Source: Dermacoccus nishinomiyaensis (lineage in GTDB: Bacteria > Actinomycetota > Actinomycetes > Actinomycetales > Dermatophilaceae). Taken from it: a stretch of 64,000 nt of DNA. The notes below the pieces were generated by a model. That model searched no databases. It saw only the letters and a list, made by a program, of their open reading frames with translations, and was not told the origin of the DNA. The DNA lies in contig NZ_UFXX01000001.1 in the NCBI RefSeq assembly GCF_900447535.1, forward strand, positions 372,001 to 436,000, in the 5' to 3' direction. The stretch's first letter is position 1. Each line of letters starts with the position of its first letter. Below are positions 1 through 64,000 of this stretch, piece after piece. A program made the translations under genes and the position numbers.

Positions 1-592
1 TGCCGAGCAGGCTCGGTGAGCCGGCGACGAGGGAGAGCAGGCGCCCGTAGCGCGAGCGCTGGTCGAAGTGCTGGTCGATGATGACGCCCGGCACGAGGCC
101 GAGGCCCTGCGTCAGCTGGCTCGCGCGCTGACGGGGCGTCACGCCCTCCTCGCCCATCGAGATCATGAACTGGCTCATGATCGACGCGCCGGCGCTCGTG
201 CCGGCGATGACGGCGCCGCGCTCGTGGGCGCGCAGGATGGCCTTGCCGAGGGGCGTGCCGACGATGAGCTGGCTCAGCTTGAGCTGGTTGCCGCCGGAGA
301 TGAAGATGCCGCTCGCGGCGTCGATGCGCTCGACGAGTTCTTCTGAGGATGAGTCGACGCGCGACTGCGGGTCGACGCTGCCCACGCTCGGGCAGCCGAG
401 GCGTGTGAAGACGGTCGAGTACACCTCGATGACCTCGTCCGCCATCGACGATGCCGTCGGGATGACGACGATGTTCGACTTGCGGCCGCCGGCGAGGCGC
501 ACGAAGCGGCGCAGGATGGTCACACGGCCGATCTTGTCCTCGGCGCCGCCGATGATGAGCAGGGAGCGTCGGGGGTCGCTACGTTCAGGCAT
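1..592 (-). CDS. cphB: Cyanophycinase (peptidase S51), 3' part outside the window
   Basis: The first about 197 residues of a cyanophycinase, a serine peptidase that hydrolyses the Asp-Arg storage polymer cyanophycin to dipeptides. The frame opens with an ATG at 592 and runs off the left edge. Visible family marks are the N-terminal IIGGAEDK segment, the SGGNQ loop, and the nucleophile elbow GTSAGAS with the catalytic serine, followed by GLGLVPG and DQHF. The gene starts 10 bp after the serB stop on the same strand, so the two are probably co-transcribed. Whether a cyanophycin synthetase lies beyond the left edge cannot be seen. The family call is firm because the catalytic elbow and surrounding blocks are all present. 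Confidence 0.9.
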   Translation of the reverse strand, partial: MPERSDPRRSLLIIGGAEDKIGRVTILRRFVRLAGGRKSNIVVIPTASSMADEVIEVYSTVFTRLGCPSVGSVDPQSRVDSSSEELVERIDAASGIFISGGNQLKLSQLIVGTPLGKAILRAHERGAVIAGTSAGASIMSQFMISMGEEGVTPRQRASQLTQGLGLVPGVIIDQHFDQRSRYGRLLSLVAGSPSLLG

Positions 593-602
593 GCGCCATA
601 TG

Positions 603-1874
603 TTAGGCGTCACGCTGCGTCGCCGCAGCGGCGTCCACGTCCGTCGCGTCGAGCATGACGGTCGCACCATCGGGCGTCTCGAGCGCGTCGAGGTCGTCGG
701 CTTCCTCGATGTCGTCGCGGCTGATGCCGAGGAAGAACAGGACACTGTCGAGGTATGGGACGTTGACAGAGGCGTCCGCCTGCGCCCGCACGACGGGCTT
801 GGCATTGAAGGCGATGCCGAGGCCCGCGAGGGCGAGCATGTCGAGGTCATTGGCGCCGTCGCCGATCGCGACGGTGCGCTCCAGCGGCAGGTGCTCGGCC
901 TCGGCGAACGCGGCGAGCGCACGTGCCTTGCCCTCGCGGTCGACGACGTCGCCGAGGACTCGCCCGGTCAGCGCGCCGTCGACGATCTCGAGGGTGTTGG
1001 CGCGCGCGTGGTCGATGCCGAGGGAGGCGGCGAGGGGCGCGACGACTTCGATGAAGCCGCCGGAGACGACGCCGACGGTGAAGCCGAGCCGCTTGAGGGT
1101 GCGCACGAGCGTGCGGGCGCCGGGCGTGAGGCGGATCTCGGCGCGCACCTCGTCGAGCACGCTCGCGGGTAGCCCCGCGAGGGCCTCGACGCGTTCGTGC
1201 AGCGATTCGGCGAAGTCGATCTCGCCGCGCATGGCGCGCTCGGTCACCTCCGCCACCTCGGCCTCGCGGCCCGCGCGGGCGGCGAGCAGTTCGATGACCT
1301 CGTCCTGGATGAGCGTCGAATCGACGTCGAGGACGACGAGTCGGCGGCCACGGCGCGCGAGCCCGGCCTCGGCGACGCTCGCGTCACACCCCGTCTCGTG
1401 CGAGGCCTCGAGCACCCGGCGGCGAAGCTCGATGACCTCGACGCCCGAGACGTCGAGCTCGATCGCGGTGACCGGCGTGCGCGCGAGGCGGCGCACGCGG
1501 TCGATGTTGCCGCCGTGGTGGACGACCTCGGCCGAGATCTCCGCGAGGGCCTCGGCGGGCAGCGTCGGTGCGAGCAGCGTGACGACGGCGCGTCCGGGCA
1601 GGCGCACGACGTCGTCGCTCATGCCCTCGGCGAGCGTCAGGGCGAGCGAGCGCAGGCGGGCGAGGCGCTTCATCTCGAGGACGAGTTCGTCGGGTTCGGC
1701 TGCGCTGACGAGGAACGACAGCGTGATGCCACCGCCGAGGACGGCCTGGCCGACGTCGACGATCTCGACGCCGAACTTCGTCATCGCGTCGGTGAGCTCG
1801 TGGAACAGCCCGGGGGAGTCGGTGCCCTGGAACGTCAGGCCCAACAGGTCGGTGCGGCGCGCGTCGTTGTTCAC
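603..1874 (-). CDS. serB: Phosphoserine phosphatase SerB with N-terminal ACT domains
   Basis: This 423-residue protein catalyses the last step of L-serine synthesis, phosphoserine to serine. The N-terminal 170 residues form a tandem ACT-like regulatory region, beginning with a TDSPGLFHELTDA-type ACT strand. The C-terminal HAD domain starts with the nucleophile motif DVDST at residues 183-187. It ends with GDGANDLDML, the motif that binds Mg. Length and architecture match actinobacterial SerB. The start is GTG at 1874, with a GAGGGG run just upstream. The next gene downstream, the cyanophycinase, is 10 bp away. The ACT region probably senses serine or another amino acid, which is inferred from family knowledge. 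Confidence 0.95.
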   Translation of the reverse strand: MNNDARRTDLLGLTFQGTDSPGLFHELTDAMTKFGVEIVDVGQAVLGGGITLSFLVSAAEPDELVLEMKRLARLRSLALTLAEGMSDDVVRLPGRAVVTLLAPTLPAEALAEISAEVVHHGGNIDRVRRLARTPVTAIELDVSGVEVIELRRRVLEASHETGCDASVAEAGLARRGRRLVVLDVDSTLIQDEVIELLAARAGREAEVAEVTERAMRGEIDFAESLHERVEALAGLPASVLDEVRAEIRLTPGARTLVRTLKRLGFTVGVVSGGFIEVVAPLAASLGIDHARANTLEIVDGALTGRVLGDVVDREGKARALAAFAEAEHLPLERTVAIGDGANDLDMLALAGLGIAFNAKPVVRAQADASVNVPYLDSVLFFLGISRDDIEEADDLDALETPDGATVMLDATDVDAAAATQRDA

Positions 1875-1980
1875 CCCTCATTCATAGCGTGAAGGCGCCG
1901 CGTTCGCATCCGGTGTTCACGACGTGAGGCCGACCCGCGCCCGAGCGCGAATCGGCCTCACCCCCAGGGGCGTAGCTCGA

Positions 1981-3234
1981 TCAGGGGGTCACGACGGTGC
2001 CCTTGCCGACGACGACGATGCCGGAGTCGGTGACGGTGAAGCCGCGGGCGCGGTCGGCGTCGTGGTCGATGCCGACGTGGGTGCCCTCGGGCAGCGTCAC
2101 GTCCTTGTCGATGATGGCGCGGCGCACGATGCACGAGCGTCCGACCTTGACGCCGTCGAGCAGGATCGAGGAGTCGATGTCGCTGAACGAGCGCACGACG
2201 ACGATGGGCGAGAGCACCGAGTGGCTGACCGTCGCGCCGGAGATGATGCAGCCGGGGGAGACGATCGAGTCGACGGCGGTGCCGGTGCGCCCGTGGCTGC
2301 CATGGACGAACTTCGCGGGCGGCAGGCTCATGCCGGACGTCGTGTGGATCGGCCAGCGGTCGTTGTAGAGGTTGAAGATCGGGTGGATCGAGACGAGGTC
2401 CATCTGGGCGTCGAAGTAGGAGTCGATCGTGCCGACGTCGCGCCAGTACCCGCGGTCGCGGTCCTCCGCGCCCGGGATCTCGTTGTCCTTGAAGTCGTAG
2501 ACGAACGCCTCACCCCGCTCGACGAAGGCGGGGATGATGTCGCCGCCCATGTCGTGCTTGCTGTCCTCCAGGTCGGCATCACGTGTGACCGCCTCGATGA
2601 GCGCGTCGGTGGAGAAGACGTAGTTGCCCATCGAGGCGAGCACCTCGTCGGGGCTGTCCGGCAGCCCCTGCGGGTCGGTGGGCTTTTCGAGGAAGGCGCG
2701 GATGCGCGCCGGGTTCTGCGGGTCGACGTCGATGACGCCGAACTGGTCGGCGAGCGAGATGGGCTGACGGATCGCGGCGACGCTCGCCTTAGCACCCGAG
2801 GCGATGTGCGCATCAACCATGTCCGCGAAGTCCATGCGGTAGACGTGGTCGGCGCCGACGACGACGACGTAGTCGGGCTTCTCGTCGTGGATGAGGTTGA
2901 GGCTCTGGTAGATCGCGTCGGCCGAACCGAGGTACCAGTTCTTGCCGACACGCTGCTGCGCGGGCACCGGCGTCACGTAGTTGCCGAGCAGGGAGCTCAT
3001 GCGCCACGTCGTGGTGACGTGACGATCGAGGCTGTGCGACTTGTACTGCGTCAGCACGACGATGTGCAGGTAGTTCGAGTTGACGAGGTTGCTCAGCGCG
3101 AAGTCGATGAGGCGGTAGATGCCACCGAACGGCACGGCGGGCTTGGCCCGGTCCGCCGTCAGCGGCATGAGACGTTTGCCCTCGCCGCCGGCGAGGGCGA
3201 TGGCGAGAATCTTGGGGCCTCCACGGTTTGGCAT
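1981..3234 (-). CDS. glgC: Glucose-1-phosphate adenylyltransferase
   Basis: A 417-residue ADP-glucose pyrophosphorylase that makes ADP-glucose from ATP and glucose-1-phosphate, the committed step of glycogen and related alpha-glucan synthesis. The nucleotide-binding loop AGGEGKRL is at residues 15-22, followed by [10 protein letters not shown]. The C-terminal left-handed beta-helix portion includes VSHSVLSP and [10 protein letters not shown] repeats. I chose ATG at 3234 because the protein aligns with the family from MPNRGG; the open frame upstream of it is only the antisense shadow of glgA. It is divergent from glgA across a 63-bp gap, so both enzymes of the pathway are expressed from one intergenic region. 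Confidence 0.96.
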
Positions 3235-3297
3235 GTGACGAGAATATGCCCCGACGTGGCTTCCCTCACACCCCCCGGCGCGGATAACGTTCATGGG
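3235..3297. promoter_or_regulatory. Divergent glgC/glgA promoter region
   Basis: The 63-bp gap between two divergent glycogen genes. On the plus strand TAACGT at 3285-3290 ends 7 nt before the GTG of glgA. This fits a -10 element of a leaderless transcript and supports that start codon. No clear -10 for glgC could be singled out. Confidence 0.45.
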
Positions 3298-4509
3298 GTG
3301 AGAGTCGACATCCTGACCAAGGAATATCCGCCCAACATCTACGGCGGGGCCGGCGTGCACGTGGCCGAGCTCGTCAAGGCGCTGCGCAGCAGCGGAATCG
3401 ACACCCAGGTCCGCGCGTTCGGCGAACCGATCGACGAGCCGGGCACGCAGGGCTTTCCCGACCTTCCCGAACTCGCCGACGCGAACGGCGCCCTCAAGAC
3501 CCTCGGCGTCGACCTGACGATGGTGCCCGCCGTCGCCGGCGCTGACGTCGTGCACTCGCACACCTGGTACGCCAACTTCGCCGGCCACCTCTCCTCGATG
3601 CTCCACGGCATCCCGCACGTCGTGAGCGCGCACAGCCTCGAGCCGATGCGGCCATGGAAGGCCGAACAGCTCGGCGGCGGCTACGCGATCTCCTCCTTCA
3701 TCGAACGCACCGCCTACGAGGGCGCGGCCGCCGTCATCGCCGTCTCCGAGGGCATGCGCAAGGACGTCCTCGCGAGCTACCCGCAGCTCGACCCGGCGAA
3801 GGTCCATGTCGTCCACAACGGCATCGACGCACAGGCCTGGGCGCCCGACCGCAGCGACGCCGCCTTCGAGATCGCGCGCCGTCATGGGGTCGACCCCGAG
3901 CGTCCGAGCATCGTGTTCGTCGGGCGCATCACGCGTCAGAAGGGCGTGCCGTTCCTGCTGCGTGCGATGCGTCAGGTGCCTGCGAACGTGCAGCTCGTGT
4001 TCTGCGCGGGCGCGCCCGACACCCCCGAGATCCTCGCCGAGGTCGAGGGCCTCATCGACCAGCTGCGCGCCGAGCGCGACGGCGTCGTGTGGATTCCCGA
4101 CATGCTGCCGCGCGAGGAGGTCGTCGCGCTGCTGTCGCAGGCCACGACGTTCGTCTGCCCGTCGGTGTACGAACCCCTCGGCATCGTGAACCTCGAGGCG
4201 ATGGCATGCGAAGCGGCCGTCGTCGCAACCGCGACGGGCGGCATCCCCGAGGTCGTCGTCGACGGCGAGACGGGCTGGCTCGTGCCGATCGAGCAGGTGA
4301 ACGACGGAACGGGTACGCCCGTCGACCCCGATACGTTCGTCGCCGATCTGGCGCGCGCCCTCACCGAGGCGACCTCCGACGTCGAAGAGGCCCGCCGACG
4401 GGGTCGAGCCGGGCGTCAGCGCGCCGTCGAGCACTTCGGGTGGGACGCGATCGCCGAGCGCACCCAGCAGGTCTACGCGACGGTGCTCGAAGGCTCCCGT
4501 ACGGCCTGA
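3298..4509 (+). CDS. glgA: Glycogen synthase, actinobacterial GT4 type (GlgA/GlgM)
   Basis: A 403-residue GT-B glycosyltransferase that uses ADP-glucose. The substrate loop YGGAGVH lies at residues 15-21. The [10 protein letters not shown] motif opens the C-terminal Rossmann domain. The EX7E motif is EPLGIVNLE, near residue 295. It belongs to the short actinobacterial GlgA group. In mycobacteria such an enzyme (GlgM) makes maltose-1-phosphate from ADP-glucose and glucose-1-phosphate for the GlgE pathway, so the exact product is uncertain. The GTG at 3298 fits the family N-terminus and a TAACGT hexamer 7 nt upstream. It is paired divergently with glgC. Confidence 0.92.
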
Positions 4510-4560
4510 TACGTCATTGCCGGAGACACGCCGCTCTGAGCACACCGCAACGCGCGATCA

Positions 4561-4593
4561 ACGCTGCCCGTCCTCATCGAGGGCGGGCAGCGT
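4561..4593. terminator. Hairpin between convergent glgA and the next gene
   Basis: A perfect 10-bp stem, ACGCTGCCCG (4561-4570) with CGGGCAGCGT (4584-4593), 51 bp after glgA. It overlaps the stop codon of the convergent gene at 4574. There is no T tract, so it is a candidate bidirectional terminator rather than a textbook one. Confidence 0.5.
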
Positions 4594-5335
4594 CGTGTGC
4601 GAGGCCGATGGCAGCCGCCGTCGCGGCCTGTGCGAGAGCGAGTTCGGCCTCGTCGAGCAGGGAGCGCAGCGTGCGCTCGCGCGCTGCGACGCTACCCGCG
4701 TCGAGGCCGCCGCTCGTCGTCAGTGCCTCGTCGAGGGCGGCGACGACGAGGCCGGCCGTCGTGATGATGCGCAGCGCCCGCGGGTGCAGGCCCGGTGGCA
4801 ACGCCCAGCGCGCGCCGTCGAGGCGTTCGTCGACGCGCTCGCGGGCCGAGGAGCCGAGGAACGGTGCGATCTGCAGGGATTCGAGCACCCCGACATGCGC
4901 CAGCAACGCCTCGCGGAAGCGCCGGTCGATGTCGGCCAGGGCGAGTGCCTCGAGGCGGTGGATCGGAATCGGGTCGCTGTCGTGCGGTTCGAGCGTGAGC
5001 TTGAGGCCCTCGTCACCGGCCGGCCCGTAATACTCCAGCCGCGGCACGAGAACCCCGCCGAGCGACGGCACGAACAGGCATTCTCCGGCTTCTATCGCAG
5101 CCTGCGTCGCGGGTCCGCCGGGCGGCAGCAAACCGCCGTGGAGCCCCGGGCGGGGCAGGTCGATGCAGACGATGCGTTCGCCGAGGTCTCGCCACAGTTC
5201 GAGGCGCGGCAGGCCACCCTCGACGGCGTCGACGTCGGGCAGCGCGGCGCCGAGCGCCTCGCTGAGCGGGCGATCGGCGGCGATGGCGTGCGTGGCCCAC
5301 AGGGCGAGGCGCACGGAGGCAGGCAGTTCGTACAC
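4574..5335 (-). CDS. Conserved hypothetical protein, actinobacterial
   Basis: A soluble 253-residue protein that I do not recognise as a named enzyme. It starts YELPASVRLALWATHA, is rich in Ala, Leu and Arg, and has no predicted membrane segment or obvious catalytic motif. A middle part (about residues 85-110) contains FVPSLGGVLVPRLEYYGP, which looks like beta-structure, and the C-terminal third is helical. The GTG start at 5335 is preceded by TAGGCT at 5344-5349, 8 nt away, fitting a leaderless promoter. It is convergent with glgA and only 25 bp upstream of the MFS stop at 5361. Its role is unknown. Confidence 0.75.
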   Translation of the reverse strand: MYELPASVRLALWATHAIAADRPLSEALGAALPDVDAVEGGLPRLELWRDLGERIVCIDLPRPGLHGGLLPPGGPATQAAIEAGECLFVPSLGGVLVPRLEYYGPAGDEGLKLTLEPHDSDPIPIHRLEALALADIDRRFREALLAHVGVLESLQIAPFLGSSARERVDERLDGARWALPPGLHPRALRIITTAGLVVAALDEALTTSGGLDAGSVAARERTLRSLLDEAELALAQAATAAAIGLAHDAARPR

Positions 5336-5360
5336 GATCGCCCAGCCTAGTGGCGACAGG

Positions 5361-6647
5361 TCAGTGCGCCAGAGCCGACGGAAGGTGCTTGCGCGAGAAC
5401 ATCAGGACGACGCCGAGGCTCAGCGCGGCGAGCACGACGCCACCGACGAACATCACGGGGTAGCTCAGCCAGTGGCTGACGACGGCGAGCGCGGCGGGCA
5501 CGAAGAAGCCGAGGTAGGTGATCGAATAGTAGACAGCCGTCAGTCCCGCGAGGTCCTCGGGACCGGCGATGCGCTGCACCTCCTGCAGGCCGGAGACGAG
5601 CAGCATGCCGTAGGCGAGACCGAGGACGGCGGCCGCGACGAGCGCGAGCCACGGGCTGACGAGGCGCGCTGCAAGTGCGGCGATGCCGAGGCCGGGCAGC
5701 GTCATCGTCAGGGCGATGATGATGGCGCGCGCGGAGCTGACGTCGTCGAAGCGCTTGCCGACCTGCTGGATGAACAGCCCGCAGCCGAGCGCGACGAGGC
5801 ACAGCAGGCCCGAGAAGGCGATGCCGAACGAGCCGGTGCGATCACCCATGACGGCGGGCAGCACGGCATAGGCGCATCCCGCGCAGCCGAACACCCACGG
5901 CGCCATCGGCAGGACGACGAACAGGAAGCGACGGTGGCCCGCAGCGGGCACGCGCAGGTCGTCGAGGAAGCGTCCCGGCATCTCTTGGGCGGCATGCGTC
6001 TCGGGGGCGCGCGTCAGGAGCACGAAGCTCGCCGCCGTGATGACGAGGTGGACGAGGTAGCACAGCTCCGCGGGCAGCGGCGCGAACTGGGCAAGCGCCG
6101 CGGCGGTAGCGGCGCCGAGCGCGAATCCGGCCGTCAGGCTGATGGAGGCGCGACGCGCGCCCGCGGCGGCGTCGGCCTCGGCGTCGAACGGCGGGCTCGA
6201 CAGTTCTTTGATCCACGAGCCGCCGACAACCATGGCGAGCCCGAGCGCCAGGCCGGAGAAGATGCGGCCGACGAAGAGCACGGCCGGCGACCCGGAGCCG
6301 ACGGCGAGCAGCACCGACGCGATGATCGCGAGGATCGGCGCGGGCAGCATGAGCGGGCGACGGCCCCAGCGGTCGGAGGCCGGCCCGCCGAGCAGCAGCG
6401 CTGGCATGATGCCGAGCACGTACGCACCGAGCAGCAGGTCGACGGCGCCCGTCGAGAGCGCGTCGATGTCACGATAGAGCCCGAGCAGCGGCGTGAACTG
6501 GTTGCCACCCCACGCGACGGTGAACATCGCCGCCCCGACCGGCAGCCAGGCGGCCCGCGCGCCCCCGGCGCCGGCGCGCTCGGGGGAGTCGACGCTCGTC
6601 GTGACGCGTTCGTGGCTGGTGGTGCGGGTCGGGGTGTCGAGTGACAC
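5361..6647 (-). CDS. MFS transporter
   Basis: A 428-residue integral membrane protein with about 12 hydrophobic segments. It carries the major facilitator signature GGPASDRWGRRPLML in the loop between helices 2 and 3, near residue 80, and GRIFSGLALGLAM in helix 4. The substrate cannot be read from sequence; drug or metabolite efflux is the usual role of this group. The GTG start at 6647 is supported by a GAAAGG ribosome-binding site just upstream and by a hydrophilic tail of about 30 residues before the first helix. It lies 56 bp downstream of a GntR/FCD regulator on the same strand, so that protein probably controls it. Confidence 0.85.
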   Translation of the reverse strand: MSLDTPTRTTSHERVTTSVDSPERAGAGGARAAWLPVGAAMFTVAWGGNQFTPLLGLYRDIDALSTGAVDLLLGAYVLGIMPALLLGGPASDRWGRRPLMLPAPILAIIASVLLAVGSGSPAVLFVGRIFSGLALGLAMVVGGSWIKELSSPPFDAEADAAAGARRASISLTAGFALGAATAAALAQFAPLPAELCYLVHLVITAASFVLLTRAPETHAAQEMPGRFLDDLRVPAAGHRRFLFVVLPMAPWVFGCAGCAYAVLPAVMGDRTGSFGIAFSGLLCLVALGCGLFIQQVGKRFDDVSSARAIIIALTMTLPGLGIAALAARLVSPWLALVAAAVLGLAYGMLLVSGLQEVQRIAGPEDLAGLTAVYYSITYLGFFVPAALAVVSHWLSYPVMFVGGVVLAALSLGVVLMFSRKHLPSALAH

Positions 6648-6703
6648 GCGGGGGCCTTTCGTCGGGTGTGGGTGAGTGGGGTGAACTCGGGTGGGCGAGA
6701 GGC

Positions 6704-7345
6704 TCAGGGGAGCAGCCCGTCGTAGGAGTGGTGCAGGTGCGCCGTCAGCTCCTGCTCGAAACCGGTCGCGTCGCCCGCGGCGACGAGGTCGACGAGACGG
6801 GCGTGGGCGGTGAGGACGTCGCGGCAGCGGCGATCGTCCTTCCACAGGATGCGCGCGGCCATGCGGCGCTGACGTTCCCCGAGACGCTCGTAGAACTCGG
6901 TGAGGATGGCGTTGCCACCGGCCGCGACGAGGTGGGTGTGGAACACGCAGTCGGTCTCGGTGAAGTCGTCGTGGTCGCCGGTTTCGAGGCTCTGGCGCTG
7001 CCGGCGCAGGATCTCGCCGAGATCGATGGCGACGTCGCGGTGCTCCTGCGCCTCGACGACGCTGCGCGCCGCACGCGACTCCACCGCGATGCGCGCCTCG
7101 ACGACGTCACGCACCTCGCGCGGTTCGACGGCGCGCACGAGCGCGCCGCGCTTGGGGTACAGCGTCATCCACCCCTCGGCCTGCAGCCGGACGAACGCCT
7201 CGCGCACGGGGGTGCGGGAGACGTCGAGCAGTTCCGAGATCTCACCCTCGCTGATGAGGGCACCACCGGCGATCGAGCCGTCGAGGATGCGGCCCTTCAC
7301 CTCGCGGTAGACCGCGTCGGCCGCGGAGATCTTCGGCTCGCTCAT
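6704..7345 (-). CDS. GntR family transcriptional regulator, FCD subfamily
   Basis: A 213-residue DNA-binding protein. Residues 1-75 form the GntR winged helix, with VSRTPVREAFVRLQAEGWMTLYPKRGALV as the recognition and wing region. The rest is an all-helical FCD effector-binding domain with the expected acidic and histidine residues (FTETDCVFHTHLV, HARLVDLVAAGD). ATG at 7345 has a strong GAGGAGC site upstream and gives the family N-terminus. FCD regulators typically sense small carboxylates and repress a neighbouring transporter or catabolic gene. The adjacent MFS gene and its own promoter are the likely targets. An AT-rich inverted repeat at 7387-7426 is a candidate operator. Confidence 0.92.
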   Translation of the reverse strand: MSEPKISAADAVYREVKGRILDGSIAGGALISEGEISELLDVSRTPVREAFVRLQAEGWMTLYPKRGALVRAVEPREVRDVVEARIAVESRAARSVVEAQEHRDVAIDLGEILRRQRQSLETGDHDDFTETDCVFHTHLVAAGGNAILTEFYERLGERQRRMAARILWKDDRRCRDVLTAHARLVDLVAAGDATGFEQELTAHLHHSYDGLLP

Positions 7346-7386
7346 GCTCGCTCCTCGTTCGGGTGGTCGATCTGCTGCCCACGGTG

Positions 7387-7426
7387 GTAAGCGTTCGACG
7401 CAACATAGATACAAGTTGTAGCTTAC
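7387..7426. promoter_or_regulatory. Candidate GntR operator upstream of the regulator gene
   Basis: An AT-rich patch in GC-rich surroundings. GTAAGC (7387-7392) and GCTTAC (7421-7426) form an outer inverted repeat. Inside, TACAA-G-TTGTA (7410-7420) is an 11-bp palindrome, similar in style to the TTGTAnACAA sites of FCD-type GntR proteins. It lies 42-81 bp upstream of the GntR start codon, between it and the divergent ABC gene. Confidence 0.45.
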
Positions 7427-7518
7427 ACCCGTGTCGGTTGGGCGCCAGGCGCGTCCACGACGTCATCCGTGCCGTGTCGCGTGGCATTCGACCCCGTCGA
7501 GTCAGTAGGGTCACGGGT

Positions 7519-8307
7519 ATGAGCGATGTGTTGTCCCTCTCCGGGATCGGTGTCACGCGCGGCGCGCAGAAGCTGCTCGACGACGTCTCGTGGGAGGTGG
7601 AGGAAGGCGAGCGCTGGGTCGTCGTCGGCCCCAACGGCGCCGGCAAGTCGACACTGCTCAACGTCGCCGCCGGTCGCATGCATCCCTCGACGGGCGTCGC
7701 CGGCATCCTCGGCGAAGTGCTCGGCGCCGTCGACGTGTTCGAGCTTCGCCCCCGCATCGGCCTCGCGACGGCGGCCCTCGCCGAGCGCATCCCCGCCGGT
7801 GAGAAGGTCTCCGACGTCGTCGTCACCGCGAGCTACGGCATGGTGGGACGCTGGCGTGAGAAGTACGACAGCTTCGACCACGAACGCGCACGCGAACTGC
7901 TCGACGAACTCGGCGCCGCGCACCTCGCCGAGCGTCGCTTCGGCACGCTGAGCGAGGGGGAGCGCAAGCGCGTCCTCATCGCCCGCGCCCTCATGACCGA
8001 CCCCGAGCTCATGCTGCTCGACGAGCCCGCCGCCGGGCTCGACCTCGGTGCCCGCGAAGACCTCGTGCAGCGCCTCACCGCGCTCGCCGAGGACGTCGAC
8101 GCACCGGCGCTCGTGCTCGTCACCCACCACGTCGAGGAGATCCCGCCGGGCTTCACCGACATCCTCATGCTGCGCGAGGGCCGCGTCGTCGCCGCCGGCC
8201 CGATCGAGTCGACACTGACGGCCGAGAACCTCTCGGAGACGTTCGGTCTCGCGCTCGAGCTCGATCGTCACGGTGAGCGCTGGAGCGCCCGCGCCGCGCA
8301 GGCCTGA
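7519..8307 (+). CDS. ABC transporter ATP-binding protein
   Basis: A 262-residue cytoplasmic ATPase subunit. Walker A is GPNGAGKST at residues 37-45, the signature is LSEGERKRV, and Walker B with the catalytic glutamate is LMLLDEPAAGLD. A switch histidine follows in VLVTHHVEEIP. No permease gene is adjacent, so it may act as an orphan ATPase of the ModF/YlmA-like type; the exact partner is unknown. ATG at 7519 is preceded by TAGGGT at 7506-7511, 7 nt upstream, suggesting a leaderless mRNA. The next gene (SpoU methylase) begins 6 bp after the stop and is probably in the same operon. Confidence 0.88.
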   Translation: MSDVLSLSGIGVTRGAQKLLDDVSWEVEEGERWVVVGPNGAGKSTLLNVAAGRMHPSTGVAGILGEVLGAVDVFELRPRIGLATAALAERIPAGEKVSDVVVTASYGMVGRWREKYDSFDHERARELLDELGAAHLAERRFGTLSEGERKRVLIARALMTDPELMLLDEPAAGLDLGAREDLVQRLTALAEDVDAPALVLVTHHVEEIPPGFTDILMLREGRVVAAGPIESTLTAENLSETFGLALELDRHGERWSARAAQA

Positions 8308-8313
8308 TCGCCG

Positions 8314-9120
8314 GTGCCGATCCGCATCACCTCACCCGACGACGACCGCGTCGCCGACTACTTCCGCCTCACCGACGTCGCGCTGCGCAAGAAGCTCGAA
8401 ACCGAGCGCGGCCTCTACATCGCCGAGAGCGAGAAGGTCATCCGCCGCGCCCTCGCGCGCGGCGACCGTCCCCGCAGCTTCCTCATGGGCCAGCGCTGGC
8501 TCGACGACCTCGCCGACATCGTCGCGGACGCCGAGGCCGCCGACGTCCCCGTGTACGTGGGGGAGGCCGACGTCATCGAGTCGATGACGGGTTTCCATCT
8601 GCACCGCGGGGCTCTCGCGTCGATGAACCGCCCCGCGCTGGCCTTGCCCGAAGAACTGCTGCGTGACGCGCGGCGCGTCGTCGTGCTCGAGGACATCGTC
8701 GATCACACGAACGTCGGTGCCATCTTCCGATCGGCCGCGGCGCTCGGCGTCGACGCCGTCCTCGTCACCCCGCGCTGCGCAGATCCGCTGTACCGCCGCT
8801 CGGTGCGCGTGTCGATGGGCACCGTGTTCCAGGTGCCGTGGACGCGCATCGACCCGTGGCCCGGCTCGGTGACGCGACTTCAGGAGGCCGGATGGACGGT
8901 CGCCGCGATGGCGCTGGCTGACGATTCCGTAACGCTCGACGAACTCGCGGCGCGTGAGCCCGAACGCCTCGCGCTCGTCATGGGCACCGAGGGCGACGGC
9001 CTCGGAACGCGAACGGTCGCCGCGTGCGACGTCACCGTCCGCATCCCAATGGCAGGTGGCGTCGACTCGCTCAACGTCGCGGCCGCCAGCGCCGTCGCGA
9101 TGTACACGCTACGCGTGTGA
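8314..9120 (+). CDS. TrmH/SpoU family RNA 2'-O-methyltransferase
   Basis: A 268-residue SPOUT-fold methyltransferase expected to use S-adenosylmethionine to methylate a ribose 2'-OH in rRNA or tRNA. The three SpoU motifs are clear: motif 1 HTNVGAIFRSAAALG, motif 2 ALVMGTEGDGL, and the knotted motif 3 IPMAGGVDSLNVAAASAV. An N-terminal substrate-binding domain of about 100 residues precedes them. The GTG at 8314 is 6 bp downstream of the ABC gene. The RNA target cannot be assigned from sequence. A strong hairpin follows the stop. Confidence 0.9.
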   Translation: MPIRITSPDDDRVADYFRLTDVALRKKLETERGLYIAESEKVIRRALARGDRPRSFLMGQRWLDDLADIVADAEAADVPVYVGEADVIESMTGFHLHRGALASMNRPALALPEELLRDARRVVVLEDIVDHTNVGAIFRSAAALGVDAVLVTPRCADPLYRRSVRVSMGTVFQVPWTRIDPWPGSVTRLQEAGWTVAAMALADDSVTLDELAAREPERLALVMGTEGDGLGTRTVAACDVTVRIPMAGGVDSLNVAAASAVAMYTLRV

Positions 9121-9130
9121 CGGGGCGCGC

Positions 9131-9178
9131 CGAGGCCCCGACGTCGACGAGCATCCACTCGTGGGCATCGGGGCCTCG
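9131..9178. terminator. Bidirectional terminator hairpin
   Basis: A perfect 11-bp outer stem, CGAGGCCCCGA (9131-9141) with TCGGGGCCTCG (9168-9178), encloses a second small stem (ACGAG/CTCGT). It sits between the convergent SpoU and PEBP genes. No U tract is seen on the plus strand. Confidence 0.6.
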
Positions 9179-9221
9179 TGCTGTGTCGGCTGGCAGCCGC
9201 TGAGATCAGTGGCCGGGACGA

Positions 9222-9764
9222 TCAGTGACCGTACAGGCCCGTCGTGACGCCGCGTGCGACGGTCTGGAAGACGGCGTTGAAGCTGAGGACGGCGGGCGTG
9301 ACCGAGTCGTCGATCGCGAGAGGGTCACCCTCGATCGCGTGGACCGCGAACATGTATCGGTGCTTGCCGTCACCTCCGGGCGGGCACGGCCCCATCCAGC
9401 CCTTGACGCCGCCATCACCGGCGACGTGGAAGGCGCCCTCGGGCAACGCGGCGTCACCCGATCCGGCGCCCTCGGCGAGTTCGGTGACGTCCGCCGGGAT
9501 GCCTGCGATCGCCCAGTGCCAGAAGCCCGACGGGGTCGGCGCATCAGGGTCGAAGCAGGTGACGACGTACGACGTCGTCGTCTCCGGCGCACCGCTCCAC
9601 GACAGCTGCGGCGAGACGTTCTGCCCGTTCACGCCCCAGCCGTCGTAGACATACGTCTCGGTGAGGTCGCCACCGTCGCTGAAGCTCGTGCTCGTGACGG
9701 TGAGGGCCGGGAACACCGGCAGGTGGTCGTAGGGGTTGGGCGCAGTGGTTCGTTCGATGCTCAT
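9222..9764 (-). CDS. YbhB/YbcL family PEBP (Raf-kinase-inhibitor-like) protein
   Basis: A 180-residue protein of the phosphatidylethanolamine-binding protein family. The two anion-pocket blocks are visible: CFDPDAPTPSGFWHWAI near residues 70-86, and GPCPPGGDGKHRYMFAVHA near residues 128-146. There is no signal peptide, so it should be cytoplasmic. Bacterial members bind small phosphorylated or lipid head groups, but their cellular role is poorly defined. ATG at 9764 is preceded on its strand by TAGGGT (9771-9776) with a 6-nt gap, as in a leaderless promoter. It is convergent with the SpoU gene. Confidence 0.9.
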   Translation of the reverse strand: MSIERTTAPNPYDHLPVFPALTVTSTSFSDGGDLTETYVYDGWGVNGQNVSPQLSWSGAPETTTSYVVTCFDPDAPTPSGFWHWAIAGIPADVTELAEGAGSGDAALPEGAFHVAGDGGVKGWMGPCPPGGDGKHRYMFAVHAIEGDPLAIDDSVTPAVLSFNAVFQTVARGVTTGLYGH

Positions 9765-9819
9765 GGTTCGACCCTACCGACCGCGCCCCAGGATTGAGCG
9801 GGTATGGGCCTGAGCCAGC

Positions 9820-10197
9820 TCAGCGCACGAGCCGGTCGACGAGACGTTCGAGGGTGGCGCCCGGGTCGTTGCTGACCCCGCCGTGCATCGGGCCCGGCTG
9901 GACGATCGTCGAACGCGGCGCGCTGATCCAGCCGAAGCGTTGCCCCAGCTTCGGCAGGTCAGGGCGCCCGGGGCACGGCTCGCCGCGCACGTCGGCGCAC
10001 AGCGAGGCGAGCGACTGCTCGACGTCTGCGGCGGCGAGCGTCGGAGCTAAGGCGGCGAGGCGGGTCGCGTCGAGGTGGAAACGGGCGTCGAGGAAATCGG
10101 CCATCTGCGCGTAGAGCGCGACGCCGACGTTGAGGAACTCCTCGCGCTCGATCGACGGCACGAGACGCAGCACGACGTACTGGTAGCCGACGCTCAT
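9820..10197 (-). CDS. DUF3037 domain protein
   Basis: A 125-residue protein of the DUF3037 family. It opens with the typical YQYVVLRLVPSIEREEFLNVGV block and continues with an Arg-Leu-rich helical region. It has no membrane segment or recognisable catalytic motif. Its start codon overlaps the stop of the upstream HipA-like kinase by 4 bp (ATGA at 10194-10197), so the two are translationally coupled. DUF3037 genes commonly accompany HipA-like kinases. A role as substrate, regulator or partner of that kinase is an inference from linkage only. Confidence 0.82.
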   Translation of the reverse strand: MSVGYQYVVLRLVPSIEREEFLNVGVALYAQMADFLDARFHLDATRLAALAPTLAAADVEQSLASLCADVRGEPCPGRPDLPKLGQRFGWISAPRSTIVQPGPMHGGVSNDPGATLERLVDRLVR

Positions 10198-10982
10198 CGC
10201 ATCTCACCCGCGAACGCCGGCGACCATGCTTGCGGGGCGGCGAGGCGCGCGAGCAGGTTCTCGACGTAGGCGGCGCGCACGTCGTCGGCGTGCGGCATCG
10301 ACTCACTCGTCTCGAGCCATTCGTCGGGCACGAGCGTCAGGATCTCGCGCAACAGGCCAGGGGTGACGAGCGCAGCAAGACGCTCGTGTGCGGCCGCTGC
10401 GGCCGCGGGCGAGGGGTCGACCACCCCGGCCATGATGTGGGAGCCCAGATCGAAGCGCTGCGCCGCGAAACGCTCCGGGTGGGAGCCCTTCGACGGCCAC
10501 GAGTAGTGGAAGTACAGCGCCGCACCGTGGTCGATGCACCACGTCTGCCCGTGCCAGCGCACGAGGTTCGGGTTGTGCGGGGTGCGGTCGATGTTCGCGG
10601 TGAACGCATCGAGCCACAGGATCGTGGCGGCCTCGTCGGCGGGCGGCGGGATGGAGCCGTCATAGGCGAAGGCGCCCGGCAGCAGGTCGACGCCGAGGTT
10701 GAGCCCGACGCTCGCCGTCAGCAGATCTTGCACCTCCTCGTCGGCCTCGTACTTCGCGATGGCCTCCGGCAGCTCGACGAGCTCGAGCTCGGGCACCCGC
10801 AGGCCGAGCGCACGGGCGAGTTCGCCGACGACGACCTCGGCGACGAGCACCTTGAGCCCCTGGCCGGCTCCGCGGAACTTGACGACCCACGTCCCGAGGT
10901 CGGAACCCTCGACGACGCCGGGCAGCGAGCCGCCCTCACGCAGGGGGACGACGAAGCGCGTCGCCTCGATCTGTTGCAGCAC
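10194..10982 (-). CDS. HipA-like / PI-kinase-fold protein kinase
   Basis: A 262-residue protein with the compact kinase core seen in HipA-like proteins. A glycine-containing strand with KFRG near residue 36 could contact ATP. The catalytic loop is AFTANIDRTPHNPN (near residues 150-163), and the metal-binding motif is CIDHGAALYF. It lacks the N-terminal half of classical HipA toxins. No HipB-like antitoxin precedes it; instead DUF3037 overlaps its end. The GTG start at 10982 has TAGGCT (10989-10994) 6 nt upstream, a leaderless arrangement. Kinase activity is inferred from motifs and the substrate is unknown. Confidence 0.75.
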   Translation of the reverse strand: MLQQIEATRFVVPLREGGSLPGVVEGSDLGTWVVKFRGAGQGLKVLVAEVVVGELARALGLRVPELELVELPEAIAKYEADEEVQDLLTASVGLNLGVDLLPGAFAYDGSIPPPADEAATILWLDAFTANIDRTPHNPNLVRWHGQTWCIDHGAALYFHYSWPSKGSHPERFAAQRFDLGSHIMAGVVDPSPAAAAAAHERLAALVTPGLLREILTLVPDEWLETSESMPHADDVRAAYVENLLARLAAPQAWSPAFAGEMR

Positions 10983-11014
10983 CGCGTCAGCCTAGCGGGA
11001 TTAGGCTGGTGGAC
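10983..11014. promoter_or_regulatory. Compact divergent leaderless promoters
   Basis: Only 32 bp separate the kinase GTG (10982) from the plsC ATG (11015). TAGGCT on the minus strand (10989-10994) is 6 nt from the first start. TAGGCT on the plus strand (11002-11007) is 7 nt from the second. Both fit -10 elements of leaderless mRNAs and decide the plsC start at 11015 rather than the GTG at 11009. Confidence 0.5.
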
Positions 11015-11797
11015 ATGGAACTCGTCTACCCTCCCGTTCTCGCCATTGCGCGCAGCCTCTTCGCCGCGCAGGGGCTCAAGTTCACCCTCGTCGGCTCCGA
11101 GAACCTGCCGCGCACCGGTGGCGCCGTCGTCATGATGAACCACTTGTCGTACATGGACTTCACGTACGCGGGCTTCCCGGCGATCAAGCAGCGCCGCGTC
11201 ATCCGATTCATGGCGAAGAAGGAGGTCTTCGACCACAAGATCTCGGGCCCGCTCATGCGCGGCATGAAGCACATCGCCGTCGAGCGCGGCAACGGCGCGC
11301 AGAGCTACCGCGACGCCGTCGCTGCCCTGAAGCGCGGCGAGCTCGTCGGCATCTTCCCGGAGGAGACGATCTCCCGCTCATTCGAGCTCAAGTCCTTCAA
11401 GACCGGCGGCGTGCGCATGGCGCAGGAGGCCGGGGTGCCGATCGTGCCGATGATCCTGTGGGGTTCGCAGCGTGTGTGGACGAAGGGCAAGCCGAAGCGT
11501 CTCGGGCGCACGAACACGCCGATCACCGTCGCCGTCGGTGAGCCGATGACGTACGACGAGACGCTCAGCCCCGAGGAGAACACGCAGCGCGTCAAGGACG
11601 CGATGCAGAAGCTGCTCGACGCGGCACGCGCGAATTACCCGACGCTGAGCGGCGCCGACCTCGAGTTCCTGCCCGCCTCCATGGGTGGCACCGCGCCGAC
11701 GCTCGAGGAGGCCGAGGCCGACGACGCCCGCATCGCCGCCGAGCGGCGTCGCAAGCGTGCCGAGAAGGCTGCGGCGGCGTCCTCGTCGCAGGGCTGA
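11015..11797 (+). CDS. plsC: 1-acyl-sn-glycerol-3-phosphate acyltransferase
   Basis: A 260-residue lysophosphatidate acyltransferase-type enzyme of phospholipid synthesis, acting at the cytoplasmic membrane. The catalytic HX4D motif is HLSYMD (His43, Asp48). The substrate block is IFPEETIS where the family has a GxEGTR-like sequence, and VPIVPMILWG follows. The last 40 residues are charged and low in complexity (EAEADDARIAAERRRKRAEK). ATG at 11015 is supported by the TAGGCT hexamer 7 nt upstream. Because the EGTR block is atypical (EETI), a related acyltransferase role is possible, but the domain assignment is firm. Confidence 0.88.
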   Translation: MELVYPPVLAIARSLFAAQGLKFTLVGSENLPRTGGAVVMMNHLSYMDFTYAGFPAIKQRRVIRFMAKKEVFDHKISGPLMRGMKHIAVERGNGAQSYRDAVAALKRGELVGIFPEETISRSFELKSFKTGGVRMAQEAGVPIVPMILWGSQRVWTKGKPKRLGRTNTPITVAVGEPMTYDETLSPEENTQRVKDAMQKLLDAARANYPTLSGADLEFLPASMGGTAPTLEEAEADDARIAAERRRKRAEKAAAASSSQG

Positions 11798-11845
11798 ATC
11801 CGCGTCGTTCTGGGGTTGTCGGTGTCTCGTGCCACAGTTCGTCCC

Positions 11846-13957
11846 ATGAACGCTGAACACGACACCGGCTTCGACGCCGTCGCCTCCTCCGTGCTGCACG
11901 CCCTGGCCGGGCCGGACGCTCGCCTGCGCGACGATCAGCGCGTCGCGGTCGAGGCGCTCGGTCGGCCGGGCGCGCGCGTCGTCGTCGTCCAGGCGACGGG
12001 GTGGGGCAAGTCGGCCGTCTACTGGGTGGCGACGGCGATCGCCCGCAGCCGCGGCGCGGGCCCGACGCTGGTCGTCTCACCACTGCTCAGCCTCATGCGC
12101 GACCAGGTGGCCGCCGCCGAGCGTGCGGGGTTGCGGGCCGCTGCGATCCACTCCGGCAACCTCGACGCCTGGGGCGCCATCGAGCAGGCCGTGACGGCCG
12201 GGCAGCTCGACGTGCTGCTCGTCTCGCCAGAGCGCCTCGCGAACCCGACGTTCGGTGAACGCGTCATGCGTTCGCTCGCGGGTGATTTGGGGCTGCTCGT
12301 CATCGACGAGGCGCACGCCCTGTCCGACTGGGGGCACGACTTCCGCCCCGACTACCGCCGCGTCGCCGACGTCCTGACGACGCTCAACCCGGCGACACCC
12401 GTGCTCGCGACGACGGCGACGGCCAACGAGCGCGTCACCGAGGATCTGGCGCAGCAGCTGGGGGAGGCCTCCCTCGTGCTGCGGGGGCCGCTCGCCCGCT
12501 CGTCGCTGCACCTCGCGGTGCTGCCGGAGATGACGGCGTTGCAGCGCTACGCGTGGGTCGTCGACCATCTCGCGTCACTGCCGGGCAGTGGCATCGTCTA
12601 CACCCTGACGGTCGCGGACGCCGAGCGTCTCGCGGCGGCCGTGACGGCCGCGCACGGTGACGAGCTGCCCGTCGCTGCGTACACCGGTCAGCTCGAGGCG
12701 GCTCAGCGAGAACAGCTCGAGGATGATCTGCGCCACAACCGTGTCAAGGCGCTGATCGCGACGTCAGCGCTCGGGATGGGCTACGACAAGCCCGACCTCG
12801 GTTTCGTCGTCCACCTCGGCGCGCCGGCGTCACCGGTGTCGTACTACCAGCACATCGGGCGAGCGGGCCGTGCCATCGACTCTGCCGTCGTCGCGCTGCT
12901 GCCCGCCGCGGGCGACGAGAACATCTGGGAGTACTTCGCGACGGCGACGATCCCGAAGAAGGAGCAGGTCGCGACGCTCCTGACCGCACTGCAGGCCGCG
13001 GCCGAGCCGATGAGCGTCGTGGCCCTCGACGCGGAGACGGGCCTGCGACGCAACCGGGTCGAGCTGCTGCTCAAGCAACTCGCCGTCGACGGCGTCGTCG
13101 AGCGCACCCCCGACGGCTGGCGTGCCACCGGCGTCGAGTGGAGCTTCGACGAGGAGCACTACGCGGGCGTCATCGCGACGCGGGAGCGCGAGGCCGACAT
13201 CATGCGCCGCTACATCGCCGGCGCCCAGTGCCTCATGAAGCTTCTGCGCACGGCCCTCGACGACCCCGAGGCCGCCGACTGCGGCCAGTGCTCGGTCTGC
13301 CTGGGCCACCTGCCCGAGCCGCTGACGACGGACATCAACCCCGCGACGCTCGAACGCATCGCGGCGGTGCTGCGCGCCGAGACCAACACCCTCGAACCGC
13401 GCAAGATGTGGCCCGGTGGCGCGTTCGGCACCCGCGGGCGCATCCCCGCGAACCTCGCCGCCGACCCCGGGCGGGTGCTCATCCACGCCGACGCAGCCGA
13501 GTGGGAGGACGAGCGGCGAGAGGATCGGCGCGCCCAGGGCACGCAGGAGGCGTCGCAGGCGCTGCAGGAATCCGCGGTGCGCGTGCTCGCGGCCTGGTCG
13601 AAGACGTGGCGCCAGCGCCCCTCATGCATCGTCGCGCTGCCGACGCGGGTCGGCTCGGGCGAGGTCAGCACCGCCCGGGTCGAGTCGCTGGCCGCGCACC
13701 TCGGCGCCGCGGGCAAGCTGCCGCACACGACGTGGAACGTCGTGCCGCCCAACGTCGGCGATGCCTCGGGCGCCGAGGTGGCGACCGCGTGGCGCGAAGC
13801 CCTCGCCGGGAGCGCTCCGCAGGTCGCGGGAGCGAGCGTCCTGCTCGTCGTCGACACCTCGTCGACGACGTGGGAGCCCACCGTCGCCGCGGCCGCGCTA
13901 CGCGAGGCGGGCGCCGTCTGCGTCCTGCCGCTGCTGGTCCACCGAAGCGTCGGATGA
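11846..13957 (+). CDS. RecQ family ATP-dependent DNA helicase with C-terminal extension
   Basis: A 703-residue SF2 helicase. Walker A is QATGWGKS (residues 49-56), motif II is DEAH (154-157) followed by LSDWGHDFRPDYRR, and motif VI is YQHIGRAGRA. A Cys cluster in the RecQ zinc position (a Cys followed by CGQCSVC) lies near residues 465-485. The last roughly 150 residues form an additional domain with SVLLVVDTSST, resembling a phosphoribosyltransferase-like fold as in other actinobacterial RecQ-like proteins. It probably unwinds DNA at repair or recombination intermediates. It starts 48 bp after plsC. Confidence 0.88.
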   Translation: MNAEHDTGFDAVASSVLHALAGPDARLRDDQRVAVEALGRPGARVVVVQATGWGKSAVYWVATAIARSRGAGPTLVVSPLLSLMRDQVAAAERAGLRAAAIHSGNLDAWGAIEQAVTAGQLDVLLVSPERLANPTFGERVMRSLAGDLGLLVIDEAHALSDWGHDFRPDYRRVADVLTTLNPATPVLATTATANERVTEDLAQQLGEASLVLRGPLARSSLHLAVLPEMTALQRYAWVVDHLASLPGSGIVYTLTVADAERLAAAVTAAHGDELPVAAYTGQLEAAQREQLEDDLRHNRVKALIATSALGMGYDKPDLGFVVHLGAPASPVSYYQHIGRAGRAIDSAVVALLPAAGDENIWEYFATATIPKKEQVATLLTALQAAAEPMSVVALDAETGLRRNRVELLLKQLAVDGVVERTPDGWRATGVEWSFDEEHYAGVIATREREADIMRRYIAGAQCLMKLLRTALDDPEAADCGQCSVCLGHLPEPLTTDINPATLERIAAVLRAETNTLEPRKMWPGGAFGTRGRIPANLAADPGRVLIHADAAEWEDERREDRRAQGTQEASQALQESAVRVLAAWSKTWRQRPSCIVALPTRVGSGEVSTARVESLAAHLGAAGKLPHTTWNVVPPNVGDASGAEVATAWREALAGSAPQVAGASVLLVVDTSSTTWEPTVAAAALREAGAVCVLPLLVHRSVG

Positions 13958-13986
13958 CCTCCTGCCCGGGGCCTAGAGTTGGAGTC

Positions 13987-15033
13987 ATGCGCGCACTCAC
14001 CGTCCTGCCCCTGAGCAAGGATTCCCTCGCCGTCACCGACATGCCCGACCCGACGCCCGGGCCCGGCGACCTGCTCGTCGAGGGCATCGCCCTCGGCGTG
14101 TGCGGCACCGACCACGAGATCGCCGACGGTGCCTACGGCTGGGCGCCCGAGGGCGCCGAGCGCCTCGTCCTCGGCCACGAGTCGCTCGGGCGCGTCCTGC
14201 AGGCTCCCGAGGGCTCCGACTTCGCCGAGGGCGACCTCGTCGTCGGCATCGTCCGCATGCCCGACACCGTGCCGTGCGTCGCGTGCGCCGCGGGGGAGTG
14301 GGACATGTGCCGCAACGGCGAGTACACCGAGCACGGCATCAAGCAGATCCACGGGTTCGGTTCGCAGCGCTGGAGCATCCCCGCCGACCACGCCGTCAAG
14401 CTCGACCCGTCGCTGGAGAAGGTCGGCGTGCTGCTCGAGCCGACGACCGTCGTGACGAAGGCCTGGGAGCAGGTCGAGCGCATCGGCGCCCGCGCGACGT
14501 TCGCGCCGAAGAAGGTACTCGTCACCGGTGCCGGGCCGATCGGTCTGCTCGGCGCGCTCATCGGCGCCCAGAAGGGCCTCGACGTCTACGTCCTCGACCG
14601 GCCCACCGACGGTCTCAAGCCCGAGCTCGTGCGCGACCTCGGCGCCACCTACGTCACGGGCGACGTCATGGAACAGATGCAGCAGATCGCCCCCGACGTC
14701 GTCATCGAGGCCACCGGCGCGGTGCCCGTCATCTCGGGCGTGCTCGCCAACAACGTGCCCTACGGCATCGTGTGCCTGACGGGCATCTCCGCGCCGAAGG
14801 AGCAAGAGGTCGACCTGGGCCACATCAACCGCGACCTCGTGCTCGACAACGGAGTCGTCGTCGGCTCGGTCAACGCGAACCTGCGTCACTACCAGGGCGC
14901 GGCCGAGGTGCTCGCGAAGGCCGACAACGCCTGGCTGGAGCGACTCATCACGCGACGCGTGCCGCTCGAGAAGTTCGCCGAGGCCTTCGAGCGCCGCGAC
15001 GGCGACGTCAAGGTGGTCATCGACCTGGTGTGA
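13987..15033 (+). CDS. Zinc-dependent medium-chain dehydrogenase, glucose 1-dehydrogenase type
   Basis: A 348-residue MDR-superfamily oxidoreductase. The catalytic zinc ligands are Cys39 in GVCGTDHE and His64-Glu65 in LGHESLG. A cysteine-rich structural-zinc loop (CVACAAGEWDMC) follows. The Rossmann motif is GAGPIGLLG near residue 180. The family closest by eye is archaeal/actinobacterial glucose dehydrogenase (GDH-theta), which oxidises aldoses with NAD(P); the true sugar or alcohol is uncertain. ATG at 13987 has TAGAGT 7 nt upstream. The stop overlaps the dinB GTG by 4 bp, so the two are translationally coupled. Confidence 0.85.
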   Translation: MRALTVLPLSKDSLAVTDMPDPTPGPGDLLVEGIALGVCGTDHEIADGAYGWAPEGAERLVLGHESLGRVLQAPEGSDFAEGDLVVGIVRMPDTVPCVACAAGEWDMCRNGEYTEHGIKQIHGFGSQRWSIPADHAVKLDPSLEKVGVLLEPTTVVTKAWEQVERIGARATFAPKKVLVTGAGPIGLLGALIGAQKGLDVYVLDRPTDGLKPELVRDLGATYVTGDVMEQMQQIAPDVVIEATGAVPVISGVLANNVPYGIVCLTGISAPKEQEVDLGHINRDLVLDNGVVVGSVNANLRHYQGAAEVLAKADNAWLERLITRRVPLEKFAEAFERRDGDVKVVIDLV

Positions 15034-16460
15034 GAGACGACGCCAGCATCGTCCACGTCGACCTCGACGCGTTCTTCGCCTCGGTCGAGCAGCGCGACAA
15101 GCCGAGCCTACGTGGACGCCCCGTCATCGTCGGTGGTACCGGCCTGCGCGGCGTCGTCTCGACGGCGTCGTACGAGGCGCGAGCGTTCGGCGCCCGCAGT
15201 GCGATGAGCACCGCCGAGGCACGGGCCATCTGCCCGGCCGGCACGGCGTTCCTCTCGCCACGGTTCGAGGCGTACCGCGCGTCGTCGCTCGCCGTCATGG
15301 CCGTGCTGCGCGAGCTGTCGCCGCTCGTCGAGCAGGTCTCGATCGATGAGGCGTACGTCGACCTGCGCGGCGCCGACCTCGAGGTCTCGAGCACCGCGCA
15401 CGTGCGCGAGGTGCTCGAGACCCTACGCCGTGACGTCGCCGACGCAACGGGCGGTTTGAGCGTCAGCGCGGGGGCGGCGTCGTCGAAGATGCTCGCGAAG
15501 ATCGGCTCCGACCTGAACAAGCCGGCGGGCATCACCGTCGTCGAACCGGGCAGCGAGCTCGAGTTCCTCGCGCCGATGTCGGTGCGCGCGATCAGCGGCG
15601 TCGGCCCGGCGACTGCGGCGCGGCTGCGCACCTTCGGTGTCGAGACGGTCGAACAGCTGCGCGCGATGACGCACGTCGATCTCGTCAGCATCTTCGGTGA
15701 GCGTCACGGGCATTCCCTCCACGAACTGGCGCGCGCCCGCGACGATCGGGACCTCACCCTCACCCGCGAGGCGAAGAGCGTCTCGCACGAGGAGACGTTC
15801 GAACGCGACGTCCACGATCGCGCCGTGCTGCGCCGCGAGATCGAGCGCATCGCGCAGGCCGTCTCCGCTCGCTGCGAGAAGGCCGGAGTCTTCGGGCGCA
15901 CCGTGCACCTCAAGGTGCGCCTTCCTGACTTCAGTTCGTTGACGCGCAGCTCGACATCACCGACCCCGAGCCGTGACGCCGACGTCATCGCCCGCACGGC
16001 TCAGCGCCTGCTCGACGGGCTCGACCTCGCGCAGGGTGTGCGTCTCATCGGTGTGGGCGTCAGCGGTTTCGTCACGCACGCGCAGTCGGGGCTGTTCGAA
16101 CTCGAGGCTCCCGTCGACACGCCGGCCTTTCCCGAGGCTGTCGGTGAGTCGTCGACAGCCGCCACCCCCAGCAGCGACGACGCTGACCCCGACGCCGACG
16201 AGGCGCCGTCGACCCTGCCTCAGGAGTTGACGACGCGTTTCAGCCCCGGCACGACGCCGTCGTGGCGCCCCGGCATGGACGTGCATCACGACGAGTTCGG
16301 CGCGGGTTGGGTGTGGGGTTCAGGGCGTGGCCGCGTCACCGTCCGGTTCGAGGGCCCGCTCACCCCGAAGGGTCCGGTGCGTACCTTCGCCGTGGACGAT
16401 CCGGCGCTGACGCCCGGCGAACCGCCGGCCTGGGACGACGCCGCTGCCGCGTCGCCGTGA
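15030..16460 (+). CDS. dinB: DNA polymerase IV (Y-family) with C-terminal Tudor/SH3-like tail
   Basis: A 476-residue translesion polymerase. The palm carboxylates are in HVDLDAFFASVEQ (Asp11) and VSIDEAYVDL (near residue 106). Helix-hairpin-helix (ISGVGPATAARL) and little-finger regions follow. After a low-complexity linker (about residues 365-405), the tail GMDVHHDEFGAGWVWGSGRGRVTVRF resembles the C-terminal Tudor-like domain of UvrD/PcrA helicases. The GTG at 15030 overlaps the stop of the dehydrogenase gene (GTGTGA). The tail may bind RNA polymerase or nucleic acid, but that is inference. Confidence 0.93.
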   Translation: MRDDASIVHVDLDAFFASVEQRDKPSLRGRPVIVGGTGLRGVVSTASYEARAFGARSAMSTAEARAICPAGTAFLSPRFEAYRASSLAVMAVLRELSPLVEQVSIDEAYVDLRGADLEVSSTAHVREVLETLRRDVADATGGLSVSAGAASSKMLAKIGSDLNKPAGITVVEPGSELEFLAPMSVRAISGVGPATAARLRTFGVETVEQLRAMTHVDLVSIFGERHGHSLHELARARDDRDLTLTREAKSVSHEETFERDVHDRAVLRREIERIAQAVSARCEKAGVFGRTVHLKVRLPDFSSLTRSSTSPTPSRDADVIARTAQRLLDGLDLAQGVRLIGVGVSGFVTHAQSGLFELEAPVDTPAFPEAVGESSTAATPSSDDADPDADEAPSTLPQELTTRFSPGTTPSWRPGMDVHHDEFGAGWVWGSGRGRVTVRFEGPLTPKGPVRTFAVDDPALTPGEPPAWDDAAAASP

Positions 16461-16549
16461 GGTAATCGTTAGGTTCTCGGGTCGAACCGGACGAGCGTTC
16501 CACGTAGATTGCAGGTACGAAGTCGTCGAAGCGGGGAGCTGGACCGAGC

Positions 16550-16999
16550 ATGAACAACAGTGCATGGCTGATGTGGCTGGGCGTCGCCCTCGCGATGGCC
16601 GCCGTCGAGGCTGTCACGGTCGACTTCGTGTTCATCATGCTCGCGCTCGGCGCGCTCGCGGGCGCGATCGCGTCGTACTTCGGTGCGGACTTCGTCATCA
16701 GTGCGCCGATCGCGGTGGCCGTCGCCGTCGGGTTGTTGTTCACGCTGCGCCCGATGCTGCGTCGCCGTCTGCGCCCGACGCGCGACAACACCGACATCGG
16801 GCCGCGTTCGGTCGTCGGTCAGACGGGGTTCGTCGTCGAGCCGGTCTCCGAGTCGCAGGGCCTCGTCAAGGTGCACGGCGACCTGTGGAGCGCGCGCACC
16901 GACGTGCGCACGACGCTGCCCCTCGGTTCGCCCGTCCACGTCATCGACCTGCAGGGCGCGACTCTGCTCGTCGACCCCACCACCACCGAGCGGCGCTGA
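16550..16999 (+). CDS. NfeD-like membrane protein
   Basis: A 149-residue protein with two or three N-terminal transmembrane helices (residues 5-75) and a C-terminal OB-fold NfeD domain containing GQTGFVVEPV, with VHGDLWSAR near residues 108-116. NfeD proteins pair with SPFH/stomatin-like proteins in membrane microdomains. The gene lies 61 bp upstream of such a protein, so the two are very likely functional partners. A TAGATT hexamer and a GGGGAG ribosome-binding site precede the ATG at 16550. Confidence 0.88.
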   Translation: MNNSAWLMWLGVALAMAAVEAVTVDFVFIMLALGALAGAIASYFGADFVISAPIAVAVAVGLLFTLRPMLRRRLRPTRDNTDIGPRSVVGQTGFVVEPVSESQGLVKVHGDLWSARTDVRTTLPLGSPVHVIDLQGATLLVDPTTTERR

Positions 17000-17060
17000 G
17001 CGAGCACTCCCGCCAGCGTCCGCGCATCACGCCGGGTTCGCCCGGCCACAGGGAGGGAAC

Positions 17061-18317
17061 ATGTCCCCAGGACTCATCGTCGTCATCCTGCTGCTGGTCT
17101 TCGCGGTCGTCGTCGTCATGCGCACGATCCGCATCGTGCCGCAGCAGACGGCTCAGATCGTCGAGCGTCTCGGCTCGTACAACCGCACGCTGACGGACGG
17201 TCTGCACATCCTCGTGCCGTTCATCGACCGGGTGCGCGCGAACATCGATCTGCGTGAGCAGGTCGTCACGTTCCCGCCGCAGCCCGTCATCACGAGCGAC
17301 AACCTCGTCGTCAGCATCGACACCGTCATCTACTACTCGGTGACGGATCCGAAGTCGGCCGTCTACGAGATCGAGAACTTCATCCAGGGTATCGAGCAGC
17401 TGACGGTGACGACGCTGCGCAACGTCATCGGTTCGCTCGACCTCGAGCAGACGCTCACCTCGCGTGACCAGATCAACGGGCAGCTGCGCGGCGTGCTCGA
17501 CGAGGCGACGGGCCGCTGGGGCATCCGCGTGAATCGTGTGGAGCTCAAGGCGATCGACCCGCCGGCGTCGGTGCAGGATTCGATGGAGAAGCAGATGCGC
17601 GCCGAGCGTGACCGCCGCGCAGCCATCCTGAACGCCGAGGGTTTCAAGCAGAGCCAGATCCTCACGGCCGAGGGTGAGAAGCAGAGCCAGATCCTGCGCG
17701 CCGAGGGTGAGGCGCAGGCCGCCGTCCTCAAGGCCCAGGGTGAGGCGCGCGCCATCCAGCAGGTGTTCGACGCCATCCACCGCGGCAAGCCGACGCAGCG
17801 TCTGCTCGCCTACCAGTACCTGCAGACGCTGCCGCAGCTAGCGCAGGGCGATTCGAACAAGATGTGGGTCATCCCCTCGGAGGTCACCGACGCGCTGCGC
17901 GGCATCTCGAGCGCTCTCGGCGGCGACGCCGGGCGTCCGGGCGACAACGATGACGAGGAATGGGTCGACCCCGGCACGAACGACGACAACGCGTTCGCCG
18001 ACACGAAGCTCGAGGACCCTCAGGTCGCGCTCGCCAACGCGCGTGGCCAGGTCGACCAGGCAACGAACGAGGCGGAGGATTCGACGTCCCGCCCGCAGCA
18101 CCCTTCCGGCGCTGACGACGGTGTGCCCGCCCTCGGCGCATCGGCGATGCCGCAGGCGCCGCGCGGCGCGCAGACGAGGCCCGCCAGCGGGTCCGACGCC
18201 GGTCTGCAGCCCGAGCCGGTCGACGCTCCGCGCGAGACCCAGCAGCAGCCGCAGCGTCAGATCCGTCTGCCGCACCGCCCCGAGCAGGACGGCGAGCAGC
18301 CGACGGGCCACGCCTGA
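17061..18317 (+). CDS. SPFH domain / band 7 (paraslipin-like) protein
   Basis: A 418-residue stomatin/prohibitin-family protein. One N-terminal membrane helix (residues 3-21) is followed by an SPFH domain (about 24-200, with LREQVVTFPPQPVITSDN). A coiled-coil carries repeated AEGEKQSQIL and AQGEARAIQ units (about 195-245). The C-terminal 110 residues are disordered, rich in Asp, Pro and Gln. Such proteins form oligomeric scaffolds in lipid microdomains and control membrane proteases. The GGGAGG ribosome-binding site is ideally placed before ATG 17061. The upstream NfeD gene is its usual partner. Confidence 0.9.
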   Translation: MSPGLIVVILLLVFAVVVVMRTIRIVPQQTAQIVERLGSYNRTLTDGLHILVPFIDRVRANIDLREQVVTFPPQPVITSDNLVVSIDTVIYYSVTDPKSAVYEIENFIQGIEQLTVTTLRNVIGSLDLEQTLTSRDQINGQLRGVLDEATGRWGIRVNRVELKAIDPPASVQDSMEKQMRAERDRRAAILNAEGFKQSQILTAEGEKQSQILRAEGEAQAAVLKAQGEARAIQQVFDAIHRGKPTQRLLAYQYLQTLPQLAQGDSNKMWVIPSEVTDALRGISSALGGDAGRPGDNDDEEWVDPGTNDDNAFADTKLEDPQVALANARGQVDQATNEAEDSTSRPQHPSGADDGVPALGASAMPQAPRGAQTRPASGSDAGLQPEPVDAPRETQQQPQRQIRLPHRPEQDGEQPTGHA

Positions 18318-18402
18318 GCCGAGCCGATGTGCACTCCAAGCGAACGCCTGGTAATGTTCTTCCTCGTTGGAAGGGCGCGAAAGCGGCCGGAAAACACCAC
18401 CT

Positions 18403-18487
18403 GTCCGGGTGGCGGAATGGCAGACGCGCTAGCTTGAGGTGCTAGTGTCCTTTATCGGACGTGGGGGTTCAAGTCCCCCCTCGGACA
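18403..18487 (+). tRNA. tRNA-Leu (anticodon GAG)
   Basis: An 85-nt class II tRNA. The acceptor stem GTCCGGG (18403-18409) pairs with CTCGGAC (18480-18486), leaving discriminator A at 18487. The anticodon stem CTAGC/GCTAG encloses loop TTGAGGT with anticodon GAG at 18436-18438, which reads CUC and CUU. A long variable arm follows, and the T arm is GGGGG-TTCAAGT-CCCCC. The 3' CCA is not encoded. A strong terminator follows 11 nt downstream. Confidence 0.97.
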
Positions 18488-18498
18488 CACTTCACGAG

Positions 18499-18528
18499 AA
18501 CGCCCCGGTGAGATACCACCGGGGCGTT
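18499..18528 (+). terminator. Rho-independent terminator of tRNA-Leu
   Basis: A perfect 12-bp stem, AACGCCCCGGTG (18499-18510) with CACCGGGGCGTT (18517-18528), with a 6-nt loop. It is followed by CTTG, just downstream of the tRNA. Confidence 0.85.
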
Positions 18529-18566
18529 CTTGCGTGCTGCCCACGCAGGAATGAAAAGGTGGAGCC

Positions 18567-19892
18567 ATGGCTTCTCAGACCTCCTCCGAATCCGACGTCC
18601 TGCGCATCTGCCGCGATCTGATCCGCATCGACACGAGCAACTACGGCCCGGGCACCGAGGGCCCCGGCGAGCGTGAGGCGGCCGAGTACGTCGTGGGCCA
18701 GCTACAGGAGGTCGGCCTCGAACCCGAACTGTTCGAGAGCGAGCCGGGGCGCGCGAACGTCGTCGTCCGCATCCCGGGGGCCGACCGCGAACGCGGCGCG
18801 CTCGTCGTCCACGGCCACCTCGACGTCGTGCCAGCCGACGCCGCCGATTGGTCGCACGACCCGTTCGCCGCCGACGTCGAGGACGGCTGCGTCTGGGGCC
18901 GCGGCGCCGTCGACATGAAGGACATGGACGCGATGATCCTCGCGACCGTCCGCGACTTCGCCCGCCGCGGCGTCACTCCGCCGCGCGACCTCGTCGTCGC
19001 GTTCTTCGCCGATGAGGAGGCCGGCGGCGTCAAGGGTTCGCACTGGGCCGTCGACCACCGTCCCGAACTGTTCGAGGGCGCCACCGAGGCGATCAGCGAG
19101 GTCGGCGGCTACTCCGTCACCGTGCCGAAGAAGGGCGGCGGCGACCAGCGCGCCTACCTGCTGCAGACGGGGGAGAAGGGCATCCGTTGGATCCGCCTCA
19201 CCGCCCACGGCCGCGCCGGCCACGGCAGCGTCCCCAACGCCGAAAACGCCATCGCGCGCCTCGCCGCGGCGATCGGCCGCATCGACGCCCACGTCTGGCC
19301 GCGCCAGTACGTCGCGAGCGTCCGCCAGCTGCTCGACGGTCTCGCCGACATCACGGGCACGACCTACACCGACGAGGACACCGACGCGCTGCTCGCGCAC
19401 ATCCCCGGCGCGCGCACCTTCGTCGAGGGGGCCCTCGCGAACGTGTCGAACCCGACGATGCTCGACGCCGGCTACAAGCACAACGTCATCCCGCAGACGG
19501 CGTCGGTCAACGTCGACTGCCGCTTCCTGCCCGGGCACGAGGACGAGCTGATGGACGTCATCGCCGAACTCGCCGGCGAGCACGTGACGATCGAGACGCT
19601 GCATCGCGACATCGCGCTCGACGCGCCGTTCGAAGGCCACCTCGTCGAGCGGATGAAGGACGCGCTGCGCACCGAGGACCCGGGCTGCGAGATCCTGCCC
19701 TACTGCCTGTCGGCGGGCACCGACAACAAGGCACTCAAGCAGCTCGGCATCAACGGCTACGGCTTCACACCGTTGCGGCTGCCGTCCGATCTGCTCTTCG
19801 CGCCGATGTTCCACGGCATCGACGAACGCGTGCCCGTCGAAAGCCTCGAGTTCGGGCAGCGGGTGCTCGCGCGTCTGCTCACCGACTGCTGA
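18567..19892 (+). CDS. M20 family metallopeptidase/deacylase
   Basis: A 441-residue M20/M25/M40-family zinc hydrolase. Metal ligands and catalytic residues are visible in VHGHLDVVP (His84, Asp86), GRGAVDMKD and the catalytic glutamate pair of FADEEAGG (near residues 154-155). GTDNKALKQ and the final MFHGIDERVP carry further ligands. It should act in the cytosol on peptides or acylated amino acids such as N-acyl or succinyl substrates; the exact substrate is not determinable. ATG at 18567 has AAAAGGTGGAG upstream. The dimerisation lid domain lies at about residues 205-320. Confidence 0.9.
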   Translation: MASQTSSESDVLRICRDLIRIDTSNYGPGTEGPGEREAAEYVVGQLQEVGLEPELFESEPGRANVVVRIPGADRERGALVVHGHLDVVPADAADWSHDPFAADVEDGCVWGRGAVDMKDMDAMILATVRDFARRGVTPPRDLVVAFFADEEAGGVKGSHWAVDHRPELFEGATEAISEVGGYSVTVPKKGGGDQRAYLLQTGEKGIRWIRLTAHGRAGHGSVPNAENAIARLAAAIGRIDAHVWPRQYVASVRQLLDGLADITGTTYTDEDTDALLAHIPGARTFVEGALANVSNPTMLDAGYKHNVIPQTASVNVDCRFLPGHEDELMDVIAELAGEHVTIETLHRDIALDAPFEGHLVERMKDALRTEDPGCEILPYCLSAGTDNKALKQLGINGYGFTPLRLPSDLLFAPMFHGIDERVPVESLEFGQRVLARLLTDC

Positions 19893-20093
19893 TCAGAGCC
19901 AGCCGCCGTTGTCCTGCGGGCGCATGCGGATGATGCGGCGCCGCAACCAGATGCGGCGGACCCCACCGAGGTAGATGCGGGTGCGGGCCAGCTCCCAGTG
20001 CCCGTACTCGGCCTCGTCGGTGAGGCTCTGGCGGATGTCGCTGCGGCTCGCGTCACGCGCGAACGTGAGCGTGCGGTATTCGTACTCGGCCAT
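19893..20093 (-). CDS. DUF5703 family small protein
   Basis: A 66-residue basic protein typical of actinobacteria. It begins MAEYEYRTLTFARD, has the conserved DEAEYGHWELARTR core, and ends in an Arg-rich segment (WLRRRIIRMRPQ). The function is unknown; the pattern suggests a small soluble protein, possibly binding nucleic acid or membrane. ATG at 20093 was chosen because the family starts there. Its stop abuts the M20 gene stop, with no spacing. It is divergent from the Asp-rich gene at 20131. Confidence 0.85.
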   Translation of the reverse strand: MAEYEYRTLTFARDASRSDIRQSLTDEAEYGHWELARTRIYLGGVRRIWLRRRIIRMRPQDNGGWL

Positions 20094-20130
20094 CTGCACA
20101 TTCTTGCGCGATCGGGGTAGCGTTTTCCAC

Positions 20131-20475
20131 ATGAACGCCGACCCGCGCGCTGCCCTCGAAGCCCTCACACTCGCTTTCGAACGTCACCTCGAGGCGTGCT
20201 CAGCGCGTCGCGGTGACGACGACCCCGCCGTCATCGCGGCATCCGACGCCCTGGCCGACGCGTTCGAGACCTACGACGACGCGTTGCTCAACGCGTTCAA
20301 CGAGATGACGCCGCTCGTCCTGCTCGACGACGACGATTTCGATGATGATGACTTCGACGACGACGATTTCGATGACGACTTCGACGACGAGGACGAGGAC
20401 GACGATGACCTCGACGATGCTGACGACGAGACGAGCGGCGACGAAAAGCACCGCTCTGCGCGCGGCCGCGGCTGA
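20131..20475 (+). CDS. Asp-rich acidic protein
   Basis: A 114-residue protein. The N-terminal 70 residues are helical (NADPRAALEALTLAFERHLEA) and followed by about 35 residues made almost only of Asp, with Phe at a five-residue period (DDDDF units). Similar actinobacterial proteins are sometimes labelled primosomal protein, for which I see no support. ATG at 20131 has TAGCGT 7 nt upstream, fitting a leaderless mRNA. The acidic tail could bind metal or mimic nucleic acid, but this is speculation. Confidence 0.8.
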   Translation: MNADPRAALEALTLAFERHLEACSARRGDDDPAVIAASDALADAFETYDDALLNAFNEMTPLVLLDDDDFDDDDFDDDDFDDDFDDEDEDDDDLDDADDETSGDEKHRSARGRG

Positions 20476-20495
20476 GGCGAACGCCCCATTGGGCC

Positions 20496-20524
20496 GAACG
20501 CTCGGCCACGGGGGCCGAGCGTTC
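20496..20524. terminator. Strong bidirectional terminator
   Basis: A perfect 12-bp stem, GAACGCTCGGCC (20496-20507) with GGCCGAGCGTTC (20513-20524), with a 5-nt loop, between the convergent acidic-protein and aldo/keto reductase genes. Confidence 0.75.
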
Positions 20525-20546
20525 TGACGACCAAGGCCGCCCGCCG

Positions 20547-21512
20547 TCAGGCGCCGGCGACCTCGTCGAGCGCCACGACGATCTCGCGCGGCACACTCAG
20601 CTCGCCGGCGTGCAGCGCGACACGCAGTTGAGCCGCGGTGCGAGACCCCGCGACGACGGCGTCGATGCCGGGCGCGTGCAACGACCAGGCGAGGGCCAGT
20701 TCGGCGGGGTGGACGCCGAGGCCGTCGGCCGCCGTCGCGAGTGATTCGACGACGGCGCGCGTCGTCTCACGTGAGGCTCCGCTCGCCACGAGATCGCCGG
20801 AGGCGCGACGCGAATCGGCCGGCGTGCCGTGGCGGTACTTGCCCGTCAGCACGCCGCGCGCGAGCCCGGCGCCCGCGATGACGCCGTAGCCGCGCGCCGC
20901 GGCGGCTTCGACGACGTCCGTGGCGTCGGCGCGCAGCAGGTGATGTTCCACAGCGTGCGCGACGAGGTGGACGCCGCGCGCCGCGAGCAGGTGACTGACG
21001 TCGACCGCGCGCCAGGGGGGCACGTCACTCAGGCCGACGTCGCTCGCCCGGCCCGTCGTGACGGCCCACTCGAGTGCCGAGGCGACCTCGACGCTCGGGG
21101 TGACGCCGTCGTCACCTTCGACGAGCCACAGGTCGACGTGCTCGGTGCCAAGACGCTCCAGCGTCGCATCGAGCGCGGCCATGAGGCCGGCGCGGGAGGT
21201 GTCCGGGCCCGGGGCGAAGGGGAGCGCTCCGTGACGGCCGTTGCGCGCGACGAGCTGGTACTCCTCGCGCCGGCGGCCCTCGAGGGCCTCACGCAGCCGC
21301 ACCTCGGCGGCGCCCGCGTCGACGTCGTTCGTCTCGAACGTGTGCCCGCCGGCAGCGAGGTAGGTGCTCGCCATCTCCTGCGCGCTCTCCGCCGTCACGC
21401 CGCGGGCCCACCCGGAAACGCCGAGCACGAACGCGCTGACACGCGTCCCGCTGCCGTTGAGCACGCGCGTCGGCACCCGCGGCGCCGCGTCACCGATGTG
21501 GCGAACCACCAT
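20547..21512 (-). CDS. Aldo/keto reductase
   Basis: A 321-residue TIM-barrel oxidoreductase of the NADPH-dependent AKR type. Recognisable parts are VLGVSGWARG near the N-terminus, the EHVDLWLVEGDD strand, and the cofactor-binding C-terminus AVVAGSRTAAQL. The usual catalytic tetrad is hard to place: the expected Asp near FETNDVD is present, but the Tyr appears substituted, so activity may be atypical. Its ATG (21512) overlaps the corA stop in TGATG, so it is translationally coupled to corA. An alternative ATG at 21521 adds three residues. The physiological substrate is unknown. Confidence 0.82.
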   Translation of the reverse strand: MVVRHIGDAAPRVPTRVLNGSGTRVSAFVLGVSGWARGVTAESAQEMASTYLAAGGHTFETNDVDAGAAEVRLREALEGRRREEYQLVARNGRHGALPFAPGPDTSRAGLMAALDATLERLGTEHVDLWLVEGDDGVTPSVEVASALEWAVTTGRASDVGLSDVPPWRAVDVSHLLAARGVHLVAHAVEHHLLRADATDVVEAAAARGYGVIAGAGLARGVLTGKYRHGTPADSRRASGDLVASGASRETTRAVVESLATAADGLGVHPAELALAWSLHAPGIDAVVAGSRTAAQLRVALHAGELSVPREIVVALDEVAGA

Positions 21513-22561
21513 CACAACCATCCAGACTTCTTGAACGCGCGCCACAGCAGCACGCCGATCGTCGCGAGCACGGCGATCATCAGGTAGTACCCGTAGTAGA
21601 ACTCGTACCCACCGCCGCGGCCGCCGAAGTGCACGGACGCCTCCAGCTCCGGCACCGAGTGGAAGTTCGTGCCGTAGATGCCGGCGAGCATCGTCGGCAC
21701 CGTCGCGATGGCGACCCACGCCGAAATCTTGCGCATGTCGTTGTTCTGCTGCACGCCGACCTGCGACAGGTACGCCGACAGCACGTCCGACAGCAACCGA
21801 TCGTAGGTCTCGATGTGCTCGCTGACGAGTTGCAGGTGATCGAGCACGTCACGGAAGAACGGCGCGAACCCCTCGTCGACGAACGACGACGCGACGAGGC
21901 GCCGCGTCGGCTCGATGAGCGGCTGCACAGCCCACCGCGCCTCGAGCAGTTCGCGCTTCAGTTCGTAGATGTCGCTGACGTCCGTCGTCACGCTCGGCGT
22001 GAACACCTGATGCTCGATCGCGAGGACGTCGTCGCTCAGCTCCTCGTCGATGGCGAGGTACTTGTCGACGACCGCGTCCATGACCGAGTAGATGACCGCG
22101 ACGGGGCCCTTCTCCAGCAGCCTCGGGTCGTGCTCCAACGCGGTGCGCACCGTCTCCAGCGGCGTCGGCTCACCGCGCCTGACGGTGACGACGAAGCGGT
22201 CGCCGACGAACACCATGAGTTCGCCGGTCTCGACGTCGGACGTCGCCTCGATGTAGCGCAACGTGCGCATGACGAGGAACGCCATGCCGTCGTAGACCTC
22301 GAATTTGGGGCGTTGCCCACCGCCGAGAGCGTCCTCGACCGCGAGGGGGTGCAGGCCGAACTCCGTGGCGATGAGCGAGAACTCGCCGGCCGTCGGATCC
22401 TTCAACCCGACCCACAGGAAGCCGTCGTCGTGCTCGCGCAGATCGGCGAGCCCGGCGTGCAGGTCGCCGCAGTCGATGCGCTTGCCGCCGCGATAGACGG
22501 CCTGGTCGATGATCACCGTCGTATTCTGCGCTACCGCGCTGCCCGCGCCGTGGCGCGACAC
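21512..22561 (-). CDS. corA: CorA-type divalent metal ion transporter
   Basis: A 349-residue pentameric-channel-type protein. It has a large cytoplasmic domain (about 1-285) with a long stalk helix, then two C-terminal membrane helices around residues 288-308 and 325-343. The pore signature that is GMN in most CorA proteins reads YGTNF here, and the following MPEL motif reads VPEL. The loop between the helices is unusually glycine-rich (GGRGGGYEF). The start may be the GTG at 22561 or the GTG at 22516 (334 residues); neither has a clear ribosome-binding site. Metal specificity (Mg, Co or Zn) cannot be stated. Confidence 0.85.
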   Translation of the reverse strand: MSRHGAGSAVAQNTTVIIDQAVYRGGKRIDCGDLHAGLADLREHDDGFLWVGLKDPTAGEFSLIATEFGLHPLAVEDALGGGQRPKFEVYDGMAFLVMRTLRYIEATSDVETGELMVFVGDRFVVTVRRGEPTPLETVRTALEHDPRLLEKGPVAVIYSVMDAVVDKYLAIDEELSDDVLAIEHQVFTPSVTTDVSDIYELKRELLEARWAVQPLIEPTRRLVASSFVDEGFAPFFRDVLDHLQLVSEHIETYDRLLSDVLSAYLSQVGVQQNNDMRKISAWVAIATVPTMLAGIYGTNFHSVPELEASVHFGGRGGGYEFYYGYYLMIAVLATIGVLLWRAFKKSGWL

Positions 22562-22595
22562 GGGTCATGGACGGCCGGGCCGGTAGCCTGGCTTC

Positions 22596-23315
22596 GTGGC
22601 CACCATCATCCTGCTGCGGCACGGGCGCACGAGCGCCAACGCCTCCGGCGTCCTCGCCGGTTGGAGCCCCGACGTCCATCTCGACGAGCTGGGGCGCGCC
22701 CAGGCCGACGCCGCCGCCGCGGCGATCAGCGCCTGCTGCACGCCTGAGCGCATCGTCGCCTCGCCGCTCGTGCGCTGCCAGGAGACGGCGGACGCCCTGC
22801 GCGCGGCGAGCGGCGCCGCTGTCGAGACCGACGACGCCGTCGGCGAGTGCCGCTACGGCGCCTGGACGGGGCGCAAGCTCAGCGACCTCGCCGGCGAGGA
22901 GCTGTGGAAGCAGGTGCAGGAACACCCGTCGCAGGTGACGTTCCCGCCGAGCCCGCAGTTCGAGCACGAGTCGATGCTCGCCATGCAGCGACGCGCCGTC
23001 GACGCCGTGCGCGCCCTCGCGCGCGAGCTGGACGAACGCAGCAACGACGAGCAGGGCGGTTCGGGCGTGGGCGTCGTCGTCAGCCACGGGGACGTCATCA
23101 AGTCGGTGCTGTCGGACGCGCTCGGTCAGCACCTCGACGACTTCCAGCGCATCGTCCTCGCACCCGCGTCGATGAGCGTCATCCGCTTCGTCGGCGATCG
23201 CCCCTTCGTCCTCGCGATGAACGTGACCTCCGGTGGCCTCGGCGAGGCCGTCGGTCTGGCGCGCTCGACGAGCGCCGAATCCACCGTCGGTGGCGCCACC
23301 GGCGCGACGCAGTAG
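22596..23315 (+). CDS. Histidine phosphatase family protein
   Basis: A 239-residue phosphoglycerate-mutase-like phosphatase. The catalytic RHG is in ILLRHGRTSANASG at the N-terminus, the second arginine is in ASPLVRCQETA, and the second histidine is in VVVSHGDVIKSVL. The group matches actinobacterial MSMEG_4193-type phosphatases, which act on small phosphoesters; the substrate is not known. GTG at 22596 has TAGCCT 6 nt upstream, a leaderless arrangement. It starts a conserved gene run with DUF3090, an SCO1664-type kinase and mshC. Confidence 0.88.
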   Translation: MATIILLRHGRTSANASGVLAGWSPDVHLDELGRAQADAAAAAISACCTPERIVASPLVRCQETADALRAASGAAVETDDAVGECRYGAWTGRKLSDLAGEELWKQVQEHPSQVTFPPSPQFEHESMLAMQRRAVDAVRALARELDERSNDEQGGSGVGVVVSHGDVIKSVLSDALGQHLDDFQRIVLAPASMSVIRFVGDRPFVLAMNVTSGGLGEAVGLARSTSAESTVGGATGATQ

Positions 23316-23325
23316 GCTCACGGAC

Positions 23326-23853
23326 ATGTCTGTAGTCGAGTTCAACCAGCCCGCGCGCTTCGTGGCGGGCACCGTCGGTGAGCCGGGCTCTCGCGAGTTC
23401 TACCTGCAGGTGCGTGACGCGCGCCGCGTCGAGGGCGTCGCCATCGAGAAGCAGCAGGTGGCTCTGCTCGCCGAGCGCCTCGAAGAGCTGCTCGACGAGG
23501 TCGGCGCCGACCGCGACGAGCCGGCCACCGCACCCGACAACGACCCGCTCGAACTGCCTGTCGACCCGCTGTTCCGCGTCGGCAGCATGAGCGTCAGCTG
23601 GAATCCGATGGAGCGCGTCTTCGCGCTCGAGTGCCACGACCTCGACGCCGAGATGGACCAGGACGATGACGGCGCCGCGATCACCGCCATCACGGGCCTG
23701 CGCGTCGTGCTCGCCCCGCCCGCCGCGCGCGAGTTCACGCGTCGTTCGCTCGCGCTCGTCGCGCAGGGCCGCCGTCCCTGCCCGCTGTGCAACGAGCCGC
23801 TCGACCCGCGCGGCCACGTCTGCCCCCGCGCGAACGGGTACCGACGCCGGTGA
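23326..23853 (+). CDS. DUF3090 family protein
   Basis: A 175-residue actinobacterial protein. It begins VVEFNQPARFVAGTVGEPGSREFYLQ, a family hallmark, and ends in a short zinc-ribbon-like segment CPLCNEPLDPRGHVC. ATG at 23326 follows TAGGCT by 7 nt. The stop overlaps the GTG of the next gene by 4 bp, so DUF3090 and the SCO1664-type kinase are translationally coupled. No biochemical function is known to me; the constant linkage suggests partnership with that kinase. Confidence 0.87.
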   Translation: MSVVEFNQPARFVAGTVGEPGSREFYLQVRDARRVEGVAIEKQQVALLAERLEELLDEVGADRDEPATAPDNDPLELPVDPLFRVGSMSVSWNPMERVFALECHDLDAEMDQDDDGAAITAITGLRVVLAPPAAREFTRRSLALVAQGRRPCPLCNEPLDPRGHVCPRANGYRRR

Positions 23854-24671
23854 GCGAGACGCGCGACGTCACCTCCCGACCACTCGAGCTCGGCACGCCC
23901 GAACTGAGCGAGCTCGAGTGGCAGATCGAGGGTCGCCTCGTCGACGCCTCCAACGTCGTCGTGCGGTTGATGACGGCGACGGGGGAGCGCGCCGTGTTCA
24001 AACCCGTGCATGGTGAACAACCGTTGCGCGACTTCCGGTCGGGGACGCTCGCGCACCGCGAGGTCGCGACCTACCTCGTCGCCGCCGCGGCCGGCATGCG
24101 CTGCGTTCCGGAGACGACGTGGCACGTCGACCCGCAGCTCGGCGAGGGATCCCTGCAGCGCTGGGTCGGACCGCTCGAACCGGCCGAGCAGGACCAGGTG
24201 GCGTTGCTCGACGAGGACGAGCTGACTGACGACGTGCACGCGATCGCCGCGTTCGACACCGACGAGGGCCCCCTCGTGCTCGCTCACCACGACGGTGACC
24301 CACTACGCGACGTCGCGCTGCTGGACGTGCTGACGAACAACGCCGACCGCAAGGGTTCTCACCTCATCGAGGACACATCGGGCGGGGGAGACATGCAGCT
24401 CTACGCCATCGATCACGGCCTGACGTTCCACATCGACGACAAGCTGCGCACCGTCCTGTGGGGCTTCGCCGGTGAACCGTTGAGTGCGGCGCACGACGCG
24501 TGCCTCACGGCGCTCCTGGCCGCGCGAGACGGGCTCGGCGCGCAGCTCAGCGCACACCTCGACGATGACGAGGTCGAGGCGTTCTTCGAGCGCGTGGCGG
24601 CGCTGCGCACCGCCGGCGTGTTTCCACAGCCGCCGTCCGATCGCTACCCGCTGCCGTGGCCGCCGCTGTGA
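23850..24671 (+). CDS. SCO1664 family protein, HipA/PI-kinase-like
   Basis: A 273-residue protein with a compact kinase-like core. ERAVFKPVHGE near residue 50 supplies a candidate ATP-contacting Lys. The catalytic loop is VLTNNADRKGSH (near residues 155-166) and the metal site is AIDHGLTFH. The same motif pattern occurs in the HipA-like protein at 10194-10982. It overlaps DUF3090 by 4 bp (GTGA) and is followed 71 bp later by mshC. Kinase activity is inferred only from motifs, and the substrate is unknown. Confidence 0.85.
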   Translation: MSETRDVTSRPLELGTPELSELEWQIEGRLVDASNVVVRLMTATGERAVFKPVHGEQPLRDFRSGTLAHREVATYLVAAAAGMRCVPETTWHVDPQLGEGSLQRWVGPLEPAEQDQVALLDEDELTDDVHAIAAFDTDEGPLVLAHHDGDPLRDVALLDVLTNNADRKGSHLIEDTSGGGDMQLYAIDHGLTFHIDDKLRTVLWGFAGEPLSAAHDACLTALLAARDGLGAQLSAHLDDDEVEAFFERVAALRTAGVFPQPPSDRYPLPWPPL

Positions 24672-24694
24672 GAGCCCACGAGGGCCTCGCCGTG

Positions 24695-24719
24695 ACGCGT
24701 CCGCCGGGCGGAGGCGTCG
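24695..24719 (+). terminator. Hairpin after the SCO1664-type gene
   Basis: GACGC and TCCG pair with CGGA and GCGTC around a short loop, with one G-G mismatch. It lies 24 bp after the stop and just upstream of the mshC promoter. Confidence 0.4.
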
Positions 24720-24742
24720 GTCGTACCCGTTAGGCTGAGGCG

Positions 24743-26005
24743 GTGAAATCCTGGTCTCGCCCTGCGCTCAACCCCGTCGCCTCCCCGGCTGGAGCCGACA
24801 TCGACGTCCGCCTCTTCGACACGGCAGCCGGTGAGATCGTCCCGATCGACCTCGGCGAGCAGGCCGGGCTGTACGTCTGCGGCATCACGCCGTACGACGC
24901 GACGCACCTCGGCCACGCGGCCACCTACGTCACCTTCGACATCGCCCAGCGCGTCATGATCGACGCGGGCGCGCAGGTCACCTACGTGCAGAACGTCACC
25001 GACGTCGACGACCCACTGCTCGAGCGGGCCGCCCGCGACGACGTCGACTGGCGTGAGCTCGCGACGAGCGAGATCGAGCTGTTCCACGGCGACATGGAGG
25101 CCCTCGGTGTCATCCCGCCGCAGCACTACGTCGGCGTCGTCGAGTCGATGACCTTGCATTCGGCCAACGTCGCCCGGCTGCTCGAGCGCGGCCTCGCCTA
25201 CACCGTCGACGTGCCCGCCGCCGAGAATGCCGGTGCCGGCGCGAAGGACGTCTACCTCGACCTCGCGCAGCAGCCGACGTTCGGTTCGGTCTCGCACTGG
25301 GACCGTGAGCAGATGATGGCCGTCTTCGCCGACCGCGGCGGCGACCCAGAGCGTGAGGGCAAGCGGGACGTCTTCGACCCGCTGCTGTGGCGCGCCGAGC
25401 GTGAGGGAGAGCCGGCGTGGGACGGCGGCCCCGGCGTCGGACGCGGCCGGCCTGGCTGGCACATCGAGTGCACGTCGATCGCGCTCGAGCATCTCGGCAA
25501 TGGTTTCACGCTGCAGGGCGGCGGCACCGATCTCATCTTCCCGCACCACGAGATGAGCGCCGTGCAGGCCAACGCGCTGACGGGGCAGCCGCCGTTCGCG
25601 CACCACTACGCGCACCAGGGCATGGTCGGCTACGACGGCGAGAAGATGAGCAAGAGCAAGGGCAACCTCGTCAAGGTGTCCGTGCTGCGCCGCGAGGGCG
25701 TCGACCCGATGTCGATCCGGCTCGTCCTGCTCGACCAGCACTACCGCACCGACTGGGAGTACACCGACGCGCGGCTCGACGCCGCGAAGGAGCGCCTCGC
25801 GACGTGGCGACGCGCCATCGAGGCGGATGGCGTCGACGCGACGCCCACGATCGAAGCGGTCCGCCGCGCCCTGCGCAGCGACCTCGACACGCCCGCCGCG
25901 CTCGCCGCGATCGACGCCTGGTGTGCAGCCGAGGGCGAAGAAGCCGTCGGCTCCGCACAGCAGATCCACGACGTCGTCGACGCCCTGCTCGGGGTCAAGC
26001 TGTGA
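24743..26005 (+). CDS. mshC: Cysteine--1-D-myo-inosityl 2-amino-2-deoxy-alpha-D-glucopyranoside ligase
   Basis: A 420-residue class I tRNA-synthetase-like ligase that joins cysteine to GlcN-Ins in mycothiol synthesis, using ATP. The HIGH-like motif is GITPYDATHLGHA near residues 46-58. Zinc ligands include Cys44 and the HIECTS region, and the KMSKS motif is GEKMSKSKGN. The length agrees with MshC and excludes CysS, which has a longer C-terminus. GTG at 24743 has TAGGCT (24731-24736) 6 nt upstream, so the mRNA is probably leaderless. The stop overlaps the next gene by 4 bp. Confidence 0.95.
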   Translation: MKSWSRPALNPVASPAGADIDVRLFDTAAGEIVPIDLGEQAGLYVCGITPYDATHLGHAATYVTFDIAQRVMIDAGAQVTYVQNVTDVDDPLLERAARDDVDWRELATSEIELFHGDMEALGVIPPQHYVGVVESMTLHSANVARLLERGLAYTVDVPAAENAGAGAKDVYLDLAQQPTFGSVSHWDREQMMAVFADRGGDPEREGKRDVFDPLLWRAEREGEPAWDGGPGVGRGRPGWHIECTSIALEHLGNGFTLQGGGTDLIFPHHEMSAVQANALTGQPPFAHHYAHQGMVGYDGEKMSKSKGNLVKVSVLRREGVDPMSIRLVLLDQHYRTDWEYTDARLDAAKERLATWRRAIEADGVDATPTIEAVRRALRSDLDTPAALAAIDAWCAAEGEEAVGSAQQIHDVVDALLGVKL

Positions 26006-26580
26006 CCACGACGATCAGCACGGCCAGCGCCGCGACGATGTTCGTCCTGCTCGAAGGCCCGAGCGACGTCGCGGCCGTCGCGGCCCTCATGGAGCGTGAC
26101 GGGCTCGCGAGCCCGAACGTCGAACTCGTCAACCTGCAGGGCGCGACGAACGTCGGCCGTGTCCTCGGCGAGATCCGGCAGATCCGATCCGACGCCGACG
26201 TCGTTGGGCTCTGCGACGCCGCCGACACCCGCGCGGCCGAGAAGGCGCTCGCCGACGACGGGCTGCCCGTGCTCGACGCGAGCGACCTGCCCGTCTATGG
26301 CTTCTTCGTCTGCGAACCCGACCTCGAGGGGGAACTGATCCGCGCGCTCGGCGCCGAGCGCGCGAAGGCCGCCATCGAGGGCGCGGGTCTCGGCAGCAAG
26401 TTCGATGCGCTGCGCACACAGGCCGCGTGGGCCGACGAACCGCTCGCGGATCAGCTGCGCCGGTTCGCGCGCGCCGCGTCCGGTCGCAAGGAGAACGCGG
26501 CCGCTGTGCTGGCCGCGGCGCTCGGCGACGAGGTGCCCGAGCCGCTCGCGATGCTGCTCGACCGGATCAGGTACGCCTGA
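26002..26580 (+). CDS. TOPRIM domain (OLD-like) protein
   Basis: A 192-residue protein made essentially of a stand-alone TOPRIM fold. The acidic Glu motif is in FVLLEGPSDVAAV, the DxD-like acidic site is in VGLCDAADTRAAE, and FVCEPDLEGELIRAL is typical of the TOPRIM half of OLD-family nucleases. The C-terminal part is helical. The ATPase half of OLD is absent. GTG at 26002 overlaps the mshC stop by 4 bp (GTGA), so it is co-translated with mshC. A nuclease or nucleotidyl-transfer role is inferred from the fold. Confidence 0.78.
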   Translation: MTTTISTASAATMFVLLEGPSDVAAVAALMERDGLASPNVELVNLQGATNVGRVLGEIRQIRSDADVVGLCDAADTRAAEKALADDGLPVLDASDLPVYGFFVCEPDLEGELIRALGAERAKAAIEGAGLGSKFDALRTQAAWADEPLADQLRRFARAASGRKENAAAVLAAALGDEVPEPLAMLLDRIRYA

Positions 26581-27285
26581 GCGCAGCTGCCTCCGGGGGC
26601 CCTTCGAGCGCGGTCATGACGTGAACGCATCGAAAGCCCAGCGCGGCTTTGCGCGCGAGGATGGCGGTGTTCGTCTCGGCGCAGTAGGTTTGGACCCATT
26701 GCGTCGCGCTCGCCTGCGGAAGTGACTGCAGGTGCTCGAGATTGACGACCTTGAGCGCCCGCGCGACGCCCGCACCACGGCAGGAGCGGTCGACGAGCGT
26801 GTCGTCCTGCAACGCGATCTGCGGGGCGTCGCTCGCCAGCAGGATCTGCGTGTACCCGGCCGGCCGCCGAGCCAGGCGAGGGTGCGCACGAGGAGATACC
26901 CCTCCTCGACGTGACGCTCGTCCTCGCGGCGGCGGGCGTCGCCGTCACGCTTGCCGGGGCGGGTCAGGCCGCCGAGCGGGACGTCGTCGGCCATCTGAGC
27001 GGCCAGCGCGTCCCAGTGCGGCGCGAGGTCGGCGGCGGGGGAGCCCGACGAACGAGGTGAACGTCAGGCGTTCGCTGATGGCGCGTTCGGCGCGCAGCGC
27101 GGCGTGTCGACCGGCAGCGCGCGCAGCAGCCGTTCCTCGCGGGTGGCGCGCCTCGAGGCCGTGAGCCTCGGCGAACCGGACGCCGCCGTCGTCGTACATT
27201 TCGCACTGCAGCGTGACGTCGGGGCCCAGCACGTCGAGCACCGCCGCGGCGAGGGCCGAACCGAAACCGCGTCGTCGGGTGACGT
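26567..27285 (-). pseudogene. Remnant of a GNAT N-acetyltransferase, frameshifted and 5'-truncated
   Basis: Read on the minus strand, pieces of one GNAT protein appear in successive frames. RRRGFGSALAAAVL (acetyl-CoA motif A, 27250-27285) comes first, then REERLLRALPVDT, SERLTFTSFVG, LAPHWDALAAQMADD, EEGYLLVRTLAWLGG, and finally GYTQILLASDAPQIAL with CAETNTAILARKALGF-like text to 26567. At least four frame changes are needed, near 27165, 27130, 27045 and 26868. The part before motif A is missing, cut where the pseudogene on the other strand begins. The 3' end overlaps the TOPRIM gene by 14 bp. Confidence 0.75.
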
Positions 27286-27958
27286 GGGCGTCGTGCGCGC
27301 CGCGGGCGACGTGCCCGTCATGGTCGACAACACGTTCGCCACGCCCGTGCTGCAGCAGCCGCTCGCGCTCGGTGCGACGTTGAGCGTGCATTCGGCGACG
27401 AAGTTCATGGGTGGTCACGGCGACCTCATGGGCGGCGTCGTCGCGTGTGACGAGGCGTGGGCGTCGCGGCTGCGTCAGGTGCGCGCCATCACGGGGGCGC
27501 TGTTGTCGCCCTCGAACGCGTACGGGTTGCACCGTGGGCTGCAGACGCTGCCGATTCGGGTCAAGGCGCAGCAGGAAGGCGCGCGCGCCGTCGCCGAGTG
27601 GCTGCTGACGCGCGGCGAGGTGGACGCCGTCATGTGGCCGGGGTTGCCGCAGTTCGACGCCGACGGCGTCGCGGCCCGTCAGATGGCCGGGCCCGGTTCG
27701 GTGCTCGCGTTCGGCATGGCCGGCGGTTTTGATGCGGCCGCCGCCGTGACGTCGGCCTGCCGCGTCATCGTGCACGCCGTCTCGCTCGGGGGAGTCGACA
27801 CGCTCATGCAGCACCCGGCAGCCCTGACGCACCGTCCCGTGGAGGGGGACGCGAAGCCGTCACAGTCGGTGCTGCGCCTGTCCGTGGGCCTCGAAGACCC
27901 CGCCGACCTCATCGCCGACCTCAGCCAGGCCTTCGACGCGGTGCAGCAGCGCGGTTGA
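27284..27958 (+). pseudogene. 3' half of a trans-sulfuration PLP enzyme (MetB/CGL type), 5'-truncated
   Basis: About 225 residues of a Cys/Met-metabolism PLP-dependent enzyme are intact. They begin at AAGDVPVMVDNTFATPVLQQPL, include SVHSATKF with the PLP lysine, and continue through GALLSPSNAYGLHRGLQT to SVGLEDPADLI and the stop. The family is usually about 380-400 residues, so the N-terminal substrate and cofactor half is gone. The open frame continues upstream to an ATG at 27104, but that part is only the antisense of the GNAT remnant. A gene caller would produce a chimeric protein of about 284 residues. Confidence 0.78.
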
Positions 27959-27978
27959 GCGTGTATCGCTGGGCTACC

Positions 27979-28011
27979 GGTGGCGGTCACCGCGCTGCGG
28001 TGGCCGCCACC
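27979..28011. terminator. Long hairpin between pseudogene and HipB-like gene
   Basis: A 15-bp stem with one non-Watson-Crick pair, GGTGGCGGTCACCGC (27979-27993) and GCGGTGGCCGCCACC (27997-28011), with a 3-nt loop. It lies 21 bp after the PLP-enzyme stop and can serve both converging transcripts. Confidence 0.6.
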
Positions 28012-28086
28012 GTCCGGGCCGGATGACGCGTGACGCGGCTCAGGTCCTGCACACGCCTGGCGTCAAACCCGATCTCGTCGAGGTCT

Positions 28087-28341
28087 TCAGCGGCACCCAG
28101 CGCCGCCGTCTGCGCGCGATCTGCGCGCGGCCTCATGCGCCGACGCCCCGCGGGGTTCAGCACGCAGCTCCAGACCCAGCGCGTCGAGGACGGCCGTGAG
28201 CTTGTCGAGTCGCACCGTGGCCTTGTTCTGCTCGAGCGAGCGGACGAAGCGTCCGGAGACATCAGCCAGTTCGGCCAGCTCGATCTGGCCGAGGCCGAGG
28301 CTGCGCCGCCTCGTTCGCACGTCCTGACCAGGCTCATGCAC
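28087..28341 (-). CDS. HipB/Y4mF-like XRE family regulator
   Basis: An 84-residue helix-turn-helix protein. VRTRRRSLGLGQIELAELADVS, RFVRSLEQNKATVRLDKL and TAVLDALGLELRAEPRG make a complete Cro/CI-like fold of the HipB antitoxin type, with the family's typical length. No hipA follows in the 128 bp to the next gene, so it is an orphan. The start is GTG at 28341, although GTG at 28320 would also preserve the domain. Four palindromes at 28349-28510 lie immediately upstream and are candidate autoregulatory operators. It sits in a small region of decayed genes. Confidence 0.78.
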   Translation of the reverse strand: MHEPGQDVRTRRRSLGLGQIELAELADVSGRFVRSLEQNKATVRLDKLTAVLDALGLELRAEPRGASAHEAARRSRADGGAGCR

Positions 28342-28348
28342 CCTTCAT

Positions 28349-28510
28349 CGGAACGATCGTGCCGTCAGAGCACTCGTCCTAGGCCGATTCGACCCGCGGC
28401 ACGATCGTTCCGCTTTGGGGTTGCACACACTGCTCGCGCCAACACCGGCACGATCGTCCGACGAGGACCCCTGCTGCCGTCGTCGCGAGAAACTCGGCAC
28501 GATCATGCCG
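28349..28510. repeat. Four regularly spaced 15-16 bp palindromes (candidate HipB operators)
   Basis: Copies: CGGAACGATCGTGCCG (28349-28364), CGGCACGATCGTTCCG (28397-28412), CGGCACGATCGTCCG (28446-28460) and CGGCACGATCATGCCG (28495-28510). Consensus CGGCACGATCGTGCCG is a perfect palindrome. Start-to-start distances are 48, 49 and 49 bp, and the intervals (32-34 bp) share no sequence. The first copy is 8 bp upstream of the HipB-like start and the last is 27 bp from the PAC2 stop. Confidence 0.8.
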
Positions 28511-28536
28511 CTCACGCCAGCCGTTCCGACGGCCCG

Positions 28537-29415
28537 TCAGACCGTGTCGCCCCCAGGGCCCTGCTCCCCGCGGCGGCTGTCGCCGTCCCGCCGGCGCAGG
28601 AACTGCTCGAACTGTTCGGCGATCGCATCGCCGGAGGCCTCGGGCAGTTCGGTGACGTCCATCGAGTGCTCGAGCGTGTCGACGTAGGAGGTCATGTCGC
28701 CGTCCTGCGCGACGAGTTCGCTGACGCCACGCTCCCAGGCCCGCGCCTGCTCCTCGAGATCGCCCTCGGGCAGCGCGACGTCGAGCAGTCTCGACAACCC
28801 CTGCACCATCGTCCACGTCACCTTCGGCTGCGGGCTGCCCAGCGCGTACTGCGGCATGACGACCCACTGCGCGATCGTCGTCACATCCGAGCGCCCGAGC
28901 GCATCGATGAGAATGCCGACGATGCCCGCCGGGCCGACGTACGTCGGCGTCTTCGCGTCATACGCCTCACGCGTCGCCGGCTGCGGCGACGTCAGCGTGA
29001 CAGGCAGCGGCCGCGTGTGCGGCGTGTCCCCACCGAGCGCACCGCACACCACGACGCGCGCCGGCTCGCTCGCATGGATGGCGTCGAGCAGTTCGGCGAG
29101 AAACGCCTTCCACCGGAACGACGGCTCGATGCCCTTGACGATGAGCACGTCGCCCACGGCGTCGAGTCGCGTGTGGAAGATCTCCGTCGTGCGCCAGATG
29201 ACGCGGCGCTCGCCGTCGACGACGTCGATGCGCGGTTGGTTGACCTGGAAGTCGTAGTAGTCCTCCGGGTCGACGTCGGCCCACAGGCGCGCGCCGGTGG
29301 CCTTGACGAGGTGATCCATCGCGTCGAACGCGGCGCCGGTGACGTCGTTCCAGCCCTGGAAGGCGACGAGGACGGTCGGTGGGGTCGACGTGGTGAGGTC
29401 GAAGTGACGACGCAC
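28537..29415 (-). CDS. PAC2 family (proteasome assembly chaperone-like) protein
   Basis: A 292-residue protein of the PAC2/DUF75 family common in actinobacteria. It begins VRRHFDLTTSTPPTVLVAFQGWNDVTGAA and contains TEIFHTRLDAVGDVLIVKGIEPSFRW and the VVCGALGGDTPHTRP block. The last 60 residues are helical with basic and acidic stretches. GTG at 29415 is chosen because AAGGAGA lies at the right distance upstream and longer starts would give an unrelated Arg-rich extension. Despite the name, no proteasome genes were found in this window. The bacterial function is unknown. Confidence 0.88.
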   Translation of the reverse strand: MRRHFDLTTSTPPTVLVAFQGWNDVTGAAFDAMDHLVKATGARLWADVDPEDYYDFQVNQPRIDVVDGERRVIWRTTEIFHTRLDAVGDVLIVKGIEPSFRWKAFLAELLDAIHASEPARVVVCGALGGDTPHTRPLPVTLTSPQPATREAYDAKTPTYVGPAGIVGILIDALGRSDVTTIAQWVVMPQYALGSPQPKVTWTMVQGLSRLLDVALPEGDLEEQARAWERGVSELVAQDGDMTSYVDTLEHSMDVTELPEASGDAIAEQFEQFLRRRDGDSRRGEQGPGGDTV

Positions 29416-29579
29416 AGCGTGTCTCCTTCTGCAGGTCGTGAGAGTGGATCGGGCGCGCGGCGACGATGCGGCGAGGGCCTGACATTCCAGTATGCGGCCA
29501 ACGGCGTGCACGCTCCAAGGCGGGGCGACGCCGCTCGATAGCATGATGCGACATCCACCCGCCCTCGAAGGGACGTCAC

Positions 29580-33368
<3,789 letters not shown>

Positions 33369-33371
33369 CGC

Positions 33372-34124
33372 GTGAACCCGACGCCGCACCTGAACCATCT
33401 CGACGCCCGCCTCGACGCGCTCGACTCATCGGCGTCCTCGCGCGCGGCGCATGGTTCGCATGCCCCCCGCGCGATCCTGTGGGACATGGATGGCACCGTC
33501 ATCGACACCGAGCCGTACTGGATGGAGGCCGAGCGCGGCCTGATCGAGTCGTACGGGGCGTCGTGGAGCGAGGAGCAGGCGTTCCAGCTCGTCGGCAACG
33601 CGCTGCCCGTCACGGGTCGGATGATCAAGGATCAGACGGGTATTCCGTTGACGCCGGACGAGATCGTCGACATCCTGCTCGAGCAGGTCATCGAGAAGCT
33701 GAAGCAGCACGTGCCGTGGCGCCCCGGCGCGCAGGAGCTGCTGCTCGCCGCCCACGAGGCGGGGATGCCGTGCGCGCTCGTCACGATGTCGTACGAGTCG
33801 TTCGCGCGGGTGCTCGTCGACGCGCTGCCGGCCGGGACGTTCGAGGTCGTCGTCACCGGTGACATGGTGAGCGCGGGCAAACCGGACCCGGAGGCGTACG
33901 TGCGGGCCGCGGCAGAGCTGGGCCTGCGCCCGGATCAGTGCGTCGCGATCGAGGATTCGGCGACGGGCGTGCGCTCGGCCGTCGCGGCCGGCGTCCCCAC
34001 GCTCGCCGTGCCGCATCTCGTCGAGATTCCGCAGCTCGACGGTCTCGTCGTCGTCCCCGACCTCGCCGCCGTCAGCCTCGACGACCTGCCGCGTCTGGCG
34101 GAGCAAGCTCGCGCGACGCGCTGA
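33372..34124 (+). CDS. HAD family hydrolase (phosphoglucomutase-like)
   Basis: A 250-residue HAD phosphatase of subfamily IA. Motif I is LWDMDGTVIDTEP (near residues 38-50), motif II is CALVTMS, and motifs III and IV lie in SAGKPDPEAY and CVAIEDSATGVRSAVAAG. The cap domain is helical (about 55-110). The substrate is not predictable. GTG at 33372 begins 3 bp after the metH stop, so it is in the metH operon, where it may repair or recycle a phosphorylated metabolite (speculative). Confidence 0.88.
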   Translation: MNPTPHLNHLDARLDALDSSASSRAAHGSHAPRAILWDMDGTVIDTEPYWMEAERGLIESYGASWSEEQAFQLVGNALPVTGRMIKDQTGIPLTPDEIVDILLEQVIEKLKQHVPWRPGAQELLLAAHEAGMPCALVTMSYESFARVLVDALPAGTFEVVVTGDMVSAGKPDPEAYVRAAAELGLRPDQCVAIEDSATGVRSAVAAGVPTLAVPHLVEIPQLDGLVVVPDLAAVSLDDLPRLAEQARATR

Positions 34125-34156
34125 TGCTCGAGCCGGCCCGGCAGGCGGTGGCACAG

Positions 34157-34222
34157 GCGAATGTGACCGAAAATCGCAGATGGGTACGCCGTTCGCGAAT
34201 GTCGATGTAGATCGCAGATGGG
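34157..34222 (+). repeat. Intergenic repeat, two tandem units (site A)
   Basis: Two direct copies of GCGAATGT-N8-ATCGCAGATGGG at 34157-34184 and 34195-34222 (period 38 bp). The first copy, extended to 34188 by GTACG (30 nt from 34159), recurs in inverted orientation at 38582-38610. Confidence 0.7.
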
Positions 34223-34236
34223 GCGGAGACAAGAGT

Positions 34237-34274
34237 CGGTGAGGGGCGGAGTCGAGTTGCTCCACCCCTCACCG
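34237..34274. terminator. Terminator between convergent HAD and thiC genes
   Basis: CGGTGAGGGG (34237-34246) pairs perfectly with CCCCTCACCG (34265-34274). An inner GGAG/CTCC extends the stem after one mismatch. Confidence 0.65.
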
Positions 34275-34285
34275 TTGCGAACCCG

Positions 34286-36448
<2,163 letters not shown>

Positions 36449-37159
36449 TCAGCGGCGCAACATCTCTTCCATCGTCGGCACCGCGACGAACGGATCGCGC
36501 GCCCGATTGCGCGTCTCGGCAAGCGTACGAACCGATTTCGACGATGTTCTCGGCGCTTCCCCATCCTTGGACACGCGCGCGTCAGAACCGCCGTTCACCG
36601 CCACGTCTGCTGCGCCGAGCACGCGCTGCAGTTGTTGCGTCAACTCACCGGCGGCCTCGCTCGCCCGCGCTTCCAGGCCTCGCCCGGCCCAGTCGTCGGG
36701 CGCTGCGTAGACCGCCGTCGGCATGACGAGCGCCTTCATGTACGCGAACAGCGGTCGCAAGGCGGTGTCCGTCACCAGTGAGTGTCGGGCGGAACCGCCC
36801 GTCGCGCCGACGATGACGGGCACGCCGCTCAGCACGCCGCCTGCAGTCGCGTCCCAGAACGACTTGAACAAGCCCGTGAAGCTCGCCTTGTACGTCGGCG
36901 TCACCGCGACCACGGCGTCGGCCGCGCCCAGCACCTCGTAGGCGTCCGCGAGCGCCGGGGGAGCGAACCCCGTCAACGACGCCGTCGTGATGTCGTGCGC
37001 CAGCGCCCGCAGGTCGATCCGCTCGACGACGACCTCGCCGCCCTGCTTCCGCGCACTCTCGACAACCGCGTCGCTCAGCAGCTGGGCGAGACGATGCGTC
37101 GACGATTCCTCACTCAGCCCGCCGCTGATCACGGCGAGGCGTGCCGTCCAGTTCGTCAT
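36449..37159 (-). CDS. FMN reductase, CE1759 type (partner of the luciferase-like monooxygenase)
   Basis: A 236-residue flavodoxin-fold NAD(P)H-dependent FMN reductase. The N-terminal ISGGLSEESSTHRLAQLL phosphate loop binds FMN, followed by VVAVTPTYKASFTGLFKSFWDA and PVIVGATGGSARHSL. The C-terminal 50 residues are polar and may be disordered. It probably supplies reduced FMN to the LLM monooxygenase encoded 103 bp upstream on the same strand. The start ATG at 37159 has AAGGAGA upstream. A strong terminator lies downstream. Confidence 0.88.
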   Translation of the reverse strand: MTNWTARLAVISGGLSEESSTHRLAQLLSDAVVESARKQGGEVVVERIDLRALAHDITTASLTGFAPPALADAYEVLGAADAVVAVTPTYKASFTGLFKSFWDATAGGVLSGVPVIVGATGGSARHSLVTDTALRPLFAYMKALVMPTAVYAAPDDWAGRGLEARASEAAGELTQQLQRVLGAADVAVNGGSDARVSKDGEAPRTSSKSVRTLAETRNRARDPFVAVPTMEEMLRR

Positions 37160-37224
37160 CGTGTTCTCCTTCGTCTCGTTGCTCTGAGTTTGGGCCGAAC
37201 GTGGCCGCCGGCGTCGCCCGCCGG

Positions 37225-37256
37225 GCCCGGTCAGCCGAGTTGTCGGCGAACCGGGC
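37225..37256 (-). terminator. Hairpin between LLM and FMN reductase genes
   Basis: GCCCGGT (37225-37231) pairs with ACCGGGC (37250-37256), extended by GCCG/CGGC after an internal bulge. It lies immediately downstream of the monooxygenase stop, so the reductase may be only partly read through. Confidence 0.5.
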
Positions 37257-37262
37257 TGATGC

Positions 37263-38453
37263 TCAACGGTCTTCGGCGCGCGTTCCCGTCACGTTGTCGG
37301 TCTTCGGAACGCGCGGCACACCTGTCTCGACACTGCCCATCTGACCGGCGTCAGCCGAGGGCGTGTCGGTCGCCTGGGCAGCGCGCGCAGCGAGCAGGCT
37401 GGCATGCGTCGGGGCGTCAGGTACGCCGGCGGCGCGTCGGACGTCCATCTCGGCGCGCAGCTGCGGCACGACCTTCGTGCCGAGCAGCTCGATCTGGTGC
37501 ATGACCTCGGCGTGCGGCAACCCGGCGTGGTCGATGAGGAACAGCTGACGCTGGTAGTCACCGACGTAGTCGCGGAAGCCGAGCGTGGCCTCGACGACCT
37601 CGTCCGGCGTGCCGACCGTCAGCGGCGTCTGACGCGTGTAGTCCTCCAACGAACCTGCCCCGCCGTAGACCGGCGCGTGATCGAAGTAGGGGCGGAACGT
37701 CTCCATCGCCTTCGCCTTCGACTCGGCCATGAACACCTGCCCACCGAGGCCGACGATCGCGTCCTGCGCCCGGCCGTGACCGTAGTGCTCGAAGCGCTCC
37801 CGGTAGAACTGCACCATCTGCGCAGCGTGCTGCGGCGGCCAGAAGATGTGGTTGTGGAAGAAACCGTCACCGTAGTAGGCGGCCTGCTCCGCGATCTCGG
37901 GGCTGCGGATCGAGCCGTGCCAGACGAACGGCGCGATGTCGTCGAGCGGGCGCGGGGTCGAGGTGAAACCCTGCAGCGGTGTGCGGAACTTGCCCTCCCA
38001 CGTCACGTTCTCTTCGTTCCACAGGCGGCGCAGCAGCGCGTAGTTCTCGATGGCGAGCGGGATGCCGTCGCGGATGTCCTTGCCGAACCACGGGTAGACG
38101 GGGCCCGTGTTGCCGCGCCCCAGCATGAGGTCGACGCGGCCGCCGGCGAGGTGCTGCGCGTAGGCGTAGTCCTCGGCGATGCGCACCGGGTCCGTCGTCG
38201 TGATGAGCGTCGTCGACGTCGACAGGATGATGTTCTTCGTCACCACCGCCAGGTTCGCCATCAGCACGGCCGGGTTGGCCGGTGCGACGAACGGCGGGTT
38301 GTGGTGCTGGCCGGTGGCGAAGACGTCGAGGCCCACCTCGTCGGCGAGCTTCGCCATCTCGACGGTGTTCGCGATGCGCTCGTGCTCGCTGACGGTGCGC
38401 CCTGTCGTCGGGTTCGTCGTGACGTCACCGACGGTGAAGATGCCGAACTGCAT
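37263..38453 (-). CDS. LLM class flavin-dependent oxidoreductase, CE1758 type
   Basis: A 396-residue bacterial-luciferase-like monooxygenase. Recognisable blocks are FGIFTVGDV at the N-terminus, GLDVFATGQHHNPPF near residues 45-59, LSTSTTLITTTDPVRIAEDYA, and the flavin-binding GRVDLMLGRGNTGPVY. The C-terminal 55 residues after the barrel are Ala/Ser-rich and probably disordered. It works with the FMN reductase that follows in the same orientation; substrates of this clade are not established. ATG at 38453 has GGGAGG upstream. The promoter carries a palindrome at 38482-38501. Confidence 0.9.
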   Translation of the reverse strand: MQFGIFTVGDVTTNPTTGRTVSEHERIANTVEMAKLADEVGLDVFATGQHHNPPFVAPANPAVLMANLAVVTKNIILSTSTTLITTTDPVRIAEDYAYAQHLAGGRVDLMLGRGNTGPVYPWFGKDIRDGIPLAIENYALLRRLWNEENVTWEGKFRTPLQGFTSTPRPLDDIAPFVWHGSIRSPEIAEQAAYYGDGFFHNHIFWPPQHAAQMVQFYRERFEHYGHGRAQDAIVGLGGQVFMAESKAKAMETFRPYFDHAPVYGGAGSLEDYTRQTPLTVGTPDEVVEATLGFRDYVGDYQRQLFLIDHAGLPHAEVMHQIELLGTKVVPQLRAEMDVRRAAGVPDAPTHASLLAARAAQATDTPSADAGQMGSVETGVPRVPKTDNVTGTRAEDR

Positions 38454-38481
38454 GAGGGCCTCCCTTGGTCCATGCATTCAT

Positions 38482-38501
38482 GTAGTTGAAACTGAAACTA
38501 C
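38482..38501. promoter_or_regulatory. Candidate MarR/TetR-type operator of the LLM operon
   Basis: GTAGTT-N8-AACTAC is a 20-bp inverted repeat in an AT-rich patch, 29 bp upstream of the monooxygenase start. It also contains a direct repeat GAAACT. The size and spacing match a dimeric MarR- or TetR-family binding site. No such regulator is encoded next to it. Confidence 0.5.
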
Positions 38502-38566
38502 TTGCGGAACGGGACGGCGCGGCCGGTTATTCCAGCTGCGCGCGCGGTGACCCTGGCCCTGCGCGG

Positions 38567-38610
38567 CCCAACTGCGATCCCCGTACCCATCTGCGATTTT
38601 CGTCACATTC
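38567..38610 (-). repeat. Intergenic repeat, inverted copy (site B)
   Basis: On the minus strand GAATGTGACGAAAATCGCAG continues to GATGGGTACG (38610 to 38582). It matches 34159-34188 except for one missing C, and is followed by a partial second unit GATCGCAGTTGGG (38579-38567). The site lies between the LLM promoter and the RecB-like gene's 3' end. Confidence 0.7.
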
Positions 38611-38745
38611 AATGGACGTTGGTGGATGAGCGGTCGTCGTCAGCCTCGCCGCGGGGGCGGGCGCAGTGCAGGAGGCGATAGATGCCCGCAACGCGTCACT
38701 CGGACGGTGGTTGCCGCTTCGACGACCGGCCCGAACGGTCATCCT

Positions 38746-39591
38746 TCAGTCGCCATCGACGTCTCCGAGGTCGCCGGTGGTGCGGGGATCGAGCGCGAGA
38801 CGCGCCGCGTGCTCGGGCAGCGGCGGGGGAGTGCCGCCCCATTCCGGGCAGAGCGCCTTGTGATCGCACCACGAGCACAAGCGCGACTTCCTGGGCCGCC
38901 AGTCACCCGTCCGAGCACAGCGCTCGATCGCGCGCCACAGCGCCTTGAGCTTGCGTTCGAGCGCGAGCAAGTCGGCCTCGTCGGGTTGATAACGCAAGAA
39001 CTGACTGTTGCCCAGGTAGACGAGTTGCAGCATGAGCGGCATGACGCCCCGCGTGCGCCAGATGACGAGCGCGTAGAACTTCATCTGGAACAACGCCTTG
39101 TTCTCGAAGAGCTCCGAGGGCGCCCGTCCCGTCTTGTAGTCGACGACGCGGATCTGCCCGCCGGGAGCGACGTCGAGGCGGTCGATGTACCCGCGCAGCG
39201 TGAGCCCGTCGAGGTCGGCCTCGACGTAGAGCTCGCGCTCGGCGGGTTCGAGGAACTGCGGGTTCTCCATCGCGAACCACTTCTCGACGAGCTTCTCCGC
39301 ATCACGCAGCCACGTCGCGAGATCGTGCGGTGTGCTGCCCGCGAGTTCGGCCAGCTCCGGTTCGTCGGTGAGCATGTCCTCCCAGGCATGGGGGACGAGC
39401 TCGAGCGCCCGCTCGAGCGTGCGGTTCGGGGCGTCGACGTCGAAGATGCGCTCGAGCACCGAATGGACGAGCGTCCCCCGCGACGCCGCCGCACTCGGCG
39501 ACTCCGGCAGCTTGTCGATGACGCGGAAGCGATAGAGCAGGGGACACTGCATGAAGTCGGAGGCGCGCGACGGAGACAACGAAGCGGGCAT
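38746..39591 (-). CDS. RecB family (PD-(D/E)XK) exonuclease
   Basis: A 281-residue nuclease of the Cas4/AddB-like group. The active-site motifs are RGYIDRLDV and VVDYKTGRAP. Four cysteines, Cys16 (MQCPLLYRF) and the cluster CSWCDHKALC near residues 243-252, match an iron-sulfur cluster site as in AddB and Cas4. There is no helicase domain and no CRISPR locus in this window, so a stand-alone DNA repair role is likeliest. ATG at 39591 has TAGACT (39598-39603) 6 nt upstream on its strand. It is divergent from the M50 protease. Confidence 0.9.
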   Translation of the reverse strand: MPASLSPSRASDFMQCPLLYRFRVIDKLPESPSAAASRGTLVHSVLERIFDVDAPNRTLERALELVPHAWEDMLTDEPELAELAGSTPHDLATWLRDAEKLVEKWFAMENPQFLEPAERELYVEADLDGLTLRGYIDRLDVAPGGQIRVVDYKTGRAPSELFENKALFQMKFYALVIWRTRGVMPLMLQLVYLGNSQFLRYQPDEADLLALERKLKALWRAIERCARTGDWRPRKSRLCSWCDHKALCPEWGGTPPPLPEHAARLALDPRTTGDLGDVDGD

Positions 39592-39624
39592 CCGAGAAGT
39601 CTAAGGCCCACATAGTCTTGGGGC
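39592..39624. promoter_or_regulatory. Divergent leaderless promoters of the RecB-like and M50 genes
   Basis: In 33 bp, TAGACT on the minus strand (39598-39603) lies 6 nt from the nuclease start, and TAGTCT on the plus strand (39613-39618) lies 6 nt from the protease start. Both fit leaderless initiation. Confidence 0.45.
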
Positions 39625-40800
39625 ATGCCCGAGCCAACACCCGGCCTCAAGATCGCCTCGCTGCGCGGCGTCCCCGTCTACATCGGACGCACGTGGCCGA
39701 TCATCGCCGTCATCATCGTCGCGATCTTCGGCCCGCAGGTCGCCTCGCTGCACCCCGAATGGGGTTTCGGCGCGTACGTCGTCGGCATCGGGTACGCGTT
39801 GTTGCTGCTGCTCAGCGTGCTCGTCCACGAGGCGGCGCACGCCCTCGTCGCACAGGCTTGCCACTACCGCGTCACGCATATCGTCGCCGACCTCATGGGC
39901 GGCCACACGAGCTACGACACCCCCGACGCGACGCCCGGACGCAGCGCGCTCGTCGCCGCCGTCGGGCCGCTGTCGAACGCGGTGCTCGCGGTGATCGGCT
40001 TCCTCGGCCACCGCGCGAGTGACGGCGACGGCGCCGTGCCGCTGCTGCTCGGGGCGTTCGCGTGGAGCAACGCGTTCGTCGCGGCGTTCAACGCGTTGCC
40101 CGGTCTGCCGCTCGATGGTGGGTTCCTCGTCGACGCGCTCGTGTGGAAGCTGACGGGCAACCGCGCCACGGGCATGAAGGCCGCCGGCTGGTGCGGACGC
40201 ATCGTCGCCATCGGCGTGGCCGCGTGGGCCGTGCTCGGGTTCGTACGCGCGCCCGGCTCGCTGTGGAGCCTCGTGTGGCTGCTGTTCATCGCCTCGTTCC
40301 TCTGGCGCGGCGCGAGCGTCGCCGTCAACGTCGGCATCAACCGCGAGTTCCTCGGCGGCATCCGAGTCGCCGACGTCATCCGCCCCGCCGTCGCCGTCCC
40401 CGCGAGCACGCCCGTCGCGGCACTGCCGGAGACGGGCGACACGATCGTCCTCATCGACGCAGACGGCGCCGCCAGCGCCCTCGTCGCGCCCGGTGCGCAC
40501 GTGCGGGTGCCCGTGGATCAGCGCCCGCACGTGCCCGCGAGCGCCCTCGGCGAGGCCCTGCTGCCGCATGCGGGCGCCGTCATCTCCTCACCGCAGGACG
40601 ACGTGATGGCGATCCTGCCCGCGTTCGAGGGCGATCCGACGCCGGGTGTCGTCACCGTCAGCATGCCGGTGGAAGGGCAGCCCGCAGCTGCCGACGACCC
40701 GGTCGCGCTGCGACTGGTCGGCATCGCGACGCTCGCCGACCTCGAGCGTGCGATGCAGCGTCACGCGCACGAGAGCGGCACCATGCCGCGGGGCGCCTAG
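39625..40800 (+). CDS. M50 family site-2 protease-like metallopeptidase
   Basis: A 391-residue intramembrane zinc protease. The zinc-binding motif HEAAH is at residues 68-72 in the second or third membrane helix, and the distal ligand is in NALPGLPLDGGFL near residue 165. About six membrane helices end near residue 235. The C-terminal 150 residues are soluble and resemble a CBS-like regulatory pair. Such enzymes cleave membrane-bound regulators; the target here is unknown. It precedes trmI by 11 bp, whose -10 overlaps the stop of this gene. Confidence 0.88.
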   Translation: MPEPTPGLKIASLRGVPVYIGRTWPIIAVIIVAIFGPQVASLHPEWGFGAYVVGIGYALLLLLSVLVHEAAHALVAQACHYRVTHIVADLMGGHTSYDTPDATPGRSALVAAVGPLSNAVLAVIGFLGHRASDGDGAVPLLLGAFAWSNAFVAAFNALPGLPLDGGFLVDALVWKLTGNRATGMKAAGWCGRIVAIGVAAWAVLGFVRAPGSLWSLVWLLFIASFLWRGASVAVNVGINREFLGGIRVADVIRPAVAVPASTPVAALPETGDTIVLIDADGAASALVAPGAHVRVPVDQRPHVPASALGEALLPHAGAVISSPQDDVMAILPAFEGDPTPGVVTVSMPVEGQPAAADDPVALRLVGIATLADLERAMQRHAHESGTMPRGA

Positions 40801-40811
40801 ACTTGCTCCCC

Positions 40812-42020
40812 ATGAGCGAGAGCGATCAGACCCCCGCCCCGTCGACCGGCGCCGAGTATCGCCGCGGCCCCTTCCGGGAGGGCGAGCGCATCCAGCTCAC
40901 CGACCCCAAGGGGCGCATGCACACGATCACGCTGACGCCCGGCAAGCAGTTCCACACCCACCGCGGTCACATCAAGCACGACGACCTCATCGGTTCGCCC
41001 GATGCGGTGACGGTGACGAACACGGCGGGCGTCGAGTACCTCGCGGTGCGTCCGCTGCTGAGCGACTACGTCATGTCGATGCCGCGCGGCGCGGCCGTCG
41101 TCTATCCGAAGGACGCCGGGCAGATCGTCACGATGGCCGACATCTTCCCCGGCGCACGCGTCGTCGAAGCGGGCGTCGGTTCGGGTGCGTTGTCGATGTC
41201 GCTGCTGCGCGCCGTCGGTGAGGATGGGCGCCTGTACTCGTTCGAGCGTCGCGAGGACTTCGCCGCCATCGCCGCGGGCAACGCGCGCGAGTTCTTCGGC
41301 GTCGACCACCCGGCGTGGAGCATCACCGTCGGCGACCTGGTCGAGGCGCTGCCGCAGACCGTCGAGTCGGGCACGATCGACCGCGTCGTGCTCGACATGC
41401 TCGCGCCCTGGGAGTGCCTCGACGTCGTTCACGAGGCGCTCGCGCCCGGCGGCGTGCTCATCTGTTACGTCGCGACGGCGACGCAGTTGTCGCGCGTCGC
41501 CGAGGCCGCGCGCGATCACGGCGGCTTCACCGAGCCGAACGCGTGGGAGAGCCTCGTGCGCGGCTGGCACCTCGAAGGCCTCGCGGTGCGCCCCGAGCAC
41601 CGCATGCACGCCCACACCGGCTTCCTCATCTCCACGCGCCGCCTCGCCGACGGCGTCGCCGCGCCGCTCGTCAAGCGCCGCCCTGCCAAGGGTGCCTACG
41701 GTGACGACGGCGCTCCCGCCAGCGCCCCGGAGCCCACGCCCGACGACGCGTGGACACCCGAAGCCGTCGGCGAACGCCCCGTCTCCGACAAGAAGATGCG
41801 CAAGCTCGTGCGCTCGTTCGAGAACACCCCGACGGCACAGGCGCTCGCGGGCGATGACACCGCACGCGCCCCTGAGTCGGCCGGGCCGGCGGGCTCTGAC
41901 GCCGCTTCGGTGGCGCAGGCGAGCGCCGGCTCGGCCGCCGACGCGGAGACGTCCGTCGCTGCTGAACCGGACGCTGCCGCAGAGAACGCCGAGGCGCCCG
42001 TCGCAACCGATCAGGACTGA
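40812..42020 (+). CDS. trmI: tRNA (adenine(58)-N1)-methyltransferase TrmI
   Basis: A 402-residue S-adenosylmethionine-dependent methylase forming m1A58 in tRNA. GARVVEAGVGSGALSMSLLRAVG near residues 118-140 is the AdoMet motif, and SFERREDFAAIA, VVLDMLAPWE and VLICYVATATQLSR follow. The N-terminal domain begins at FREGERIQLTD. The last 115 residues (after about 288) are low-complexity, rich in Ala, Glu, Asp and Pro, an extension found in several actinobacterial homologues. ATG at 40812 has TAGACT 8 nt upstream. ARC follows after a strong terminator, a common order in actinobacteria. Confidence 0.94.
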   Translation: MSESDQTPAPSTGAEYRRGPFREGERIQLTDPKGRMHTITLTPGKQFHTHRGHIKHDDLIGSPDAVTVTNTAGVEYLAVRPLLSDYVMSMPRGAAVVYPKDAGQIVTMADIFPGARVVEAGVGSGALSMSLLRAVGEDGRLYSFERREDFAAIAAGNAREFFGVDHPAWSITVGDLVEALPQTVESGTIDRVVLDMLAPWECLDVVHEALAPGGVLICYVATATQLSRVAEAARDHGGFTEPNAWESLVRGWHLEGLAVRPEHRMHAHTGFLISTRRLADGVAAPLVKRRPAKGAYGDDGAPASAPEPTPDDAWTPEAVGERPVSDKKMRKLVRSFENTPTAQALAGDDTARAPESAGPAGSDAASVAQASAGSAADAETSVAAEPDAAAENAEAPVATDQD

Positions 42021-42077
42021 CGCGAGGGTCGTCTCAGACGTCGTCATCGAGGCACGAGCCAGCCATCAGAGCCTCGT

Positions 42078-42113
42078 CGAACGAGCACGATCCACTTGGG
42101 TCGTGCTCGTTCG
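42078..42113 (+). terminator. Terminator between trmI and ARC
   Basis: A 13-bp perfect stem, CGAACGAGCACGA (42078-42090) with TCGTGCTCGTTCG (42101-42113), is extended inward by TCCA/TGGG. It separates the TrmI transcript from the ARC promoter region, where GATAGGGTGG (near 42135) looks like a -10. Confidence 0.75.
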
Positions 42114-42230
42114 TCGTCGCGGGTGTGCGCAGGTCGATAGGGTGGAACGAGTGGCTGCTCGGGCCGCGCTTCGGTGCGCACGAGGAGCCAGACGGCTCTG
42201 ACGAGCACCCCGAAGGCGAAGGAAACGGTG

Positions 42231-43862
42231 ATGAGCGGCCCGAAGTTCGACCCGACGGACCGGACGTCGTCCTCGAACGACACGTCATCAGGCGCGACGT
42301 CGCCCGCCGACGTCCTGCGGCTGCGTTCGCAGTTGACGACGGTGTCGTCGCAGAACGAGCGTCTCGTGCGCACGCTCAAGGATGCGCGCGACCAGATCGC
42401 GTCGATGAAGGGTGAGATCGAACGTCTCGCGCAGCCGCCGAACAACTACGCCACCGTCATCGCGGCGCATGACGACGGCAGCGCCGACATCTTCTACATG
42501 GGCCGAAAGATGCTCGTGTCGTTCTCGCCCGCGATCACGATCGAGGAGCTCGTGCCCGGCCAGGAGGTCATGGTCAACGAGGCCATGAACATCGTCAGGG
42601 TCGTCGGGTTCGAGCGCGCCGGCGAGACCGTCACGCTCAAGGAGACGCTCGAGGACGGCCGCCTGCTCGTCGCGACGGGCAACGACGAGGAACGTGTCGT
42701 CCGTACCGCCGGGCCGCTCGCGGACGTGACGGTGCGTCCCGGCGACACGCTGCTCATGGAGGCCAAGAGCGGTTTCGTGCTCGAACGGCTGACGCGCGCG
42801 GAGGTCTCCGACCTCGGGCTCGAGGAGGTGCCCGACATCGACTACTCCGACATCGGGGGCCTCGCCGGGCAGATCGAGACGATCCGCGACTCCGTCGAGT
42901 TGCCGTTCCTGCACGCCGATCTGTACGCCGAGCACCACCTGCGTCCACCGAAGGGCGTGCTGCTCTATGGCCCGCCTGGGTGCGGAAAGACGTTGGTGGC
43001 CAAGGCGGTTGCCGCGTCGCTCGCGAAGCAGGTCGCGGCGAAGCAGGGCAACTCGGACGCGACGAGCTACTTCCTCAACATCAAGGGCCCGGAGCTGCTC
43101 AACAAGTACGTCGGCGAGACGGAGCGTCACATCCGCGTGCTGTTCCAGCGCGCGCGTGAGGTCGCGAGTTCGGGCACGCCCGTCGTCGTGTTCTTCGACG
43201 AGATGGAGTCACTGTTCCGCATCCGTGGCGCCGGCGTCAGCTCGGACGTCGAGACGACGATCGTGCCGCAGCTGCTCGCCGAGATCGACGGCGTCGAGAG
43301 CCTCGAGAACGTCATCGTCATCGGCGCGAGCAACCGCGAGGACATGATCGACCCGGCCGTCCTGCGCCCGGGGCGCCTCGACGTCAAGATCCGCATCGAA
43401 CGCCCCGACGAGGTCGCCGGGCGCGACATCTTCGGCAAGTATCTGACGCCGGCCCTGCCGTTCCACGCCGACGAGATCGCCGCGCACGACGGCGATCCGT
43501 CGAAGGTTGCGGCGTCGCTCATCGACATCGCTGCGGGGGAGTTGTATGCCCGCGACGACGCGCACGCCTACCTCGAGGCGACGTACGCGGACGGTTCGCG
43601 CGAGGTGCTGTACTTCGCCGACTTCGCGAGCGGCGCGATGATCCAGAACATCGTCGACCGCGCGAAGAAGGCCGCGATCAAGGCCCTTATCACTTCCGAG
43701 GAGCGCGGTATTCGCGCGGAGCACGTGCGTCAGGCGTGCCGTGACGAGTTCCGCGAGAACGAGGATCTGCCCGGCACGAGTAACCCCGACGACTGGGCCC
43801 GCGTGTCCGGCCGCCGCGGTGAGCGCATCGTCAACATCCGCACGCTCGCGGACAAGAACTGA
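42231..43862 (+). CDS. arc: ARC/Mpa-type proteasomal ATPase without a proteasome-docking tail
   Basis: A 543-residue AAA+ ring ATPase that unfolds pupylated proteins. A coiled-coil (about 28-68) is followed by tandem OB domains (75-210). The AAA module has GPPGCGKT near residue 247, VFFDEMES as Walker B, and [17 protein letters not shown]. The C-terminus is [12 protein letters not shown]. It lacks the penultimate-Tyr (HbYX, QYL) tail that opens the 20S proteasome in mycobacteria. ATG at 42231 has AAGGAAA upstream. It is the first gene of the pupylation block. Without docking it may act as a proteasome-independent unfoldase. Confidence 0.93.
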
Positions 43863-43880
43863 CTGACGCGTCGCCACGGG

Positions 43881-43990
43881 TCAGTCCCGCAGCACCTCGA
43901 CGAGCCGCGCGACGCCGCGTTCCAGTTCGGCTTCGTCCGGCGTCCGGCGCCATGCGGGCGAGGACGCGAGGTGCCGTATCGCTGCGGCGA
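43881..43990 (-). other. Possible C-terminal gene fragment
   Basis: Between ARC and DUF3054, a minus-strand frame ending at 43881 reads like a natural protein end (IAAAIRHLASSPAWRRTPDEAELERGV). It has no start codon before it runs into the DUF3054 3' end. This could be the tail of a deleted gene or chance coding appearance in GC-rich sequence. I cannot name the family. Confidence 0.25.
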
Positions 43991-44010
43991 TTCCCGAACG
44001 GGGAGCCGGA

Positions 44011-44367
44011 TCAGGCGCGACGACGTTCCAGCACGCGCGCGACGAGACGCCAGCCGAGCATGCACGCGCCGTTGAACGCCAGCGCGACGATGACGAACGC
44101 GACGGCCGTGCCGTGCCCGGAGACCTGACGCAGGATCATTCCGACGATGACCGTCGTCAGCCACACGATCACTCCCGACGTCAGCGAGCGCCCCGGCAAT
44201 CGCTTCATGACGACAAGGACGATCCACCCGACGATCGCTCCCACGACGAACGGCCACGCCGTCGTCACGATGCCGGTGAGGGCGTCGGCCTCGCCGTGGT
44301 TGCGCCGTCCGACGGCGGCGAAGACGAGGACGACGAGCAGGTCGAGAAGCGGCGCGAGAGCAAGCAT
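44011..44367 (-). CDS. DUF3054 family membrane protein
   Basis: A 118-residue protein with four hydrophobic helices and the DUF3054 hallmarks DLLVVLVFAAVGRRNHGE at the N-terminus and AFVIVALAFNGACMLGWRL near the end. It should be a small inner membrane protein. The function is unknown. It is on the strand opposite to ARC and the MFS gene, and is not obviously part of the pupylation pathway. Confidence 0.85.
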   Translation of the reverse strand: MLALAPLLDLLVVLVFAAVGRRNHGEADALTGIVTTAWPFVVGAIVGWIVLVVMKRLPGRSLTSGVIVWLTTVIVGMILRQVSGHGTAVAFVIVALAFNGACMLGWRLVARVLERRRA

Positions 44368-44435
44368 GACCCCACCGTATCCGCCGATCTTGCCCGGGTT
44401 TCGCAGCGCAGACGCCGCGGAACCCGGACAACATC

Positions 44436-44463
44436 GACTATATTTATTGTCAATTCAATAGTC
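44436..44463. promoter_or_regulatory. AT-rich MarR-type operator upstream of the MFS gene
   Basis: TATTG-N6-CAATA (44445-44460), containing the MarR-style TTG-N6-CAA, is overlapped by an outer repeat GACTAT (44436-44441)/ATAGTC (44458-44463). It stands out as a low-GC island and includes a TATATT-like -10. The MFS start (GTG 44481) follows 17 bp later with a GAGGAG ribosome-binding site. Confidence 0.55.
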
Positions 44464-44480
44464 GTCGCCCGAGGAGCTTC

Positions 44481-46493
44481 GTGCCCAGCCGTCACTCACC
44501 CGCCCACGCCGAGCCCTCGGCCCGCTCCGGTGCGGGCTCGTCGCGTCAGAGCCTGATCGCCGCCGTCTTGTGCATCGCCGGCACCGTCGTCGCGCTGCAG
44601 CAGACGCTCGTCATCCCGCTCATCCCCGAGTGGCCGACGCTGCTGCACACGAGCGCCGACAACACCTCATGGCTCGTCACCGCGACGCTGCTCGCGGGTG
44701 CCGTCGCGACGCCCATCCTGGCGCGCCTGGCGGACATGGTCGGCAAGAAGAAGATCATGCTCGTGTCGCTGGCTTTCGTCATCGTCGGCTCGGTCATCGG
44801 TGGTATCGGCTCGGGGCTCGGCGCGCTCGTCGTCGCGCGCACGTTCCAGGGCGTGGGCGCGTCGATGATCCCGATCGGCATCAGCATCCTGCGCGACGAG
44901 CTGCCACGCGAGAAGGTGGGCGGCGCCGTCGCGACGATGAGCGCGACCCTCGGCATCGGCTCCGCGATCGGGTTGCCGCTCGCCGGTTTCCTCGTCGAGC
45001 ACTTCTCCTGGCACATGGTGTTCTGGGTGTCGGTCGTCTCCGCGAGCCTCATGTTCGCGGCCGTCGCGCTCGTCGTGCCCGAATCGAAGGTCACCTCGCG
45101 CGGACGCTTCGACCTCGTCGGCGCCGTGCTGCTGTCGGCGGCGCTGCTGTGCCTGCTCGTGCCCATCACCAAGGGCGGGCAGTGGGGTTGGGGGAGCGAG
45201 CGCGTCCTGCTCCTGTTCGCCGCGAGCATCGCGCTGTTCGCCGTCTGGGCGCCGTACGAACTGCGTCACAACTCGCCGATGGTCGATCTGCGCACCTCGG
45301 CGCGACGCCCCGTGCTGCTGACGAACGCCGCGAGCCTGCTCGTCGGCTTCGCCATGTACGCCAACATGATGACGACGACCCAGCAGCTGCAGATGCCCGA
45401 GATCACCGGGTACGGCTTCGGCATGTCCGTCATCGCCGCGGGCGTCGCGATGCTGCCCGGTGGCCTCGCGATGGTCGTGCTGTCGCCCGCGAGCGCCGCC
45501 GTCACGAAGCGCTTCGGCGCCCGCACGACACTGCTCGCCGGCGCGCTCGGCCTTGCCGCGTCGTACACGCTGCGCGTCTTCCTCACCGGCGCGGTGTGGC
45601 AGGTCGTGCTCGGCGCCACGCTGTGCAGCGCCGCGACAGCGTTCGCGTACGCCGCGATGCCGACACTCATCATGCGGTCGGTGCCGCTGACAGAGACCGC
45701 GTCCGCGAACGGCCTCAACACGCTGCTGCGCTCGATCGGCACGTCGACGTCGTCCGCCGCCGTCGCGGCGATCCTGACGAACATGGCGATGCACGTCGAC
45801 GGGCACGACCTGCCGAAGCTCGCCGCGTTCAAGGCCGTCTTCGTCATGGCCGCCATCGCGGCGCTCGCCTCCGCCATCGTCGCTGCGTTCGTGCCGACGG
45901 CGCAGCCCGCGTCCGCAAGCGCGCCGAGCGCCACCCCCGCGACGCGCCCCGCCCCGGCGAGCGCCGACAAGGACGCCGTGCGTGGTGGCGACAGCCGCGA
46001 GATCGTCGCGACCGGAACGCTCGTCGGCCTCGACGGCCACCCCGTACGCCGCGGCGTCGTGACGGCGCTCGCCAGCGACGGCGCGCACCTCGACTGGGGG
46101 CGCGTCGACGACGACGGGTGCTACCGCCTCGCCCTGCCCGGCGCGGGACGCTACGTACTCGTCGCCTCCGCCGAGGGCTGGGCCACACGCTCGCGGATCG
46201 TCGAGGTCACGGGCCCCGGTCTGCCGCAGTTGAGCCTCGTCGACCCGCTGCAGCTCACGGGCGCCGTGCGGCGCAGCGACGGTTCACCGGCCGCGCAGGT
46301 GCCGGTGACGCTCATCAAGCACTCGGGCGAGTACCACGCGGACACGCTCACCGACGGCGAGGGCCGCTACGTCATGCCGCTGCCGCCGGGCGGGCGCTAC
46401 GTCGTCGCCGCTCTCGATGCCGAGCACGACGCGACAGCCGCGGCGAGCGTCACCGTGCTCACCGAACCGGTGAGCGCCGACATCACCCTCTGA
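44481..46493 (+). CDS. MFS (DHA2-like) transporter fused to carboxypeptidase-regulatory-like domains
   Basis: A 670-residue protein. Residues about 20-480 form a 14-helix major facilitator of the drug/proton antiporter type, with ARLADMVGKKKIMLVSL in the helix 2-3 loop and GVGASMIPIGISILRDELP near helix 4. After an Ala/Pro/Ser linker (480-510) come two beta-rich repeats: GTLVGLDGHPVRRGVVTAL to YRLALPGAGRYVLVASAEGW, then LTGAVRRSDGSPAAQVPVTL to YVMPLPPGGRYVV. These resemble carboxypeptidase regulatory (prealbumin-like) domains. The tail should be cytosolic. It interrupts the usual ARC-dop neighbourhood. Confidence 0.88.
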   Translation: MPSRHSPAHAEPSARSGAGSSRQSLIAAVLCIAGTVVALQQTLVIPLIPEWPTLLHTSADNTSWLVTATLLAGAVATPILARLADMVGKKKIMLVSLAFVIVGSVIGGIGSGLGALVVARTFQGVGASMIPIGISILRDELPREKVGGAVATMSATLGIGSAIGLPLAGFLVEHFSWHMVFWVSVVSASLMFAAVALVVPESKVTSRGRFDLVGAVLLSAALLCLLVPITKGGQWGWGSERVLLLFAASIALFAVWAPYELRHNSPMVDLRTSARRPVLLTNAASLLVGFAMYANMMTTTQQLQMPEITGYGFGMSVIAAGVAMLPGGLAMVVLSPASAAVTKRFGARTTLLAGALGLAASYTLRVFLTGAVWQVVLGATLCSAATAFAYAAMPTLIMRSVPLTETASANGLNTLLRSIGTSTSSAAVAAILTNMAMHVDGHDLPKLAAFKAVFVMAAIAALASAIVAAFVPTAQPASASAPSATPATRPAPASADKDAVRGGDSREIVATGTLVGLDGHPVRRGVVTALASDGAHLDWGRVDDDGCYRLALPGAGRYVLVASAEGWATRSRIVEVTGPGLPQLSLVDPLQLTGAVRRSDGSPAAQVPVTLIKHSGEYHADTLTDGEGRYVMPLPPGGRYVVAALDAEHDATAAASVTVLTEPVSADITL

Positions 46494-46504
46494 CCCGCCG
46501 ATTT

Positions 46505-46522
46505 CGCCCGCGATTTCGGGCG
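46505..46522 (+). terminator. Short hairpin after the MFS gene
   Basis: CGCCCG (46505-46510) pairs with CGGGCG (46517-46522), loop of 6 nt, 12 bp after the MFS stop. It is a weak candidate that would separate MFS and dop transcripts. Confidence 0.35.
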
Positions 46523-46563
46523 CGGGCACTCGGAATCCCGGGCAACATCACTAGGGTGGCGCC

Positions 46564-48081
46564 ATGACGGTTCAGCGCATCATGGGCATCGAGACCGAGT
46601 ACGGCGTGCTGCGCCCCGGCGATCAACGGACGACGCCGATGGTGCTGTCGGGCCTCGTCGTGCGCGCCTACGCGAACGACGTTGGCCTCAACGCGGCGCA
46701 GAGTCGGTGGGACTACAGCGACGAGTCGCCGTTGCGCGATCAGCGCGGCTACGACATCGCTCGCGAGGTCGCGCACGAGAGCCAGCTGACCGACGACATC
46801 GACCCGAGCTTCGCCAACGTCGTGCTCAAGAACGGTGCGCGCCTGTACGTCGACCACGCCCACCCCGAGTACAGCTCGCCGGAGGTGACGACGCCCCGCG
46901 ACGCCGTCGCGTACGACCGCGCGGGCGAGGTCATCATGCGGCGCACGGCGGCGTTGCTCGCCGACGACGAGGACGGCCCGACGCAGCTGTACAAGAACAA
47001 CACCGACGGTCAGGGCGCCTCGTACGGCACGCACGAGAACTACCTGCTGCGCCGCGACGTGCCGTGGGCGCGCGTCGTCGCGGGCATGACGCCGTTCTTC
47101 GTCGCGCGTCAGGTCGTCACCGGCAGCGGCCGCGTCGGCATCGGCACCGAGAGCGAGCGGGCCGGTTTCCAGCTCACTCAGCGCGCCGACTTCTTCGAGG
47201 CCGAGGTCGGTCTCGAGACGACGTTGAAGCGTCCCATCATCAACACGCGCGACGAGCCGCACGCCGACCACCGCAAGTATCGCCGCCTGCACGTCATCGT
47301 CGGCGACGCCAACCACGCCGACGTCGCGAACCTGCTCAAGATGGGCATGACGAGCCTCGTGCTCGGCGCTCTCGAGGACGAGGCCCTGCCGCGGATCGTC
47401 CTCGCGCGACCGGTCACGTCGATGCGCGCCGTCAGTCACGACCTGACGCTCGCCGAGCCGCTGGACCTCGTCGACGGCCGCGCGATGAGCGCGCTCGACA
47501 TCCTCGAGGCGTACCGCGATGCCACGCACACGTGGTGGCAGCGGCGCGGCGACGACCCGGTCGAGGAGCAGACGCGCGAGGTCTTCGAGCACTGGGGGCG
47601 CGTCCTCGACGGGCTGCGTCGCGACCCCATGAGCCTCGCGGCCGACCTCGACTGGGTGGCGAAGAAGAGCGTCATGGAGGCGTTCATGACACGCCATGAT
47701 GTCGGGTGGGACGACCCGCGTCTGCGCGCGCTCGACATCCAGTGGTCCGACGTGCGCGCCGACAAGGGCCTGTTCCACACGTTCGAACGCGCCGGTCGCT
47801 TCACCCGCGTCGTCAGTGACGAGGACGTCGCGCGCGCCGTCGTCGAGCCCCCGCGCGACACGCGAGCATGGCTGCGCGGCAAGAGCATCGAGGCGTTCGG
47901 CAGCGACGTCGCCTCCGCGTCGTGGGACGGGATGGTCTACCGCACCACGCTGCCGTCGAGCTACACGCGCATCCGCCTGCCCGAGCCACTCGCCGGCAGC
48001 GCCGAGCAGACCCGCGGTTGGTTCGACGCCGACGTCGCGCACCTCATCGCTCAGGTCGGGCCCGACCTCGTCGTGGAGTGA
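46564..48081 (+). CDS. dop: Depupylase/deamidase Dop
   Basis: A 505-residue glutamine-synthetase-like enzyme that removes Pup from substrates and, in other species, deamidates Pup-Gln. The ATP/metal-binding N-terminus is IMGIETEYGV, and the conserved NGARLYVDHAHPEYSSPE and KNNTDGQGASYGTHENYL blocks are present. [26 protein letters not shown] is typical. ATG at 46564 has TAGGGT (46552-46557) 6 nt upstream, a leaderless arrangement. Because Pup here ends in Glu, only the depupylase activity is needed. Pup follows 180 bp downstream. Confidence 0.96.
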   Translation: MTVQRIMGIETEYGVLRPGDQRTTPMVLSGLVVRAYANDVGLNAAQSRWDYSDESPLRDQRGYDIAREVAHESQLTDDIDPSFANVVLKNGARLYVDHAHPEYSSPEVTTPRDAVAYDRAGEVIMRRTAALLADDEDGPTQLYKNNTDGQGASYGTHENYLLRRDVPWARVVAGMTPFFVARQVVTGSGRVGIGTESERAGFQLTQRADFFEAEVGLETTLKRPIINTRDEPHADHRKYRRLHVIVGDANHADVANLLKMGMTSLVLGALEDEALPRIVLARPVTSMRAVSHDLTLAEPLDLVDGRAMSALDILEAYRDATHTWWQRRGDDPVEEQTREVFEHWGRVLDGLRRDPMSLAADLDWVAKKSVMEAFMTRHDVGWDDPRLRALDIQWSDVRADKGLFHTFERAGRFTRVVSDEDVARAVVEPPRDTRAWLRGKSIEAFGSDVASASWDGMVYRTTLPSSYTRIRLPEPLAGSAEQTRGWFDADVAHLIAQVGPDLVVE

Positions 48082-48261
48082 GCGAATCGGGGCGGGCTGC
48101 GCGACGACGTGGCACAGCTGCTCGAAAATTGTGCACTTGCACGGGGTTTGTGCCGCTCATTCCTCCTGCAGATGCGCATTACTCGTGCAACGAGCGCTCC
48201 GGCGTTCGGGCGGCGATAGGGTGGCGAACAGCAACCAGCGACGTCATTTCGAGGAGCAACG

Positions 48262-48453
48262 ATGAGCGGTCAGCAGTTCAAGAACGCCAGCGGCAAGGGC
48301 GACGACGAGTTCGAGGCAGGCGCAGACGCCGGCCAGGTGCAGGCGGCGTCGTCGACGAGCGACATCGACTCGATGCTCGACGAGATCGACGGCGTGCTCG
48401 AGACCAACGCGAGCGAGTTCGTCTCCGGGTTCGTGCAGAAGGGCGGCGAGTGA
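48262..48453 (+). CDS. pup: Ubiquitin-like protein Pup
   Basis: A 63-residue mostly disordered modifier that PafA attaches through its C-terminal Glu to lysines of target proteins. The C-terminal half is helical (DIDSMLDEIDGVLETNASEFV), and the last residues are FVQKGGE. The terminus is encoded as GGE rather than GGQ, so no deamidation is required. ATG at 48262 has GAGGAGC upstream, and TAGGGT about 40 bp upstream may be its -10. The next gene is pafA, where prcB would usually be. Confidence 0.96.
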   Translation: MSGQQFKNASGKGDDEFEAGADAGQVQAASSTSDIDSMLDEIDGVLETNASEFVSGFVQKGGE

Positions 48454-48578
48454 CGCCACGGGCTACGCGCCCGACGCAGGGTTGATGCGATAACGCGATA
48501 ACGCGACACCACCGCGAGCGGCCCAGACACCGCGTCCAGTCACGACCTCAGCAGTCAGTCAGACGATCAGGAGCAGCC

Positions 48579-49952
48579 ATGGAACGCCGCATCTACGGCA
48601 TCGAGACGGAGTTCGGCGTCACCGCGACGACGAACGGCCAGCGTCGCCTGACGCCCGACGAGGTGAGCCGCGCGTTGTTCCGCAAGGTCGTCGCGTGGGG
48701 GCGTTCGAGCAACGTCTTCCTCGACAACGGTTCGCGCCTCTACCTCGACGTCGGCGCGCACCCCGAGTACGCGACGGCCGAGTGCGACTCGCTGCTTGAT
48801 CTCGTCGCCCAGGATCGCGCCGGCGAGCGCATCCTCGACGACATGACGAGCGACGCCCAGGCGCGCCTGGCGGAGGACGGCGTCGACGGCACGATCTACG
48901 TCTTCAAGAACAACACCGACTCGGCGGGCAACTCCTACGGCTGCCACGAGAACTTCCTGCTCGATCGCGGCGCCGACATGAACCGCATCGCGGAGATCTT
49001 CGTCGCGTTCCTCGTCTCCCGCCAGCTCGTCGCGGGCGCCGGCAAGCTGCTCGTGCGCGACGGGCGCACCGTGTTCAACCTGACGCAGCGCGCCGAGCAC
49101 ATCTGGGACGGCTACTCGAGCGCGACGACGCGCTCACGCCCCATCATCAACAGCCGCGACGAACCGCACGCCGACTCGGCGCGCTACCGTCGCCTGCACG
49201 TCATCGTCGGCGACTCGACGATGAGCGAGGCGACGACGCTGCTCAAGGTCGGCTCCGCCCACCTCGTGCTGCGCATGATCGAGGCGGGGGAGAGCTTCCC
49301 GCGCCTGCACCTCGCCAACCAGATCCAGGCGATCCGCGACGTCTCCGCCGACCCCACCGGCCAGTGCGTCATCGAGCTGCAGGGCGGCACGAGCATGACG
49401 GCCCTCGCGATGCAGCACATGTTCCTCGAGCGCGCGACGGCGTTCGTCGAGCGCGAGGGCGACCCCGACCCGGCGATCGCGGACGTCCTCGACCTGTGGG
49501 GGCGCACCCTCGAGGCGGTCGAATCGCAGAACTTCACCGGCATCGAGACCGAGATCGAATGGGTCATCAAGCGCAAGCTGCTCACCGACTACGCGGCGCG
49601 TCAGGGCCTCGAGTTGGACGACCCGAAGCTCGCCCAACTCGACCTCACGTTCCACGACATCCGCGCCGGACGCGGCGTGTTCGGCCTGCTCGAGAAGGCT
49701 GGACGCGTGCGACGCATCGTCGACGACGCCCGCGTCACCGAGGCCATGACGACGCCGCCACAAACAACACGCGCGAAGCTGCGCGGCGATTTCGTCAGGG
49801 CCGCGCGTGAGGCGGGGCGTGACTTCACCGTCGACTGGGTGCACCTCAAGCTCAACGACCAAGCCGGCCGCACGCTCATGTGCAAGGATCCGTTCCTCGC
49901 CACCGATGCCCGCGTCGATCGTCTCGTCGAGAGCCTGACGACGCCCGTCTGA
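48579..49952 (+). CDS. pafA: Pup--protein ligase PafA
   Basis: A 457-residue carboxylate-amine ligase that activates Pup Glu as a phosphate with ATP and joins it to lysine. It is a paralogue of Dop. Recognisable parts are [12 protein letters not shown] at the N-terminus, [37 protein letters not shown] and [29 protein letters not shown] at 48579 has an AGGAGC site upstream. The pup-pafA gap is 125 bp and contains only a short GCGATAAC direct repeat, no prcB or prcA. Confidence 0.96.
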
Positions 49953-50056
49953 GACGCCTGCGGGCTCGGACGCACAGGCCCTTGCCAGGCAAAGCACACC
50001 CCACGCGGGTTATCGTGGCGGACGACCTGTCACCCATCGCGCGAGGATCCTCTGCT

Positions 50057-51106
50057 GTGACTTCCCCCAAGCGTCTGCTTGCCCTGGCCGCTCTGCCCAT
50101 CGTCTTCCTGGCCGGATGCGGCAACGACGACTCGAAGGCCTCCAAGAGCTCGAGCGGCTCCTCCGGCGCCAGCGCGTCGTCGAACGCATCGTCACCGTCG
50201 TCGTCGAGCGGGCTGTCCGCACCCGCGACGAAGGGCAACCTCGACGACGTCAAGGTCGACACGAAGGACGCTGCGAAGCCCACCGTCTCGATCCCGAAGG
50301 ACAAGCTGCCGTTCGGCACGAGCAGCACGAAGCCGAAGATCCTGACGCAGGGTTCCGGCAAGACGGTCGGCGACAACGACATCGTCAAGGCCAACTTCGT
50401 CATGGTGAACGGCACGACCGGCAAGACGATCGGTTCGACGTTCGGTGAGACCGTGCCCAGCTTCAACATGAGCGACAACAACAACCTGCCGGGCATCATC
50501 AGCACCCTGAAGGGCCAGAAGGCCGGGACGAAACTCGTCGTCTCCCTGCCGCCGAAGGACAGCTTCGGTGCCGCGGGCAACGAGAAGATCGGTGTCGGCG
50601 CGAACGACAACCTCGTGCTCTACATGGAGATCAAGGCCACCGACACGCCGCTCAAGGAGGCCCAGGGCACGACCAAGGACGCGCCCGCCGACATGCCGAA
50701 GGTCAGCGTCCCCGCCGGCCAGGGCAAGCAGGCGAGCATCACCGTCGCCAAGGGCGCGAAGGCCCCGACGAGCCTCAAGACGGCCACCCTCATCGAGGGC
50801 AACGGCAAGAAGGTCGCCTCCGGCGACTCGGTCGCCGTCAGCTACACCGGCCAGATCTGGGGCACGTCGACGATCTTCGACGCCACCGCGAAGCACAACG
50901 ACGGTGGCAAGCCGTCGGTGTTCGTCATCGGCAAGGGCCAGGTCATCACCGGCTGGGACAAGGCGCTCGTCGGCCAGAAGGTCGGCAGCCGCGTGCTCGT
51001 CGTGGTGCCGCCGTCCGAGGGCTATGGCAAGGACGGCAACCAGCAGGCGGGCATCAAGGGCACCGACACCCTCGTGTTCGTCGTCGACATCCTCGCCGCC
51101 AACTGA
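50057..51106 (+). CDS. Lipoprotein with two FKBP-type peptidyl-prolyl isomerase domains
   Basis: A 349-residue exported protein. A signal peptide with lipobox LAGC at residues 18-21 should anchor it on the outer face of the membrane. A Ser-rich linker (25-60) follows, then two FKBP folds (about 85-200 and 240-349). The second is the better conserved (VAVSYTGQIWGTSTIFDA, GWDKALVGQKVGSRVLVVVPPSEGYG, TLVFVVDIL). GTG at 50057 gives the right signal peptide. A role in folding of exported proteins is inferred. It precedes a cytosolic FKBP gene by 41 bp. Confidence 0.9.
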   Translation: MTSPKRLLALAALPIVFLAGCGNDDSKASKSSSGSSGASASSNASSPSSSSGLSAPATKGNLDDVKVDTKDAAKPTVSIPKDKLPFGTSSTKPKILTQGSGKTVGDNDIVKANFVMVNGTTGKTIGSTFGETVPSFNMSDNNNLPGIISTLKGQKAGTKLVVSLPPKDSFGAAGNEKIGVGANDNLVLYMEIKATDTPLKEAQGTTKDAPADMPKVSVPAGQGKQASITVAKGAKAPTSLKTATLIEGNGKKVASGDSVAVSYTGQIWGTSTIFDATAKHNDGGKPSVFVIGKGQVITGWDKALVGQKVGSRVLVVVPPSEGYGKDGNQQAGIKGTDTLVFVVDILAAN

Positions 51107-51147
51107 CACGCTGAGCCTGTCAGCGACACTTTCTCGAAGGAGCAACC

Positions 51148-51567
51148 ATGGGTTTCGACCCCAAGACGACCAAGCCCGAGATCGACTTCCCCGGTGACAC
51201 CCCGCCGGCGGAACTCGTCGTCGAGGACATCACCGTTGGTGACGGCGCCACCGTCGAGGCCGGCGACATCATCAAGGCGCACTACGTCGGCGTCTCCTGG
51301 TCGACCGGCGAGGAGTTCGACGCCTCGTGGAACCGCGGCGAGCCGCTGGAGTTCACCGCCGGCGTCGGCCAGGTCATCCAGGGCTGGGACGAGGGCCTGC
51401 TCGGCATGAAGGTCGGCGGCCGCCGCAAGATCATCATCCCGCCGGCGCTCGGCTACGGCGAGCGCGGCGCGGGTGCCTCGATCGGCCCGAACGAGACGCT
51501 GATCTTCGTCGTCGACCTCGTTTCGACGAACAAGCCCGGCGCTGGACGCTCCTTCGGCCTCCGCTGA
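51148..51567 (+). CDS. FKBP-type peptidyl-prolyl cis-trans isomerase
   Basis: A 139-residue single-domain cytosolic FKBP. The active-site ring is visible in AHYVGVSW, EEFDASW, GVGQVIQGWDEGLLGMKVGG and IIIPPALGYGERGAG, ending IFVVDLV. It accelerates proline isomerisation in protein folding. It has no signal peptide, unlike the preceding lipoprotein. ATG at 51148 is preceded by GAAGGAG. A strong terminator follows the stop by 54 bp. Confidence 0.93.
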   Translation: MGFDPKTTKPEIDFPGDTPPAELVVEDITVGDGATVEAGDIIKAHYVGVSWSTGEEFDASWNRGEPLEFTAGVGQVIQGWDEGLLGMKVGGRRKIIIPPALGYGERGAGASIGPNETLIFVVDLVSTNKPGAGRSFGLR

Positions 51568-51621
51568 GGTAGCCTTCGCCGCTCTGGTCGTCCCGCGAGT
51601 GGGTTCGGCCTGAGCAACAAG

Positions 51622-51652
51622 ACGGGGTGAGTGCCATCGGTACTCACCCCGT
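51622..51652 (+). terminator. Rho-independent terminator after FKBP
   Basis: An 11-bp perfect stem, ACGGGGTGAGT (51622-51632) with ACTCACCCCGT (51642-51652), extended inward by GCC/GGT with a G-T pair around ATC. TTCT follows. It separates the FKBP genes from pafB. Confidence 0.8.
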
Positions 51653-51773
51653 TCTGCGTGCCCGTGGCCATCACGCGGGGCCGAGTGCCGCCAATCGCAC
51701 ACCTGTGCGAATGAGAGGGTAGGCTCTGCAGCAGGACCACGGCGTCAGACCCGACAGCGACGAAGGAGCGAGC

Positions 51774-52766
51774 GTGGCAGCACGACCCACCCCGGAGGCG
51801 AAGACCGAGCGCCTGCTCAACCTCGTCATCGCGCTGCTCTACACGCGCAGGCCGCTGACGAAGGACGCCATCCGTCAGGCCGTGCGCCCGTACACCGAGG
51901 CACCGAACGACGAAGCCTTCGACCGGATGTTCGAGCGGGACAAGGACGAGTTGCGTGAGCTCGGCATCCCGCTGCGCGCCGAACCCATCGACATCCTGTT
52001 CGAGGACGAGATCGGCTACCGCATCGACAAGCGTGAGTACGAGCTGCCCGACCTGCACTTCGACGCCGACGAACTCGCTGTCCTCGGCCTCGCCTCGCGT
52101 GCGTGGCAGCAGGCCAGCCTCGCCGGCCCTGCGGCGGCGGCGATGCGCAAGCTCGAGGCGCTCGACATCAGCCCCGACGTCGAATCGGTCGTCGGCCTCG
52201 AACCTCGTATCCGCACCAGCGAACCCGCCTTCGACGCCGTCAAGGACGCGGTGATGACGCGGCGCGCCATCACGTTCACCTACCGCGCGGCCGGGCGGGA
52301 GAGCGCTGTGCGTCACGTTCAGCCGTGGACGGTGACGAACCGTCGGGGTCATTGGTACGTCGCCGGGTTCGACACCGACCGTGACGCGCCGCGCGTCTTC
52401 CGTCTCTCGCGAATCGAGGGCCCGGTGCGACTCGTCGGCAAGCCGGGCGCCTACGAGGTGCCGGACGATCACGACACGAGCGCCCTCATCGAACGTACCG
52501 AACGCACCCCCGACTGGGCGCCTGCCGTCCTGCGGGTGCGCGCGGGGCGAGGACACTCGCTCGTGCGGCGCGCCCGCACCGTCGGCGTCATCGACGAGAC
52601 GTGGCAGCTCATCGACATCGAGTACGCCGACCCCGGCGTGCTCGCCGACGAAGTCGTCTCCTTCGGCGCCGACGTGCTCGTGGAGAAGCCCGACGAGCTG
52701 CGCGAACGTGTCATGGCGCGCCTGCGGGGCGCCTATGAAGCCCAGACGGCGGAGACTGCACCATGA
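51774..52766 (+). CDS. pafB: WYL domain transcriptional regulator PafB
   Basis: A 330-residue protein: an N-terminal winged helix (about 1-75, ERLLNLVIALLYTRRPLTKDAIR), a WYL domain (about 145-230 with WTVTNRRGHWYVAGFD), and a WCX C-terminal region. In mycobacteria PafB and PafC form the PafBC complex that activates the LexA-independent DNA-damage response. GTG at 51774 has GAAGGAG upstream and TAGGCT some 48 bp upstream. The stop overlaps pafC by 4 bp (ATGA). Linkage to pafA follows the canonical actinobacterial cluster. Confidence 0.93.
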   Translation: MAARPTPEAKTERLLNLVIALLYTRRPLTKDAIRQAVRPYTEAPNDEAFDRMFERDKDELRELGIPLRAEPIDILFEDEIGYRIDKREYELPDLHFDADELAVLGLASRAWQQASLAGPAAAAMRKLEALDISPDVESVVGLEPRIRTSEPAFDAVKDAVMTRRAITFTYRAAGRESAVRHVQPWTVTNRRGHWYVAGFDTDRDAPRVFRLSRIEGPVRLVGKPGAYEVPDDHDTSALIERTERTPDWAPAVLRVRAGRGHSLVRRARTVGVIDETWQLIDIEYADPGVLADEVVSFGADVLVEKPDELRERVMARLRGAYEAQTAETAP

Positions 52767-53839
52767 ACGCCCGCACTGACAAGGCCGCCCGCTCTGGGGC
52801 GATCGACTCTGGGTCCGCCGACACGGGGTCCATCAGCTCGGGGTCGATCAACTCGGGGCCGATCAACTCCGAAGCGGCGACGACGCGCCTGTCACGGCTG
52901 CTCACGATGGTGCCGTGGCTGATGAACCGTCAGGGCATCGACATCGAGGAGGCGGCCCGCACCCTCGGCGTCAGCCGCGCGCAGATCGAGGCCGACCTCG
53001 AGCTGCTCTTCGTCTGCGGCACACCCGGCCACATGCCCGACGACCTCATCGAGGCCGAGTGGGAGCAGGGGCGTGTCTACATCCGCAACGCCGACGCCAT
53101 CGCCAAACCGCTGCGCTTCACCCGCGACGAGGCGCTCGCCCTCACCGTCGGGCTGCGCACGCTGCTCGACGTGCCCGGGCTGCAGGAGCGCGACGCCGTC
53201 GATCGCGCCCTCGCCAAGCTGAGCGAGGCGACGGGGGAGAGCGGCGCCGCACGCGTCCACGTCAGCCTCGAACGCGATGGTGAGCAGGTGCTCAGCACGC
53301 TGCAGGACGCGGTGCGCCGCGCACATCGGGTGCACCTGCGCTACCTTGCGCCGGCCCGGGACGAGGTGACGGAGCGTGACGTCGACCCGCTGCGCCTGTT
53401 CACCTCCGACGGCCACTGGTACCTCGAAGGGTGGTGCCGTCGCGCCGAGGGCATGCGCACGTTCCGTCTCGACCGCATCGAGAGCGTCGAGCTCCTCGAT
53501 GTCCGGGCCGAGATCCCGCAGGACGCGCAGCGCACCGACCTCTCGCGCGGCTTCTTCGCCCCCAGCCCCGACGCGCCGCAGGTGCGTCTGCGGGTGCAGC
53601 GGGCCGCGTTCTGGATCATCGACTACTACCCGTGCTTCGACGTCGAACGATCCGACGACGGCGAGCACGCAGACGTCTCACTCGTCCTCGGCGACGGGCG
53701 CTGGTTGCGCCGGTTGCTGCTGCAGCTCGGCCGGGACGCCCAGGTGCTCGCGCCTGCCGCGGTGCGGGCGCAGGTCGCCGACGAGGCCCGCCGCGCCCTC
53801 GACGCCTACGCCGAGATGCTCGGGGGCACCGTGCCGTGA
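52763..53839 (+). CDS. pafC: WYL domain transcriptional regulator PafC
   Basis: A 358-residue paralogue and partner of PafB. The first 40 residues are a low-complexity repeat of SG-S-I-N-type pentapeptides (about residues 11-36) absent from most homologues. The winged helix (about 43-95, LLTMVPWLMNRQGIDIEEAARTLGVSR) and WYL domain (about 180-255 with WYLEGWCRRAEGMRTFRLDRI) follow. ATG at 52763 overlaps the pafB stop, and the stop overlaps the next GTG. The two PafB/C genes are thus translated together, matching their action as a heterodimer in the DNA-damage response. Confidence 0.93.
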   Translation: MNARTDKAARSGAIDSGSADTGSISSGSINSGPINSEAATTRLSRLLTMVPWLMNRQGIDIEEAARTLGVSRAQIEADLELLFVCGTPGHMPDDLIEAEWEQGRVYIRNADAIAKPLRFTRDEALALTVGLRTLLDVPGLQERDAVDRALAKLSEATGESGAARVHVSLERDGEQVLSTLQDAVRRAHRVHLRYLAPARDEVTERDVDPLRLFTSDGHWYLEGWCRRAEGMRTFRLDRIESVELLDVRAEIPQDAQRTDLSRGFFAPSPDAPQVRLRVQRAAFWIIDYYPCFDVERSDDGEHADVSLVLGDGRWLRRLLLQLGRDAQVLAPAAVRAQVADEARRALDAYAEMLGGTVP

Positions 53840-54177
53840 CGTGGTGGATGTGGCTGCTGTTCTGGGCGATCTTCTGGGTCACGGCCGTCGCCTACCTCGC
53901 CTGGCGATGCTGGCGCGTGTGGCCGCACGCGCGCGACTTCGCCCGCACGACGTCCGAGGCGTGGTCGCGTCTCGACGAGGCGCGCAACCTCGCCGAGCAG
54001 CGATCCGCCGCCGAGAACAGTGCGGCGCTCGTCACGCAGGGCGTCGACGATCTCGCGTGGAACAAGCCGGCCTCGCACTGGCGAGGCGAGCGTCAGCGGG
54101 CCCGCGAACGGCAGCGCGACCTGCGCTTGGACTCCCAGGCCGAGGTGTGGTCGTCTTGGCGCGATCCACTAGAGTGA
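53836..54177 (+). CDS. Small membrane-anchored hypothetical protein
   Basis: A 113-residue protein with one N-terminal transmembrane helix (residues 2-22, Trp-rich WWMWLLFWAIFW) followed by a charged cytosolic helical segment. Its GTG overlaps the pafC stop by 4 bp (GTGA), so it is translated with pafBC. It lies between pafC and tatA, where many actinobacteria carry a similar small gene. No function is known to me; an accessory role next to TatA is possible but unsupported. Confidence 0.72.
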   Translation: MTWWMWLLFWAIFWVTAVAYLAWRCWRVWPHARDFARTTSEAWSRLDEARNLAEQRSAAENSAALVTQGVDDLAWNKPASHWRGERQRARERQRDLRLDSQAEVWSSWRDPLE

Positions 54178-54233
54178 ACGACGACCATGCGGCTGCCGCC
54201 GCGCCGGAAACTCCCGGGACTCAAGGACTGGCC

Positions 54234-54518
54234 ATGAAAAACCTGCTCGAACACCCCGCGTCACTGCTCATCCTGGTGCTCGTCATCGTCGTGCTCCTGG
54301 GCTGGAAGAAGCTGCCCGACATGGCGCGCAGCCTCGGGCGCAGCTCGCGCATCCTCAAGAGCGAGATCGACGAGATGAAGACGGAGAGCAACCGGTCGAA
54401 GGCCTCCGGCGCCACCGTCGAGGGTGAGACGGCGAACCCGGTGCACGATGCCAACGGCAACCCGGTCCACTCCGGTGACCCCGTGACGCGCACCGACGCG
54501 CACCGCAACGACGTCTGA
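54234..54518 (+). CDS. tatA: Sec-independent translocase subunit TatA
   Basis: A 94-residue pore-type subunit. The membrane helix (about 9-23, SLLILVLVIVVLLGW) is followed by KKLPDMARSLGRSSRI, the TatA amphipathic helix, and a polar disordered tail. ATG at 54234 fits the family length. It partners TatC 17 bp downstream to export folded proteins with twin-arginine signals. A TatB gene is not in this window. Confidence 0.93.
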   Translation: MKNLLEHPASLLILVLVIVVLLGWKKLPDMARSLGRSSRILKSEIDEMKTESNRSKASGATVEGETANPVHDANGNPVHSGDPVTRTDAHRNDV

Positions 54519-54535
54519 TCGGATCCCGTTCGCTC

Positions 54536-55360
54536 GTGGCAATCTTCGGACGACGCAAGGACAACCCCGAAGCGCGGATGTCCATCGGCGACCATCTGCG
54601 CGAATTCCGCAACCGCGCGATCGTCGCCGGCGTCGCGATCCTGCTGTGCTGCATCATCGGCTGGCACTACTACCAGAACATCTACGACTTCATCGAGCAG
54701 CCGTTCCGCGACTACCAGCACGCCCACCCCGAGGCGCACGTCGAGGTCGCGTTCAACGCCGTCACGGCGCCGTTCAACCTCAAGTTGAAGGTCGTGGCGT
54801 GGGCCGGCCTCATCCTCGCGGCGCCCGTGTGGCTGTGGCAGATCTGGGCCTTCCTCGTGCCCGGCCTGACGCCGCGGGAAAAGCGCGTCGGCCGCATCTT
54901 CGTCGCCTCAGCGATCGTGCTGTTCGCCTGCGGCGTCTACATGGGGTCGCTGACCTTCGGCAACGCCGTCGAGATGTTCATCAGTGCGACGCCGCGCGGC
55001 GCGGCCAACTTCGCCGACGGCGGGATGTACTTCTCGTTCGTCACCCGCTTCATCCTGTCGTTCGGGCTGACGTTCATGCTGCCGATCCTGCTGCTGGCAC
55101 TCAACGCGGTCGGCGTGCTCAAGGGCCGGATCATGCTCAAGGGGTGGCGCTTCGCCGTCATCATCGCAGTGGCCTTCGCGGCCATCATGACGCCGACGCC
55201 GGACGTCTACACGATGTTCCTCATGGCAGTGCCGCTCATCGTGCTGTTCTTCGGCAGCGCGGGGCTAGCCCTCGCACTCGACGCGTGGCGTGCACGCAAG
55301 GAGAAGCGTGAGCGTCCGGCCTGGATGGACGTCAGCGACGACCAGGCCTCGGCCCTGTGA
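54536..55360 (+). CDS. tatC: Sec-independent translocase subunit TatC
   Basis: A 274-residue polytopic protein with six membrane helices. Key blocks are MSIGDHLREFRNRAI near the N-terminus, FNLKLKVVAWAGLILAAPVWLWQIWAFLVPGLTPREKR, and FGLTFMLPILLLALNAVGVL. It recognises twin-arginine signal peptides. GTG at 54536 lies 17 bp after tatA. The C-terminal 35 residues are charged and cytosolic. A strong terminator follows. Confidence 0.95.
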   Translation: MAIFGRRKDNPEARMSIGDHLREFRNRAIVAGVAILLCCIIGWHYYQNIYDFIEQPFRDYQHAHPEAHVEVAFNAVTAPFNLKLKVVAWAGLILAAPVWLWQIWAFLVPGLTPREKRVGRIFVASAIVLFACGVYMGSLTFGNAVEMFISATPRGAANFADGGMYFSFVTRFILSFGLTFMLPILLLALNAVGVLKGRIMLKGWRFAVIIAVAFAAIMTPTPDVYTMFLMAVPLIVLFFGSAGLALALDAWRARKEKRERPAWMDVSDDQASAL

Positions 55361-55395
55361 GGCCCAGGCTGCAGGCACGACACACATGACGCCCG

Positions 55396-55425
55396 ACGGC
55401 GGGCTCCCGAGCGGGAGCCCGCCGT
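55396..55425 (+). terminator. Strong terminator after tatC
   Basis: A perfect 13-bp stem, ACGGCGGGCTCCC (55396-55408) with GGGAGCCCGCCGT (55413-55425), with a 4-nt loop followed by TGTC. It lies upstream of the helY promoter. Confidence 0.85.
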
Positions 55426-55442
55426 TGTCATAGCCTGGGGGC

Positions 55443-58232
55443 ATGTCGTCGCCCGCCGAGAAGTTCGCCCAGGCCGCTCGTCGGCGAAAGTTCGACTCGA
55501 GTCACCTCGGCCACTTCGTCGAGACGTTGCCGTACCCGCTCGACGACTTCCAGTCGGAGGCGGCGCGGACCGTGCAGGACGGACGCAGCGTCCTCGTCGC
55601 AGCGCCGACGGGTGCGGGCAAGTCCGTCGTCGGCGAGTTCGCCTGCTATCTCGCGGTGCACACCGGGCGCAAGGCGTTCTACACGACGCCGATCAAGGCG
55701 CTGTCGAACCAGAAGTACGCCGACCTCGTCGAGATGCTCGGAACGGAGAACGTCGGGCTGCTGACCGGTGACACCTCGCACAACAGTGAGGCGCCGGTCG
55801 TCGTCATGACGACCGAGGTGCTGCGCAACATGCTCTACGCGGGCAGTTCGACGCTGGGCGGCCTCGGCTTCGTCGTCATGGACGAGGTCCATTACCTCGC
55901 CGACCGCTTCCGCGGCGCCGTCTGGGAAGAGGTGATGATCCACCTGCCCGAGTCGGTGCAGGTCATCGCGCTGTCGGCGACGGTGAGCAACGCCGAGGAG
56001 TTCGGCGACTGGATGCAGCAGGTGCGCGGCGACACCGACGTCGTCATCACCGAGCACCGCCCGGTGCCGCTGTACCAGCACATGATGGTCGGCGCGCGCC
56101 TGTACGACCTGCTGGGCGAGGACGAACGCGGCGATCGCGTCGTCAACCCCGACCTGCTCTCGCGCATCGCGAGCCTGACGGCGCCCGCGCGCGGCGGTCA
56201 CCGCTTCGACGCCGGCGCCCCGTCCGGTCGACGTGGGCGCGGCCGCCGTCCCGTGCCGCGTCAGCCGCAGGGGGAGACGTTCCGCCCGGCGCCGCGCGCC
56301 GAGGTCATCGCCGCACTCGATCGCGCGGGGCTGCTGCCGGCCATCACGTTCATCTTCAGCCGCGCCGGGTGCGAGGGCGCCGTCGCGCAGCTGCTCGGGT
56401 ACGGCATGCAGTTGGTCACCGACGATGAGAGCGCCACGATCCGCGCCTACGTCGCCGAGCGCGTCGCGCACATCCCCGTCGAGGATCTTGCCGTCATCGG
56501 TTACCACGACTTCGTCGAGGGCCTCGCGCGCGGCTTCGCCGCGCACCACGCGGGGATGCTGCCGACGTTCCGCGAGATCGTCGAGGAACTGTTCGTCACC
56601 GGTCAGATCAAGGCCGTATTCGCGACGGAGACGCTCGCTCTCGGCATCAACATGCCGGCGCGCAGCGTCGTGCTCGAACGGCTCGTCAAGTACAACGGTG
56701 AAGCTCACGTCGACGTCACGCCCGCGGAGTTCACCCAGCTGACGGGCCGCGCGGGCCGGCGCGGCATCGACGTCGAGGGCCACGCGATCGTCCTGTACAA
56801 CCGCGGCGTCGAACCGGAGGCGGTCGCAGGCCTCGCATCGCGCCGCACCTACCCGCTGCGCTCGAGCTTCCGCCCGACGTTCAACATGGCCGTCAACCTC
56901 GTCCACACCGTCGGACGGGAGCGGGCGCGCGAGGTGCTCGAGTCGTCGTTCGCGCAGTTCCAGGCCGACCGCAGCGTCGTCGGGTTGTCGCGTCAGATCG
57001 CCAAGAACAATGAGGGCCTCGAGGGCTACGCCGAGGCGATGCAGTGCCACCTCGGCGATTTCGCGGAGTACGCGGGCATCCGCCGTCGCATCAGCGACCT
57101 CGAGAAGAACGCGCAGAAGCGACGCGCCGCCGCCCTGCGCGCCGCCGCGGACCGCTCGCTCGCCGACCTCAGCCCCGGCGACGTCGTGCGCGTGCCGTCC
57201 GGGCGACGTGAGGGGCTCGCCATCGTGGTGCGCACCAACCGCGGCGGCAAGCGCGAGGGCCCGAGCCCGTCCGTCGTCACCGAGGACGCACAGCTGCGCC
57301 AGATCCGTTCCAGCGACATCCACGCGCCGCTCGAGGTGCTGACGCACCTCGCCATCCCGAAGACATTCACCGCACGCTCGTCGAAGTCGCGCCGCGACCT
57401 CGCGGCGACGCTGCGCGCCAAGGTGCCGCACGATCCGCCGAAGCCGTTGCGACGCACCGAGATCGAACCGGACAAGGCCGTCACCGCGGAGATCGAGGAG
57501 TTGCGACGCCGGCTCGCCGCCCATCCGTGCCACGCGTGCGAGTACCGCGAGGAGCACGCGCGCTGGGCGCAACGCTGGTGGACGCTGCGCCGCGAGACCG
57601 ACGCGCTCGTCACGAAGGTCGAGAACCGGACGAACACCGTCGCGAAGCAGTTCGACCGCATCTGCGACCTGCTGCTCGAGTTCGACTACCTCGCGGCCGA
57701 TCCGTCGGCTGCCGGTGGAGTGAAGCTGACCGACGACGGCGCGATGCTCATGCGCCTGTACTCGGACAAGGATCTGCTCACCGCCGAGTGCCTGCGCTCG
57801 GGTGCGTGGAAGGGCCTTGACGCACCGTCGCTCGCGGCGGCCGTCTCGGCGCTCGTCCACGAGTCGCGGCGTGACGTGGTCGGTGAGACCCCGCGCATGC
57901 CGAACCGTGATGTCGCCGACGCGCTGGAGCGCACGCACGAGCTGTGGTCGGTCATCGACGACGCGCTCGTCATGCACCGACTGCCCGAGATGGCGGCACC
58001 CGACGCGGGCCTGGCCTGGGCCGCGCACCGCTGGGCGAGCGGCCAGGGCCTCGAGACGGTGCTACGCGACGAGGACCTCACCGCCGGCGACTTCGTACGA
58101 CGCTGCCGTCAGCTCGTCGACGTGCTCGACCAGATCGCCGCCGCCACCGATGACGACGGCATCCGCAGGGCAGCGCGCAAGGCGATCAAGGGCGTGCAGC
58201 GCGGCGTCGTCGCGGCTGACCGGATCGACTGA
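55443..58232 (+). CDS. helY: HelY-type Ski2/Mtr4-like DEAD/DEAH box RNA helicase
   Basis: A 929-residue SF2 helicase. Walker A is APTGAGKS near residues 53-60, and the DEVH motif sits in FVVMDEVHYLADRFRG. Motif III is SATVSN, and motif VI is QLTGRAGRRGID. A basic insertion (about 255-290, RRGRGRRPVPRQPQ) and a long C-terminal DSHCT-type domain complete it. Actinobacterial HelY is presumed to act in RNA processing or decay. ATG at 55443 has TAGCCT (55431-55436) 6 nt upstream, a leaderless arrangement. Confidence 0.93.
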   Translation: MSSPAEKFAQAARRRKFDSSHLGHFVETLPYPLDDFQSEAARTVQDGRSVLVAAPTGAGKSVVGEFACYLAVHTGRKAFYTTPIKALSNQKYADLVEMLGTENVGLLTGDTSHNSEAPVVVMTTEVLRNMLYAGSSTLGGLGFVVMDEVHYLADRFRGAVWEEVMIHLPESVQVIALSATVSNAEEFGDWMQQVRGDTDVVITEHRPVPLYQHMMVGARLYDLLGEDERGDRVVNPDLLSRIASLTAPARGGHRFDAGAPSGRRGRGRRPVPRQPQGETFRPAPRAEVIAALDRAGLLPAITFIFSRAGCEGAVAQLLGYGMQLVTDDESATIRAYVAERVAHIPVEDLAVIGYHDFVEGLARGFAAHHAGMLPTFREIVEELFVTGQIKAVFATETLALGINMPARSVVLERLVKYNGEAHVDVTPAEFTQLTGRAGRRGIDVEGHAIVLYNRGVEPEAVAGLASRRTYPLRSSFRPTFNMAVNLVHTVGRERAREVLESSFAQFQADRSVVGLSRQIAKNNEGLEGYAEAMQCHLGDFAEYAGIRRRISDLEKNAQKRRAAALRAAADRSLADLSPGDVVRVPSGRREGLAIVVRTNRGGKREGPSPSVVTEDAQLRQIRSSDIHAPLEVLTHLAIPKTFTARSSKSRRDLAATLRAKVPHDPPKPLRRTEIEPDKAVTAEIEELRRRLAAHPCHACEYREEHARWAQRWWTLRRETDALVTKVENRTNTVAKQFDRICDLLLEFDYLAADPSAAGGVKLTDDGAMLMRLYSDKDLLTAECLRSGAWKGLDAPSLAAAVSALVHESRRDVVGETPRMPNRDVADALERTHELWSVIDDALVMHRLPEMAAPDAGLAWAAHRWASGQGLETVLRDEDLTAGDFVRRCRQLVDVLDQIAAATDDDGIRRAARKAIKGVQRGVVAADRID

Positions 58233-58235
58233 ACG

Positions 58236-59162
58236 TCAGCGGGCGAGGGCTGCGGAAAGGCGTTCAGCGGAGCCGCCCATGTCCCAGCGCGCTGCGAAGT
58301 CAGCGAATCCGGCGCCGTCGGCGACGCCCTGCGGGCGCGTCGTGACGAGGTCGTGGGGCACACGGACGTCGAGAGCGACGTCGACGACGCGCGGTGCGAC
58401 GTCGAGGTAATCGGAGGCTGCCTCGAGACGCGTGCGGCGTGCGCCCTTGATCCGCGGGTCGCCGGAGGCGATGGCGTCGCGGATGGCCGCGAGGGAGCCG
58501 AACTCGGCGATGAGGGCCGCCGCCGTCTTCTCACCGATGCCGGCGACACCGGGCAGCCCGTCACTCGTGTCGCCGCGCATGACGGCCATGTCGGCGTAGG
58601 CGCGGCCCGTCGCGACGCCGTACCTCGCCATGAGGAAGCTCTCGTCGACGAGGTCGGGGGCCCGCACGCCACCCTTGGCCGTGTAGATGACGCGCACGCC
58701 CATCGCGTCGTCGACGAGTTGGAACAGGTCACGGTCACCGGTGACGACGTCGACGGGGCCGGCGTCGCGGAATCGGTGCGTCAGGGTGCCGATGACGTCG
58801 TCGGCCTCGTACCCGTCGACGCCGAGGCGGGTGATGCCTGCGAGTTCGAGCAGTTCGCGGATGAGCGGCACCTGCGGGGTGAGGTTCTCGGGGCTCTCCT
58901 CGGCGACGTCGGAGCCCTCTTGCACGCGGTGCGCCTTGTAGCTCGGGATCGCCTCGACGCGGAACGCGGGGCGCCAATCGTTGTCCCAGCAGGCGACGAT
59001 GTCGGTCGGTTCGTACGTCGTGAGCAGCGTCGCGATCATGTCGGCGAAGCCGCGCAGCGCGTTGTTGGGCGTGCCGTCGGCGGCGGTGCGCTCGGGCACG
59101 CCGTAGAAAGCGCGGAAGTAGAGGCTGGCAGAGTCGAGCAGCATGAGTCGGCGCGGCGTCAT
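58236..59162 (-). CDS. 5'-3' exonuclease (FEN/PIN-like)
   Basis: A 308-residue stand-alone homologue of the 5' nuclease domain of DNA polymerase I. The acidic active-site residues lie in RLMLLDSASLYFRAFYG, GYEADDVIGTL and VVTGDRDLFQLV. The H3TH region reads MRGDTSDGLPGVAGIGEKTAAAL. I chose ATG at 59162 because AGGA lies 8 nt upstream and the family begins there; ATG 59171 is also in frame. It probably removes RNA primers or flaps. It is convergent with helY, 3 bp apart. Confidence 0.9.
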   Translation of the reverse strand: MTPRRLMLLDSASLYFRAFYGVPERTAADGTPNNALRGFADMIATLLTTYEPTDIVACWDNDWRPAFRVEAIPSYKAHRVQEGSDVAEESPENLTPQVPLIRELLELAGITRLGVDGYEADDVIGTLTHRFRDAGPVDVVTGDRDLFQLVDDAMGVRVIYTAKGGVRAPDLVDESFLMARYGVATGRAYADMAVMRGDTSDGLPGVAGIGEKTAAALIAEFGSLAAIRDAIASGDPRIKGARRTRLEAASDYLDVAPRVVDVALDVRVPHDLVTTRPQGVADGAGFADFAARWDMGGSAERLSAALAR

Positions 59163-59205
59163 GGGCGCCATCCTGTCACGGTGCGGCGTCGAGCGTCAGT
59201 GCTCG

Positions 59206-59709
59206 TCAGCGCGCGATGTCGGCCATGTGGGCGTCGCAGGCACGGGCGAGGTCGTCGGGGGAGAGCCGCACGTCGAAGCCGCGACGGCCGCCGGAGACGC
59301 AGACCCGCGGATGTTCGTGCGCCTGCGCGTCGATGACGACGTCGAGGCGTGAGCGCGTTCCGAGTGGGCTGACGCCGCCGAGGACGTAGCCGGTGAGGCG
59401 CCGGACGTCGGCCTCCGCGGCCAGCACAGCTTTCTTCGCGCCGCACGCGGCGGCGACCGCCTTGAGGTCCGCCATCGTCGAGACGGGGACGCAGGCCATC
59501 GCGAAGCGGCCGGTGTCGAGCTTCACGACGAGCGTCTTGTAGACCGACGCAGGGTCGAGCCCCAGCGCGGATGCCGCCTCGGCGCCGTAGCTCGTGACGT
59601 CGGGATCGTGGGCGTAGGGGAGCGCCTCGTAGGCGATACCGAGCCGGTCGAGGGCGCGGGTCGCGGGCGTGGCGGGTGGTGTGTTCATCGTGCGAGACAT
59701 CGCGTTCAT
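59206..59709 (-). CDS. ybaK: Cys-tRNA(Pro)/Cys-tRNA(Cys) deacylase YbaK
   Basis: A 167-residue trans-editing deacylase that hydrolyses mischarged Cys-tRNA(Pro). The core blocks are ASVYKTLVVKLDTGRFAMACVPVST with the conserved Lys near residue 60, and GYVLGGVSPLGTRSRLDVVIDA. There are in-frame ATGs at 59709, 59700 and 59688. The first has AGG 7 nt upstream and is retained. It is divergent from lnt and followed by the exonuclease gene. Confidence 0.92.
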   Translation of the reverse strand: MNAMSRTMNTPPATPATRALDRLGIAYEALPYAHDPDVTSYGAEAASALGLDPASVYKTLVVKLDTGRFAMACVPVSTMADLKAVAAACGAKKAVLAAEADVRRLTGYVLGGVSPLGTRSRLDVVIDAQAHEHPRVCVSGGRRGFDVRLSPDDLARACDAHMADIAR

Positions 59710-59827
59710 CCTGCTACCTCATGCGCGACGGATTCAAGGTGCGTGACACGCCTGCGCACACAAGGCATGACGCACCTCGGCCACTGTTCGGCGCCCCGTC
59801 GGCCGGGCGCCAGTGCGCTCACCTGCG

Positions 59828-59961
59828 TTGCTCCTGGGCTGTGGGGCGGCTATGTTGGCTCGAACGCGCCCGTAGCGCGCGTCATTGCGGACGGGCCTCA
59901 CGCCTAGTAGAAAACTTCGCGGTTCACCCCGCGATGGCCCCAACGGCGTGAGCCCGTCCGC
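59828..59961 (+). other. Candidate small RNA with promoter and long terminal inverted repeat
   Basis: TTGCTC (59828-59833), 17 bp, then TATGTT (59851-59856) form a promoter-like pair with no open frame behind. About 30-100 nt downstream lies an inverted repeat GCGGACGGGC-C-TCACGCC (59887-59904) and GGCGTGA-GCCCGTCCGC (59945-59961), with one bulged base. It encloses a second stem (TCGCGG/CCGCGA). The rest of the 284-bp gap holds nothing I recognise. The lnt -10 lies downstream of it. Confidence 0.35.
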
Positions 59962-59993
59962 CGCCTCTCGCCTGAGAGGCCTACACTTGGCCG

Positions 59994-61691
59994 GTGCCCA
60001 CGAAAGCTCTCCTTCGCGCATTCGGCGCCATCGGCGCCGGGTTGCTCCTGTGGCTCGCGTTTCCCGACCACGGTCTGTGGTGGACGCCGCCAATAGCCGT
60101 CGCCCTCATCACGCTGTGCCTCTGGCGCGTGCGGGCGCGCACCGGCGCGCTGCTCGGTTTCGTCTTCGGCATGGCGTTCTTCCTGCCGACGCTGTCGTGG
60201 TCGGGCGTCTACGTCGGCGCGTTCCCGTGGACAGCGCTCGCCGTCCTCGAATCGCTCTACATGGCCGCGCTCGGCGCAGCGGTTGCGCTCGTGCAACGTC
60301 GCCGCATCGCGCCGTTCGTCGTCGCCTGCCTGTGGGTGATGCAGGAATGGCTGCGCTCGACGACGCCGTTCGGCGGATTCCCCTGGGCACGCCTGTCGTT
60401 CTCCCAGGCCGACGCACCGTGGGCACCGCTCATCGCGTGGGTCAGCGCACCCGGCCTGACGTTCGTGCTCGCGCTCGCCGGCGCGGCGCTCGCATCGTGC
60501 GTGGCCCTGGCCGCGCCGCGGCTCTTCACGGCGGAGCGGCGGGGGAGTGCGGGCCGAACGTCTGCTTCGGATTCGGCTTCGGTTTCGGACGACGCCCACA
60601 CCTCAGCGAACGCCACGGGCTCCGGGGCCACGCCTGTTGGTGACGCACGGCCCGACGGCGCGCGCGGCATCACGGCTCGTCTCCCGATCGCCGTGCCCGC
60701 TGCGGCCGCGTCGACGGCCGTCCTCGCACTGATCGTCGGCTCACTCATCACGCCCGGCACGAGCGGGCGGATGCTGCGCGTCGTCGGCGTGCAGGGCAAC
60801 GTGCCCACCGAGGGGCTCGAGTTCAACGCGCAGCGCCGCGCCGTGCTCGACAACCACGTCCACGCGACGCTCGACCTCGCCAAGCAGATCGATGCCGGAG
60901 CGACGCCGCGCCCCGATGTCGTCGTCTGGCCCGAGAACGCCTCCGACATCGACCCCAAGCGCAACCCCGACGCGGGCGCCGAGATCGCCTCAGCCCTCGC
61001 CGCCGTCAACACGCCGCTCATCGTCGGTGCGGTGCTGAACGAACCACGCCCCGAGGTGTCCAACGCGTCGATGCTCTACCTGCCCGGCAAGGGCCTGAGC
61101 GACACCTACGTCAAGCAGCACCCGGTGCCGTTCGGCGAATACATCCCGTACCGCTCGTTCTTCCGCACGTTTTCCTCGCAGGTCGATCTCGTCAAGGCCG
61201 ACTTCGCCTCCGGGCGCAAGGTCGGGTTGTTCACGCTGCCGAACGCGAAGGGTGACGTGAAGCTCGCCCCGATCATCTGCTTCGAGGTCGCCTACGACGA
61301 TCTGCTGCGCAAACCGGCGAACCAGGGCGCACAGATCTTCGCCGTCCAGACGAACAACGCGACGTTCGGCCACACCGCCGAGTCGACGCAGCAACTCGCG
61401 ATCTCGCGCCTACGCGCGCTCGAATACGGCCGCTCGATCATCCACGTCTCGACGGTCGGCGTCAGCGCCCTCATCACCCCCGACGGGCAGCTGCACGAGC
61501 GCAGCGAACTGTTCACGCAGAAGGTGCTGACCGGGCAGCTGCCCCTGCGTTCGGACGCGACGCCCGCCCAGCGGCTCGGACGCTGGCCCGAGATCGCCGC
61601 CTCCGTCGTCAGCGTCGTCGCGCTCGCGTTCGCGCTGCGTCATGCCCGCCTGCCGCGCCGTCGCCGCAAGAACGGTCGCGGCGACGCCTGA
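59994..61691 (+). CDS. lnt: Apolipoprotein N-acyltransferase
   Basis: A 565-residue membrane enzyme that N-acylates the diacylglyceryl-cysteine of lipoproteins. About seven N-terminal and one C-terminal membrane helices flank a nitrilase-like domain (about 255-515). The catalytic triad is readable: Glu in WPENASD near residue 312, Lys in YVKQHPVPFGEYIP near 372, and Cys in PIICFEVAYDDL near 428. A 45-residue low-complexity Ser/Ala insertion (about 180-225) lies before the domain. GTG at 59994 has TACACT 6 nt upstream. It supports the lipoprotein at 50057. Confidence 0.93.
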   Translation: MPTKALLRAFGAIGAGLLLWLAFPDHGLWWTPPIAVALITLCLWRVRARTGALLGFVFGMAFFLPTLSWSGVYVGAFPWTALAVLESLYMAALGAAVALVQRRRIAPFVVACLWVMQEWLRSTTPFGGFPWARLSFSQADAPWAPLIAWVSAPGLTFVLALAGAALASCVALAAPRLFTAERRGSAGRTSASDSASVSDDAHTSANATGSGATPVGDARPDGARGITARLPIAVPAAAASTAVLALIVGSLITPGTSGRMLRVVGVQGNVPTEGLEFNAQRRAVLDNHVHATLDLAKQIDAGATPRPDVVVWPENASDIDPKRNPDAGAEIASALAAVNTPLIVGAVLNEPRPEVSNASMLYLPGKGLSDTYVKQHPVPFGEYIPYRSFFRTFSSQVDLVKADFASGRKVGLFTLPNAKGDVKLAPIICFEVAYDDLLRKPANQGAQIFAVQTNNATFGHTAESTQQLAISRLRALEYGRSIIHVSTVGVSALITPDGQLHERSELFTQKVLTGQLPLRSDATPAQRLGRWPEIAASVVSVVALAFALRHARLPRRRRKNGRGDA

Positions 61692-61741
61692 GCCCGCTTT
61701 CGCTGGTGCCCACCGGGGTTCCACGACCGGCGATCGCTTCA

Positions 61742-61759
61742 CGATTCGTCGACGAATCG
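61742..61759. promoter_or_regulatory. Perfect 18-bp palindrome upstream of fxsA
   Basis: CGATTCGTCGACGAATCG is fully self-complementary, 35 bp before the fxsA start and 50 bp after lnt. It may be an operator for a dimeric regulator or a hairpin. Confidence 0.4.
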
Positions 61760-61794
61760 GAACTCTTCGAGCGTGCCCGCGCGTTGAACCAGAT

Positions 61795-62427
61795 GTGAAC
61801 ACCACGACTCGACCTCGCCGCCGCGGCTTCGCGCGCTGGCTCATGCTGGCGTTGCTCGTCGTCCCCGTCGTCGAGGTCTTCATCATCCTCAAGGTCGGGC
61901 AGCAGATCGGTGGCCTCAGCACCTTCCTGCTGCTCCTGTTCTGGTCGGCGCTCGGCGCGTGGGTCGTCAAGCGCGAGTTCTCGCGCGCGTTCGGCTCCCT
62001 CCGTCAGGCGTTCGGCTCTGGTCGTATGCCTGCGCGCGAGCTTTCCGACGCGGCGCTCGTCCTCATCGGCGGCACGCTGCTGCTCGCCCCGGGCTTCCTC
62101 ACGGACGCACTCGGCCTGTTCGTCCTGCTGCCCCTCACGCGCCCGCTGACGCGCCGACTGCTCGAAGGTGCCGTCGCACACAAGCTGTTCGGTGCATCTC
62201 CCCTTGGTGCGGCCGCCTTTGGTGCCGCGAACGCGGCGCCCGGCCGAGTGCGCTTCACCCGCGTGCGCGCCGCCGATGCGGGCGGCTCTTCGGCGGCCGG
62301 TCCGTTACCCGCGCCCGGGCCATACCCCACCGCCGACGCGTTCGCCACGCAGGCCGGGCGAGACGCTGCCTGGAACTCTCCACGACGGGGTGCGTCCGAC
62401 GTCGTCGAGGGCGAGATCATCGACTGA
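61795..62427 (+). CDS. FxsA family membrane protein
   Basis: A 210-residue FxsA-type protein, related to the E. coli suppressor of phage exclusion. Four hydrophobic helices (about 13-33, 38-58, 88-108 and 108-120) include WLMLALLVVPVVEVFIILKVGQ and LVLIGGTLLLAPGFLTDALGL, the family motifs. The C-terminal 70 residues are polar and disordered (GSSAAGPLPAPGPYP). GTG at 61795 precedes AACACC. Its role in actinobacteria is unknown. It follows lnt by 103 bp and converges on rbpA. Confidence 0.88.
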   Translation: MNTTTRPRRRGFARWLMLALLVVPVVEVFIILKVGQQIGGLSTFLLLLFWSALGAWVVKREFSRAFGSLRQAFGSGRMPARELSDAALVLIGGTLLLAPGFLTDALGLFVLLPLTRPLTRRLLEGAVAHKLFGASPLGAAAFGAANAAPGRVRFTRVRAADAGGSSAAGPLPAPGPYPTADAFATQAGRDAAWNSPRRGASDVVEGEIID

Positions 62428-62511
62428 GTTCGTGAGACGGCTCGGCCGCAGTGCCCCCCGCCGTCACAGGCTGATACCCAAGGCCCTGAACAAGACAGGC
62501 GAGCACACACG

Positions 62512-62540
62512 AAGGCCGCCCCCGAACCGGGGGCGGCCTT
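62512..62540. terminator. Bidirectional terminator between fxsA and rbpA
   Basis: A perfect 13-bp stem, AAGGCCGCCCCCG (62512-62524) with CGGGGGCGGCCTT (62528-62540), with a 3-nt loop. The A and T ends on both arms let it work on both strands. Confidence 0.85.
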
Positions 62541-62559
62541 GTTCGTCACGACGTGAGCG

Positions 62560-62928
62560 TCACTTGGACGCGGCAGCACGCTTTCGCTTCGGCTTTTCGC
62601 CGCGCGACTCGCGCAGCAGCGTGAGGCGCTCGTCCAGCAGCTCCTCGAGCTCTTCGACGGAACGGCGCTCGAGCAGCATGTCCCAGTGGGTACGCGCCGG
62701 CTTCGTGGGCTTGCGGTCGGGCTCGGGGCCGTCGACGAGCAGCGCCTCGAGGCCGCAACGGCACTCCCACAGCGCGGGCACGTCGGCCTCGACGGAGAAC
62801 GGCAGCTCGATGACGTGGCCCTGAGCGCACTTGTAGCTGACCATCTGTCGCTCGCTGAACGCGATGCCCTCGTCGGTCTCGAGCGAGAGCGTGCTGAGGT
62901 TGGTGCCTCGCAGTGAACGTTCTGCCAT
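62560..62928 (-). CDS. rbpA: RNA polymerase-binding protein RbpA
   Basis: A 122-residue activator that binds RNA polymerase and the principal sigma factor. The N-terminal MAERSLRGTNLSTLSLETD core-binding tail, the zinc-like domain (CAQGHVIELPFS to WECRCG), the basic linker DRKPTKPARTHWDMLLERRS and the sigma-interacting helix EELEELLDERLTLLRE are all present. ATG at 62928 has AGGGAGAC upstream. A GGAAC-N18-GTT element at 63007-63032 may be a stress sigma promoter. Confidence 0.96.
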   Translation of the reverse strand: MAERSLRGTNLSTLSLETDEGIAFSERQMVSYKCAQGHVIELPFSVEADVPALWECRCGLEALLVDGPEPDRKPTKPARTHWDMLLERRSVEELEELLDERLTLLRESRGEKPKRKRAAASK

Positions 62929-63006
62929 GGTGTCTCCCTACGTCACACGGGGTTCGTGTTGGTTCGTGATGCGCTGAGCCTGCAGCCCGCGCGATCCTGA
63001 CGGAAC

Positions 63007-63032
63007 AACGCCGGCCGGGGGCCGTTTGTTCC
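63007..63032 (-). promoter_or_regulatory. Candidate SigR/SigH-type promoter of rbpA
   Basis: On the minus strand GGAAC (63032-63028), an 18-nt spacer and GTT (63009-63007) match the GGAAT-N18/19-GTT form of SigR-type promoters. The start codon of rbpA is about 80 bp downstream. The same bases also form an inverted repeat CGGAACAA/TTGTTCCG (63001-63033), so a hairpin terminator of the upstream MFS gene is an alternative reading. Confidence 0.45.
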
Positions 63033-63146
63033 GCACGCACGCCGACGCGCTGACACACCAGTCTACGGCGCGGACGGGACGCGTCACGAATCGCGTTCGG
63101 GGGAGCGGCCGGCGCGCATCCTGCCGCCGGTCTCGAGCCCGGGGCG

Positions 63147-64000
63147 TCAGCCGGCGGCGCGTGCCCGGGCGCTGCCTCGCTCGACGTCGACGCGGCGCAG
63201 CAGCACCGCGCCGAGCGCGAAGAAGACAACGAGCGCGACGATCGACAGGCGGTAGGAGCCAGTCAGCTGGTGCACGAGACCGAACGTGAGGGTGCCGAAC
63301 CAGCTCGTCCCTCGCTCCATCGCCTGATAGAGGCTGAAGTACTCCGACTCCCGGCCCGTCGGCACGAGCCGCGAGTACAACGACCGGCTGAGTGCCTGCG
63401 ACCCGCCGAGCACGATGCCGATGCCGACGCCCAGCACGAGCCACAACCCGAACTGCCCCGACGGCAGGAAGAACGCTGCGAACACGACGAGCGTCCACAA
63501 GCCGAGGGAGAGCAACACGGCCCGTTTGGCGCCCATCGTCCGCGCGAGCCGACCGAACAGCAGCGCGCCGAGGAAGGCGACGAACTGCACGAGCAGGATC
63601 GTCACGATGAGCTGGCTGTCGCCGAAGCCCAGCTCCTCCTTGCCGTACAGGCTCGCCGAGACGATGACCGTCTGGATGCCGTCGTTGAAGAACAGGTACG
63701 CGAGCAGGAACGTCATCGTGTCGGGGAAATGCCGCAACTCCGCGAACGTCGAGCGAAGCTGACGGACGCTGCCGCTCACCGCCGCCGTCAGCGAGCCGGT
63801 CACGGCCGGGCCGACCCGACGCACGTCCCGTAGGCCGACAACCGGGATGATCGTGAACATGCCCCACCACACGCCGGCACTCAGCAGATTGACGCGCACG
63901 GCCTCGCCCGTCGACAGCCCCAACGAGTCGTGCATCGTCATGACGACGAGGTTGACGGCCAGCAGCAGCCCGCCGCCCAGATAGCCGAGCGCCCACCCCC
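63147..64000 (-). CDS. MFS transporter (UMF1/Atg22-like), 5' part outside the window
   Basis: The last about 284 residues of a major facilitator, entering from the right edge. About eight hydrophobic helices remain. DTMTFLLAYLFFNDGIQTVIVSASLYG and GIVLGGSQALSRSLYSRLVPTGRESEYFSLYQ are hallmarks of the UMF1 group, related to vacuole efflux protein Atg22. The cargo is unknown. The C-terminus is Arg/Ala-rich. Downstream, 218 bp separate it from rbpA. An ATG at 63941 is internal, not the start, because coding continues to the edge. Confidence 0.85.
   Translation of the reverse strand, partial: GWALGYLGGGLLLAVNLVVMTMHDSLGLSTGEAVRVNLLSAGVWWGMFTIIPVVGLRDVRRVGPAVTGSLTAAVSGSVRQLRSTFAELRHFPDTMTFLLAYLFFNDGIQTVIVSASLYGKEELGFGDSQLIVTILLVQFVAFLGALLFGRLARTMGAKRAVLLSLGLWTLVVFAAFFLPSGQFGLWLVLGVGIGIVLGGSQALSRSLYSRLVPTGRESEYFSLYQAMERGTSWFGTLTFGLVHQLTGSYRLSIVALVVFFALGAVLLRRVDVERGSARARAAG

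Follow-up and report, generated by a model that had tools for sequence, protein, structure and literature searches.

Pupylation genes without a 20S proteasome in Dermacoccus nishinomiyaensis, one of several apparent prcBA losses within its family

Background

The role of a ubiquitin-like protein tag in bacteria that have no proteasome is an open question in the field, and the pupylation locus of Dermacoccus nishinomiyaensis poses it directly: what might Pup be kept for where the genes of the 20S core are missing? Some actinobacteria, for example corynebacteria, are described as carrying pupylation genes without proteasome genes, with pup directly before pafA; in proteasome-less actinobacteria the ATPase is retained without its docking motif, and a degradation-independent role has been inferred (PMC3511204). 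A subgroup with secondary proteasome loss is also described, with C. glutamicum and M. luteus named as members, and in the model presented for C. glutamicum, pupylated ferritin would be unfolded by ARC, opening the cage, with the subunit then recycled by Dop (PMC8223512). Answers, as the 2012 review put it, may come from species in which the proteasomal genes were lost (PMC3511204).

The window analysed here is the whole stretch of 64 kb that contains the locus, and it belongs to a genome (G000) of 3,098,047 bases in 2 contigs that is 100% complete. An initial annotation of the window had read the locus as pupylation without 20S degradation. By examining the complete genome, the other species sampled in its genus (G009, genus g1) and 119 genomes drawn from the family, we ask whether the proteasome is really absent, how often it has been lost, and whether the remaining system is maintained.

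Results

Layout of the pup locus

The genes of the locus lie on the plus strand in the order ARC, MFS transporter, Dop, Pup, PafA, two FKBP-type isomerases, PafB and PafC (Table 1). In an HMM search ARC, Dop, Pup and PafA all scored above their NCBIfam equivalog cut-offs; neither PafB nor PafC had an NCBIfam match in that search, and their identities come from Pfam domains. All six had been listed in the initial annotation, and the matches to TIGR03689, TIGR03688, TIGR03687 and TIGR03686, together with the Pfam domains, confirm them. The 125-bp gap that it had placed between pup and pafA is likewise exact, as the pup stop codon ends at 48453 and the pafA ATG stands at 48579.

Table 1. Features of the pup locus, in coordinates of the window
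Feature	Position	Strand	Evidence and remarks
ARC, Mpa-type AAA+ proteasomal ATPase	42231..43862	+	TIGR03689, 775.5 bits; no GQYL docking tail; start ATG 42231
MFS (DHA2-like) transporter with C-terminal CarboxypepD_reg-like domain	44481..46493	+	PF07690, PF13620
Dop, depupylase/deamidase	46564..48081	+	TIGR03688, 635.2 bits
Pup, 63 aa	48262..48453	+	TIGR03687, 68.8 bits; GGE end, the ligation-ready form
pup-pafA spacer, 125 bp	48454..48578	no strand	site of prcB and prcA in proteasome-bearing relatives
PafA, Pup-protein ligase	48579..49952	+	TIGR03686, 680.3 bits
FKBP-type prolyl isomerase, lipoprotein-like	50048..51106	+	PF00254; pafA/pafB interval
FKBP-type prolyl isomerase, second	51148..51567	+	PF00254
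PafB, WYL-domain regulator	51774..52766	+	PF13280 (WYL), PF25583 (WCX)
PafC, WYL-domain regulator	52763..53839	+	PF19187 (HTH_PafC), PF13280 (WYL), WCX

The MFS transporter has no known part in pupylation. Homologues of this MFS-CarboxypepD_reg-like fusion, which in the window lies between ARC and dop, occur at the pup loci of relatives (L009, L013, L016, L018, L022, L023, L024, L040 and L046), both with and without prcBA and including the sister genus.

Absence of the 20S proteasome

A search with PF00227 gave 0 matches and 0 first-look candidates in the complete G000 genome and 0 matches in G009, and was positive in 97 of the 119 family genomes. With PrcB and PrcA of a relative (G010) as queries, tblastn found no match in the 64-kb window at E<=10, which upholds the earlier statements that the pup-pafA gap codes for neither subunit and that no prcBA lies anywhere in the window. 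Two checks that had been proposed were carried out: the genome-wide search for prcA and prcB, named as the refutation test, was negative, and a synteny comparison showed that the relatives carry prcBA in the pup-pafA interval. The general rule invoked, that prcB and prcA follow pup in proteasome-bearing actinobacteria, held at 24/24 proteasome-bearing loci, in all of which the PrcB match begins -48 to +33 bp from the pup coding end; pafA lies 1.5 to 8.7 kb downstream in the 19 of these 24 where it falls inside the stretch. Because prcB starts at the end of pup in every one of these loci, we read the 125-bp spacer as a deletion state, prcBA having been lost.

Repeated prcBA loss in the family

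PF00227 was missing from 22 of the 119 family genomes. Three of these (G028, G029 and G094), which are 58-82% complete, have Bpa and lack a Pup ligase, were set aside as assembly gaps. In two others, G008 and G057 of genus g9, both 99% complete, PF00227, full-length ARC and PF03136 are all absent, and the whole Pup system seems to have been lost in that genus. The other 17 are pup-only genomes.

We mapped these states on a quick IQ-TREE phylogeny of RpoB plus RpoC with SH-aLRT support, comprising 40 family genomes and 4 outgroups, in which RpoC is represented by only 142-162 residues in the outgroups and by 592 in G089. The starred branches of this tree force at least 7 changes of prcBA, in the lineages g1 (the window genus), g35, g37, g49, g45, part of g13, and g47 with g9. 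Since the position of prcBA is identical in 24/24 proteasome-bearing loci, these changes are best read as at least 7 losses, the alternative being regain by transfer into the same site. The sister of the window genus, G024 (SH-aLRT 98), has prcBA, an ARC ending in GQYL, and Bpa. Genus g13 is itself split, with prcBA kept in G013 (L025) and G109 and lost in G060 (L015) and G089 (L019).

In 12 of the 17 pup-only genomes, G000 included, pup and pafA are <130 bp apart; in the other five (four of genus g35, plus G049) 1.4-4.9 kb of other DNA extends from pup to pafA. Weak PrcA tblastn matches in this interval in the four g35 genomes (E 0.036-1.5) were considered as prcBA remnants and rejected, the frames between pup and pafA in G035 and G072 (L010, L016) being identified by Pfam as a DAC-domain protein and not as proteasome subunits. 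This gene at the prcBA site has DACNG, DACNH and DAC (DisA-type) domains, and similar frames are present in G098 and G115. The frame in the 1.4-kb interval of G049 had no Pfam match at E<=1.

Among 246 genomes drawn from the whole class, each with a completeness of 95% or more, the Pup ligase family was found in 207 and PF00227 in 198; 10 of the 246 have the ligase family without PF00227, and 5 of those 10 belong to the family of the window.

The ARC docking tail and Bpa

The C-termini of ARC in G000 and G009 are about two dozen residues shorter than the GQYL end of relatives, and the penultimate tyrosine of the tail is gone in 15/17 pup-only genomes. Both exceptions belong to g13: in G060 ARC ends in GEYV, with the penultimate tyrosine retained, and in G089 the frame breaks near its end (in the gene or in the assembly), GDYL being reached in another frame. 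Among proteasome-bearing genomes the tail was read in 84 of 97; it ends in -YL in 80 and not in 4, namely G013 (GDVL) and G014, G061 and G090 of genus g14. By count the link between prc and the tail appears strong, but it is not significant by a conservative test, as among seven independent pairs the two are concordant in 5-6 and discordant in 1 (sign test p 0.125-0.219). Nor do these genomes appear to fix the order of tail loss and prcBA loss, because in G013 and g14 the tail was lost and prcBA kept, and in G060 and G089 prcBA was lost with the tail near-intact.

In genus g14, the genomes G014 (L034), G061 (L198) and G090 (L202) have PF00227, and their ARC, which ends in VIPPVR or in GARGR, lacks a docking tail; none has a match to Bpa (PF10759). 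In G014, a PrcB with an HGTTI stretch and PrcA adjoin pup. Genus g14 may therefore possess a proteasome without a known docking partner.

Bpa is said to occur in every actinobacterium having a 20S proteasome (PMC8223512), and both Bpa and Cpa are described as co-occurring with prcAB (PMC4254994, PMC6017811). PF10759 had no match in G000 and was absent from all 19 prc-less genomes kept after the three were set aside; it was found in 80 of the 97 proteasome-bearing family genomes. In independent pairs Bpa and prc were concordant in 4-5, discordant in 0 and without difference in 2-3. An ARC that has lost its tail and a genome without Bpa are consistent with uncoupling of the system from the 20S core and, together with the lack of PF00227, support the initial reading of pupylation without 20S degradation. 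The 17 proteasome-bearing genomes in which PF10759 was not found contrast with the general occurrence described in PMC8223512, although two of them, G031 and G090, are only 75% complete.

Selection and conserved motifs

Between G000 and G009, dN/dS is 0.18 for ARC, 0.26 for Dop and 0.20 for PafA. Across seven pup-only pairs the values for these three enzymes range from 0.06 to 0.37, compared with 0.12-0.18 in a single proteasome-bearing control pair, and the enzymes are under purifying selection. The value for Pup between G000 and G009 is 0.64, in a short gene with dS 0.25, and is weak evidence of constraint.

The motifs inspected are almost invariant in the pup-only genomes: in ARC, the pore loop KYVGE and the Arg-finger RPGRLD in 17/17 and Walker A as GPPGCGKT in 16/17 and GPPGNGKT in 1/17; and the Asp-bearing VDHAHPEY of Dop, LYLDVG of PafA and QKGG of Pup each in 17/17. 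At the locus in the window ARC also retains Walker B and sensor motifs, and Dop and PafA the ETE and catalytic-Asp motifs. Relative to RpoBC, distances are somewhat larger for pup-only genomes, at 2.50 for ARC, 3.12 for Dop and 2.85 for PafA, against 2.14, 2.73 and 2.59 for proteasome-bearing genomes; the clade of g13, g41 and g14 is fast-evolving with or without prcBA. Taken together, the Pup system appears to be maintained, possibly with some relaxation.

Ferritin

The search for ferritin/Dps proteins with PF00210 gave 0 matches in G000 and was positive in 14/14 control genomes; of what a ferritin-release system comprises, G000 has the unfoldase motifs of ARC and, as far as the PF00210 family goes, no encoded ferritin substrate. 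PF00210 was absent in 12 of the 43 genomes searched: G000, G035, G079, G098 and G118 (5/17 pup-only genomes, from three of the seven lineages that lost prcBA), G057, and six proteasome-bearing genomes (G013, G001, G022, G032, G038 and G052). The other 12/17 pup-only genomes, G009 included, have a PF00210 protein. Presence of ferritin in G009 (PF00210, 4.7e-33) and none in G000 is a difference inside genus g1.

In the pairs G079-G118 and G035-G098, all of whose members lack PF00210, dN/dS of ARC, Dop, Pup and PafA is 0.10-0.37, and because these pairs keep such low values, ferritin release appears not to be needed to keep the Pup system in this family, cages outside PF00210 aside. A comparison of seven independent pairs also showed no association of ferritin presence with prc loss.

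Discussion

Proteasome-free pupylation is itself already known, and the locus in the window is a further case of it: Pup, PafA, Dop and ARC score above their cut-offs, the core subunits PrcA and PrcB of the canonical Pup-proteasome system are not found, pup stands directly before pafA, ARC has no C-terminal 20S-docking motif, and Bpa is absent. The order ARC, dop, pup, pafA, pafBC is that of Mycobacterium and of most of the family, the sister G024 included, but unlike the Pup-proteasome systems of Mycobacterium and G024, that of G000 has neither prcB nor prcA, no GQYL on ARC and no Bpa. The likeness to Micrococcus luteus, a Pup locus without prcBA, is one of description (PMC8223512) rather than of sequence. 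The parallel with corynebacteria drawn in the initial annotation holds as to kind (PMC3511204, PMC8223512), since pup, pafA, dop and ARC are retained, prcBA is gone, pup adjoins pafA and the ARC docking motif is absent, as described for C. glutamicum (PMC3511204). It should not be extended to the ferritin function, because G000, unlike C. glutamicum, has no PF00210 ferritin/Dps protein. G000 also belongs to a different family from C. glutamicum, one in which the losses occurred separately.

We hypothesize that the locus is probably a Pup system that has undergone secondary loss of prcBA together with loss of the ARC tail and Bpa, and in which the tag serves as a signal for reversible disassembly or inactivation. 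On this hypothesis prcB and prcA would have been deleted, with the 20S-docking tail of ARC and Bpa lost afterwards or alongside. PafA, judging by the activity of its family, would attach Pup, made directly in its GGE form, to lysines of the target; the disordered end of Pup would then be pulled into the ARC ring, whose motifs are kept, and the target would be unfolded or extracted from an assembly. As the 20S core that could receive it is absent, the target would not be degraded, and removal of Pup by Dop would allow it to refold or reassemble. Because Pup already ends in GGE, Dop should not be required for deamidation, and its retention therefore points to depupylation, an argument also made in PMC3511204. 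ARC would accordingly act as a stand-alone unfoldase, with ferritin an unlikely target here. Against this explanation we count the Pup dN/dS of 0.64, the faster ARC (2.50 versus 2.14), which relaxation could also give, and genus g9, which has dispensed with the whole system and shows it to be dispensable in at least one neighbour.

The same observations could suggest a decaying relic, its remaining parts kept by chance after the proteasome was lost and now on their way out: g9, which lacks the entire system, stands on the branch of g47, ARC is somewhat faster among pup-only genomes, and Pup has a dN/dS of 0.64 in the G000-G009 pair. Such decay is unlikely, however, given that ARC, Dop and PafA show dN/dS of 0.06-0.37 in the seven pup-only pairs against 0.12-0.18 in the proteasome-bearing pair, that the inspected active-site motifs are retained, and that the enzymes have been lost in 0/13 genomes of the six other sampled lineages. 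Another objection, that prcBA lies in an unassembled or overly divergent part of the genome, would produce identical PF00227 misses; it is largely refuted by the complete two-contig assembly, by the agreement of G009, by the concurrent disappearance of Bpa and the ARC docking tail, and by the narrowing of the usual prcBA site to 125 bp, and we give it almost no weight.

Two further explanations grant the system a function and differ from ours in what that function is. In a ferritin-release system like that of C. glutamicum, Pup would tag ferritin and ARC would dismantle the cage, freeing iron; this is the one worked-out function for a proteasome-free Pup system (PMC8223512), and most pup-only genomes do have a PF00210 protein, that of G009 being a ferritin by Pfam. 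It is nevertheless improbable as the reason for retention in the species of the window, as G000, G035, G098, G079 and G118 have no protein of PF00210 (the family to which the search was limited), pairs whose members both lack it keep low dN/dS, and ferritin does not follow prc loss. Alternatively, ARC might pass pupylated proteins through a new contact to another peptidase such as ClpP, so that the tag would still be degradative. New ARC tails are conserved inside some genera, for example GGKDLKVD in 3/4 g35 genomes, but they vary between lineages and share no common replacement motif, and we regard such a hand-over as very improbable. A reversible signal for disassembly or inactivation is the reading we carry forward.

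To what was known of proteasome-free pupylation the present analysis adds at least seven losses in one family, counts of the ARC tails, and pup-only genomes without PF00210; a literature search that covered few subscription journals found no report of repeated prcBA losses inside one family, nor of pup-only genomes without ferritin. Within the family, at least seven natural losses can thus be set against sister genera that have the proteasome, and there are also pup-only genomes that lack PF00210 ferritin, the only worked-out proteasome-free target. We tentatively suggest that proteasome-free pupylation may be a repeated and stable end state in this family, in which Pup could mark a target other than ferritin for reversible unfolding or disassembly without degradation, and would then have a second, so far undescribed job.
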